Shown here: piece after piece, positions 1 to 39,032 of the stretch
Numbering within the stretch: position 1 is the stretch's first letter
Layout: each line of letters starts with the position of its first letter
Assembly: GCA_937928685.1 (NCBI GenBank)
Contig: CALGJU010000155.1
Coordinates: 1-39,032 of the forward strand
Length of the DNA: 39,032 nt
Direction of reading: 5' to 3'
Source of the DNA: an uncultured Granulosicoccaceae bacterium
GTDB taxonomy: Bacteria > Pseudomonadota > Gammaproteobacteria > Granulosicoccales > Granulosicoccaceae
Program-made: the position numbers and the translations under genes
The notes under the pieces: generated by a model
Databases searched by the model: none
Seen by the model: only the letters and a program-made list of their open reading frames with translations
Told to the model about the DNA's origin: nothing

Positions 1-1
1 T

Positions 2-40
2 GAGTCTATGCGCAAACGATTCGCGGGAGTTATTGACTGA
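2..40 (+). CDS. C-terminal end of an IS21-type IstB ATPase (partial)
   Basis: Only the last 12 codons lie in the window, reading ESMRKRFAGVID and ending in TGA. This resembles the C-terminal tail of IS21-family IstB helper ATPases, which, as I recall the family, end in a G-[DE]-S-[LM]-R-K motif. The repeats at 38-140 look like IS21-type end repeats and fit this reading. The piece is very short, so the call rests on motif plus context. The alternative is a chance open frame at the window edge. Confidence 0.45.
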   Translation, partial: ESMRKRFAGVID

Positions 41-140
41 ACGTGAACACTTGAAGTACAAGTAACCCTACGATCAATGCGCTCGGAATGGAGTGTTCAC
101 GTTCGGCCGGTATGGGTGTTCACGTTCACCGGAATACGCA
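38..140. repeat. Three copies of a GTGTTCACGTTC repeat, probable IS21-family end
   Basis: The 13-mer GAACGTGAACACT at 39-51 is the exact reverse complement of the segment at 92-104. A third copy, GTGTTCACGTTC, lies at 116-127. The second and third copies are about 23 bp apart and each is followed by a CCGG-containing tail. Multiple terminal repeats are known for IS21-family ends, and the adjacent IstB-like tail supports this. If it is an IS end, the CA at 139-140 could be the outer boundary. An operator cluster for an unknown regulator is the alternative. Confidence 0.5.
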
Positions 141-253
141 ATTAATTATCAATAGTACTGGAATAAGATAAGAGGCTCCGTAACCGGAGAGATAGTGAAT
201 TCGGGTAACTGCTACTATTTTCGCTCGAAAATACGAGACATTTATCAGTCTAT

Positions 254-290
254 CCCGCTCATCCCCACTCAGAAATAAATCTGGAGCGGG
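254..290 (+). promoter_or_regulatory. Possible Shine-Dalgarno-sequestering hairpin
   Basis: CCCGCTC at 254-260 is the exact complement of GAGCGGG at 284-290, with a 23-nt loop. The right arm contains most of the GGAG (283-286) that serves as ribosome binding site for the gene starting at 300. Pairing would hide that site, so translation of the HD-domain gene might be controlled by structure. A 7-bp stem with a long loop is only modest evidence. Confidence 0.3.
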
Positions 291-299
291 CTTCTACGT

Positions 300-917
300 A
301 TGCACTTGGAGAACCGCCTTATGGGTCTTTCAACCAGACTGACTCATGAGAATATTGTTGAGTTTTTGGCCATTATTTATCATCGCGATACACAGTCCCT
401 GTACCCGGGTGAACAAATAACCGTGGCGCAACACATGCTGCAATGTGCGTCAATTGCAGAGCAGCAGGGGGAGGGCGATACCGTGGTAGTGGCGGCCTTG
501 CTACATGATGTTGGTCACTTGATCTGCCATTCGGATCATTTGTGTCTGGATCTGCCTGATGACAATTTGAGTGACAGCGACCAGCGCCATGAGGAAGCCG
601 GTGCGGTTTTGCTGGGCAAGTATTTTCCACAGGCGGTTGTTGATGCTGTTCGTTTTCACGTCATGGCAAAGCGATATCTTTGTACCACTGAACCGGGCTA
701 TATCGGCCATTTGTCTCCCGCTTCAGCTGGCACACTTGCTGGACAGGGGGGTCTGATGACAGAAGTTGAGGTTCATTGCTTTCAACAAAAACCACATCTG
801 GATACCAACTTAAAAGTGCGTCGAATAGATGATAAAGCGAATGCACCTGACTTTGAGCATCCGGACTTCCTGCGATACGGCCCGATGATACGGCGGGTTC
901 TAACGACGCCAGGCTAG
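300..917 (+). CDS. PhnZ-like HD-domain mixed-valent diiron oxygenase
   Basis: A 205-residue HD-domain protein of the phosphonate-degradation-associated type. PhnZ cleaves 2-amino-1-hydroxyethylphosphonate to glycine and phosphate using two irons and O2. Residues that align by eye with the PhnZ set are Y35, H45, H69-D70 (LLHDVGH), H97 (RHEEAG), H120 and K124 (VRFHVMAK) and D177/D178 (LKVRRIDDKA). The length matches the family. No PhnY-like hydroxylase or phosphonate transporter is in the window, so the substrate could differ. The ATG at 300 has GGAG at 283-286, about 13 nt upstream; ATG 321 is an alternative start. The TAG stop lies inside a CTAG that borders a MITE-like element. Confidence 0.75.
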   Translation: MHLENRLMGLSTRLTHENIVEFLAIIYHRDTQSLYPGEQITVAQHMLQCASIAEQQGEGDTVVVAALLHDVGHLICHSDHLCLDLPDDNLSDSDQRHEEAGAVLLGKYFPQAVVDAVRFHVMAKRYLCTTEPGYIGHLSPASAGTLAGQGGLMTEVEVHCFQQKPHLDTNLKVRRIDDKANAPDFEHPDFLRYGPMIRRVLTTPG

Positions 918-1080
918 GAGCTTGTCCGAGAACTATGATCTACTGCGGTCGCGATATTTTGACCAGCTATTACGATCCTTTTCGTTAAAGAAGAACGACT
1001 ATTCGCTTCTAACGATCGAAATATCTGACTCAAAATCTCACAACGGAGCTCAAGACCCTGGTTCTCGGACAAGCACCTAG
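914..1080. mobile_element. MITE-like element with 20-bp terminal inverted repeats
   Basis: The left end CTAGGAGCTTGTCCGAGAAC (914-933) and the reverse complement of the right end (1061-1080) match at 19 of 20 positions. The 167-bp span holds no open frame of note. Both outer edges carry CTAG, which could be a 4-bp target duplication of the kind made by some IS5-type transposases. The stop codon TAG (915-917) of the upstream HD gene lies within the left CTAG. If CTAG is the duplicated target, the original stop was kept on insertion. No transposase is nearby, so movement would have been driven in trans. Confidence 0.65.
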
Positions 1081-1335
1081 GAGAATTCCCTCCGGGAATC
1101 GGAGCGCTGTCGCGCAGCTAACAAGCAGCGGCTTTATTGATTCTTAAATCGTGTTTTGAAGAAAATTTAAAACAACCGGAAATCAATCGCTTATAATTTT
1201 GTTAGATGAAAGCCTGACGATAGGAACTGACTCGCTTGCGGTTACACAGATGTATAGTGGTAACGATGGGATAGTAATTCCTGATAAATTATAGGTGCTT
1301 GTCAAAAAGTTACCAGCAAGCGATATGAGACAGAC
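1081..1335. other. Intergenic stretch upstream of the DUF2986 gene
   Basis: It contains a small hairpin, ATTCCC (1085-1090) with GGGAAT (1094-1099), just outside the MITE-like element. A TATAAT hexamer lies at 1192-1197 but I see no convincing -35 box at the usual spacing. The stretch is AT-rich and I see nothing else in it. Confidence 0.3.
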
Positions 1336-1512
1336 ATGAATCGTCGAAAAAAAATAAATCAGATAGTATTAGCGCGCTCAAAAAAGACGCGCGCTAAAAA
1401 AAGTAATGCCAGATTGGTGGCGCAAGGGAAACCTAAATACGTGAGCAAAGCAGATCGTGCGAAGCTGGCGATCGAATCCAGTCCGGAGATCCCAACCAAT
1501 TTAAATGACTGA
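1336..1512 (+). CDS. DUF2986 small basic protein
   Basis: A 58-residue ORF whose start, MNRRKKINQI, and central PKYVSKADRAKLA match what I recall of the DUF2986 family, a short highly basic group found mainly in marine gammaproteobacteria. About one third of its residues are Lys or Arg, so binding to nucleic acid or ribosomes is plausible, but no function is established. The ribosome site is weak (GAGAC just upstream). It lies between the MITE-like element and the DUF6429 gene and is not clearly in an operon with either. Confidence 0.75.
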   Translation: MNRRKKINQIVLARSKKTRAKKSNARLVAQGKPKYVSKADRAKLAIESSPEIPTNLND

Positions 1513-1605
1513 TATTCTTTGTATCGCGAAGAAAGTAAAGTGATAAAGACAGCTAAGTGAAGGTGTTTGGTTTTCACAAATAAGCTATTGCATTATTCTA
1601 CTGCC

Positions 1606-2211
1606 ATGGACATCGATAATGACACCGCAACAGAGCTTGGCTTCGCTCTGATATCTCTCACTGCACATACCGTTCATGGTGTGACGCGAGCCTGGAAGGG
1701 TATGGATTGGGACTTGCTCGCTGAGATGCACGAAAGGGGATGGATCCATAATCCGGTAGGGAAGGCGAAGTCAGTGGTACTTACACCTGAGGGGCAAGCA
1801 GAAGCTGCGCGCCTGCATGAGTTGCATTTATCACCAGTAATTGACATGGAGCACTCCATTCGGACGCTTGAAGAAGGCATGTGGCGTAGCGCCACTCGAT
1901 TCGATCCCAACTGGCTAAAGCGGTATCTGCATCCAGAGTTCATGGAGTTCGGCAGATCCGGCAGGGTATACCGTTATGAATCACTTTTTCCACCAGAGAC
2001 GATAGATATTGATTGCCAGCTGCCACTGCCGAATTTCAAAGTTTCGCGTGTTGACAGAGCAGTTCTGCTGGTCACATATGACTCCCACGTGCGTTACGGA
2101 GAGGTGCTGGAGAGTACTCATCGCACGTCTACCTGGATAAGTAATGGCCAGCGTTGGCAAATGCGTATGCATCAGGGCACACCTTTCAATCCTTATAAGC
2201 CAACCGGGTAA
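1606..2211 (+). CDS. DUF6429 domain fused to an NTF2/SnoaL-like (DUF4440-type) domain
   Basis: A 201-residue protein of two parts. Residues 1-75 resemble DUF6429: a hydrophobic helix, then RAWKGMDWDLL, a Gly-Trp-Ile turn and KAKSVVLTPEG. Residues 80-200 look like a DUF4440/SnoaL-type NTF2 fold: RTLEEGMWR, a DPNWLKRYLHPEFMEFGRSGR segment, and a C-terminal TSTWISNGQRWQMRMHQGTPF of the kind that ends these domains. DUF6429 proteins usually stand alone at about 75 residues, so this is a fusion. The ATG at 1606 is chosen because DUF6429 begins MDID there; a TTG at 1567 would add 13 residues but fits no domain. Function unknown. Confidence 0.7.
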   Translation: MDIDNDTATELGFALISLTAHTVHGVTRAWKGMDWDLLAEMHERGWIHNPVGKAKSVVLTPEGQAEAARLHELHLSPVIDMEHSIRTLEEGMWRSATRFDPNWLKRYLHPEFMEFGRSGRVYRYESLFPPETIDIDCQLPLPNFKVSRVDRAVLLVTYDSHVRYGEVLESTHRTSTWISNGQRWQMRMHQGTPFNPYKPTG

Positions 2212-2341
2212 TGTCCCAGGCGTTCGTCCGCTAGTGATCTGTGTTTTCGTTTGCTTATGCCCTAACGGCTAAGACTCAATCTCCCATCCATAGAAAAATC
2301 CCTTGATTCTCTTGAGCGCAGGTAGATTCGCCAGTGGTTGC

Positions 2342-2392
2342 TTTACGTGCGGCATATTTCGTGTATTATAATTTGGGCGTATATTCCCAAAT
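2342..2392 (+). promoter_or_regulatory. Candidate promoter and palindromic operator of the NYN gene
   Basis: A perfect TATAAT lies at 2367-2372, with a weak -35 (TTTACG, 2342-2347) at 19 bp. Directly downstream is a perfect inverted repeat: ATTTGGG at 2371-2377 and CCCAAAT at 2386-2392, separated by 8 bp. It overlaps the -10 box and the expected +1 site. A repressor bound there would block transcription; as RNA, it would form a short hairpin just ahead of the ribosome site at 2393-2398. Confidence 0.5.
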
Positions 2393-2404
2393 AAGGAGAG
2401 TCGA

Positions 2405-2494
2405 ATGTGTAAAACACAACTTTTCAAATGCTTAACAGAAGCAGGTGAGGGTGAGGAGTCCCATTTTTCCCTGCAGGTGAAGTATGCTGTGTAA
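2405..2494 (+). CDS. 29-codon leader ORF, in frame with the NYN gene
   Basis: An ATG at 2405 has a strong AAGGAG (2393-2398) at ideal spacing and opens 29 codons (MCKTQLFKCLTEAG...). It stops at TAA 2492-2494, with the NYN start ATG at 2495 immediately after and in the same frame. The NYN gene itself has no well-spaced ribosome site (AGGTGA sits 14 nt upstream), so ribosomes finishing the leader probably re-initiate on it. Alternatively, this is the N-terminus of a longer 188-residue protein broken by a stop codon or read through. I recognise no family. Confidence 0.5.
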   Translation: MCKTQLFKCLTEAGEGEESHFSLQVKYAV

Positions 2495-2971
2495 ATGAAT
2501 AAAGTTGCTATTTTTGTTGATGTGCAAAATGTCTACTACACAGTAAGACAAACCTTCGGAAAGAATTTTGATTACAACAAGTTCTGGCTGCAGGCGACGA
2601 ATGGTCGAGAGGTGGTGAAGGCGGTTGCCTATGCCATAGAGAGGGGCGATCAAAAACAACGCGAGTTTCAGAACATATTGCGAGGCATCGGGTTTGAAGT
2701 AAAGCTTAAGCCCTTTATTCAACGTTCAGACGGTTCTGCGAAAGGTGATTGGGACGTTGGAATTACCATTGATGCTATGGAATGGGCAGACCGTGCTGAT
2801 GTTACTATTCTAGTTTCGGGAGATGGTGATTTTGATCTTCTCGCCCGTAAAATACGGGATGAACGGGGTAAAAGAGTTGAGGTATATGGAGTGGCTGAAT
2901 TGACGGCAAAATCACTTGTCAATGCGGCTACAGAGTATTTTCCTATCGATAAACCGCTGTTGTTGCGTTAG
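2495..2971 (+). CDS. NYN-domain (LabA/DUF88-type) putative ribonuclease
   Basis: A 158-residue single-domain protein of the NYN/PIN-like family, metal-dependent RNases related to LabA and Limkain/MARF1. The acidic active-site set is visible: D9 in IFVDVQNVYY, D85 and D87 in KGDWDVGITIDAM, D93, and D110/D112 in LVSGDGDF. The C-terminal KSLVNAATEYFPI is usual for the LabA group. Length is typical. Translation is probably coupled to the leader ORF that ends one base before its ATG. A palindrome over the promoter suggests transcriptional control. An RNA-processing or toxin-like role cannot be told apart from sequence. Confidence 0.8.
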   Translation: MNKVAIFVDVQNVYYTVRQTFGKNFDYNKFWLQATNGREVVKAVAYAIERGDQKQREFQNILRGIGFEVKLKPFIQRSDGSAKGDWDVGITIDAMEWADRADVTILVSGDGDFDLLARKIRDERGKRVEVYGVAELTAKSLVNAATEYFPIDKPLLLR

Positions 2972-3064
2972 ACAATTACCCCGGTAAGTGAAATCTAAAA
3001 CAGCCTTTAGAGAGCCATGCTTTGTGAAGCAACCAAAATATTTCAGCGGTATAAAGAACTTTAT

Positions 3065-3101
3065 AACGAAAATCAACGTAGTGTTGATCACGTTATTTTT
3101 T
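3065..3101. terminator. Rho-independent terminator, possibly bidirectional
   Basis: The stem ATCAAC (3072-3077) / GTTGAT (3083-3088), with an outer AACG/CGTT pairing, is followed on the + strand by ATTTTTT (3095-3101). On the minus strand the hairpin is followed by TTTCGTT. It lies between the convergent NYN and VOC genes and could serve both. Confidence 0.6.
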
Positions 3102-3160
3102 CAGACAAACTGATTTCAGTTATTTACAAAGCGGCCCCAAATTGACGCTTGGTACAATGT

Positions 3161-3598
3161 TTAGCGTTTTATTATTTCATTGATTTCGATCAGATTCATA
3201 CTGGGGTCATACACGTACAGGTGGCGCATGCCTGGTATGGCGAAGGTGCCGGTGAGTGAGTATGGGATGCCAGCGGCTTTCAGGCGGTCTATAACCTGAT
3301 CCAGACTTTTTACCTGCAGTGCTACATGGCCGCCAATCGACGGGTTGTGATCAAGTTGATTTTTACGTGCAAATGCAGGCTCTGGACGAATCAGGTGCAA
3401 CCCGGCGTTTTCACCCTCACTGGTTGATGTTGTCGGGAAGATGGTCAGCTTTTCCGGGTCGGCGCTTATATGTCCGACCTGTTCTTCCGGTGGAAAAATC
3501 CAGCTACCTTCCGTCATGCCGACTATGTCGGTGTAGAAGCGTGCTGAGGTGCGGACGTCATTTGCGGGTAGGTTAACGTGATGAATAGTACAGCTCAT
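3161..3598 (-). CDS. VOC-family (glyoxalase/dioxygenase fold) protein
   Basis: A 145-residue protein beginning MSCTIHHVNLPANDV, with the paired beta-alpha-beta-beta-beta modules of the vicinal oxygen chelate fold. The typical metal ligands are visible: a His near the start (IHHVNL), a central His (GGHVALQV) and a Glu close to the C-terminus (MNLIEINEI). FYTDIVGMTEG and YVYDPSMNLIEI are standard VOC signatures. The ATG at 3598 is chosen because AGGAAA lies about 8 nt upstream and the domain starts there; a further 29 codons upstream are open but unlike the family. The substrate cannot be named. Confidence 0.75.
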   Translation of the reverse strand: MSCTIHHVNLPANDVRTSARFYTDIVGMTEGSWIFPPEEQVGHISADPEKLTIFPTTSTSEGENAGLHLIRPEPAFARKNQLDHNPSIGGHVALQVKSLDQVIDRLKAAGIPYSLTGTFAIPGMRHLYVYDPSMNLIEINEIIKR

Positions 3599-3823
3599 AA
3601 GTAGATTTCCTGTCTGTTTAGGTAAAGTGCGTTTATGGGGTGGATTTTGTCTCTTTAGCATATTAATGCTGTTAGATAAGATCATGCATTGACAGTATTC
3701 CGGTTGTTGCAGGGTCGCGTCAGCAGGCTGAGCGCCTTATTGCTTTTTGTTGTCCGGTCGCATAGATAACGGACAGTAGTTGAAGTGTTATGCCGAGTTA
3801 TATAGCTTGTTAGTGTAGTGCTC

Positions 3824-4594
3824 TTAATCAATGTGACTTCGATCATACCAAACGCCAAGTAGTTTTTTTGAACGTGTTGCGCCCGGGATTAAAAGTAGTA
3901 GCACTTGTCGGATAAGTTGTTTTGGCGTGTACCAATCAATTTTTCTGGCTGACGAGACAACGGGTGAGTGGGTGTGTATAAAAAATTTCTGCCCGCGCTG
4001 TTTCGCTAGTTTTCTGAATTTTTTCGATAAGTACAATTCTTCTGCTGCATATTGTTTTTCATCAAACTGGCCAATGGTGTCAAAAGCCTCTCGGGTGCAA
4101 TAGATATAACAGCCTGCTGCACTTCGCGATTTCACTGACCACCAGTTCCATAAGCGCAGCACCCGTTTGGTGAGTCCTTTGACATCGCGATCCAGCGTGA
4201 CAGTTGAGCCACCCCCTATGGCGGAACCATTGGCTAATGACGCTAGTGAAGAGGTGAGTAGTGACGGGTTGATAATGCTGTCTGCGTCTACAAAAACCAG
4301 CCAATCAGCACATGACGCTCGAGCACCTGTGTTTCTGGCGCGCGCAATCTGATTTACCGGTTCGAAGACCACAGTTGCTCCCGCCTGTGTTGCCTTTGTG
4401 GCTGTGTCGTCAGAGGAGTTGTTGTCTACGACAATAATATTGCCGGAATATAATTGTTGATCTATAGCCTGTGTAGCGGCGTGTAGTGTGGCTGCGATGT
4501 ATTGAGCTTCGTTCCATGCAGGTATAACCACAGAGAATGTTCGGTCATCGTCAGTGCGGGATGTAGATTCCAGGTTGTCAGGCAACTGATTCAC
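3824..4594 (-). CDS. Family 2 glycosyltransferase
   Basis: A 256-residue GT-A fold protein. FSVVIPAWNEAQYI (20-33) is the GT2 nucleotide-binding start, IIVVDNNSSDDT follows, and VFVDADS (101-107) carries the metal-binding DxD. AAEELYLSKKFRK supplies the ED-like acidic motif. There is no long C-terminal membrane segment, only a hydrophobic stretch near LLLLIPGA, so it is probably a peripheral cytoplasmic enzyme. The start is GTG at 4594; no earlier in-frame start is evident. It stands apart from other envelope or polysaccharide genes, so its acceptor is unknown. Confidence 0.8.
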   Translation of the reverse strand: MNQLPDNLESTSRTDDDRTFSVVIPAWNEAQYIAATLHAATQAIDQQLYSGNIIVVDNNSSDDTATKATQAGATVVFEPVNQIARARNTGARASCADWLVFVDADSIINPSLLTSSLASLANGSAIGGGSTVTLDRDVKGLTKRVLRLWNWWSVKSRSAAGCYIYCTREAFDTIGQFDEKQYAAEELYLSKKFRKLAKQRGQKFFIHTHSPVVSSARKIDWYTPKQLIRQVLLLLIPGATRSKKLLGVWYDRSHID

Positions 4595-4760
4595 CTTTCG
4601 GTTTTTGTGTTGTGTGTCGTTACGATGGTGTCAAAACTTCTGAGGGTACATCGTTGGTAGATAGGTATCATTGTTAATGTAAATCATCTTCGTTGTGGGT
4701 AAAATATAGGCTGACGCAAGTTATTTAATTTGATTAATGAAATCACCACGTACACACAGC

Positions 4761-4779
4761 CCGACCGCGAATAGGTCGG
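4761..4779 (-). terminator. Small hairpin in the 286-bp gap between the class V enzyme and the glycosyltransferase
   Basis: CCGACC (4761-4766) pairs with GGTCGG (4774-4779) across a 7-nt loop. It lies about 100 nt past the stop of the class V gene on the minus strand. There is no clear T-run, so termination is only a possibility. I see no ORF or other structure in the rest of 4595-4880. Confidence 0.25.
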
Positions 4780-4880
4780 CAAGAGCGATCGGCACTCTGG
4801 GTCTGCTCACGCATGTCACGTTGATCTTCCATTCCATTGTTTTTATTTTGGTTTGTCTTTACACGCTTAGATAGTACGCT

Positions 4881-6017
4881 TTACTGCAGGTTCGCAAACG
4901 CCTCCAGGCAGGCGTTAATATCGTTGTGATCATTGTATACGTGCGCGGAAATTCTTAATCGTGAATCACCGCCGTAAGTGCCCCACACTAATATTCCGCG
5001 CTGCCTGAGTTGGGCGGAAATTTCATCTACTCGTTCTGACATGACACAGATGTTGCCGGCTCGGCTCTCGGCGGCTTCTGCAGTCATTAGGGACAATCCC
5101 AGTGTGTTTAGATCTAATTGACTAAGGCCTTCGTGTAGCTTGCCAGTTAAATTGAGTGCGTGCTGCTCTACCACATCTCGGCCAAGTGGTAGTAGATGTT
5201 TTAGCGCATTGTTCAATATATAGATACTTAAGTACGATGGGTTACCGGGTAAGAATTGATTGGCATCGTTATGTAGTGTGATATTGAGCGGATCTTTCCA
5301 TCCACCGGACGCGGCTGCACTGTTCCAACCGAGAAAAGGAGGCTTAAGTTCCGGGAGTGTTTTACGGTTCCAATAAAATATGGCGGTACCGTGTGTTGCG
5401 AGCAACCATTTGTAGCAGCTGCTCACGACTACATCAGCATGATATGCATCAACAGGCACGACGCCCACGGCATGGGTAGCGTCCAGAACCAAAGCTGCCC
5501 CTTTACGATGTACCGTCTCTGCAAGTTCTTTTAGGGGTAGGCGTTGTCCTGTGAACATACTGACATGACTCATCAGCACCACTTTTGTGCGCTCGTCAAT
5601 GTGAGCTTCTATATCATCCAGTGAGATCTGCCAGTTTTTGTGGCGAACGATTTTCACGTCTACGCCTTTTTCTTTGAGTAGCGTCCAGGGGAAAACGCCG
5701 GAACCGAATTCAACGTCAGCGATAACCACGTTGTCTCCGGGTTGCCAATCAAGCCCGTAGGCGACGATATTAATGCCTTCAGAGGCGGATGAGACGAACG
5801 TGATATCAGATGCAGAAACGCTGAGCAGTGAGGCGCACTGTTCGCGAGTGGCTTGCATGGTGTCTGCTATTAGTTGCCGGGCACGTTCGCCTTGTGCTTT
5901 ATCGTGCATGAATTGCTCGAACGCGTCGCGGTGAGAATTCAGCATGGGAGCTTCACCACCGGCGCTTAGGTGTACACCCTGGTCCAGGCCGGTAAATAGC
6001 TTTTTGTTCAGTAGCAT
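4881..6017 (-). CDS. Class V aminotransferase-fold PLP enzyme (cysteine desulfurase/IPN-epimerase-like)
   Basis: A 378-residue PLP enzyme of the fold-type I class V group. The likely Schiff-base lysine is K203 in SSCYKWLLATHG. D179 and H182 (LVLDATHAVG) would contact the cofactor pyridine ring, and SSASEGIN (76-83) the phosphate. The C-terminal RISAHVYNDHNDINACLEAF is a class V signature. There is no mobile Cys loop like that of IscS/SufS and no Fe-S assembly genes nearby, so an amino-acid lyase, epimerase or kynureninase-like role is as likely as desulfuration. It is divergent from the class III aminotransferase at 6264, with 246 bp between their starts. Confidence 0.75.
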   Translation of the reverse strand: MLLNKKLFTGLDQGVHLSAGGEAPMLNSHRDAFEQFMHDKAQGERARQLIADTMQATREQCASLLSVSASDITFVSSASEGINIVAYGLDWQPGDNVVIADVEFGSGVFPWTLLKEKGVDVKIVRHKNWQISLDDIEAHIDERTKVVLMSHVSMFTGQRLPLKELAETVHRKGAALVLDATHAVGVVPVDAYHADVVVSSCYKWLLATHGTAIFYWNRKTLPELKPPFLGWNSAAASGGWKDPLNITLHNDANQFLPGNPSYLSIYILNNALKHLLPLGRDVVEQHALNLTGKLHEGLSQLDLNTLGLSLMTAEAAESRAGNICVMSERVDEISAQLRQRGILVWGTYGGDSRLRISAHVYNDHNDINACLEAFANLQ

Positions 6018-6230
6018 GGTCGGTTCCGGTTGTTGGAAGGTTCAATACGTATACAAGGTGTCTACGAGACTACACCACAAGGCTGTATATCTAAATGTGG
6101 TATCAACAAATTGCTGGGCATGAATTTTCACCCAATGGACAGCGCGAGCTGTGTAGTGGCATATCGAGTTTGGTGGCTTGGTAAGTCCTGTGTTCCGTCG
6201 TATCGACGATGGCCGAAATCTGCCATTAGG

Positions 6231-6257
6231 GGTACTATAATTTAACGATCCAGGAGC
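6231..6257 (+). promoter_or_regulatory. Candidate -10 box and ribosome site of the class III aminotransferase
   Basis: TATAAT lies at 6236-6241, 22 bp before the start codon at 6264. No good -35 is visible at 16-18 bp. A clear AGGAG follows at about 6251-6255, correctly spaced for ATG 6264. If this -10 is used, the 5' leader is very short. Confidence 0.35.
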
Positions 6258-6263
6258 GAACCT

Positions 6264-7655
6264 ATGTCTGCCGAACTTCCCAGTGCCAATTACGCTAAAG
6301 ATATCTGGCAGAAGGATAAAGATCACTTTACCCATCCCTGGCAAGTGTTTGACTCCTTCTCTGAAGAAGGCGCCATGATCATGGAGCAGGCTGACGGCGC
6401 CTACATCATGGATATCGAAGGCAATCGGTACCTGGACGCGGTCGGTGGCCTGTGGTGTACAAACATCGGTCAGGGTCGGGAGGAAATGGCTGATGCGATC
6501 GCAGATCAGGTTAAGAAGCTGGCTTACGCAAGCCCTTTTACCGACATGACTACCGCGCCTGGTGCAGAGCTCGCTTCAAAACTTGCAGACTTCGCCCCTG
6601 GTGATCTGAACCATGTGTTATTCAGTTGTGGCGGTTCTACGGCCATTGACTCTGCCTACCGGTTAATTCAGTTTTATCAAAATTGCCGTGGTCTGCACGA
6701 GAAAAAACATATCATCGCGCGCGACGGTTCATATCATGGCAGTACCTATATCTCGATGTCTATCGGTGGAAAGAAGGCCGACCATCCCCCCGAGTTTGAC
6801 TACAAACGAGATACGATCCATCACATCTCAAACCCAAACTATTACCGCTCGACCGGTTTTGATTCTGAGGCAGCGTTTCTAGATTTTCTGGTTGATGAAC
6901 TGGAACAGAAAATTCTTGAATTGGGTGCTGATAAGGTCGCTGCCTTTTTTGCAGAGCCGATCCTTGGAGCAGGCGGTGTAGTGGTGCCCCCCGCCGGGTA
7001 CCATCAGCGTACCCATGAAGTTTGTAAGCGCCATGATGTACTTTATGTGTCAGATGAAGTGGTGACAGCCTTTGGCAGGCTGGGCCATTGGTTCGCATCT
7101 GAAGATGTGTTTGGTATTGTGCCGGATATCATTACCTGTGCCAAAGGCTTGAGTTCCGGTTATCTGCCAATCGGCGCTACGATTTACTCAGATAAAATGC
7201 ATCAGGTGATCAGTGAGCCGGGAACCAATCGGTGCTTTACTAATGGCTTTACCTATTCCGGGCACCCGGTATGTTGTGTTGCGGCGCTTAAAAACATAGA
7301 AATTATGCAGCGTGAGAATATCTTTGAGCATGCAAGAGAGGTGGGTGAATACTTTGCTGAGCAGCTAAAAACTCTGTTAGATCTTCCTATTGTCGGGGAA
7401 GTTCGCGGTCATCGGCTAATGCAGTGCGTTGAGTTTGTCGCGAACAAAGAGACCCGTGAGCTATTTCCTGAAGAGCTTGATATAGGCAAGGTGATTTCAA
7501 CTATTGCCGATGCCAAAGGCTTACTGGTTCGACCGATCTTTCATCTTAACGTGATGTCTCCCCCATTGATTATTACCAGGGATGAAGTAGATTTCATCGT
7601 CGCTACTTTGCGGGAAAGTATCGTTGAGGCGATGGCGGAAATAGGTTTTAGCTAA
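6264..7655 (+). CDS. Class III omega-aminotransferase (putrescine/taurine-pyruvate type)
   Basis: A 463-residue PLP aminotransferase of class III, similar in length and motifs to the SpuC and omega-amino-acid--pyruvate group. GGSTAIDSAYRL (123-134) binds the PLP phosphate, SYHG (156-159) stacks on the ring, D264 in VSDEVVTAFGRLG contacts the pyridine nitrogen and K294 in CAKGLSSGYLP forms the Schiff base. EPILGAGG (231-238) is also conserved. The enzyme would move an amine from a diamine or omega-amino acid to pyruvate. No partner dehydrogenase is adjacent, so the donor is unresolved. The ATG has a strong AGGAG. Confidence 0.85.
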   Translation: MSAELPSANYAKDIWQKDKDHFTHPWQVFDSFSEEGAMIMEQADGAYIMDIEGNRYLDAVGGLWCTNIGQGREEMADAIADQVKKLAYASPFTDMTTAPGAELASKLADFAPGDLNHVLFSCGGSTAIDSAYRLIQFYQNCRGLHEKKHIIARDGSYHGSTYISMSIGGKKADHPPEFDYKRDTIHHISNPNYYRSTGFDSEAAFLDFLVDELEQKILELGADKVAAFFAEPILGAGGVVVPPAGYHQRTHEVCKRHDVLYVSDEVVTAFGRLGHWFASEDVFGIVPDIITCAKGLSSGYLPIGATIYSDKMHQVISEPGTNRCFTNGFTYSGHPVCCVAALKNIEIMQRENIFEHAREVGEYFAEQLKTLLDLPIVGEVRGHRLMQCVEFVANKETRELFPEELDIGKVISTIADAKGLLVRPIFHLNVMSPPLIITRDEVDFIVATLRESIVEAMAEIGFS

Positions 7656-7724
7656 AACCCGCGGAACATCCCCGACTGCATCCCGACTGCATCCGAATAG
7701 CCACCGGAAGCAGCGCCCGATGAT

Positions 7725-7766
7725 AAACCCGCCAGCGTTAGCGAGGGATATCCAGTAAGTAAAGTC
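7725..7766 (+). repeat. Solo partial copy of the dispersed hairpin repeat
   Basis: This 42-bp segment reads AAACCCGCCAGCGTTAGCGA and on into GGGAT and an AGTAAGTAAAGTC tail. It matches the right arm and flank of the repeat units at 13071-13765, in the same orientation. The left arm and the rest of the unit are missing. It lies between the convergent class III aminotransferase and znuB genes. Confidence 0.75.
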
Positions 7767-7773
7767 GCTCACG

Positions 7774-7793
7774 GCTGTTACGGCTGTAACAGC
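7774..7793. terminator. Perfect 8-bp hairpin between convergent genes
   Basis: GCTGTTAC (7774-7781) is the exact complement of GTAACAGC (7786-7793) across a GGCT loop. It lies between the ends of the class III aminotransferase (7655) and znuB (7867), where a bidirectional terminator is expected. Neither strand has a strong T-run, so efficiency is uncertain. Confidence 0.45.
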
Positions 7794-7866
7794 TATTGAG
7801 CAGGTGATCTGCGTTGGAGTGCTGTCTGTTCATTTTATTAAACGTGGCAGCAGTGCGGGCGCTTAA

Positions 7867-8655
7867 TTACCGTTTAACAGGCAATGCCGCGCTAATTAGA
7901 AATATAGCCAACGTAGCCACAACAATCGATGGTCCGGCGGCAGTATCCCATCGCAGTGATGCTGCCAGGCCTGATACGACTGCCACCGCTCCCAACACAG
8001 CGGCAAGTGCTGCCATGGACTCGGGGCTGGTGGCAAAGCGACGTGCTGTGGCGGCGGGAATTACCAGCAACGCTGTGATTAACAGTACGCCAATGATACG
8101 CACTGTCACGGCGATGACTGCGGCCAACAACAGCAGGTATAACAGCTGAGTAACATGGGGGCGCGCGCCCTCAGCAATGGCAAGGTCTTCGTTCACGGTG
8201 GCAGCTAACAATGGTTTCCAGATTAACGCCAGCAGGCAAAGCGCTGCCACAGTGGTGGCTGCAATAATAGTGATGTCAGTGCGCCCGACAGACAGGACAT
8301 CGCCGAACAGATAAGACATTACATCAACATTGCTTCCCGTCATTAAGCCCACCGCCAGTAAACCCAACGCAAGAGTTGAGTGGGAGAGAATGCCGAGCAA
8401 GGTGTCATTTGGCAGGTTGGATTGTCTTTGCAGATAGACCAGTGCCAGGGCGGTGCTTAACGCAATAACGAACACCCCAATACCTACATGTATTTCAAGC
8501 AGCAGTGCGATCGTGATGCCCAACAAGGCAGAGTGCGCCATGGTGTCGCCAAAGTAGGCCATGCGTCGCCAGATCACAAAGCAGCCAAACGGCGCTGCCA
8601 ATAGGGCGACCAGTACCCCCGCGAGCATTGCTCTGACGTAGAAGTCGTCAAGCAT
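7867..8655 (-). CDS. znuB: ZnuB, zinc ABC transporter permease
   Basis: A 262-residue integral membrane protein with about eight hydrophobic segments. It starts MLDDFYVRAMLAGVLVALLAAPFGCFVIWRRMAYFGDTMAHSALLG (two segments), the standard start of the ABC-3 metal permease family; the AHSALLG region is highly conserved. Length equals that of E. coli ZnuB (about 261). Its start overlaps the end of znuC by 8 bp, so the two are translationally coupled. Two copies would form the inner-membrane channel, driven by ZnuC and fed by periplasmic ZnuA. Confidence 0.92.
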   Translation of the reverse strand: MLDDFYVRAMLAGVLVALLAAPFGCFVIWRRMAYFGDTMAHSALLGITIALLLEIHVGIGVFVIALSTALALVYLQRQSNLPNDTLLGILSHSTLALGLLAVGLMTGSNVDVMSYLFGDVLSVGRTDITIIAATTVAALCLLALIWKPLLAATVNEDLAIAEGARPHVTQLLYLLLLAAVIAVTVRIIGVLLITALLVIPAATARRFATSPESMAALAAVLGAVAVVSGLAASLRWDTAAGPSIVVATLAIFLISAALPVKR

Positions 8656-9472
8656 GGTCGTGTATTACCTCGCCATCGGGCCCGTGCGAATGATCGTGAT
8701 GGTGGCGATAGACTGCCAGTGCCTCGGAGCCGCGTGAGCCGAAGAGATCTTGAAATGCCTGGCTGTTGGTGACCACCTGCGGTGAGCCGGAACAACAGAC
8801 ATGGCCGTTTAAGCAAATAACCGTGTCGGTCTCTGCCATCACGATGTGCAGATCATGGGACACCAGCAACACCCCGCAGTTGAGTTCGTCCCTGATGCGC
8901 GCGATCAACTGATAGATTTCAAGCTCAGCATTGAAGTCAACGCCCTGGACGGGTTCGTCCAGTACCAGCAGGTCTGGCTTTGCCGCGATGGCTCTTGCCA
9001 TCAGTACGCGCTGGAACTCACCACCGGATAAAGCGCTGATCTCTCTTTTGTGCAGATTTTCGGCACCGGTGGTGGCGAGGGCTGCGTTGATTGCATCGTT
9101 GCTGTGGTTTTGTGTCAGGCGCATAAAGCGATGCACGCTCAACGGCATGGTGCCATTGATCTCGAGCTTCTGAGGCACATAGCCGGTGCGGATGTTATTG
9201 AGCTTGGTGACTGTGCCTGTATCAGGTGTGACGATGCCGAGGATGGCCTTGATTGTGGTACTTTTGCCGCTGCCGTTGGGGCCGATTAGCGTGACAATTT
9301 CTCCGCGGCTAACGGATAGATTGATATCGCGAACCAGCGCGGTATCGCCCCGCTTAACGGATAGATTGACAACATCAATCAGTTTGCCGCTGTCAGAAGC
9401 TGAGTTTGGCTGGTTTTTTCTCGGTACCAGGCTTTTCGCACTTTGTTGTGCGGCGGTATCTACTGTTGTCAC
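8648..9472 (-). CDS. znuC: ZnuC, zinc ABC transporter ATP-binding protein
   Basis: A 274-residue ABC ATPase. Walker A is GPNGSGKST (68-76), the signature LSGGEFQRV and Walker B LLVLDEPVQGVD, with the switch His in LLVSHDLHIV. The C-terminus is His-rich (YRHHHDHSHGPDGEVIHDHA), as often seen in zinc-uptake ATPases and possibly a metal-sensing tail. The start is GTG at 9472; an in-frame TAA two codons upstream rules out a longer form. It is divergent from znuA with only 47 bp between them, so both are probably under one zinc-responsive control. Confidence 0.92.
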   Translation of the reverse strand: MTTVDTAAQQSAKSLVPRKNQPNSASDSGKLIDVVNLSVKRGDTALVRDINLSVSRGEIVTLIGPNGSGKSTTIKAILGIVTPDTGTVTKLNNIRTGYVPQKLEINGTMPLSVHRFMRLTQNHSNDAINAALATTGAENLHKREISALSGGEFQRVLMARAIAAKPDLLVLDEPVQGVDFNAELEIYQLIARIRDELNCGVLLVSHDLHIVMAETDTVICLNGHVCCSGSPQVVTNSQAFQDLFGSRGSEALAVYRHHHDHSHGPDGEVIHDHA

Positions 9473-9519
9473 TCGGGTTTAATCTATAATAGCTCGTTCC
9501 AATCATAGCCGATCCCACC
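9473..9519. promoter_or_regulatory. Shared divergent control region of znuCB and znuA
   Basis: This 47-bp spacer contains the odd palindrome CTATAATAG (about 9484-9492). Read on either strand it supplies a -10-like box (TATAAT or TATTATAG). Divergent zinc-uptake operons are normally controlled by Zur. The palindrome does not fit the GTTATAnTATAAC Zur consensus I know, so the site is only a candidate. Promoter elements must extend into the coding ends because the gap is so short. Confidence 0.35.
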
Positions 9520-10494
9520 ATGTTGAATCACACGAATTACTTATTGCGGGTCTGCTGTTTGTGTGCTGGCGCCGGTTTGCTTCTTTTCTGTATGAATCCC
9601 ACACTGCGGGCAGATAATTCTGATGGCGGTGTACCGGTGGTTCTGGCGACAATAAAGCCTTTGCATAGCCTGGCCGCGGTAGTCACTGACGGTGTGAGTG
9701 AGCCTCGACTGCTTATCGATGGCAACATGTCGCCGCATTTGTTCCAGCTTAAACCCTCACATATCAAAGCCGTTGAGCAGGCAGATATTGTATTGTGGGC
9801 CGGTGAAGGCGTGGAGCGTTTCATACCTTCATTGCTTAAAAAGTTTGCCGCCGACGCAATTGAAATAGAGCTGGCAGCACTTACCGGTGTGACAACCCAT
9901 AAAAGCCGATCCAGTCAAGCTGAGAGCTTTTCAGAAAGACACTCTGACGACGATCATGATCACTCTGATATTGACTACCATCTGTGGCTTGAGCCACGTA
10001 ACGCGGCAATTCTGGTCGATGAGTTAGCACGGCAACTTACAGTGCTTGATCCAGTCAATGGTGATAAATACCTTGCCAACGCCATCAATTTTAAGCGCAA
10101 GCTGGAAAGCCAGGTGGCTGAAGTGCAGGAGATCCTCAGTGATGTTCAAGGGCAGTCCTATCTTATTTATCATGACTCATTGCAATATTTTGAAAAAGCC
10201 TATGGCTTGGGTGAAGCTATTGTGGTGACTTCTCAGCCGCAAATGCAGGCGGGAGCGAAACGGCTTAAGGCGATACGCTCGAAAGTTGTCTCGGCCAGGC
10301 CCGGTTGCATCTTCTCCGAGCCACAATTTCGCTCTCCTGCACTGAAAGCATTGGCGACCGATCTACATTTGCGCAGCGAAACCGTTGATCCACTGGCTTC
10401 TGACTTTGAGGCGGGTGCATCGCTTTACACAGACTGGATGAAACACACAGCAGAAACTATTGCCATTTGCCTGAGTCATGCTGAAAACAACTAA
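9520..10494 (+). CDS. znuA: ZnuA, periplasmic zinc-binding protein
   Basis: A 324-residue cluster A-I solute-binding protein. A signal peptide covers about residues 1-31, with a Cys-rich hydrophobic core and likely cleavage after LRA. Three zinc-binding His are visible: H73 in MSPHLFQLKPS, H154 in DYHLWLEP and H218 in YHDSLQYF. A His/Asp-rich loop (141-148, HSDDDHDH) sits just before the second ligand, as in E. coli ZnuA, and is thought to help collect zinc. It hands Zn2+ to ZnuBC. It is divergent from znuC and 39 bp upstream of dusC. The ribosome site is weak. Confidence 0.92.
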   Translation: MLNHTNYLLRVCCLCAGAGLLLFCMNPTLRADNSDGGVPVVLATIKPLHSLAAVVTDGVSEPRLLIDGNMSPHLFQLKPSHIKAVEQADIVLWAGEGVERFIPSLLKKFAADAIEIELAALTGVTTHKSRSSQAESFSERHSDDDHDHSDIDYHLWLEPRNAAILVDELARQLTVLDPVNGDKYLANAINFKRKLESQVAEVQEILSDVQGQSYLIYHDSLQYFEKAYGLGEAIVVTSQPQMQAGAKRLKAIRSKVVSARPGCIFSEPQFRSPALKALATDLHLRSETVDPLASDFEAGASLYTDWMKHTAETIAICLSHAENN

Positions 10495-10533
10495 AGCAGC
10501 CGATGGTAGTGTGCGAGCGACAGGTTTCTTGCG

Positions 10534-11496
10534 ATGAGAATAATGCTGGCGCCGATGGAAGGCGTGTTAGATTTTCAGATGCGCAAAATCATGACAACGG
10601 TCTTTGCGTATGATCGTTGTGTCACTGAGTTTATCCGTGTGACAAATGGTTTGTATCCGGACAAGGTGTTCCTTAAATCGTGTCCAGAGCTGTTAACCGG
10701 AGGTAAAACAGAGTCGGGTATACCGGTTTTTGTGCAATTGCTCGGCAGTGACTTAGCGTCGATGGCAGCCAATGCAAAGCGTGCGGTGGAGTTGGGGGCA
10801 TTGGGTATTGATATTAACTTTGGCTGTCCTGCCAAAACCGTTAACCGGCATGGCGGCGGGTCTGCATTATTAAGAACCCCGCACCTTGTACAAGATATTG
10901 TCGCCGCTGTTCGTGACACTGTGGATCCTTCAATCCCTGTCACAGCGAAGATTCGATTGGGCTTTGATCATAGCGACTCATTACTTGAGATCGCGACTGG
11001 CGTAGAGCGCTCGGGTGCGGCCGAATTATGTGTTCATGCACGGACACGATCAGATGGGTATAAGCCGCCAGCGCATTGGACAGAGGTAAAAAAGGTGCGC
11101 TCCGAGCTGAAGATTCCGGTGATTATTAACGGTGAGATTTGGTGTGCAGCAGATGCTGAGAGCGCCTGTGGTGATAGCGAGTGTATTGATATTATGCTGG
11201 GTCGCGGCGCCCTGGCGATGCCGGATCTGGCTAACCAGATCAGAGCAGAGGTAGACAGCCTGGAGTGTCAGGCGCTGGAGTGGCAGGAGGTCCTGATTCT
11301 GGTGGAAGATCTTTTGGCAACGGCGGTGAACATTCCAGCTAAATATGCAGGCAACCGAACCAAGCAGTGGCTAAGTTATCTGATTCGTCAGTACCCGGGA
11401 GCACGTGAGCTGTTTTCAAGCATCAAGCGCTTGCAGGAGATTGATGTGATGAGCGCTGAAATAGAACGTCACAGAAGACTACTTGTACCAGTGTAA
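10534..11496 (+). CDS. dusC: DusC-type tRNA-dihydrouridine(16) synthase
   Basis: A 320-residue FMN enzyme that reduces a uridine of the tRNA D-loop. MLAPMEGV at the N-terminus, NFGCPAKTVNRHGGGSALL with catalytic C98, HARTR and INGEIW are all present. The MEGV form (in place of MAGV/MAGI) and NGEIW (in place of NGDI) point to DusC, which modifies U16, over DusA or DusB. Length matches E. coli DusC (315). It lies 39 bp after znuA on the same strand and may be read through from it, though the functions are unrelated. Confidence 0.88.
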   Translation: MRIMLAPMEGVLDFQMRKIMTTVFAYDRCVTEFIRVTNGLYPDKVFLKSCPELLTGGKTESGIPVFVQLLGSDLASMAANAKRAVELGALGIDINFGCPAKTVNRHGGGSALLRTPHLVQDIVAAVRDTVDPSIPVTAKIRLGFDHSDSLLEIATGVERSGAAELCVHARTRSDGYKPPAHWTEVKKVRSELKIPVIINGEIWCAADAESACGDSECIDIMLGRGALAMPDLANQIRAEVDSLECQALEWQEVLILVEDLLATAVNIPAKYAGNRTKQWLSYLIRQYPGARELFSSIKRLQEIDVMSAEIERHRRLLVPV

Positions 11497-11544
11497 CTGG
11501 CCACACCAGCCCGATAAGGCTTGCCGGTATTAACAGTAGCTGAC

Positions 11545-11566
11545 CCCTAATAGTTTAGGGTTCTTT
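11545..11566 (+). terminator. Rho-independent terminator after dusC
   Basis: CCCTAA (11545-11550) pairs with TTAGGG (11555-11560) across a TAGT loop and is followed by TTCTTT. It lies 48 bp after the dusC stop, between dusC and the convergent protease gene. Confidence 0.55.
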
Positions 11567-11576
11567 GCCTGCGACC

Positions 11577-12758
11577 TCAGTGAAGATCCGCCGCGCTGTG
11601 GTCAAACGGAAAATCTACCGCCAATGCTGCAGCGGGTTGGGTATTCATCTGGTCAATGTTATGCCTGGTCGTTTTAACTGTGCTGCTAGCGTCAACCGAT
11701 AACGCCAATTCAAGATCAATGGCTTGCGCATGGCAGCTGTTTGCAATAGCGCGCTTGACGGTTGCAACCGTGCAGCTGGAAAACTGTTGTGTGGTGGCAG
11801 AAGATATATAGGGCCACATAACATTGTCTGTCGTCGCTGAGCAGGCTGTATCACTATCGTGAAGTGCACCAAGGTTGTGGGCTATTTCATGCGCGACTAA
11901 TAATATATCGTGTCGGTATTGGGTCGATAAACCCACGTCATAACCGTCTGCTCTGCAGGCGGTGTCTATCCAGGCCAAGCCTACCGGTTCATCGATCGGC
12001 CGGTTGCCAGTGAACAGATGCACCAGACTGATATCAGGGTCCAACAGAGTGGTTTGCATTCGATAATCACGAAAACCACGCAGCATGGTTTCAACCGGCA
12101 CGTTGCCATAGATGAGCGGATCATTTTTAGCATCGGTAATGTTGATCGCTGTTTCTACCTGTAGCGCTAAGCCGAACTCTTCACGGTAGATACCATCGAC
12201 TGAGTTGATCAGAGACAGCGCATACTCAAGACCTTTGCCATTGTGCTGGGCGTTGAATTGACTGTCTACTACAATGCCTATTTTCGCCACATGGGTGATC
12301 TTCTGTGGCTGTGCCGCTTTTCGGGTCGGTCGCGTTCTGGCGTGATTACTTGTTATGGTTATCCGGTGATCGTGTTTGTCAGCTATCGGTGTGATTTTCA
12401 CTGATCCCCCGCCGGACTGCTGCAAGCGGAAACGCTTACCGAAGCGGGATATGACGCCATCCAGTGCATTGTTGCTCTGTGTCAGGCGAACCCAGGAAGT
12501 TGAATCACCTTTGATCTTACCGATATAAGTTTTTACTGGAATCTGACTGGCGACCCCTCGATTGTTCACTACACGCAGATTTTTGGTCACGCGGCTTGGT
12601 CGGAGCATCAAGGTAAGTAACTGACCATTTGCTGACACCTGCATACGCTGTGGGTAGTCCACAGGGCGCTCCTGCGCCGGAGCAAGTGTGGAAGTTGTCA
12701 CGACCGTAAGTACAAGCAAGGCCCTTATTAAGCTGCAGATACCACGGAAGTGCCGCAT
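11577..12758 (-). CDS. Secreted metzincin (M12/reprolysin-like) zinc protease
   Basis: A 393-residue exported protease. An N-terminal signal peptide (basic start, hydrophobic LIRALLVLTVVTTSTLA) ends near residue 29. Residues 30-150 look like a beta-rich prodomain. From about 155 the catalytic domain starts (KIGIVVDSQFN), with HEIAHNLGALHD at 290-301 (zinc ligands H290, H294, H300; catalytic E291) and a Met-turn at M314 (NVMWPYIS). Cysteines at 268, 306, 329 and 342 could form disulfides. No C-terminal sorting domain is obvious. A GTG one codon earlier (12761) is an alternative start. The likely role is extracellular or periplasmic proteolysis. Confidence 0.82.
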   Translation of the reverse strand: MRHFRGICSLIRALLVLTVVTTSTLAPAQERPVDYPQRMQVSANGQLLTLMLRPSRVTKNLRVVNNRGVASQIPVKTYIGKIKGDSTSWVRLTQSNNALDGVISRFGKRFRLQQSGGGSVKITPIADKHDHRITITSNHARTRPTRKAAQPQKITHVAKIGIVVDSQFNAQHNGKGLEYALSLINSVDGIYREEFGLALQVETAINITDAKNDPLIYGNVPVETMLRGFRDYRMQTTLLDPDISLVHLFTGNRPIDEPVGLAWIDTACRADGYDVGLSTQYRHDILLVAHEIAHNLGALHDSDTACSATTDNVMWPYISSATTQQFSSCTVATVKRAIANSCHAQAIDLELALSVDASSTVKTTRHNIDQMNTQPAAALAVDFPFDHSAADLH

Positions 12759-12802
12759 CACTGGTACGCCTGTCAGAAGAAAGGCGGCAGTTTATTGGCA
12801 TA

Positions 12803-13070
12803 GCGAGGATTGCGTTGTGAAGCAGGGCGGGTTTAACGGCTAAGTGTTAGCTTAATGGCTATTTGTGTTGCATTTTTGTGACATCACCACTCAGGAAACT
12901 CGGTAGTTGGTCGGCTGAGGGTGAAGAATATACGTGGTTCACACTTTCGAAGCGATACTCGTACTTCGCTGGAAATTGGCCACTTTGAGGGTTGTTATGG
13001 CGGTGTTGCGGCATTGGTGCGTTGTGCGTCAATGGTGGATGCGTTGTGGCATGTCACTCTATAATATATG
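12803..13070. other. Non-coding stretch left of the repeat array
   Basis: No convincing gene on either strand. A short + strand open frame (12934-13134) runs into the repeats and has no family resemblance. The segment presumably holds the protease promoter on the minus strand, but I could not pick one with confidence. Confidence 0.3.
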
Positions 13071-13765
13071 CAGGGGCATAACCGAGGGGCTTGATGAGCT
13101 AGACATCCCTCGCTCACGCTGGCGGGTTTGTTGAGCGGGAGTAACTACAGCCGAATACAGCCCGTGACAAACCCGCCAGCGTTAGCGAGGGATACTCAGT
13201 ACGTAAAGTCACTCACGTACGTCCGAGAGAGCATTGTCTAAATCAACGCAGGGGGCATAACCGAGGGGCTGACGAGCTAGACATCCCTCGCTCACGCTGG
13301 CGGGTTTGTTGAGCGGGAGTAACAACAGCCAAACGCAGCCGTGACAAACCCGCCAGCGTTAGCGAGGGATACCTAGTACGTAAAGTCACTCACGTACGTC
13401 CGAGAGAGCATTGTCTAAATCAACGCAAGGGGCCGAGCGGTTTGACGCGCTAGACATCCCTCGCTCACGCTGGCGGGTTTGTTGAGAGGGAGTAACTACA
13501 GCCTAATACAGCCCGTGACAAACCCGCTAGCGTTAGCGAGGGATATCTAGTACGTAAAGTCACACACGTAAGTCCGAGAGAGCATTGTCTGAATCAACGC
13601 AAGGAGCATAATCGAGGGGCTGATGAGCTAGACATCCCTCGCTCACGCTGGCGGGTTTGTTGAGCGGGAATAACTACAAGCCAAACACAGCCCGTGACAA
13701 ACCCGCTAGCGTTAGCGAGGGATACCCAGTACGTAATGTCACTCACGTACGTCCGAGAGAGCATT
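13071..13765. repeat. Four tandem copies of a 173-178-bp hairpin-forming repeat
   Basis: Equivalent points recur at 13101, 13279, 13452 and 13630, giving periods of 178, 173 and 178 bp. Each unit contains a long inverted repeat: left arms at 13105-13131, 13283-13309, 13456-13482 and 13634-13660; right arms at 13167-13193, 13344-13370, 13518-13544 and 13697-13723. The arms are 27 bp and begin ATCCCTCGCTCACGCTGGCG; 26 of 27 positions pair in units 1 and 2. In units 3 and 4 the right arm changes by C to T, which keeps a G-U pair in RNA. The rest of each unit (ACGTACGTCCGAGAGAGCAT and flank) is also conserved. A partial copy at 7725 shows it is dispersed. Confidence 0.9.
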
Positions 13766-13789
13766 CGCTTTATATTGCGATAACCTTTG

Positions 13790-13808
13790 AAGGGTGCGAA
13801 CGCACCTT
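13790..13808. terminator. Strong hairpin between the repeat array and the BamE-like gene
   Basis: AAGGGTGC and GCACCTT form an 8-bp stem (one G-U) around a GAAC loop. It lies about 27 bp past the stop of the minus-strand gene ending at 13835. The minus strand has no long T-run after the stem, so termination is likely but not certain. Confidence 0.45.
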
Positions 13809-13834
13809 TCAGGTGTTGTCTTTATGCCACGCAA

Positions 13835-14113
13835 TTACCACATTGAAGCGTGGCTCACCGCGTTGTCGCGAAAAATAACGCGGAAGCTACCGTAGTCCCA
13901 CATATCAACACCGTTTGCGCCTTGTTGGCGTTTTGCGGGTTGACCGTAGTGCTGGACTACCTCTGAACCGGTTTGTCCGATGGAGGGCAACGTAAACTGA
14001 CTGTAGTTATGTTGTGGAAAGAGCATTTGCTGAGAGGTAACCGCCACGCTTTGAGTGGATGCCAATAGCGCCAGTGACGCAAGCAGGCCGGTGGCCAAGT
14101 GACGTGTGTTCAT
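13835..14113 (-). CDS. Small exported protein, BamE/SmpA-OmlA-like
   Basis: A 92-residue protein with a clear signal peptide (MNTRHLATGLLASLALLASTQSVA), leaving about 68 mature residues. There is no lipobox Cys, so it is probably soluble and periplasmic. The mature part, IGQTGSEVVQHYGQP, then MWDYGSFRVIFRDNAVSHASM, follows the small BamE/SmpA-OmlA pattern: a helix starting with a Gly-x-T/S-x-x-x-V motif, then a beta hairpin. Function is unknown; the fold is often used to bind outer-membrane partners. The ATG has AAGGGAAA at good spacing. Confidence 0.65.
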   Translation of the reverse strand: MNTRHLATGLLASLALLASTQSVAVTSQQMLFPQHNYSQFTLPSIGQTGSEVVQHYGQPAKRQQGANGVDMWDYGSFRVIFRDNAVSHASMW

Positions 14114-14263
14114 ATTATTTCCCTTCTATCCGCATATTGGCAGCGGTTATCGACGGGATATCAGATCACTTGAATCAGCGATATTGGTTTGTTATTGCGT
14201 CCTGCTATGAAGTTAAATAGTAACAGTCACTTGCTGTTGATTTTTAATATGGATTCTATTTCT

Positions 14264-15043
14264 TCACACTTTGCGTAGTAGCAGTGTTTGCAAGGCGCGA
14301 CCGACACTGCCAGACTCATCAAATAGTTGCGCGTCTGACATGCCGATACCGTTGTCTTCCCAGAAGCTGGTAGCGTTTGTGCCGAGCCATTCGCCTACGG
14401 GGTCTCTGTGCAACAGGATGGTGAGATCGGGGTTCATGAAGTTCACATCCCAAGGCTCAGCGTTGCGACCAAACGCGTTGCCGCAATCGGCTAGCGGGCA
14501 AATACGCTGGAACGCAGAAGGGGTTTCATCAGCGAGTAGCGGTACGGTTTTCATCCACGCTATTGTCGGGCCTGGTTCATGTGAGTGCCCGGCCGGGTAC
14601 TTGACCGTCACACCGTCACCTTTAAAAGACGGCTTGTCGTGCAGTGTCTTTTGTATGGGAAATTCGCCCGTGGTAGCAGCAGCATGTTGACCGTAGTCAA
14701 TATGTTGTGTTGGCAGGCTTTGTTGTGGCTGCGGTGTCATTTGTAAGGCCACTGCAGTGGCACACACTTTGTTGTGTTTGTCGATCAGGTTTGCGGTGCT
14801 TGTTGTGACGATTCTTCCCTGACGGGTAATCTCAGCGGTGATGCTGAAGCCTTCAAACGGGATTGGACGAATCAGATTAACGGTGAGGCGCACCAGTTTT
14901 TGATCAGGATTTAACTGTTCAATCGATCTTGCGATTAACGCCGTTGGTGGTCCTGCGTGGCAATGCGCTTCGTGCCACGGTCCCCGCGTGTGACTGGTTG
15001 GATGGAACCAGTGATCTTCAGTGGTAAAGAAACTGTCTGGCAT
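14264..15043 (-). CDS. TesB-like double-hotdog acyl-CoA thioesterase family protein
   Basis: A 259-residue protein with two hotdog modules. The first holds WHEAHCHAGPPTALIARSIE (23-42), like the HGGPPAALLARA motif of TesB-related proteins, followed by RLTVNLIRPIPFEGFSITAEITRQGR. The second carries DLTILLHRDPVGEWLG. It would hydrolyse acyl-CoA esters in the cytosol; substrate length is unknown. Its ATG at 15043 directly follows the TAA stop of the PPK2 gene (15044-15046), so the two are coupled, although their reactions are unrelated. Confidence 0.75.
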   Translation of the reverse strand: MPDSFFTTEDHWFHPTSHTRGPWHEAHCHAGPPTALIARSIEQLNPDQKLVRLTVNLIRPIPFEGFSITAEITRQGRIVTTSTANLIDKHNKVCATAVALQMTPQPQQSLPTQHIDYGQHAAATTGEFPIQKTLHDKPSFKGDGVTVKYPAGHSHEPGPTIAWMKTVPLLADETPSAFQRICPLADCGNAFGRNAEPWDVNFMNPDLTILLHRDPVGEWLGTNATSFWEDNGIGMSDAQLFDESGSVGRALQTLLLRKV

Positions 15044-15949
15044 TTACTTGCTCAATCGTTTGCGAATTGAATCGAGGTTTTGTAGCAGCTTTTTATCGGC
15101 AGTCGGCCAGTCAATGTTCATGCTTTCCAGTTCCGCCAGTGTGGCAGCTGCGACCAGTAAGCGCATGTTAAGTTTATCATCTGCGGGGATAACAGCCCAT
15201 GGTGCATGGGTTGATGCGGTGGCGTTGATACAATCTTCGAATGCACTCATATAAGCAGGCCAGTGTTCTCTTTCCTCTACATCAGCGGTTGAGAATTTCC
15301 AGTGTTTATCTGGATCATCCAGTCTTGCGGTGAGTCTTTGGCGTTGTTCTTCTTCAGATACGTTGAGAAAAAATTTAACCACTCGAATGCCATTGCCCGT
15401 TGCGTATTGTTCAAAATTTCGAATCTGATCAAATCGACTGTCGAACACAGCTTCAATGTCTGTGGTGAGCTCTGCAGGCAGTTGCTGGTATTCGGTAAGA
15501 ATTTCAGGGTGAACCCTTACCACCAACACTTCTTCGTAGTAAGAGCGGTTAAACACACCCAGTCTGCCACGCTCCGGCATGCGTTGAATGATTCGCCAGA
15601 GGTAGCCGTGGTCAAGCTCTTCGGCGCTTGGTTTTTTGAACGAGTACACTTGTACCGTTGCAGGATTGACTCCTGTGAGTAAGCGGCGGATTGTGCCGTC
15701 TTTGCCAGCGGCGTCCATCGCTTGAAATACCAGCAATAAGCCATAACGATTTTGCGCGTACATGATCTCGAGCAAGTCGTCGATGCGATTTACCATAGAG
15801 GCGAGTTTTTGCTTGTAGTCTTTTTTAGAGTCGTAAAGTGGCTCTACCTGATGAGAGGAGTCGCTCATCGAAAACGGTTTGCTGCCATCGTATAGGTAAT
15901 CTGACAACGCCCATGCAGAGGTGTCAGTGTTTGATTTTTTTTTCGCCAC
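15044..15949 (-). CDS. ppk2: PPK2-family polyphosphate:nucleotide phosphotransferase (class III-like)
   Basis: A 301-residue single-domain P-loop kinase. Walker A AMDAAGKDGT (77-86), the NPATVQVYSFKKPSAEELDHG lid segment and FNRSYYEEVLVVRVHP (133-148) are PPK2 hallmarks. The sequence is close to class III enzymes such as that of Meiothermus ruber, which phosphorylate both AMP and ADP using polyphosphate. It would help regenerate nucleotide triphosphates from stored polyphosphate. The start is GTG at 15949. It is followed without a gap by the thioesterase gene. Confidence 0.88.
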   Translation of the reverse strand: MAKKKSNTDTSAWALSDYLYDGSKPFSMSDSSHQVEPLYDSKKDYKQKLASMVNRIDDLLEIMYAQNRYGLLLVFQAMDAAGKDGTIRRLLTGVNPATVQVYSFKKPSAEELDHGYLWRIIQRMPERGRLGVFNRSYYEEVLVVRVHPEILTEYQQLPAELTTDIEAVFDSRFDQIRNFEQYATGNGIRVVKFFLNVSEEEQRQRLTARLDDPDKHWKFSTADVEEREHWPAYMSAFEDCINATASTHAPWAVIPADDKLNMRLLVAAATLAELESMNIDWPTADKKLLQNLDSIRKRLSK

Positions 15950-16011
15950 GTTGAATTCTCTCGGGTGTTGTTTACGGGGTGCTTGTCAGACGGGGAGTTG
16001 CACGTATCGAA

Positions 16012-17211
16012 TCAGTGCGGGTGCAGCTCAAAAGCAACCAGGAATCGTGAAACCATATTATAGGCTGCTATGGTGGCCACCAACTCTACCAAATGCTCAT
16101 CACCGAAAAACACGTTAGCGCGATTGAATAATGCATCGTCAATGTGAACATCTTTTGTTAATTGATAAGTCAGCGCAATAGTCAGTTGTTCGTCTTCCGA
16201 GAATGTGGGGTTGGAAAACGCTGTTTCAGGCTGGCGTAGTAATCGGGCTTTTGCCTCGCTGCCACCGGCTTTGATGTACAGCGGTGCGTGTTGTGAAAAC
16301 TCGTACTCCGCGCGGTTGATCACCGCCACAGTGCACATTGCCAGTTCACGCAGTTTTTGATCGACCGCGAAATGCTCACGGATGTTGCCGATAAAATGGT
16401 TCCACCCCTCTGCCAACGGTCTGCTGTAGAGCAGCAAGCGATCAAGCTCTATGAGTTCCCCTCCGCGTCGCGTGCGAATAGCGGCAACCAGGTCAGCAGG
16501 TTCAGCGAGATCAATGGGCTTCAGGTCGATTCGCGGGGTTTTGCGATCAGTTGTCGGTGTACTTGCCCGTGCGGTCTCTGCCGGTGCGATAGCGGGGCGA
16601 GTTCTGCCGGTGCCGTGCGGTAAAGCGTCCGCTTTGGTGATGGCTTCGTGCGGGTAGGTTCCAGGGTCTGTAAGTGCAGATATTGCCATATCAGTGGCGT
16701 TGTATCCCCAGTAGAGGTCCTGATCAAGTGCTATGGTCGGCACGCCGAATACCCTGGTGTTAATTGCCTCTTTACCAAACGCATGCAGTTGTGCTTTGAC
16801 AGAGTCAGTGCGCAGAGCACTCTCGTCTGTGTTTAGTTCTTTTAGCAAAGCCTTAAAAGCGGATGTATCTTGCGGTGTATTGCCTTCAGCCCATACATAG
16901 TTGAAAAGCCTTTGCACTACCGCAATGTCATTGTTGTGGACGATACTTAAACGTAATAGTGGGAGCGGATTAAATGGATGTGACGGTGGCAGGGTTAACG
17001 CAATGCCATCCCGATTGGCGAGCCAGGTGATTTCTCTAAAGGTCCACTTTCGCTTTGGTTCGATCTCTGCCGGGCCAACATTCTCCCAATGGTTGAGGAG
17101 TCCCGCGAACAGCACAGGTATACACTCCACTGCTTGTAACTGGTTTAGTGTTTCCAGTCTGGTGCTTTGCAGGTAGGCGTACGGCGAAATATAGTCAAAG
17201 TACCAACGCAT
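16012..17211 (-). CDS. Fusion of a DsbA-like HCCA-isomerase domain and a carboxymuconolactone-decarboxylase-like domain
   Basis: A 399-residue protein of two enzymes joined by a Pro/Thr/Ala-rich linker (about 186-231). Residues 1-183 are a DsbA/kappa-GST-like 2-hydroxychromene-2-carboxylate isomerase domain: WYFDYISPYAYLQ with candidate nucleophile S9, and FGVPTIALDQDLYWGYN near its end. Residues 236-399 are an AhpD/CMD-like helical domain. Its LRELAMCTVAVINRAEYEFSQHAP lacks the CxxC of AhpD and matches the non-redox CMD type. Both families occur in aromatic ring catabolism. The ATG at 17211 has GAGGT 6 nt upstream; a TTG at 17223 would add only four residues. Confidence 0.8.
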   Translation of the reverse strand: MRWYFDYISPYAYLQSTRLETLNQLQAVECIPVLFAGLLNHWENVGPAEIEPKRKWTFREITWLANRDGIALTLPPSHPFNPLPLLRLSIVHNNDIAVVQRLFNYVWAEGNTPQDTSAFKALLKELNTDESALRTDSVKAQLHAFGKEAINTRVFGVPTIALDQDLYWGYNATDMAISALTDPGTYPHEAITKADALPHGTGRTRPAIAPAETARASTPTTDRKTPRIDLKPIDLAEPADLVAAIRTRRGGELIELDRLLLYSRPLAEGWNHFIGNIREHFAVDQKLRELAMCTVAVINRAEYEFSQHAPLYIKAGGSEAKARLLRQPETAFSNPTFSEDEQLTIALTYQLTKDVHIDDALFNRANVFFGDEHLVELVATIAAYNMVSRFLVAFELHPH

Positions 17212-17462
17212 ATATGACCTCAATGGTTATCAATATTCGATTCGGGTGTGCTGTTAGTAATGCGAAGTGTGTTGAACAATATAACCTTTATAAGTCCGTT
17301 ACAGAAGGGTGGAGGTGTTTAAGGTTTGTGATTGCAGAGTTTTTATACTAATAATAAGATAGTTGTAGACGTTCATGGGTTTGAGGCTGGCGATATGTAT
17401 AGGGAATTACACTGTAGCGGTGGGTATGATTGTGGACGTGCTGTGTCTGTCGGGTGCGCTCA

Positions 17463-20400
17463 ATGAGCCATTGGTTGTCCCGACCGGTAGAGACAATTTT
17501 ATTCAGCGATAAGCCTGACTCACATGATTCAAACAGCGAAGTAAGCGTTGATACGTTAATTGTCGGCTCCGGTTATGGTGCCGCGATGGCAGCGTTGGCA
17601 CTTTGCGAAGACCATCATGCGAAGCCCCGTGAAATCGTCGTGTTTGAACGCGGGGAAGAGTATCTTCCGCAGGATTTTCCAAAAACAATAGGTGATTTAC
17701 CTGGCTTTGCCCCGAGTCGCAATGGAGATTCGTTAACCGGTTTGTGGGATGTGCGCGTGGGGACGCGTGCGGTAAGCGTGACCGGTAACGGTTTAGGGGG
17801 TACCTCGTTAGTCAATGCATCTGTTGCCGTAGCACCCGACAAAGAAACCCTTGATAGCTGGCCAGATGCAGGTGTTGGCATCGGATGGCATAAGCTATTC
17901 ACGCGAAGTTATCCGAAGATAATGCAGCTGCTGGGTGTGTCAGAGCTGGATAGCCCGGAACGCTTCGATAAATATAATGCGCTAAAGCGCACTGTCAGTG
18001 CCCTGGATGCCCAATCTGAAATCCGTTCCGCGCCTGTTGCTATCAGCTTCGATAGTGCCGGCCCCCACAGTGTGAATCATCAACCGTGTAATCACTGCGG
18101 CAATTGTGTTATCGGTTGTCATTCCGGTGCTAAACAATCGCTTAATCTTAATGCATGGCCACTGGCCAGACAAAAGGGTGTTGAGCTCTTTACCGGTGCC
18201 AGCGTGCTACGGCTTGTGCAGCGCAACGATAAATGGTTGGTGTATTGTGCGCTAAGCAATAGTACCGATACCGGGTTTGTGGTCAGTGCGAAACGTGTGA
18301 TTTTAGCTGCTGGCTCAATTGGCAGTACTGAGATCCTACATCGCTCGCTACAAGCACCGGGCACTGAGGTTGAAGACGCTATCCATGAAATACCTCTGCA
18401 ACTTTCATCGTTACTAGGTGAAAAGTTTTCCGCCAATGGCGACGGGCTGATATTTTCAACCGGACAAAGGCACGGTGTGAATGCAGTGGCTGATGTTCCT
18501 GATGAGTCTGCGACGAATCAGGTTGGACCCACGATTGTCGGGTTCTCCCGCACGACAGGTGTGAATGAACCCGCAGGAAAACTAACTATTGAAGACGGGG
18601 CAATTCCCTATCCTATAGCGGAGCTTTGGCGTGAAACCATCACGATGCAAAGTTATATCAATCGTTTTGTAACTGATCGTCGTAGCGCCTGGCACACTGA
18701 TAACAGTGAGCACGATAGTCTTGCTACCTCTGATCAGTTTGCACAGCATAGTCAGGTGTTGCTAACCATGGGGTTTGATGGAAGCCCGGGTAGGTTAGTC
18801 AAGGCAGATTCTGCGGACTATCTGGTGCCGCAATGGCCGGAGCTGCAATCGAATAGCGGTTTCTACTCCAAGCTACATCATGCCTTTAATTCTGTAGACC
18901 CTGAAAAAGCTTTTGATGGTGGTGAGTATCATCCCAATCCTCTATTGCAGCCTTTACCCTCCGCGTTTAGTGCTGTGTTTAAGGGAGCGGATGAAATTCC
19001 CAGGCGTGTTGTCACTGTTCATCCACTGGGTGGTTGTGTGATGGGGGATGACATTGACTCTGGTGTCGTAAATAACAGCGGCCAGGTGTTTAAGCGTGTG
19101 AACGGTGACAAATCTGCGGTCTATGAAAACCTTTACGTGATGGATGGTTCAATACTACCGACAGCAGTTGGTGTAAATCCGATGGTGTCTATTTCTGCAC
19201 TGTCCTATACGCTGGCAAGTCGAATAGCAGGGAGATTGCTTCCCACTGAAACTTCGTTCGAACCGCTGCGGCCGGAAAATCGTGACATACCTCAGCCAGT
19301 GCATTTTAAGTCAGAAGGTAGTGGCAAAAATAAACACACACCGCAGATCAATATCGCCGATAAAAATAAAACCATAAAAGCCAGATTCAATGAAAGATTG
19401 TTGTGGAGCTTAGAAGCCGAGGAGGGCAAACGAGAAAAGCAATTAACAGATATGCAGGCGCTGTTCAGGCATAGATTACCTGCGGATACTCGAACCATCA
19501 TTCTTGATGTAGCGTTTTATTTTGACGATGAGCCTGATGGCGCTATTGCCTATAATAATCCGCTGAATGTCTGGCTGTGTAATCCGGCGGTACCATTGCG
19601 TGCAAAGGCAGCATTAATGGCCAGTGATAAAGCGCTGCTACATGGATCCGGAGATACGCTGGTTCCGACCCCGGTGCTAATGGAATTTAAAGGTAACGTC
19701 ACACTGGGTAGTCGAGACAAGAAAATAAAACCAGGGGGCTTTTACAGAACGGTGCTTAGTTTGCTAAGGTTTGCTTATTACCGGCCGTACGTGGCTGAGA
19801 ACGCCCTTAAATCGGTATTTAAGCGATCAAATAAAACGCCGCAGGCATCTGACCAAACTGATACTGACGGAAGCTTAAAAGACAAACTATCCGGTTTTAC
19901 TCGCATCGCCAGACTGCATACCGACTGGCGGTACCTTGAATATCAGTTCAAGGAGATAACAGAGCAAACACCTCTGACAATTACCGGCAAAAAGAAGCTG
20001 GCTTTTACACCATTGGGTGCTTCAATCTGGGAGTCATTACTTAATCTGCCGACCGTATGGTCGCGTGGCAACACTAACAAAGTAAAGGCTACTTTGGCTG
20101 TTGACTTGCTGAGAATCACGCGTGGGCCTTCACCATTGCAGATAACCGAAACACCCAATGAACCGGCAAGTATTACGGCGATGGTCGGGTTTGGTGCGCT
20201 GCTCGCAAGACTGATTGGCACCACCCATTTCTGGAGTTTTGGTGCACATAACTACAAGCGTTTTATTGGCGAGGTTGAGTTTGATCAGGCGCGAATGAGA
20301 AAACCGCCACAAACCATGTCGTTCATTAAGGACGGCCAGAACCAAACCAGCCTGCCGTTTGAGCTTTACTGTAGTGATGGCACACAATGCACAGCTAATG

Positions 20401-23228
20401 CAAGCGAGGGAGTCTGTAGCGAACAGGCGTTGTCGCGAATGATTCGTTACCGCGGCAGCGACTCTGCGATGCAACCAGCCGTATTGCTGGTGCATGGTCT
20501 GGCGCACAGTAGTGAAATATATTGGCCGGAGCATGTTCGCGAAACCTATGTGGAATTTTTGTTGTCACGCGGTTATGACGTTTGGGTGTTTGATCATCGC
20601 ACCAGCGGCAATACCCGTAAAACTGTCAATAAAGATCATACGTGGGATGAAATTGCACTAATAGATGTGCCGTGGGCAATCAAAACAGTGTTTGACACAA
20701 TCAATAAGGGTAACAACCCGCAAACACCCAGGTTGGTCAATGTGTTTTCACACTGCATTGGTGCGGGTGCTGTGGGCATGGCTGTACTGGCGGGTGAAAC
20801 CAAGCGCTCTGACACCAATAATCTGTCTATGGTGGGTTCATTGATTCCACATGCAGTTACCCCGTGGGTGTTCAGTTCGTGTGAGAACAGAACCAGAGCT
20901 AACACCTGGGGTTTCGTAAAAGATTTTAATTTTCTTGATACGCTTGACCCTCGTGTGCATAACAAGCCTGAGATGATAGATGTTCTGCTTGACAGAATAG
21001 CCACATCAACCATCGACGCTGGTGCCAGGCGACAGTGGCCGTATCTGAAAAATCTACTTAAACGCACGTCATTGGCGAATGAATTTTCCATGGCAATGTA
21101 CTTTCGCTACACCGTGTTCTGGGGGCGGCAGTGGGTGCATGATAACGTCGATGACAAACTAAAGAAACGCTTTGCAACCATGGTAGGAGCAGTGCCGGCT
21201 GCTATATTGCAGCAGACCTTTTTTGGTGTACGGCGCCAACGGTTGGTGGCGCAAAATGCAAACAACCGCTATGTTGTGGAAAGTAACTTCAAAGACTATT
21301 GGACGTTTCCAACGTTTTTTTTGCATGGACAAGAAAACAAAGTGTTTGATGTTGAATCTTCCAGGTTGTCTGCCTTTAGACTGGCACGATTCAGACACGA
21401 AAAAACAGATGCAGAGCACCCGGAAGCGTTCACCATGGCTGATTATGCTCACCATGGGATTTGGCTTAGAACGGTTCCGGCCTATGGTCATATGGATATG
21501 ATGATAGGTAAAAAAGCGTCTACAGATGTCGGTCCCGATATTGATCGGTTTTTTAAAGCGTCTGAACTGCAAAATAAAGCGTGGGATACTCTTGCAGTTT
21601 CCCGCAGCAGTTACTCTGTATTTGAATCGAATTCCGCAGAGCGTGATCCTGACATAGTCGACACTCCGTTAACCCGTACCCGGGCCAGCAAATTTCCGTT
21701 AACGGGGCCGGTGATATCTTATGCAAATAAGGACAGCGTGCGTCTGTGGGTAGAGACCGATGATTACGATACTGAGTTTCCGGTGGGTATAATTATTGAC
21801 ACGGCTGATCAATCAGATCTGTCAATTGAATCGGTATCGGTAGCACAGAAAGATGATTTTCACCGAGGTTGTTTCTGGGTGATTCAAATTAATAACCCTG
21901 GAAACATCACTTCGGATATCACGGTGCGGGTGAAGCACTTTCACGAAGATGAGCAGCGGGCACCTCATTGTAACCCGCTTAGCAATGTCTTAACGAAACC
22001 AGCTGCTTTGCATGCGGGCTCTCAAGATCTGGGGCGTCAGAGGGATATTGATCCAGAGCAGGGTGTGGTGGTGAGCTTGCATGAAATGGGGTGGTTTAAA
22101 CGTTTATATCACGGCGCAGAACCGGATCATAACTCAACGGTGTCGTTTCTTGCGGGGTCGTGTTTGCATCCCGGTTCACCGTTTTCCAGAGATCTGTCTG
22201 ATTCAGTGTTCCGTGGAATCTGGTCGCATATTGATCCTTCAAAGAGTAATTCGACGTCGTCAGCGCCGGACTTTCTATTGCTGCTTGGCGATCAAATCTA
22301 CGCTGATGCGACCGCGGGATTGTTTGATCCCAAGGCACCCTACGAGCGTTTCAGGATGCGCTACCGTGAGGCTTTTGGTGCCAGATATATGCGTCGTGTG
22401 ATGGCACACTTACCGACCTACTTCGTGGTGGACGATCATGCTGTCGGGGATAATTTTTCCGGTATGACTGCAGAACAGTTAATGGATGACGAGGCGGTAG
22501 AGTCGTTTAAAGTGGCTAAGGTAGAGGCAGAAAATTTTCAGACGAAATTTAATAACACCGGTGAGCTTTGGAGTGACTTTGAAGTGAATCGGCAACCGTT
22601 TTTTAGCTTTGATACCCGCTTTGAGCGTAAACTTGCGTTTCCGAAAACTGATCGCAAATCTATTGTCAGTGATGACCAGGCCGGGGCTTTTGAAACCTGG
22701 CTGGCGGCCAACAAAAACAAAACAGCCCTGTTTATTTGTACCGGCTCACCGCTGTTTCCGGTTAAAGCGGAGCATGTGCAGTATCCGGCGTTGGTGCAAC
22801 ATAGTGATACTTTAGTCAGCTATCCGGGGTTTCTTGCGTACCTGGTGGAACAATTGGCGAGCCACCGTTGTGAAAATATCTACCTGCTGAGTGGAGATCC
22901 ACACTTGTCCTGCTGGGGTGAAGGGGTGATTTCCAGCGGCCAGAAAACCATACGGCTCGTCAATGTGGTAGCCTCTGCTTTGAATGCCCCGTATCCGTTT
23001 GCCAATGCGCAAGCAAAAGATTTTGAGTGGGGTGTGAGTCAGGTACTGGAATTGCCTGAAAGTGACATAAAAATTGAATTTACTCAGAGTCTGTTATCTG
23101 AGTCATCGCAACAATTCAGTCGGCTGGATTATGATCCTGAAGCCGGGATTCTGCGAGTCCGGATTTTTTCCGTCACGGGCGAGCAGCTGAGTGATGAGGC
23201 AATAGGATCGTCGCCCCAGTGGTTGTAA
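17463..23228 (+). CDS. 1921-residue fusion: GMC flavin oxidoreductase, middle region, alpha/beta hydrolase and PhoD-like phosphoesterase
   Basis: Residues 30-595 form a GMC oxidoreductase of the cholesterol-oxidase type: FAD motif VGSGYGAAMAA (34-44), four cysteines in CxxCxxCxxxC spacing (C209, C212, C215, C219), HPLGGCVMGD with H520, and N572 in GVNPM. Residues 600-1000 are a beta-rich region I cannot assign. Residues 1005-1370 are an alpha/beta hydrolase: oxyanion loop VHGLAHSS, elbow SHCIGAG with nucleophile C1098, and H1343 in YGHMD. Residues 1540-1921 are PhoD-like: AGSC, LLGDQIYAD (D1610), VDDHAVGDN (D1657, D1658, H1659) and SGDPHLS (D1812, H1814). No signal peptide is evident. ATG 17463 is preferred to TTG 17430. 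The hybrid kinase follows 19 nt downstream. Confidence 0.85.
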   Translation: MSHWLSRPVETILFSDKPDSHDSNSEVSVDTLIVGSGYGAAMAALALCEDHHAKPREIVVFERGEEYLPQDFPKTIGDLPGFAPSRNGDSLTGLWDVRVGTRAVSVTGNGLGGTSLVNASVAVAPDKETLDSWPDAGVGIGWHKLFTRSYPKIMQLLGVSELDSPERFDKYNALKRTVSALDAQSEIRSAPVAISFDSAGPHSVNHQPCNHCGNCVIGCHSGAKQSLNLNAWPLARQKGVELFTGASVLRLVQRNDKWLVYCALSNSTDTGFVVSAKRVILAAGSIGSTEILHRSLQAPGTEVEDAIHEIPLQLSSLLGEKFSANGDGLIFSTGQRHGVNAVADVPDESATNQVGPTIVGFSRTTGVNEPAGKLTIEDGAIPYPIAELWRETITMQSYINRFVTDRRSAWHTDNSEHDSLATSDQFAQHSQVLLTMGFDGSPGRLVKADSADYLVPQWPELQSNSGFYSKLHHAFNSVDPEKAFDGGEYHPNPLLQPLPSAFSAVFKGADEIPRRVVTVHPLGGCVMGDDIDSGVVNNSGQVFKRVNGDKSAVYENLYVMDGSILPTAVGVNPMVSISALSYTLASRIAGRLLPTETSFEPLRPENRDIPQPVHFKSEGSGKNKHTPQINIADKNKTIKARFNERLLWSLEAEEGKREKQLTDMQALFRHRLPADTRTIILDVAFYFDDEPDGAIAYNNPLNVWLCNPAVPLRAKAALMASDKALLHGSGDTLVPTPVLMEFKGNVTLGSRDKKIKPGGFYRTVLSLLRFAYYRPYVAENALKSVFKRSNKTPQASDQTDTDGSLKDKLSGFTRIARLHTDWRYLEYQFKEITEQTPLTITGKKKLAFTPLGASIWESLLNLPTVWSRGNTNKVKATLAVDLLRITRGPSPLQITETPNEPASITAMVGFGALLARLIGTTHFWSFGAHNYKRFIGEVEFDQARMRKPPQTMSFIKDGQNQTSLPFELYCSDGTQCTANASEGVCSEQALSRMIRYRGSDSAMQPAVLLVHGLAHSSEIYWPEHVRETYVEFLLSRGYDVWVFDHRTSGNTRKTVNKDHTWDEIALIDVPWAIKTVFDTINKGNNPQTPRLVNVFSHCIGAGAVGMAVLAGETKRSDTNNLSMVGSLIPHAVTPWVFSSCENRTRANTWGFVKDFNFLDTLDPRVHNKPEMIDVLLDRIATSTIDAGARRQWPYLKNLLKRTSLANEFSMAMYFRYTVFWGRQWVHDNVDDKLKKRFATMVGAVPAAILQQTFFGVRRQRLVAQNANNRYVVESNFKDYWTFPTFFLHGQENKVFDVESSRLSAFRLARFRHEKTDAEHPEAFTMADYAHHGIWLRTVPAYGHMDMMIGKKASTDVGPDIDRFFKASELQNKAWDTLAVSRSSYSVFESNSAERDPDIVDTPLTRTRASKFPLTGPVISYANKDSVRLWVETDDYDTEFPVGIIIDTADQSDLSIESVSVAQKDDFHRGCFWVIQINNPGNITSDITVRVKHFHEDEQRAPHCNPLSNVLTKPAALHAGSQDLGRQRDIDPEQGVVVSLHEMGWFKRLYHGAEPDHNSTVSFLAGSCLHPGSPFSRDLSDSVFRGIWSHIDPSKSNSTSSAPDFLLLLGDQIYADATAGLFDPKAPYERFRMRYREAFGARYMRRVMAHLPTYFVVDDHAVGDNFSGMTAEQLMDDEAVESFKVAKVEAENFQTKFNNTGELWSDFEVNRQPFFSFDTRFERKLAFPKTDRKSIVSDDQAGAFETWLAANKNKTALFICTGSPLFPVKAEHVQYPALVQHSDTLVSYPGFLAYLVEQLASHRCENIYLLSGDPHLSCWGEGVISSGQKTIRLVNVVASALNAPYPFANAQAKDFEWGVSQVLELPESDIKIEFTQSLLSESSQQFSRLDYDPEAGILRVRIFSVTGEQLSDEAIGSSPQWL

Positions 23229-23247
23229 ATTAGCAGTAGGTTGTATT

Positions 23248-25194
23248 TTGAAACATCGTATTAGTCACAGTAATGCCGTAAAATCAGGCAAAAAACCGTC
23301 CTCAAGCGACAACTTATTAATGATTTTATCTGAATTCGTCTGCGGTACAACGGTAGATGCTTTGGAAAAAGATGTTGTTTTACTAGAAACAACAAGAAGA
23401 TCTCAAAGCGTGCGCACACGTCAGAGCCTGCTCTCGCTGGCACTGGTTTCGGTAGTGAGTGTGGGCTATTTATGGGCGCTGTGGGGGTCAAGTAATCCGC
23501 TCTTACTGATTGTATGGACCTGTGCCATAGTGTTTGGCACAGCCTGGCGCTCTGTCATTAGTTATAAAGTACATAGCACTTTGCCCACTGCCAGTGCGCA
23601 GCAATTGGTAAAGAATGAATCCGAGCTGGTTTTTACGGGCATAGCCATACCCTTTACCATTGGCGCGGGCTACTGGCTCTTGTGTGTTCCCGGTGATGAA
23701 AGAACAACACTTGCGGTTGCTTTGTTAAGTTGCATGTACGGCGTCGGATCCACTGTAAATACGGTTGCACAAAAAAGAATGCTGACCTTTATGGTGGTGC
23801 TTAACCTGGGGCAGGGAGTGTTATTTTTTGCCACCCGTGGTATTGCCGTGGATTATGCCGTGGCTATTCAATTAATGGCACTGACTTTCTTACTACTGGG
23901 ATTTGGTAATCGCTTTGAACAGATGTTCGTCGAGTTGGTTAAGTCAGACCTTGAAATTAAATACAAGAACAAAGCGCTCACGCAGAACCGGTTCGAGATT
24001 GAAGCGGCATTGAGTGAAGCGGTAAAAGCGAATAAGTCAAAGAGTCAGTTTCTCGCGGCCGCAAGTCATGATTTAAGCCAGCCGCTGCACGCAATGTCTA
24101 TGTTTATTGGAAACTTAAAGCAAAGCGTTGAGAGCGAAAAGCAGCAAGACCTGGTCAGTAAAATAGAAAACACCGCTGAAATATTACAACAGCAGTTTGA
24201 TGGATTGTTAGATTTATCTCGTTACGACGCAGGTGGTGTGACTGTGCAGAAGCAATCGTTTGATCTACACGCCCTGTGCAACTTACTGGTTGAGAGTGAA
24301 ATGCCCCTCGCCGCTGAGAAAAATCTACAGCTTGTTCTGCGCGGTGAGTCAGTCACTGTCAATACGGATCCTGTTCTACTTGGCCGCTTGATTGGAAACC
24401 TTATAGCCAATGCTATCAAATTTACTGAGGCTGGTACGGTGGAAGTGGAGGTCTTTGAGCAAGATGGTAACGTCCAGCTCAGAGTGGCGGACACCGGGTG
24501 CGGCTTTACCGAAAATGAACAAGAGCGCATCTTTAAAGACTTCGTACAGTTGAGTAATCCGGCGCGTAATCGCAAAAAGGGGGTGGGGCTTGGTTTATCA
24601 ATAGTCAAACGCATTTCTGCGCTTTTAGATGTTGATGTCAGTGTGAAATCTGTTGTCGGGCAAGGGGCAGAGTTTACGCTTAAATTCCCTGAAGATAACC
24701 GTGTGGTGACAAGTATGCACACAGAGCGATCATCCAGCGCGGTGGCCTATCTTGAAAGCATCGCGGAGGATATAAAAGCGGAATCCATTGATCTGACTGG
24801 GTTCAACATACTGCTGGTGGATGATGACCCCAATATTCTTGATGGATTGAAAAGTTACATCAACAGTCGGGATGGAAACGCACTGGTCGCGACTGGCTAC
24901 AAGGAAGCGCTGAAGTTCGCGGAGAGTGGTGAGGTCGATTTCTGTATTGTTGACGATATGCTATGTGAAGAGCACAGCGGCTTAGACTTAGCCAGGCGTC
25001 TATCAAATGATATTGCGATCAAGCGTGTGATTATTGTTACGGGTAATATATTGCCGAAGCGCATTGAAGTGCTGCGATCATCTGGTTTCGGATTCTATTC
25101 AAAACCGTTGTCAGTGGCGAGACTGGATGAAATAATTGGCGAACGGTTGGATCTTGGCCGTTCGGCACCAGCGGTGTTTTTACCGAAAGCGTAA
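23248..25194 (+). CDS. Membrane hybrid histidine kinase with C-terminal receiver
   Basis: A 648-residue sensor. About six membrane helices lie at 60-222 with no large periplasmic loop. A short coiled segment leads to the HisKA domain with H274 in AAASHDLSQPLHAM. The ATPase has an N-box at 384-393, DTGCGF (415-420) and GVGLGLSIV (445-453). The receiver (519-630) has D525-D527, phospho-acceptor D569, T598 and K619. There is no output domain, so signalling must pass to another protein or stop at the receiver. TTG 23248 has AGTAGG 8 nt upstream; ATG 23320 is an alternative with no ribosome site. It lies 19 bp after the fusion enzyme gene, probably in the same operon. Confidence 0.85.
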   Translation: MKHRISHSNAVKSGKKPSSSDNLLMILSEFVCGTTVDALEKDVVLLETTRRSQSVRTRQSLLSLALVSVVSVGYLWALWGSSNPLLLIVWTCAIVFGTAWRSVISYKVHSTLPTASAQQLVKNESELVFTGIAIPFTIGAGYWLLCVPGDERTTLAVALLSCMYGVGSTVNTVAQKRMLTFMVVLNLGQGVLFFATRGIAVDYAVAIQLMALTFLLLGFGNRFEQMFVELVKSDLEIKYKNKALTQNRFEIEAALSEAVKANKSKSQFLAAASHDLSQPLHAMSMFIGNLKQSVESEKQQDLVSKIENTAEILQQQFDGLLDLSRYDAGGVTVQKQSFDLHALCNLLVESEMPLAAEKNLQLVLRGESVTVNTDPVLLGRLIGNLIANAIKFTEAGTVEVEVFEQDGNVQLRVADTGCGFTENEQERIFKDFVQLSNPARNRKKGVGLGLSIVKRISALLDVDVSVKSVVGQGAEFTLKFPEDNRVVTSMHTERSSSAVAYLESIAEDIKAESIDLTGFNILLVDDDPNILDGLKSYINSRDGNALVATGYKEALKFAESGEVDFCIVDDMLCEEHSGLDLARRLSNDIAIKRVIIVTGNILPKRIEVLRSSGFGFYSKPLSVARLDEIIGERLDLGRSAPAVFLPKA

Positions 25195-25203
25195 GGCTTT
25201 CAT

Positions 25204-26091
25204 CTAAAAAATCTCCTTACTGCCTAAAGCGCCCGTAGAGCGCAAAAAAGCACGCAGGCGATCAGACCGGGTTTGATTGAACACTTTCTCGGGAGTTCCC
25301 TCTTCAACAATAACTCCCTCGTGCAGGAAGATCACATGATTCGCTACCTCGTAGGCGAGCTTCATGTCATGAGTCACCAGAAGCATGGTGCGTCCCTCAA
25401 CAGCAAGCTGCTTAATCACCTGTACCACCTCTGCCTCCAATTCGGGGTCAAGCGCGCTGGTGGGTTCATCAAATAGCATCGCTGCGGGCTCCATCGCCAA
25501 AGCTCTGGCAATTGCTGCACGTTGTTGCTGTCCGCCGGAAAGTTGCGCCGGGTATTGTCCGGCTTTGTCGGCGATACCTACTTTTTCCAGTAACTCCATT
25601 GCTAACGTTTCTGCATCCGCCCGACTTTTGCCGAGCACTCCCACCGGCGCTTCAATGACGTTTTGAAGCACTGTCATGTGCGCCCACAAATTGAATTGCT
25701 GAAACACCATAGATAAATTGGTGCGCATCTTACGCACCTGGTTTTGATCAGCAGGCACACGACCCGCTCGGCTGTTTTTCCAACGCACCCGTTCGCCTAA
25801 AAAGTCGATATCACCCTGCGCTGGAATTTCCAGCAGATTGGCACAGCGCAGCAGTGTGCTCTTGCCGGAGCCGGAAGATCCGATGAGTGCAGTGACATCT
25901 CCAGGGTTGGCAGTCAGAGATATTCCTTTTAAAACTTCAAGCGTGCCGTAGCTTTTATGAATTCCCGACAGCTCGATGACGGCTTGCGTGGAGGGGGGCG
26001 AGGCTGGCTGAATCAAGAGAGTGCTCAAAGAAGGTGGCTGAGAGGGGTATTCGGAAAATGGTGACACAGATGGTTGGCCCACCGCAAGCAA
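25204..26091 (-). CDS. Polar amino-acid ABC transporter ATP-binding protein (HisP/AotP type), orphan
   Basis: A 295-residue ABC ATPase. Walker A is GSSGSGKST (near 71-79), the signature LSGGQQQRAAIARAL and Walker B AMLFDEPTSALDPE, with the switch His in LLVTHDMKLAYEV. The FLRSTGA tail and overall sequence match the PAAT group that energises uptake of basic amino acids and opines. No permease or binding-protein gene is adjacent, so its partners must lie elsewhere. The first 36 residues before VIELSGIHKSYG are Pro/Ser-rich and unlike the family; TTG 26091 is doubtful, and a later start such as an in-frame GTG or TTG is possible. Confidence 0.82.
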   Translation of the reverse strand: MLAVGQPSVSPFSEYPSQPPSLSTLLIQPASPPSTQAVIELSGIHKSYGTLEVLKGISLTANPGDVTALIGSSGSGKSTLLRCANLLEIPAQGDIDFLGERVRWKNSRAGRVPADQNQVRKMRTNLSMVFQQFNLWAHMTVLQNVIEAPVGVLGKSRADAETLAMELLEKVGIADKAGQYPAQLSGGQQQRAAIARALAMEPAAMLFDEPTSALDPELEAEVVQVIKQLAVEGRTMLLVTHDMKLAYEVANHVIFLHEGVIVEEGTPEKVFNQTRSDRLRAFLRSTGALGSKEIF

Positions 26092-26114
26092 GCATTGCTT
26101 AGCAACGCATTGCT
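26086..26114. repeat. Two adjacent small inverted repeats ahead of the ABC ATPase gene
   Basis: AAGCAA-GCA-TTGCTT (26086-26100) is followed at once by AGCAA-CGCA-TTGCT (26101-26114). They share the AGCAA/TTGCT arms. They lie at the presumed 5' end of the ABC ATPase gene, where they could be paired operator sites or small RNA hairpins. Confidence 0.35.
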
Positions 26115-26250
26115 GTGCGTCGCATCTGGAATATCTGTGAAATTAGGTGAGCAATAGTCGCGAGTCGAGGATCGATTGCTTTGCATCCCTTTGTCTACTC
26201 AGCCATCATTTGAGACGGCCGATCCGGCCAGCAACTTGACATGATGTTTG

Positions 26251-27885
26251 ATGCCAGTAGAAGAGTTCGACTATATCATTCTCGGAGCAGGGTCTGCAGG
26301 CTGTGTGCTGGCCAACAGGCTCTCGGAAGATTCGAATAATAAGGTTCTTTTGCTGGAGGCGGGGCCAATGGATCACAGACTTTTGATCCATATGCCAGCG
26401 GGTGTTTACCACGTCTACAAAGACCCCACGATCAATTGGAATTATCTCTCAACCAGGCAGCCAAGCTGCGACGACAGGCAAATTGAACTGCCGCGTGGCA
26501 AGGTGATCGGTGGGTCTTCATCTATTAACTCAATGGTCTATATGCGTGGTCACCCCAAAGACTATGATCGTTGGGCAGAACACGAGGCGCTTGAAGACTG
26601 GAGTTACGCTCAGTGTCTGCCGTACTTTAAACGCTGTGAGGCATCAGACCGTGGTGAGAGCGAGTGGCGTGGCGGTCAAGGGCCGCTGGGGGTGTCGCAA
26701 AGCAAGCTGGATACGCCGCTTTATGATGCCATGTGGCAAGCAGGTGAAGAATCAGGGCAGGGCACATCGACTGACCTCAACGGTTATAAACCGGAAGGTA
26801 TAGCGCGCCTCGATAGCACCACACGCGGTGGCAGACGCTGCAGTGCCGCAGTGGCGCATCTAAAACCGGCGCTGCATCGTAAAAACCTAACTCTCAGAAC
26901 GCGAGCATTTGTACAAAAGGTAGTGCTGGACAATCACCGGGCTACAGGCGTAGTGGTAGAGCATCGTGGCTGTCAATCGACGATACAAGCATCTCAAGCC
27001 GTCATTGTCTCTTGTGGTGCGATTAAATCACCGCAACTGTTGATGCTGTCCGGGATTGGGCCGACAGAAGAACTGCAGGCACATGGCATAGAGGTGAAGC
27101 ATGCGTTACCGGGTGTTGGACGTAATCTGCAAGATCACTTTACTGTCATCACGGCATTTGAGTGCAAGCAGGCCGTGACGCTTTACCATCTGAGAAACCC
27201 AATTAATAAGCTGCGAGCCGGTATGCGATGGATGTTAAATCGTACCGGAGAGGCGGCTTCAAATATCTGGGAAATGGGTGGCCTGGTATATAGCCGCAGT
27301 GATGTCGTGTACCCTGATTTACAGTATCACTTTGCACCGGTATACAGCGTATATCATGGCCGCAGGATCGAGTTGTTTCAGGGTTACCAGCTTAATGTTG
27401 ATAGTTTGCGCCCTTACAGCCGCGGGCAGGTAACGCTTCAGTCTAATGATCCGCAGGCCGCACCTCTGTCTGATTTTAATTATCTGTCTGACCCCCGTGA
27501 TCTACAAAATATGGTTGATGGGTATCAGCGTATGCAGCAGCTATTGCAGCAACCGGCTTTTGAGCCGTACCGTGGTAATCGTCTTGCGCCAGAGCCGTCT
27601 AAGGATTCACAGCGTGAGGTCGAGGACTATATTCGGGCCACGGCCTCTACAGACTATCATCCGTGCGGTACTTGTAAAATGGGGGCCTCTGAAGAGTCAG
27701 TGGTAGACGGGCAGCTGAAGGTACACGGCATGGAAGGTTTGTATGTGGTTGATGCTTCTGTCATGCCTGAAATCGTTAGCGGCAATCTCAATGCACCAGT
27801 GCAAATGATCGCCGAGCGAGCGGCTGATGTCATACTTGGAAAGCCGTTGCTGGCAAAGCAGTATGTTGACTTTCATTTTACTTAG
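26251..27885 (+). CDS. GMC oxidoreductase, choline/alcohol dehydrogenase-like
   Basis: A 544-residue FAD enzyme. GAGSAGCVLANRLSED (12-27) binds FAD. PRGKVIGGSSSINSMVYMRG is the GMC signature 1 region, and a second signature appears in GAIKSPQLLMLSGIG. The catalytic pair is H470 (YHPCGTCKMG) and N514 (SGNLNAPVQMIAERA). It resembles BetA-like enzymes that oxidise primary alcohols, but no betB, betI or choline transporter is adjacent, so the substrate is open. ATG 26251 starts right before the FAD motif; the ribosome site is poor. Its stop overlaps the end of the convergent trmJ gene by 4 bp. Confidence 0.85.
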   Translation: MPVEEFDYIILGAGSAGCVLANRLSEDSNNKVLLLEAGPMDHRLLIHMPAGVYHVYKDPTINWNYLSTRQPSCDDRQIELPRGKVIGGSSSINSMVYMRGHPKDYDRWAEHEALEDWSYAQCLPYFKRCEASDRGESEWRGGQGPLGVSQSKLDTPLYDAMWQAGEESGQGTSTDLNGYKPEGIARLDSTTRGGRRCSAAVAHLKPALHRKNLTLRTRAFVQKVVLDNHRATGVVVEHRGCQSTIQASQAVIVSCGAIKSPQLLMLSGIGPTEELQAHGIEVKHALPGVGRNLQDHFTVITAFECKQAVTLYHLRNPINKLRAGMRWMLNRTGEAASNIWEMGGLVYSRSDVVYPDLQYHFAPVYSVYHGRRIELFQGYQLNVDSLRPYSRGQVTLQSNDPQAAPLSDFNYLSDPRDLQNMVDGYQRMQQLLQQPAFEPYRGNRLAPEPSKDSQREVEDYIRATASTDYHPCGTCKMGASEESVVDGQLKVHGMEGLYVVDASVMPEIVSGNLNAPVQMIAERAADVILGKPLLAKQYVDFHFT

Positions 27886-28631
27886 TGATCACTTGGCTTA
27901 GAATTGTCTTGCGTGATCATGTTATCCGCTGTCTGAGAAGGATCAGAGGTGTTCATCTTGCGTAGCGTCTGCTCAACAATGGCATGAAATAGTTGCATCT
28001 CTTTTTGTGTCGGGTTGGCTTTCATGATCATCTGTCGCATGGCATAAAACGCATTCCAGTTTTTACTCGAGATATCAAAGTTCAGTGCCGTGAGCCAGCG
28101 CTTTAAGTCATCATCGGGCTTTTGTATTGGTTCCGGTGCGCGATCATCTGCCGGGGTTTTTAGTTGAGGTAGTTGTGATAGTGCCAGGCACACTGCGTGC
28201 GATAGATTCAGGCTTTTCACCGGGCCTGGGATATCCAGTGTGCAAGTACGATGCGCCCATTGCAGGTCTTCGCGTGACAAGCCATGATCCTCAGTGCCGA
28301 AGATCAATGAGACCGGGCGTCCGTCGCTAAGTGGTGCCCATTCGGTGAGTTCATCGATATTGATTACCGGTCGACGACGCCCGCCGCGGCGACTGTAAGC
28401 GATTCGCGGCCCGTCGGGTTCATGTTTTGCGTAGTCCTCCCATGATTCGTAAGTTGTGCATTCACGTAACGGTTGCTGACCTTCCGCCGCTCCTTTGCTG
28501 GCGTTGCGGTCAAGTGCGCAAAGGGGATCGATCAAGACCAGGCGTGTGTGGCCGAAATTGCACATCGCACGAGATACCATGCCAATGTTTCGTGGGTACT
28601 TGGGTCTTACCAGCACAACAGTGCATTGCAT
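27882..28631 (-). CDS. trmJ: TrmJ-type tRNA (cytidine/uridine-2'-O)-methyltransferase
   Basis: A 249-residue SPOUT enzyme. The knot motifs are visible: VRPKYPRNIGMVSRAMCNFG with catalytic-type Asn and Arg in the N-terminal part, LIFGTEDHGLS and LNLSHAVCLALSQL. The C-terminal tail after about residue 160 matches the dimerisation extension of TrmJ, which methylates position 32 of the tRNA anticodon loop. ATG 28631 begins right at the domain; TTG 28646 is an alternative. It is convergent with and overlaps the GMC gene, so neither gene has a terminator in the gap. Confidence 0.85.
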   Translation of the reverse strand: MQCTVVLVRPKYPRNIGMVSRAMCNFGHTRLVLIDPLCALDRNASKGAAEGQQPLRECTTYESWEDYAKHEPDGPRIAYSRRGGRRRPVINIDELTEWAPLSDGRPVSLIFGTEDHGLSREDLQWAHRTCTLDIPGPVKSLNLSHAVCLALSQLPQLKTPADDRAPEPIQKPDDDLKRWLTALNFDISSKNWNAFYAMRQMIMKANPTQKEMQLFHAIVEQTLRKMNTSDPSQTADNMITQDNSKPSDH

Positions 28632-28673
28632 AGTGAAGGAGGCCAAAGGAGTTTGTCAGATTGAATTCTAGCG

Positions 28674-29192
28674 TTAATAAGTAGGATTGTCTGTCTTCTG
28701 ATCAAGCTTGGTATCCTGTTCAAATTGTCGGATCAGATCACATTGCGCCGGTGTTTCTGGGACACTGCACCCGCGCTTTTCTGTGATTATTGCAACAGCC
28801 TCAGAAGCGCTTAAGCCGGTAGCGATTAACAAACAACAGCAAACCAGCCCGGTGCGTCCGATACCGCCGCGGCAATGTACCAATAGATTGGTGCCTTGGA
28901 TAATTTCAGTGTGCAGCTGTCTGGTCAGCATCTTTAGATCGGTAAGGTCGGGGACGCCGTAGTCTGGAATGGCAAACCGCTGGAATTCAATCCCCAATTT
29001 AGTACAAATTGATTCCTGCGCTTGCAGCCCGAGTGATATTGATTCATCTGTTTGCATCAGGCACAGAATTTTACTGACTTTCTGTTTGTGGATGAATTTG
29101 AGCTCTTTTTCCAGACAATCGGCGGAAGGCATTGGCATGGCGCTTAGTGTTCCCCGACCGATTGCCTGAATTGGATAGAGGGTTGGTTTCAT
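28674..29192 (-). CDS. Dual-specificity/tyrosine phosphatase-like protein
   Basis: A 172-residue cysteine phosphatase. The P-loop is HCRGGIGRTG (106-115) with nucleophile C107 and R113, and the likely general acid is D77 in IPDYGVPD. AITEKRGCSVPET-like sequence near the C-terminus is common in bacterial relatives of the CDKN3/KAP group. It would remove phosphate from protein tyrosine, or possibly from another phospho-substrate. It lies 42 bp upstream of trmJ on the same strand and may be co-transcribed with it. No cognate kinase is nearby. Confidence 0.78.
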   Translation of the reverse strand: MKPTLYPIQAIGRGTLSAMPMPSADCLEKELKFIHKQKVSKILCLMQTDESISLGLQAQESICTKLGIEFQRFAIPDYGVPDLTDLKMLTRQLHTEIIQGTNLLVHCRGGIGRTGLVCCCLLIATGLSASEAVAIITEKRGCSVPETPAQCDLIRQFEQDTKLDQKTDNPTY

Positions 29193-29393
29193 TGCGAATT
29201 AGCTGTTGATAAAATGGAGGAGTAAGATATGACCTTGGCTCGACCATTGTCGCACTATGTGTCTTAAATGAAACAGAACATCAGCCCAGATACTATCGAT
29301 GGAATAATCAAAGGTCTATATTGCCACACACTTAAGTGATGGTCAGTGCTCCGGCAAGTCTATGAAATTTAATCAAACAAGAATGACTCACTG

Positions 29394-29612
29394 ATGCTCC
29401 GCTATTCAGGGCACGCACTGCTTCTGGTGCTGGGCGCGATTTTCGTTTTTCATTCACCATTTTCCCGCTGGTGGGCAGAGCGCAATCTGCCGTGGTACAC
29501 GGTTTTTCTGCTTTGGTTGGCGTTGATTGTCCTGATTGCTATTGACAACTACTTCAGCGGAACAAATAGCAAGCGCAGCGCCGACAACAAAGGTGAGCGT
29601 GATGGGGATTGA
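29394..29612 (+). CDS. Small two-helix membrane protein, CbrX-like
   Basis: A 72-residue protein with two hydrophobic helices (about 5-20 and 35-52), a short WWAERN loop and a polar C-terminal tail. Its last 11 bases overlap the start of the following sensor kinase gene, which points to translational coupling. Pseudomonas has a comparable small membrane ORF, cbrX, overlapping cbrA; I recall this arrangement but could not check it here. Similarity is one of position, size and topology, not of a clear sequence motif. It may modulate the kinase or only set its translation level. Confidence 0.7.
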   Translation: MLRYSGHALLLVLGAIFVFHSPFSRWWAERNLPWYTVFLLWLALIVLIAIDNYFSGTNSKRSADNKGERDGD

Positions 29613-32556
29613 GCTGTGGCTGCTGTTCGTCGTTGCCTTGGCGTATTTGGGGGTCCTGTTTCTGATCGCCTACGCTGGTGAGAACGGATACATACCCAAG
29701 CGTCTTATCGAGCACCCGGCCATCTATTCTCTGTCTTTGGGGGTGTATGCAACGTCATGGACGTTTTATGGCAGTGTCGGGCTGGCTAACAGCAGCGGTT
29801 TAGCGTTCCTGACGATCTATCTCGGGGTGACTGCGGCCTTTTTACTCGGACCGTATTTGCTGGCGCCTATCTTAAGGCTTTGTCGCGACTATCAGTTGTC
29901 ATCAATAGCCGATCTGCTCGCGTTTCGCTACGGTGGTCGTGCCACCGGTTTCTCGGTCACCGTCTTTATGTTGATGGGTATACTGCCGTATATCTCATTG
30001 CAAATCACAGCGGTGACACGATCAATTCAAGTGTTGGCCAAAGAGGCGGCACCGAATTTACTGGCGCTGGTGTTCTGCGTTGTGATTATAATTTTCAGTG
30101 TTGCTTTTGGTGCGAGACACTTAACCTCAAGAGAAAAACACTCAGGCCTGGTAGTCGCAATAGCATTTGAATCTGCCGTAAAGCTCATTGCCTTGCTGGT
30201 CGCCGGGTTGTTTGCTGTGTACGGAGTGTTCGGCAGTGTTGATAGCATGGATCAATGGTTGGTCAGCAACCCTGATGAATTAACAGCTATGTATGAACCT
30301 GTCAGTTCATCACTGTGGAGTACGCTCTTGTTACTGGCCTTCGGGGCTGCGTTTCTTTTGCCACGCCAATACCATATGACGTTTGTGGAAAATATAAAGC
30401 CGCGCTCGCTCAGCACAGCCTACTGGATGTTTCCGTTGTATTTGTTACTTTTGAACCTCCCCATCTTTCCAATACTGTGGGCAGGTAAACATCTGGCATT
30501 AACTAATCCGCCTGATTTTTACGTACTTGGGATGGCCATGTCACTTGGCAACAAGTGGCTGGCGTTGCTGGTTTTTGTCGGTGGGCTGTCCGCTGCCAGT
30601 GCGATGATGATTGTCACCACACTGTCGCTGTCGTATATGTGTTTAAACCACCTGTTGCTGCCGGTGAGTATCTCTGCGAACAACCCGGACACCAACTTGT
30701 ACCGGCGATTGGTCTGGAGCAAACGTATTATTATTGCCGCGATAATCGCTGCGGGTTACGGCTTTTATCTTGTTATTGAACTGCACGAAGGGCTTGCAAG
30801 TCTTGGACTGATCTCCTTTGTGGCAGCCATTCAATTGTTACCTGGCGTGCTGGGTTTGTTGTTCTGGACGCGTGCCACCCAAACCGGGTTTCTGGCGGGC
30901 CTGTTCGGTGGTGCGTTGGTGTGGTTTATCTTTTTAATACTTCCGCTGTTAACCGATTCCGCCACCATTGGCAGTATGGAGCGGTTAACCAATAGTCTAG
31001 GCTTCACCGGGGTAGATGTCTGGAGTATTTCTACGTTTTGTTCGTTAACGGTGAATTGCCTGCTCTACATTGTCGGGTCGTTGCTCACAAGGTTGAGTAC
31101 TGAAGAGAGTGAGGCGGCTCACGCCTGCGTATCTGACACCATCAGGCCGTTATCCGGGTTGGTTATCGCGCGCTCAAGTTCTGACTACATTATGCAGCTT
31201 GAGCAAATTCTGGGTAAAGAGGCGGCTGAGCAGGAAGTGCATCGTGCTGTGCATGAGCTCGCACTCAATGAGAAAAAAATGCGTGCGGTTGACTTAAGAC
31301 TGCTGCATGAACGACTGGAGAGAAACCTATCGGGCCTATTGGGTCCGACGGTTGCACGACTAACTCTGCGTGGTCACCTTGAGCTTGATCAACCTGCACA
31401 CCTGGCATTGACGGAAACACTTCGGGCCATGGAAGTTCGGCTTGAAACATCCAGCGCGCAAATGCGCGGCATGACGAAAGAGCTGGATGAGCTGCGACGC
31501 TATCTCAGAAGTGTGTTGCATGAACTGCCACTGGGCGTATGTTCTTTCGGGCCGGATGGAGGAATTCTAATCTGGAATCAGGCGATGCAGAATATTTCAG
31601 GGATAGATGACAAGGTGGCGCGACAGAGTAAACTGCATGAGCTGCCTGCGCCATGGAATACGTTGTTGTTTGAGTTTGCTGAATCTAATAAAGATCATAT
31701 ATTTAAACATCCGACTGAGCTTGAAAGTGGCAGTAAATCATTTAACTTCCACAAAGCAATGGTCACAACCCAGGTCGGTAGCACGGGGCCTGCGAGCGGC
31801 CAGGTTATATTGGTGGAAGATCGAACCAATATTGATTTGCTTGAATCAGAGCTTGTGCATAGTGAACGTTTGGCATCGATCGGCCGTCTTGCCGCAGGTG
31901 TCGCACACGAGATTGGCAATCCGCTGACAGGCATCGCGAGTATTGCGCAGAATCAGAGTGCGCAATCAGCGACACAGCAAGAAGACGCGGAAGATATACT
32001 TACCCAGGTGAAGCGTATTAATGAAATTGTTACTTCACTGCTGGCGTTTGCACGTAATGAACCTATCGGCTGGGAAGAACATGAACGAATTGAACTCAAT
32101 GACTGTGTTCAGCAAGCCATTCAGTTAGTGACGTTATCGGAGCAAGCCAAACATATTCGTTTTAATGTGAATTTTGATCAGTCTTTATGGGTTTCCGGTA
32201 GTGAACGGCAGTTAGTTCAGATATTTGTTAACCTGCTTAATAATGCGTGTGATGTTTCTCAGTCGAGCGGCAACGTCGATATATCCGGTCATACCAATGC
32301 GGGTATGCATTTTGTGACGGTTCGTGATTATGGTGCCGGAGTTAACACGGAGGATCAGTCGAGAATTTTTGAACCGTTTTACACCACCAAGCCTGTTGGT
32401 CAGGGAACCGGGCTTGGTTTGTCATTGGTTTATAGCCTGGTAAGTGAACACGGTGGTAAAATTTCGATAGATCCACATGTTACTCCTGGCGCCAGTTTTG
32501 AAATACGCATTCCTGCAGCCCCTGCTCAGCAATTGAATCAAGCGGTAATCGGTTAG
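29602..32556 (+). CDS. cbrA: CbrA-like sensor: sodium/solute symporter domain fused to histidine kinase
   Basis: A 984-residue membrane sensor. Residues 1-510 hold about 12-13 helices of the SSS (PutP-like) family: FYGSVGLANSSGLAFLTIYLG near the start, SSIADLLAFRYGG, and SREKHSGLVVAIAFES. A cytosolic linker follows, then a PAS domain near 638 (LPLGVCSFGPDGGILIWNQAM). HisKA has H769 in GVAHEIGNPLTGIASI, and the ATPase has NLLNNACD, RDYGAGV and GTGLGLSLV. In Pseudomonas CbrA/CbrB control carbon and nitrogen source use. ATG 29602 overlaps the small membrane ORF. The regulator gene begins at the base after its stop. Confidence 0.85.
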   Translation: MGIELWLLFVVALAYLGVLFLIAYAGENGYIPKRLIEHPAIYSLSLGVYATSWTFYGSVGLANSSGLAFLTIYLGVTAAFLLGPYLLAPILRLCRDYQLSSIADLLAFRYGGRATGFSVTVFMLMGILPYISLQITAVTRSIQVLAKEAAPNLLALVFCVVIIIFSVAFGARHLTSREKHSGLVVAIAFESAVKLIALLVAGLFAVYGVFGSVDSMDQWLVSNPDELTAMYEPVSSSLWSTLLLLAFGAAFLLPRQYHMTFVENIKPRSLSTAYWMFPLYLLLLNLPIFPILWAGKHLALTNPPDFYVLGMAMSLGNKWLALLVFVGGLSAASAMMIVTTLSLSYMCLNHLLLPVSISANNPDTNLYRRLVWSKRIIIAAIIAAGYGFYLVIELHEGLASLGLISFVAAIQLLPGVLGLLFWTRATQTGFLAGLFGGALVWFIFLILPLLTDSATIGSMERLTNSLGFTGVDVWSISTFCSLTVNCLLYIVGSLLTRLSTEESEAAHACVSDTIRPLSGLVIARSSSDYIMQLEQILGKEAAEQEVHRAVHELALNEKKMRAVDLRLLHERLERNLSGLLGPTVARLTLRGHLELDQPAHLALTETLRAMEVRLETSSAQMRGMTKELDELRRYLRSVLHELPLGVCSFGPDGGILIWNQAMQNISGIDDKVARQSKLHELPAPWNTLLFEFAESNKDHIFKHPTELESGSKSFNFHKAMVTTQVGSTGPASGQVILVEDRTNIDLLESELVHSERLASIGRLAAGVAHEIGNPLTGIASIAQNQSAQSATQQEDAEDILTQVKRINEIVTSLLAFARNEPIGWEEHERIELNDCVQQAIQLVTLSEQAKHIRFNVNFDQSLWVSGSERQLVQIFVNLLNNACDVSQSSGNVDISGHTNAGMHFVTVRDYGAGVNTEDQSRIFEPFYTTKPVGQGTGLGLSLVYSLVSEHGGKISIDPHVTPGASFEIRIPAAPAQQLNQAVIG

Positions 32557-33849
32557 ATGAATAGAATTTTACTGCTTGAAGACGAAGACATTATCCGTAA
32601 ACAGATCATGTTATTGCTCGAACGCAATAACTACGAGGTGGTGGGGGCGGCCAACCTGGAACAAGCGCTGAGCCATTACCCGGAGTCATTTGATTTAATT
32701 ATTGCTGATATACGTTTGCCTGGTCCTGATGGTAATCAGATACTTAACTACAGTGAACAGGTACCGGTCATTATGATGACCAGTTATGCCAGTGTGCGTT
32801 CTGCAGTTGAGTCAATGAAGCTAGGTGCGGCAGACTACATTAGCAAACCGTTTGATCATGATGAGCTGCTAATGACCATTGCGCGTTCGCTGCGTGAAAA
32901 TAGATTGTCTGCACAGAATGCCGCGATGCGTAGAGATTTAAATCGCCTGTATCCACAAACGGAGGTTGATTCGTTAAGTCCGACCATGCAGAGTTCTATT
33001 GATGGCTTGAAAAACCTCTCGGCCGACGATCAGTTTGTGTATTTACAGGGAGAGCGTGGCACAGGCAAAGAACTATTGTCCCGCTTGTGTCACGAGAACA
33101 GTGAGCGTAACAGGGGGCCCCTTGTGTTTGCTGATCTGCCCATGTACGAAACGGCTGAGATAGAGGGCTTACTGTTCGGCGCACAAAAGGATGATCGCCG
33201 ACCGGGAAGTGGTTTGCTGCAAGCCGCCCATGGCGGAACATTGGTAGTGAGAAGTATCAGTGTGTTAACGCTTGATCAGCAGTTGGCGTTGGTGACACAC
33301 CTGCTTGAGGCTAAAAGCAGACGACGCCCGCCTAATGTGCGGCTTATTGTGCTGGCGATCGATCCACCAGCGGTTGCGGTGAAAGAGAAGGTGCTTCACA
33401 CAACATTGGCAGAGCTTTTTGGAGTTAATGTTTTCCCGTCATTGCCGCTTCGTATGCGGCGTGACGATATCGCGCCTCTATCAGCGCAGTACTTGCGTTT
33501 GTTTGTTAAGCGTTATCGTAAGCGTCGCATCGTGCTGTCAACAGAGGCCATACATGCGTTACAAGCCTATCAGTGGCCGGGCAACATTAATGAATTAAAA
33601 AGTGTCATTGAAAGAGCTGTATTGATGGTTGATTCAGACGAGATCAAGCCGGTACATCTGGGCATCAATGTCATCGACGGCAATGTGTCCCACACCGGTC
33701 TGGATTTAAGCCTCGACGCCTACTTCCGATACTTTGTATTAAATTTTGAAGATCGTCTGTCTGAAACCGAACTCGCCAGCAAGCTTGGTATTAGTCGAAA
33801 AGCATTGTGGGAGCGCAGGCAAAAAATGGATTTACCAAGAAGAGCATAA
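32557..33849 (+). CDS. cbrB: CbrB/NtrC-type response regulator with a degenerate AAA+ domain
   Basis: A 430-residue regulator. The receiver (1-115) is intact: E8-D9-E10, D51, T75 and K97. The central domain keeps Walker A GERGTGKE (165-172). The ELFGHEKGAFTGA loop is replaced by LLFGAQKDDRRPG (205-217). Walker B GGTLFLDE reads GGTLVVRS (226-233), the arginine-finger DLYYRL reads ELFGV (286-290), and sensor II WPGNVREL reads WPGNINEL (340-347). The Fis-type HTH (400-425, LSETELASKLGISRKALWERRQ) is intact. It probably binds DNA under phosphorylation control but cannot remodel sigma-54 polymerase. Its start directly abuts the kinase stop. Confidence 0.85.
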   Translation: MNRILLLEDEDIIRKQIMLLLERNNYEVVGAANLEQALSHYPESFDLIIADIRLPGPDGNQILNYSEQVPVIMMTSYASVRSAVESMKLGAADYISKPFDHDELLMTIARSLRENRLSAQNAAMRRDLNRLYPQTEVDSLSPTMQSSIDGLKNLSADDQFVYLQGERGTGKELLSRLCHENSERNRGPLVFADLPMYETAEIEGLLFGAQKDDRRPGSGLLQAAHGGTLVVRSISVLTLDQQLALVTHLLEAKSRRRPPNVRLIVLAIDPPAVAVKEKVLHTTLAELFGVNVFPSLPLRMRRDDIAPLSAQYLRLFVKRYRKRRIVLSTEAIHALQAYQWPGNINELKSVIERAVLMVDSDEIKPVHLGINVIDGNVSHTGLDLSLDAYFRYFVLNFEDRLSETELASKLGISRKALWERRQKMDLPRRA

Positions 33850-33881
33850 GCCCCGGCATTTTGTGCTGAGATGCTACTGGG

Positions 33882-34265
33882 CTATGTTGGCAGGTGGTCT
33901 CTTATCGTGCCTGTCTTCGGGCTCAGTGTGGCATCAATGTCTCTCATTTCTATAGATACCGCGATCGAATGTTGTTCAAGTGCCGGCGTCATAAATTGCT
34001 TAACGGCCTCGAATATTATTTTTGTCGCAGCGTCTTTCATATCTTGCGGGCGCCCTTCACGTAGGCGAATAGAGAGATCGATAAAAGCATGTTTTTCATC
34101 GCCGTTGGCAATAGAGTAGTGTTCGGCTTTAAAGCCACGCACCCGTATGCCGGGCATTGGAAACAAGCCGGTCTCTATCGCGGACTCTCTAATCACTGAA
34201 CACAGTTTTCCTATGTCTATCATGTTCTCGAGATTGGCGGAATATTCGAAGCTGAAATGTGGCAT
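33882..34265 (-). CDS. 5-carboxymethyl-2-hydroxymuconate isomerase-like (CHMI) protein
   Basis: A 127-residue tautomerase-superfamily protein starting MPHFSFEYSANLE; after Met removal Pro1 would be the catalytic base, as in CHMI (HpaF). The FKAEHYSIANGDEKHAFIDLSIRLREGR segment is highly typical, and length matches (about 126). CHMI works in homoprotocatechuate breakdown, but no other hpa genes are in the window. It lies 56 bp after chaC on the same strand and converges with the regulator at 32557-33849. Confidence 0.83.
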   Translation of the reverse strand: MPHFSFEYSANLENMIDIGKLCSVIRESAIETGLFPMPGIRVRGFKAEHYSIANGDEKHAFIDLSIRLREGRPQDMKDAATKIIFEAVKQFMTPALEQHSIAVSIEMRDIDATLSPKTGTIRDHLPT

Positions 34266-34321
34266 GGATTAATGGTCGTTTGTGTGGTTAATGTTGGTTC
34301 GGTCTATTATGTTGTGCGGAG

Positions 34322-35026
34322 CTAACTGCGCAGTTCGTTTTTTATTTGTGATTGGCGGTGCCGCACCTTCTTTTCTAATTCGGTCATGGTGAGATCTTCA
34401 AAGCCAAGTTCATTTAGATGATTGACAAGCTGATACAGGTAGTCACAGTTGCGGCCAATCGGGCCCTCTGCAATGGCTATGGTCTGGATCAGTGTTTGTT
34501 CGTCCATATCACCACAGAAGCGATCGTGTTGTTCGTCGACCACAAACGTGAGCACATCAATGATGTTATTAGGGTTATCACTGCATTGTGCTTTGATCCA
34601 GGTGGGTTTGTACACATAAGAGAGCATTTCACGCCGCAGCAGGATATCGACCTCCGTTGCTAACGCGTCAGCTCCAATTCGATAGGCAATGCCGTCGCAG
34701 GCACCACCGGGTTCCAGTCCCATCATCAGCCCGGGTTGCTCTTCGCTGCCACGGCCGAACATGGTCCAAAAACAGAAGCTTCGGTGATAGCCCTGAATGG
34801 TACAGCGGCACTTTGCTTCAAACTCGATGGCCGGGTTCCAGATGAGCGAGCCGTAGGCAAAAACCCAGAACTCTGTTGCTGATGGGGCATTCGCAATTAG
34901 CTCAGCTGCCATGCGTTCGCGTTCGTCATCAGGCATTAGCTGTATAACGCCCGGTCGGCTTGCCGCCAGGGCGTGAATATCGCCGTTTAACAGAGAATTT
35001 CGGTTGAGTGTTTCTTCGTTGTCCAT
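34322..35026 (-). CDS. chaC: ChaC-type glutathione-specific gamma-glutamylcyclotransferase
   Basis: A 234-residue protein. The glycine loop FAYGSLIWNP (57-66) binds the gamma-glutamyl group, and RGSEEQPGLMMGLEPGG and a catalytic Glu at 133 (LRREMLSYVYKPTW) follow, as in ChaC. It would split cytosolic glutathione into 5-oxoproline and Cys-Gly. The C-terminal IGRNCDYLYQLVNHLNELG is also conserved in the family. It shares a strand with the CHMI-like gene and is divergent from the enoyl-CoA hydratase gene (163 bp gap). Confidence 0.87.
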   Translation of the reverse strand: MDNEETLNRNSLLNGDIHALAASRPGVIQLMPDDERERMAAELIANAPSATEFWVFAYGSLIWNPAIEFEAKCRCTIQGYHRSFCFWTMFGRGSEEQPGLMMGLEPGGACDGIAYRIGADALATEVDILLRREMLSYVYKPTWIKAQCSDNPNNIIDVLTFVVDEQHDRFCGDMDEQTLIQTIAIAEGPIGRNCDYLYQLVNHLNELGFEDLTMTELEKKVRHRQSQIKNELRS

Positions 35027-35189
35027 TAGGCCAAGTGTAAATCAGATTGATGGTGACAGTATATCGATGCCTTAGTCTGAGTGCGTATCCAATTGGCGCA
35101 GAAATCAAGTAAGAGTAGACGCCAATTGCAGTGGATGGCTATTTTGCCTATATTGGAGAGCGGCTCGATACAAGCAGAATTGACAGACC

Positions 35190-35987
35190 ATGGCGGCTGA
35201 ATATACCACCCTTGCACTGACAGAACCGAGTGAGCAACTATTGCAGGTCACTCTGAATCGCGTGCAGGCCTCAAACGCTTTTAATACACAAATGGCACGT
35301 GATCTAACCGATGTGTTTGAGGCTATTGGCTTATCGCCGAATCAACATCGCGTAGTGATTGTCACCGGGCGCGGGGAAAAGGCTTTCTGCGCCGGTGGAG
35401 ATCTGAAAGAACGAAATGGCATGTCAGATGAAGTGTGGCAGCAGCAGCATCTGGTTTTTGAAAGGATGGCGCGCGCTGTGATTGCCTGTCCGGTGCCTGT
35501 GATTGGGGCAATCAACGGTGCGGCTTATGGTGGTGGTTGTGAGTTGGTGGCGGCGCTGGATTTCGTCTATGCAGTAGAGCATGCAAGGTTTGCCCAAACG
35601 GAAACCTGTCTCGGGATAATTCCCGGTATTGGCGGAACACAAACGCTGGCGCGTGCGATCGGTGAGCGCAGGGCCAAGGAACTGATTCTAAGCGGTAGAC
35701 CCTTCACAGCGCTGGAGGCCATGGAGTGGGGGCTGGTTAACGCAGTCTTTCCCACCGTTGAATTACTCAATGATGCGGTTCTTGACATAGCCGAACGGAT
35801 CGCCGCCAATGCACCGCTTGCCGTCAGGCAGGCTAAGCAGGCAATTCACAAGGGGCAGCAAATGTCATTGTCTGATGGTATGGCATTTGAAGTGGAAGCG
35901 TATAATCGATTGGTTTCGACGGAAGATCGATTGGAAGGTGTGTTAGCGTTTAATGAAAAACGACAACCGGTATTTACCGGTAAGTAA
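35190..35987 (+). CDS. Enoyl-CoA hydratase/isomerase (crotonase) family protein
   Basis: A 265-residue crotonase. The oxyanion-hole segments are FCAGGDLKER (67-75) and INGAAYGGGCELV (108-120). Both hydratase Glu are present: E118 (GGGCEL) and E138 (FAQTETCLGIIPG). The GGTQTLARAIGERRAKELILSGRPF segment is typical. The enzyme adds water to a 2-enoyl-CoA. It starts a run of four + strand genes, 48 bp before the enolase-superfamily gene, though CoA chemistry does not obviously belong to the sugar-acid pathway downstream. Confidence 0.85.
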   Translation: MAAEYTTLALTEPSEQLLQVTLNRVQASNAFNTQMARDLTDVFEAIGLSPNQHRVVIVTGRGEKAFCAGGDLKERNGMSDEVWQQQHLVFERMARAVIACPVPVIGAINGAAYGGGCELVAALDFVYAVEHARFAQTETCLGIIPGIGGTQTLARAIGERRAKELILSGRPFTALEAMEWGLVNAVFPTVELLNDAVLDIAERIAANAPLAVRQAKQAIHKGQQMSLSDGMAFEVEAYNRLVSTEDRLEGVLAFNEKRQPVFTGK

Positions 35988-36035
35988 GCCCGAGCCCCTG
36001 TGCACTCCTGTTTAATTCATTGATCTGGTAGCAAC

Positions 36036-37187
36036 ATGAAAGTCACTGCAGTCGATGTATTTGTATTAAAAACGCCGCTTGATCAACCTTTTGCTTTTTC
36101 ACAAGGGTGGGTGCAGCAGCGTGCCGCCACTTTGGTGCGAATACAAACTGACAGCGGATTGACTGGTTGGGGTGAGGCGTTTACACAGGGCTTGGAGCCC
36201 CCTGAGATATCTGCAGCAGTAATAAAACATGCGTTAACACCCATTATTATCGATCGCAACGCGCTGGATATCAACGTATTGTGGCATGACATGTATCATC
36301 GCACCCGTGACTATGGGCGCAAGGGATCGGTGCTGGCGGCGATCAGTGCCATTGATATTGCGCTGTGGGATATCGCGGGGCATTTTTACTCACAGCCGGT
36401 GTATCAATTGCTCGGTGGGGCATTTAGAAAAAGCATTCGGCCCTATGCCACCGGTTTTTATCGAATCCACGGGCAGGGCGAGCAACCGCGACTCGCGCAG
36501 GAGGCGGTTCAGCATCGTGAGGCCGGCTTCAAATCAATGAAAATCAAACTCGGTTTTGGTGTCGATGATGACATCGCAGTCATGGCTGCCATCAGCCATG
36601 CACTTGGGCCAGACCATGGTTGTGAGCTAATGGTAGATACCAACCATGCTTATGGTCGTGCGGAGGCAAAAAAGCTGGGTCATGCGTTAGAAGAACATAA
36701 TGTGCGTTGGTATGAAGAACCATTGGTAGCGGAGGACGTTGACGGGTATCGTGAGTTGCGACGAGTACTGTCGGTGCCCATCGCGGCGGGTGAGAATGAA
36801 CATAGTATTTACGGTTTTAATCGTTTACTGGATGTTATTGATATCGCCCAACCAGATGTTGGCTCGTGTGGTGGTATCACTGCAGCGAGAGACATTGCAG
36901 CGATGGCTCAGTCAAAAGGGGTTATGGTGAATCCGCATGTCTGGGGTAGCGCTATTGCTCAGGCAGCATCGCTTCAGCTTATCGCTGCGCTCCCGGTAAC
37001 GAACCATTCGCTATATGCGACTCAGCCAATACTTGAATATGATCGGTCTTCTCATCCTTTCAGGCAGGATTTAGTCTCGGTGCCGTGGGTGCTGCAAGAA
37101 GGAATGATCAAAGTGCCTGATGGTCCCGGCCTGGGGGTAGAGGTGCGAATGGATACTATTGAGCGCTATCAGGTGGCGGCGACGTAA
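36036..37187 (+). CDS. Mandelate racemase/enolase-superfamily sugar-acid cycloisomerase or dehydratase (Gci-like)
   Basis: A 383-residue enolase-superfamily enzyme. The catalytic lysine motif is MKIKLGFG (K169, K171), metal ligands are D201 (MVDTNHAY), E227 (WYEEP) and E253 (AAGENEHS), and the second base is H301 in NPHVWGSAIAQAA. IAQPDVGSCGGIT and the PHVWG form resemble D-galactarolactone cycloisomerase (Gci) of Agrobacterium more than galactonate dehydratase DgoD. The next two genes handle 2-keto-3-deoxygalactonate, so the product is probably that compound, from a galactonate, anhydrogalactonate or related acid. Its stop overlaps the dgoK start (TAATG). Confidence 0.78.
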   Translation: MKVTAVDVFVLKTPLDQPFAFSQGWVQQRAATLVRIQTDSGLTGWGEAFTQGLEPPEISAAVIKHALTPIIIDRNALDINVLWHDMYHRTRDYGRKGSVLAAISAIDIALWDIAGHFYSQPVYQLLGGAFRKSIRPYATGFYRIHGQGEQPRLAQEAVQHREAGFKSMKIKLGFGVDDDIAVMAAISHALGPDHGCELMVDTNHAYGRAEAKKLGHALEEHNVRWYEEPLVAEDVDGYRELRRVLSVPIAAGENEHSIYGFNRLLDVIDIAQPDVGSCGGITAARDIAAMAQSKGVMVNPHVWGSAIAQAASLQLIAALPVTNHSLYATQPILEYDRSSHPFRQDLVSVPWVLQEGMIKVPDGPGLGVEVRMDTIERYQVAAT

Positions 37188-38092
37188 TGGTTACCTCTGC
37201 TCGACGTACATCTATCAAGGCGGGAATAGATTGGGGATCCAGTTCGTTTCGAGCGTATAAGTTTGATGAGATGGGCTGCGTAACAGACACAGTGAGCTCG
37301 TCGGCTGGTATCAAAACAATCGTTGACCAAAATTTTGAAGTGGTATTGCATTCTGCTATCGGTCACTGGCTTGAAGCAGGCGACGAGGTGTTGTTGTCAG
37401 GCATGATCACCAGTCGTCACGGATGGATAGAAACCCCGTATCTGGAGTGCCCGGTTAAGCTTGAACGCCTTTACGACAATGCGGTGAGCCATTCATTAAG
37501 TCACCAGGTCAGAGCGTTATTTTTACCCGGTGTGTGTGTGCGAAGCCCGGCCGCAGATGTTATGCGTGGTGAAGAGTTGCAGCTCTACGGTGCACTTAAT
37601 CACGATGAACAAGTGGTGGTGCTACCCGGTACGCACTCAAAGTGGGCCAGTCTGAGTCAGGGCGTGTTAAAGGAATTTAGAACGGTGATCACCGGTGAAC
37701 TTTTTGATCTGTTGCGCAATCAGTCGCTGGTGGGTGCGCTGGCCACGTCTGATCAGTGGGTTGAGAGCAGCTTTGTTCACGGGGTGAGGGAAGGGTATTC
37801 CAGTGAAAATATCATCACACGCTTATTCTCGGCCCGGTCATCGGTATTGCTGGAGCAGTTAGAAGCAAACGCTGTGCATTCTTATCTTTCCGGCTTGCTG
37901 ATAGGCAATGAAATTAGTGAGATGGACACGATGCTTAATGCCAACCCGGTGATGTTGGTAGGGTCTGAGTCGTTGGTTGCGAGTTACTTATGTGCATTTA
38001 ACGCGCTATCGATAGCGGCGATGTCAGAAAAAGCGCCATCTGCCGCAGAGGGTTTTTCGAAATTGATCAAACGGTGTGCTGACAAGCAATGA
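37187..38092 (+). CDS. dgoK: 2-dehydro-3-deoxygalactonokinase
   Basis: A 301-residue DgoK-family kinase that phosphorylates 2-keto-3-deoxygalactonate at C6 using ATP. The actin-like nucleotide fold start is IDWGSSSFRAYKFDE (14-28). LLSGMITSRHGWIETPY, MRGEELQLYGAL, VLPGTHSKWASL and ITGELFDLLRNQSL are DgoK signatures. Length matches the family (about 292-300). The ATG overlaps the stop of the previous gene by one base and its own stop overlaps dgoA (ATGA), so the three genes are tightly coupled. Confidence 0.9.
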   Translation: MVTSARRTSIKAGIDWGSSSFRAYKFDEMGCVTDTVSSSAGIKTIVDQNFEVVLHSAIGHWLEAGDEVLLSGMITSRHGWIETPYLECPVKLERLYDNAVSHSLSHQVRALFLPGVCVRSPAADVMRGEELQLYGALNHDEQVVVLPGTHSKWASLSQGVLKEFRTVITGELFDLLRNQSLVGALATSDQWVESSFVHGVREGYSSENIITRLFSARSSVLLEQLEANAVHSYLSGLLIGNEISEMDTMLNANPVMLVGSESLVASYLCAFNALSIAAMSEKAPSAAEGFSKLIKRCADKQ

Positions 38093-38718
38093 AAGATTCA
38101 CAAGCGCTATGGAAAAAGAGTATCGAAAAAATGCCGCTCATAGCGATACTTCGCGGCGTTACGCCGGTTGAGGTAGTCGCAGTAGGCAGATCTCTTGTTG
38201 AAGCTGGCTTTACCTGTATAGAGGTGCCATTGAATTCCCCTCAAGCGTTTCAGAGCATTGAATTGCTGGTGCAGGAATTCGGTGAGACGATAACGATCGG
38301 CGCAGGCACAGTGTTAAGTGCTGATGATGTAAGCAGAACTTTTGACGCAGGAGCAAAGCTTATCATTGCACCTAATTTTAATGACAGTGTTGCACATGCA
38401 TCGCAGGCCGGTAATGGCGTATATTGTCCGGGTGTTGCAACTCCGACCGAGGCGTTTACCGCACTTGACTGTGGCGCCAGTGCGTTAAAGTTATTCCCGG
38501 CAGAGCTTATAAGTCCGGTGGTGGTCAAAGCCATGCGGGCTGTGTTGCCTTTGGATGTCAAGCTGTTTCCGGTAGGAGGTATATGTCCTGCAAATATGAC
38601 TGCCTACCTTGAAGCAGGGGCGACCGGGTTTGGTATTGGCTCGGCACTTTACAAGCCCGGGAAGAGTATTGACTCTGTTCATGCAGCAGCGCTGGAATTT
38701 GTTGCTGCGATTAAGTAA
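38089..38718 (+). CDS. dgoA: 2-dehydro-3-deoxy-6-phosphogalactonate aldolase
   Basis: A 209-residue class I aldolase of the KDPG/KDPGal family. The catalytic pair is E45 (IEVPLNSPQAF) and Schiff-base K134 (ALKLFPAEL). PLIAILRG at the N-terminus and FPVGGICPANM for phosphate binding are typical; the VPLNSP form favours KDPGal over KDPG aldolase. It yields pyruvate and glyceraldehyde 3-phosphate. It overlaps the end of dgoK by 4 bp (ATGA), completing the lower pathway from 2-keto-3-deoxygalactonate. Confidence 0.9.
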   Translation: MKDSQALWKKSIEKMPLIAILRGVTPVEVVAVGRSLVEAGFTCIEVPLNSPQAFQSIELLVQEFGETITIGAGTVLSADDVSRTFDAGAKLIIAPNFNDSVAHASQAGNGVYCPGVATPTEAFTALDCGASALKLFPAELISPVVVKAMRAVLPLDVKLFPVGGICPANMTAYLEAGATGFGIGSALYKPGKSIDSVHAAALEFVAAIK

Positions 38719-38809
38719 CGCCTGGCTATAGAGTGTGTAGGTTGAAAGCGTTTCTGCTGATGTTACAGTGATCAACGCACGTGATGGTGATTGGAACGGA
38801 GGTAGCGTT

Positions 38810-38836
38810 ATGTTTGTTACATGGTTCGGGCTATAA
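38810..38836 (+). CDS. Possible 8-codon mini-ORF
   Basis: ATG 38810 with GGAGG at 38798-38802 gives MFVTWFGL and TAA. The ribosome site is better than those of most genes here. The hairpin directly after it makes a leader or attenuator conceivable, but no gene follows on this strand within the window, so chance is just as likely. Confidence 0.2.
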   Translation: MFVTWFGL

Positions 38837-38853
38837 GATTTGATAATCTTTTT
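38835..38853 (+). terminator. AT-rich hairpin with T-run after dgoA
   Basis: AAGATT (38835-38840) pairs with AATCTT (38845-38850) across a TGAT loop, followed by TTT. It is a weak but well-formed terminator for the sugar-acid operon, 117 bp after the dgoA stop. Confidence 0.4.
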
Positions 38854-38907
38854 AGATAGCGGAAGATTTAGTCCGCGAATCCGTTTTTCATATCTCCTGC
38901 GGTTAGT

Positions 38908-39032
38908 TCAGCGGACTTTACCCACTCGCTGACGCGTCGGGTTTCCTGTCGAGATGACGTCGTGATAAGTGATGCTGGCTATACGGGTGAGGGCAACTTC
39001 TTTGGATATTTCATACTCCCGTTCTGGCTTGT
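38908..39032 (-). CDS. C-terminal end of an unidentified protein (partial)
   Basis: A minus-strand frame open to the window edge gives 40 residues (KPEREYEISKEVALTRIASI and on to RQRVGKVR) and ends in TGA. Composition and the absence of stops suggest a real C-terminus. I do not recognise the family. It is convergent with the sugar-acid operon. Confidence 0.4.
   Translation of the reverse strand, partial: KPEREYEISKEVALTRIASITYHDVISTGNPTRQRVGKVR

Follow-up and report, generated by a model that had tools for sequence, protein, structure and literature searches.

A single-frame fusion of a GMC oxidoreductase, a Cys-type alpha/beta hydrolase and a PhoD-like phosphoesterase, a candidate lipid-processing module

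Enzymes of known structure or mechanism offer points of comparison for each catalytic part of the protein described here. In PHA synthases (PhaC) the catalytic Asp lies in a GxxD motif; in gastric lipase (1k8q) we take the Asp of GGND to be catalytic, and in cholesterol oxidase we take Glu361 to be the isomerase base. For the FAD glucose dehydrogenase of Burkholderia cepacia (BcGDH), the published report gives Cys212, Cys218 and Cys222 as the ligands of a 3Fe-4S cluster (PMC6719666). The work on PhoD lists C180, D207, D265, D266, N271, N272 and D436 as ligands, sorts PhoD proteins according to whether the iron ligand is Cys or Asp, with S. chromofuscus phospholipase D on the Cys side, and describes these enzymes as extra-cytoplasmic (PMC4223295). 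Here, we report a computational analysis of a bacterial gene in which relatives of such enzymes form one protein. The earlier note on this DNA knew of no such architecture, and likewise no paper describing the fusion was found in the open-access literature (most subscription journals lie outside its coverage).

The fusion gene

The window, meaning the whole 39,032-nucleotide stretch analysed, is an entire 39-kb contig and carries the following gene.

17463..23228, + strand: three-enzyme fusion gene, 1921 aa (frame, Pfam, relatives, dN/dS)

The open reading frame (17430-23228, + strand) encodes 1921 aa when read from its ATG (position 17463) or 1932 aa when read from a TTG, with zero internal stops, and runs in the order GMC oxidoreductase, middle domain (MID), Cys-elbow alpha/beta hydrolase (ABH) and PhoD-like phosphoesterase. 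All Pfam matches exceed curated cut-offs (GMC_oxred_N, 2.3e-18; GMC_oxred_C, 4.4e-12; Abhydrolase_1, 7.9e-8; PhoD, 4.3e-9), and catalytic motifs are present in the GMC domain (H520/N572), the hydrolase (C1098/H1343) and the PhoD domain (C1567/D1610/D1657-D1658/D1812). Among 57 genomes searched, its own included, co-linear full-length frames occur in G007 (the same sequence place as L013; 81% identity), G005 (56%), G029 (45%) and G033 (41%). Against the 81% identical relative, dN/dS is 0.103 overall and 0.07-0.14 per segment, linker included; with the 56% and 45% identical relatives, synonymous sites are saturated. The fusion is a genuine gene under purifying selection throughout: co-linear frames in four relatives and low dN/dS in every segment argue against both chance and an assembly chimera. 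Pfam order, motifs, relatives and dN/dS thus agree with the original description of a 1921-residue single frame holding three catalytic modules. That an error of assembly or frame joined separate genes is extremely improbable; the source genome is indeed fragmented (77% complete, 332 contigs) and the frame is broken in a few relatives (G073 and Ensifer canadensis T173), but four related genomes and two complete Ensifer plasmid records have full-length co-linear frames, and purifying selection acts along the whole fusion.

A phage origin was considered and rejected, phage records having given three matches, every one inside the GMC domain. Promoter-like sites number 13 (near the shuffled mean of 10.9) and terminator-like sites 15 (above the mean of 8.1). 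AlphaFold on fusion residues 590-1440, with an alignment of two sequences, returned a mean pLDDT of 27.3.

Domains of the fusion protein

The N-terminal domain and the motif within it are as follows.

17463..19262, + strand: GMC oxidoreductase domain, cholesterol-oxidase-like, residues 1-600 (FAD motif GSGYG 35-39, catalytic pair H520/N572)
18087..18119, + strand: four-Cys motif C209-x2-C212-x2-C215-x3-C219, possible Fe-S site (conservation, spacing)

GSGYG 35-39, H520 and N572 are invariant in 20/20 GMC members, and the nearest solved relatives of the domain are cholesterol oxidases (profile match 1.2e-45). C209, C215 and C219 are found in all 34 compared GMC domains and C212 in 32, missing only from the actinobacterial pair (Arthrobacter and Pseudonocardia). 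Because the spacing of C209/C215/C219 equals that of Cys212/218/222 in BcGDH, we infer that the motif is a candidate Fe-S electron exit. No cytochrome gene, such as that for the multihaem subunit of Fe-S (DET-type) GMC dehydrogenases, was found among the ten window neighbours scanned. Elsewhere, RoxA-like or MauG-type haem cytochromes, possible electron acceptors, lie near GMC-ABH genes (L090, 10209-12140; L046, 5966-7021; L027, 4071-5120). The window also holds a second GMC enzyme, choline-dehydrogenase-like, 3 kb downstream of the fusion (26248-27885; 689 bits vs the PRK02106 cut-off of 605).

The hydrolase lies in the third position.

20418..21632, + strand: Cys-type alpha/beta hydrolase, residues 986-1390; C1098, N1292, H1343, D1345 (Pfam, motifs, profiles)

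The profile matches both gastric lipase (2e-17) and the lysosomal acid lipase, and to a lesser degree PHA synthase (1.7e-4). The triad positions read Cys-His-Asn: H1343 and N1292 are conserved in 40/40 members and Cys1098 in 39/40, the sole exception (L093) being a 390-residue frame with a stop inside the match; D1345, W1041 and D1068 are also conserved in 40/40. L094, which has no single matching frame, was excluded from this set. When the domain is aligned with 1k8q (gastric lipase), N1292 stands opposite the Asp in the GGND of that enzyme. The domain had been described as a Cys-elbow hydrolase with intact motifs; the Cys elbow holds, but the usual catalytic Asp position is occupied by Asn. 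The Cys nucleophile suggests thioester chemistry, either acyl transfer or thioesterase.

Two alternative readings bear on these domains. Sterol or steroid-ester catabolism, in which the GMC domain and a cholesteryl-ester-hydrolase-like ABH would act on steryl esters or phosphates, draws on the best PDB relatives, cholesterol oxidases and gastric/lysosomal acid lipase. It is very unlikely, given that the fusion scores 110 bits against the curated cut-off of 850 for the NCBIfam cholesterol oxidase model (NF058674), that the Glu361 position is not conserved in the fusion family (the alignment is weak in that stretch), and that steroid-degradation genes were not recognised among the window neighbours scanned. 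A phosphoester step is moreover foreign to the usual sterol route, which to our knowledge has no place for one. On the bit score and, in that weakly aligned stretch, the Glu361 position, the earlier mention of a sterol in particular is not supported. Storage-polyester or hydroxy-acid metabolism, with the Cys-ABH as a PHA-synthase/depolymerase-like acyltransferase and the GMC domain handling hydroxyalkanoate or diol units, is quite unlikely as well. PHA synthase models match 11/24 ABH members, the nucleophile is Cys as in PhaC, and genes for PhaC/PhaE, a CoA-transferase and an iron alcohol dehydrogenase lie near the Rhizobium copy; but the position of the PHA synthase catalytic Asp holds Asn in 40/40 ABH members, the lipase match is the stronger one, PHA genes were not recognised among the other neighbours scanned (part of all), and the phosphoesterase is left unexplained.

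Between the two enzymes lies a further domain.

19263..20417, + strand: MID, unclassified ~385-residue domain, residues 601-985 (homologues by profile)

Pfam and PDB searches gave no convincing match for the MID family, and so lend no support to the earlier suggestion that this region may bind the substrate. It occurs as a stand-alone 197-residue protein in Pseudonocardia, beside a GMC gene and with a Cys-ABH gene immediately upstream (no phosphoesterase is named among the neighbours listed there), joined to GMC in Arthrobacter (profile search), and, in L097-L099, as part of a fusion with a patatin-like phospholipase, where patatin was recognised by Pfam on L099 and L097/L098 are 61-66% identical to L099 over nearly their entire length. 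With GMC, Cys-ABH and patatin as its partners in these bacteria, MID accompanies lipid enzymes. The L097-L099 cluster itself comprises a Cys-ABH, an acetoacetate-decarboxylase-like protein and the patatin-MID fusion, with a GMC gene nearby in L098 and L099, and is perhaps an undescribed lipid operon. Prompted by that gene, MID was compared with acetoacetate-decarboxylase-like proteins and the relationship rejected (hhalign probability 0.3%).

The C-terminal part comprises a linker and the phosphoesterase.

21633..22127, + strand: linker, residues 1391-1555, the least conserved segment (dN/dS by segment)
22128..23225, + strand: PhoD-like phosphoesterase, Cys-ligand subfamily, residues 1556-1921 (C1567, D1610, Y1613, D1657, D1658, D1663, N1664, D1812, H1814)

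The linker is possibly an immunoglobulin-like PhoD N-terminal domain, which is a guess from the sequence. The phosphoesterase scores 36.4 bits with Pfam PF09423 (PhoD; curated cut-off 27), and its profile matches B. subtilis PhoD at 3.2e-17. Measured against the PhoD ligands listed in PMC4223295, the fusion has C1567, D1610, D1657, D1658, D1663, N1664 and D1812, 6/7 identical with N271 replaced by Asp; D1610, the D207 equivalent, was assigned by motif instead of alignment. By hydropathy, no hydrophobic segment that could act as an export signal lies near the N-terminus of the fusion, and the sole segment flagged (at 1102) is inside the hydrolase core.

Fused, split and neighbouring genes

Uninterrupted three-domain frames number nine including the window (eight others), two of which, from Ensifer, are near-identical plasmid copies; four further matching Ensifer adhaerens records are left out of this count. 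Remote examples are found in G178 (2008 aa), G193 (2090 aa) and the Ensifer plasmids (1910 and 1918 aa in our frames; RefSeq WP_205239617.1). G015 carries two pieces at contig ends that resemble one gene, and its contig C72 holds a tenth three-domain frame of 1876 aa that lacks the GMC start as the contig ends there. A separate PhoD frame adjoins GMC-MID-ABH in 7 loci (L021, L022, L023, L026, L027, L028 and L056), among which L023 is truncated where its contig ends, stops separate the GMC-ABH and PhoD parts of L022, and in L027 a 165-residue frame intervenes between GMC-MID-ABH and PhoD. In L022 (G014:C4, ~10950-11210) a short stop-bearing stretch that has inverted ends and by eye looks like a MITE is flanked by GMC-ABH and PhoD in the same frame.

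At E 1e-20, the hydrolase profile search matched 12/369 genomes of the class and 9/398 of the phylum (own genome in both). A tree of 33 GMC-ABH rows resolves three groups with support: the clade that contains the window (5 fused), one with 6 fused members and 7 split ones, and one with 15 two-domain members (the L020 row is incomplete and has a long branch). The fused state requires 3 changes on this tree, of which well supported branches make at least 2 unavoidable, so the parts were fused or separated more than once. In L058 (G006:C184, 5228-5446) ~73 C-terminal codons of the fusion are left, with 37% identity and a stop within the match; the enzyme gene is nearly gone, yet the flanking genes and kinase are still present. 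The gene set is seen in Pseudomonadota, Actinomycetota and Bacteroidota, where annotated members are named only 'alpha/beta fold hydrolase' or 'GMC oxidoreductase'; the many well-studied homologues with the same three domains that the earlier note had named as a refutation were not encountered among the records seen.

Two-domain genes (GMC-MID-ABH) form a set of 15 loci among the matches listed, without L093, a second same-scoring Rhizobium record and a Leptospira record. Among these listed matches, a metallophosphoesterase above the Pfam cut-off is adjacent or one gene away in 5/15 (L053, L087, L088, L090, L091), and four more have weaker support: L047 (PhoD-like, 22.5 bits vs a cut-off of 27; 46.9 bits with our own PhoD profile), L052 (19.5 vs 21.5 bits; RefSeq name metallophosphoesterase), L089 (16.7 vs 21.5 bits; opposite strand, one gene intervening) and L055 (recognised by motifs alone). 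In the remaining 6/15 of the listed matches (L046, L051, L054, L085, L086, L092), no phosphoesterase was recognised within three frames on either side. Nine two-domain genomes contain 67 PF00149 and 9 PF09423 matches in ~41 Mb, from which we calculate a chance expectation of ~0.2 phosphoesterase neighbours within 4 kb of 15 loci; this background is somewhat low, since the L090 gene was missed by the genome search, and the neighbour cases are not all independent, as L053, L087 and L088 are homologous and L087 and L088 share a genus. Together with one from Arthrobacter, the nine neighbouring phosphoesterases sort into six sets that show no BLAST similarity to one another at 1e-3. Arthrobacter plasmid StoSoilB13-1 has GMC-MID, a phosphoesterase-like frame of 608 aa and a Cys-ABH as three neighbouring frames, and the 608-residue frame resembles the L052 protein (33%; by this comparison, not by Pfam). 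Joint action of the GMC, ABH and phosphoesterase activities is well supported, and since other bacteria keep them as separate neighbouring genes, the enzymes probably act together on a lipid. The proposal that all modules share one substrate gains from these separate neighbours and from the unrelated phosphoesterases found in the same place.

A recurrent partner follows the fusion.

23248..25194, + strand: membrane hybrid histidine kinase, recurrent partner (starts 19 bases past the fusion stop codon)

The kinase has about five membrane segments by hydropathy. A kinase with a related sensor domain adjoins the enzyme gene in 12/20 fused or split loci (a count that takes in two partial frames, L015 and G015), and in L016, L017 and L023 the two frames overlap by 4 bases. 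A cyclase-AAA_16 protein takes the kinase's place in five of the 20 (L020, L048, L049, L050, L056), neither is present in L021 and L045, and the kinase of L028 is a different one. Several loci have a response regulator close by (LuxR-type in several relatives), and in the two-domain loci L087 and L088 a response regulator lies next to the enzyme gene with a related kinase beyond. The link of kinase and enzyme is strong but not strict, because the kinase is also found with no enzyme in view (G002, G010, G014:C99 and G015:C246; contig ends limit the view in G002 and G015:C246). The recurrence of the related membrane sensor domain and of the cyclase-AAA protein, the frame overlaps, and the retention of the kinase in G006 beside ~73 enzyme codons would suit a module that makes or destroys a lipid ligand sensed by the adjoining kinase. 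We regard this signal-making role as unlikely, as the kinase occurs where no enzyme is seen and a regulator adjoining its target operon is the commoner arrangement.

The other window neighbours scanned include no obvious lipid genes except one acyl-CoA-thioesterase-like gene. A Reprolysin-like (M12B) metalloprotease gene lies at 11577-12761 of the window, and L014 and L015 have homologues of it close to the fusion. Beside the split module of L028 (9244-10766) are a histidine kinase that lacks membrane segments and a possible haem-sensor protein, which we take to resemble an H-NOX haem sensor.

Proposed function and comparison with known systems

The reading we prefer, at about even confidence, is that the fusion is a lipid-processing (dissimilation) module, probably cytoplasmic, for a hydroxylated phospholipid-like substrate. 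The kinship of the modules with cholesterol oxidase, gastric/acid lipase and PhoD, together with the fusion of MID to patatin in L097-L099, makes a lipid-like substrate plausible, as first suggested. Substrate, reaction order and Fe-S use are what we infer for this module. All modules would act on one amphipathic lipid that bears a hydroxyl group as well as an ester and a phosphate ester. The PhoD-type (Fe/Ca) phosphodiesterase domain would take off the phosphate or head group; Cys1098, activated by His1343, would accept the acyl chain as a thioester and pass it to water or another acceptor; and the GMC domain would oxidise the liberated alcohol, with FAD handing its electrons to a Cys-bound Fe-S cluster, from which they would reach a redox partner and not only O2. 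MID may position or carry the lipid, and the membrane hybrid histidine kinase, with the LuxR-type regulator in several relatives, may control expression or sense the lipid. Several observations weigh against this reading: the 6/15 two-domain loci in which no phosphoesterase was recognised within three frames, the lack of a cytochrome gene among the ten window neighbours scanned, the near absence of obvious lipid genes among the scanned neighbours, the kinases that occur away from the enzyme, and, as a difficulty for metal loading of the PhoD domain, the contrast between extra-cytoplasmic PhoD enzymes and a fusion with no export signal evident by hydropathy. A more ambitious form of this lipid-processing reading, which we put forward tentatively and with some doubt, is an undescribed channelled lipid-dissimilation machine (Fe-S GMC, MID, Cys-His-Asn hydrolase, phosphoesterase) for a hydroxylated phospholipid or phosphorylated terpenoid, in which the same partner acquired unrelated phosphoesterases on several occasions, with repeated fusion and splitting and a dedicated lipid-sensing kinase.

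Domain fusions and conserved gene neighbours reveal which enzymes cooperate, and here a generically annotated gene set becomes a testable pathway in which one protein would carry out an oxidation, cleave or transfer an acyl group, and cleave a phosphoester. Two testable leads come with it: a family of hydrolases, relatives of the acid lipases, whose triad positions read Cys-His-Asn, and a candidate Fe-S site in GMC enzymes that resemble cholesterol oxidase.

Streptomyces cholesterol oxidase (PDB 4u2l/1b4v) shares the GMC fold across most of the domain and the active-site His and Asn, but is a single-domain protein without the four-Cys motif. BcGDH (PDB 6a2u) is a GMC homologue (1.6e-15) with three Cys spaced x5 and x3, whereas most fusion members have a fourth Cys (C212). 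The gastric/lysosomal acid lipases (1hlg, 1k8q, 6v7n) are the closest solved proteins to ABH by sequence and share the HxD motif at the catalytic His; the ABH family departs from their Ser-His-Asp triad, with Cys replacing the Ser nucleophile and Asn the catalytic Asp. PHA synthases share the Cys nucleophile and profile similarity, whereas ABH has Asn at the acid position and shares one protein with GMC and PhoD. The PhoD of B. subtilis and the phospholipase D of S. chromofuscus (PMC4223295) belong to the same Cys-ligand subfamily with conserved metal ligands; the fusion domain differs in its place C-terminal to GMC-MID-ABH, in Asp for the N271 ligand, and in that no export signal is seen. The described record nearest in architecture, WP_205239617.1 (RefSeq, Ensifer sp. 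PDNC004, 'alpha/beta fold hydrolase'), differs from the window fusion in its ~28% identity and in adjoining a cyclase-AAA regulator instead of a kinase, but has the same domain order in a single 1908-residue protein.
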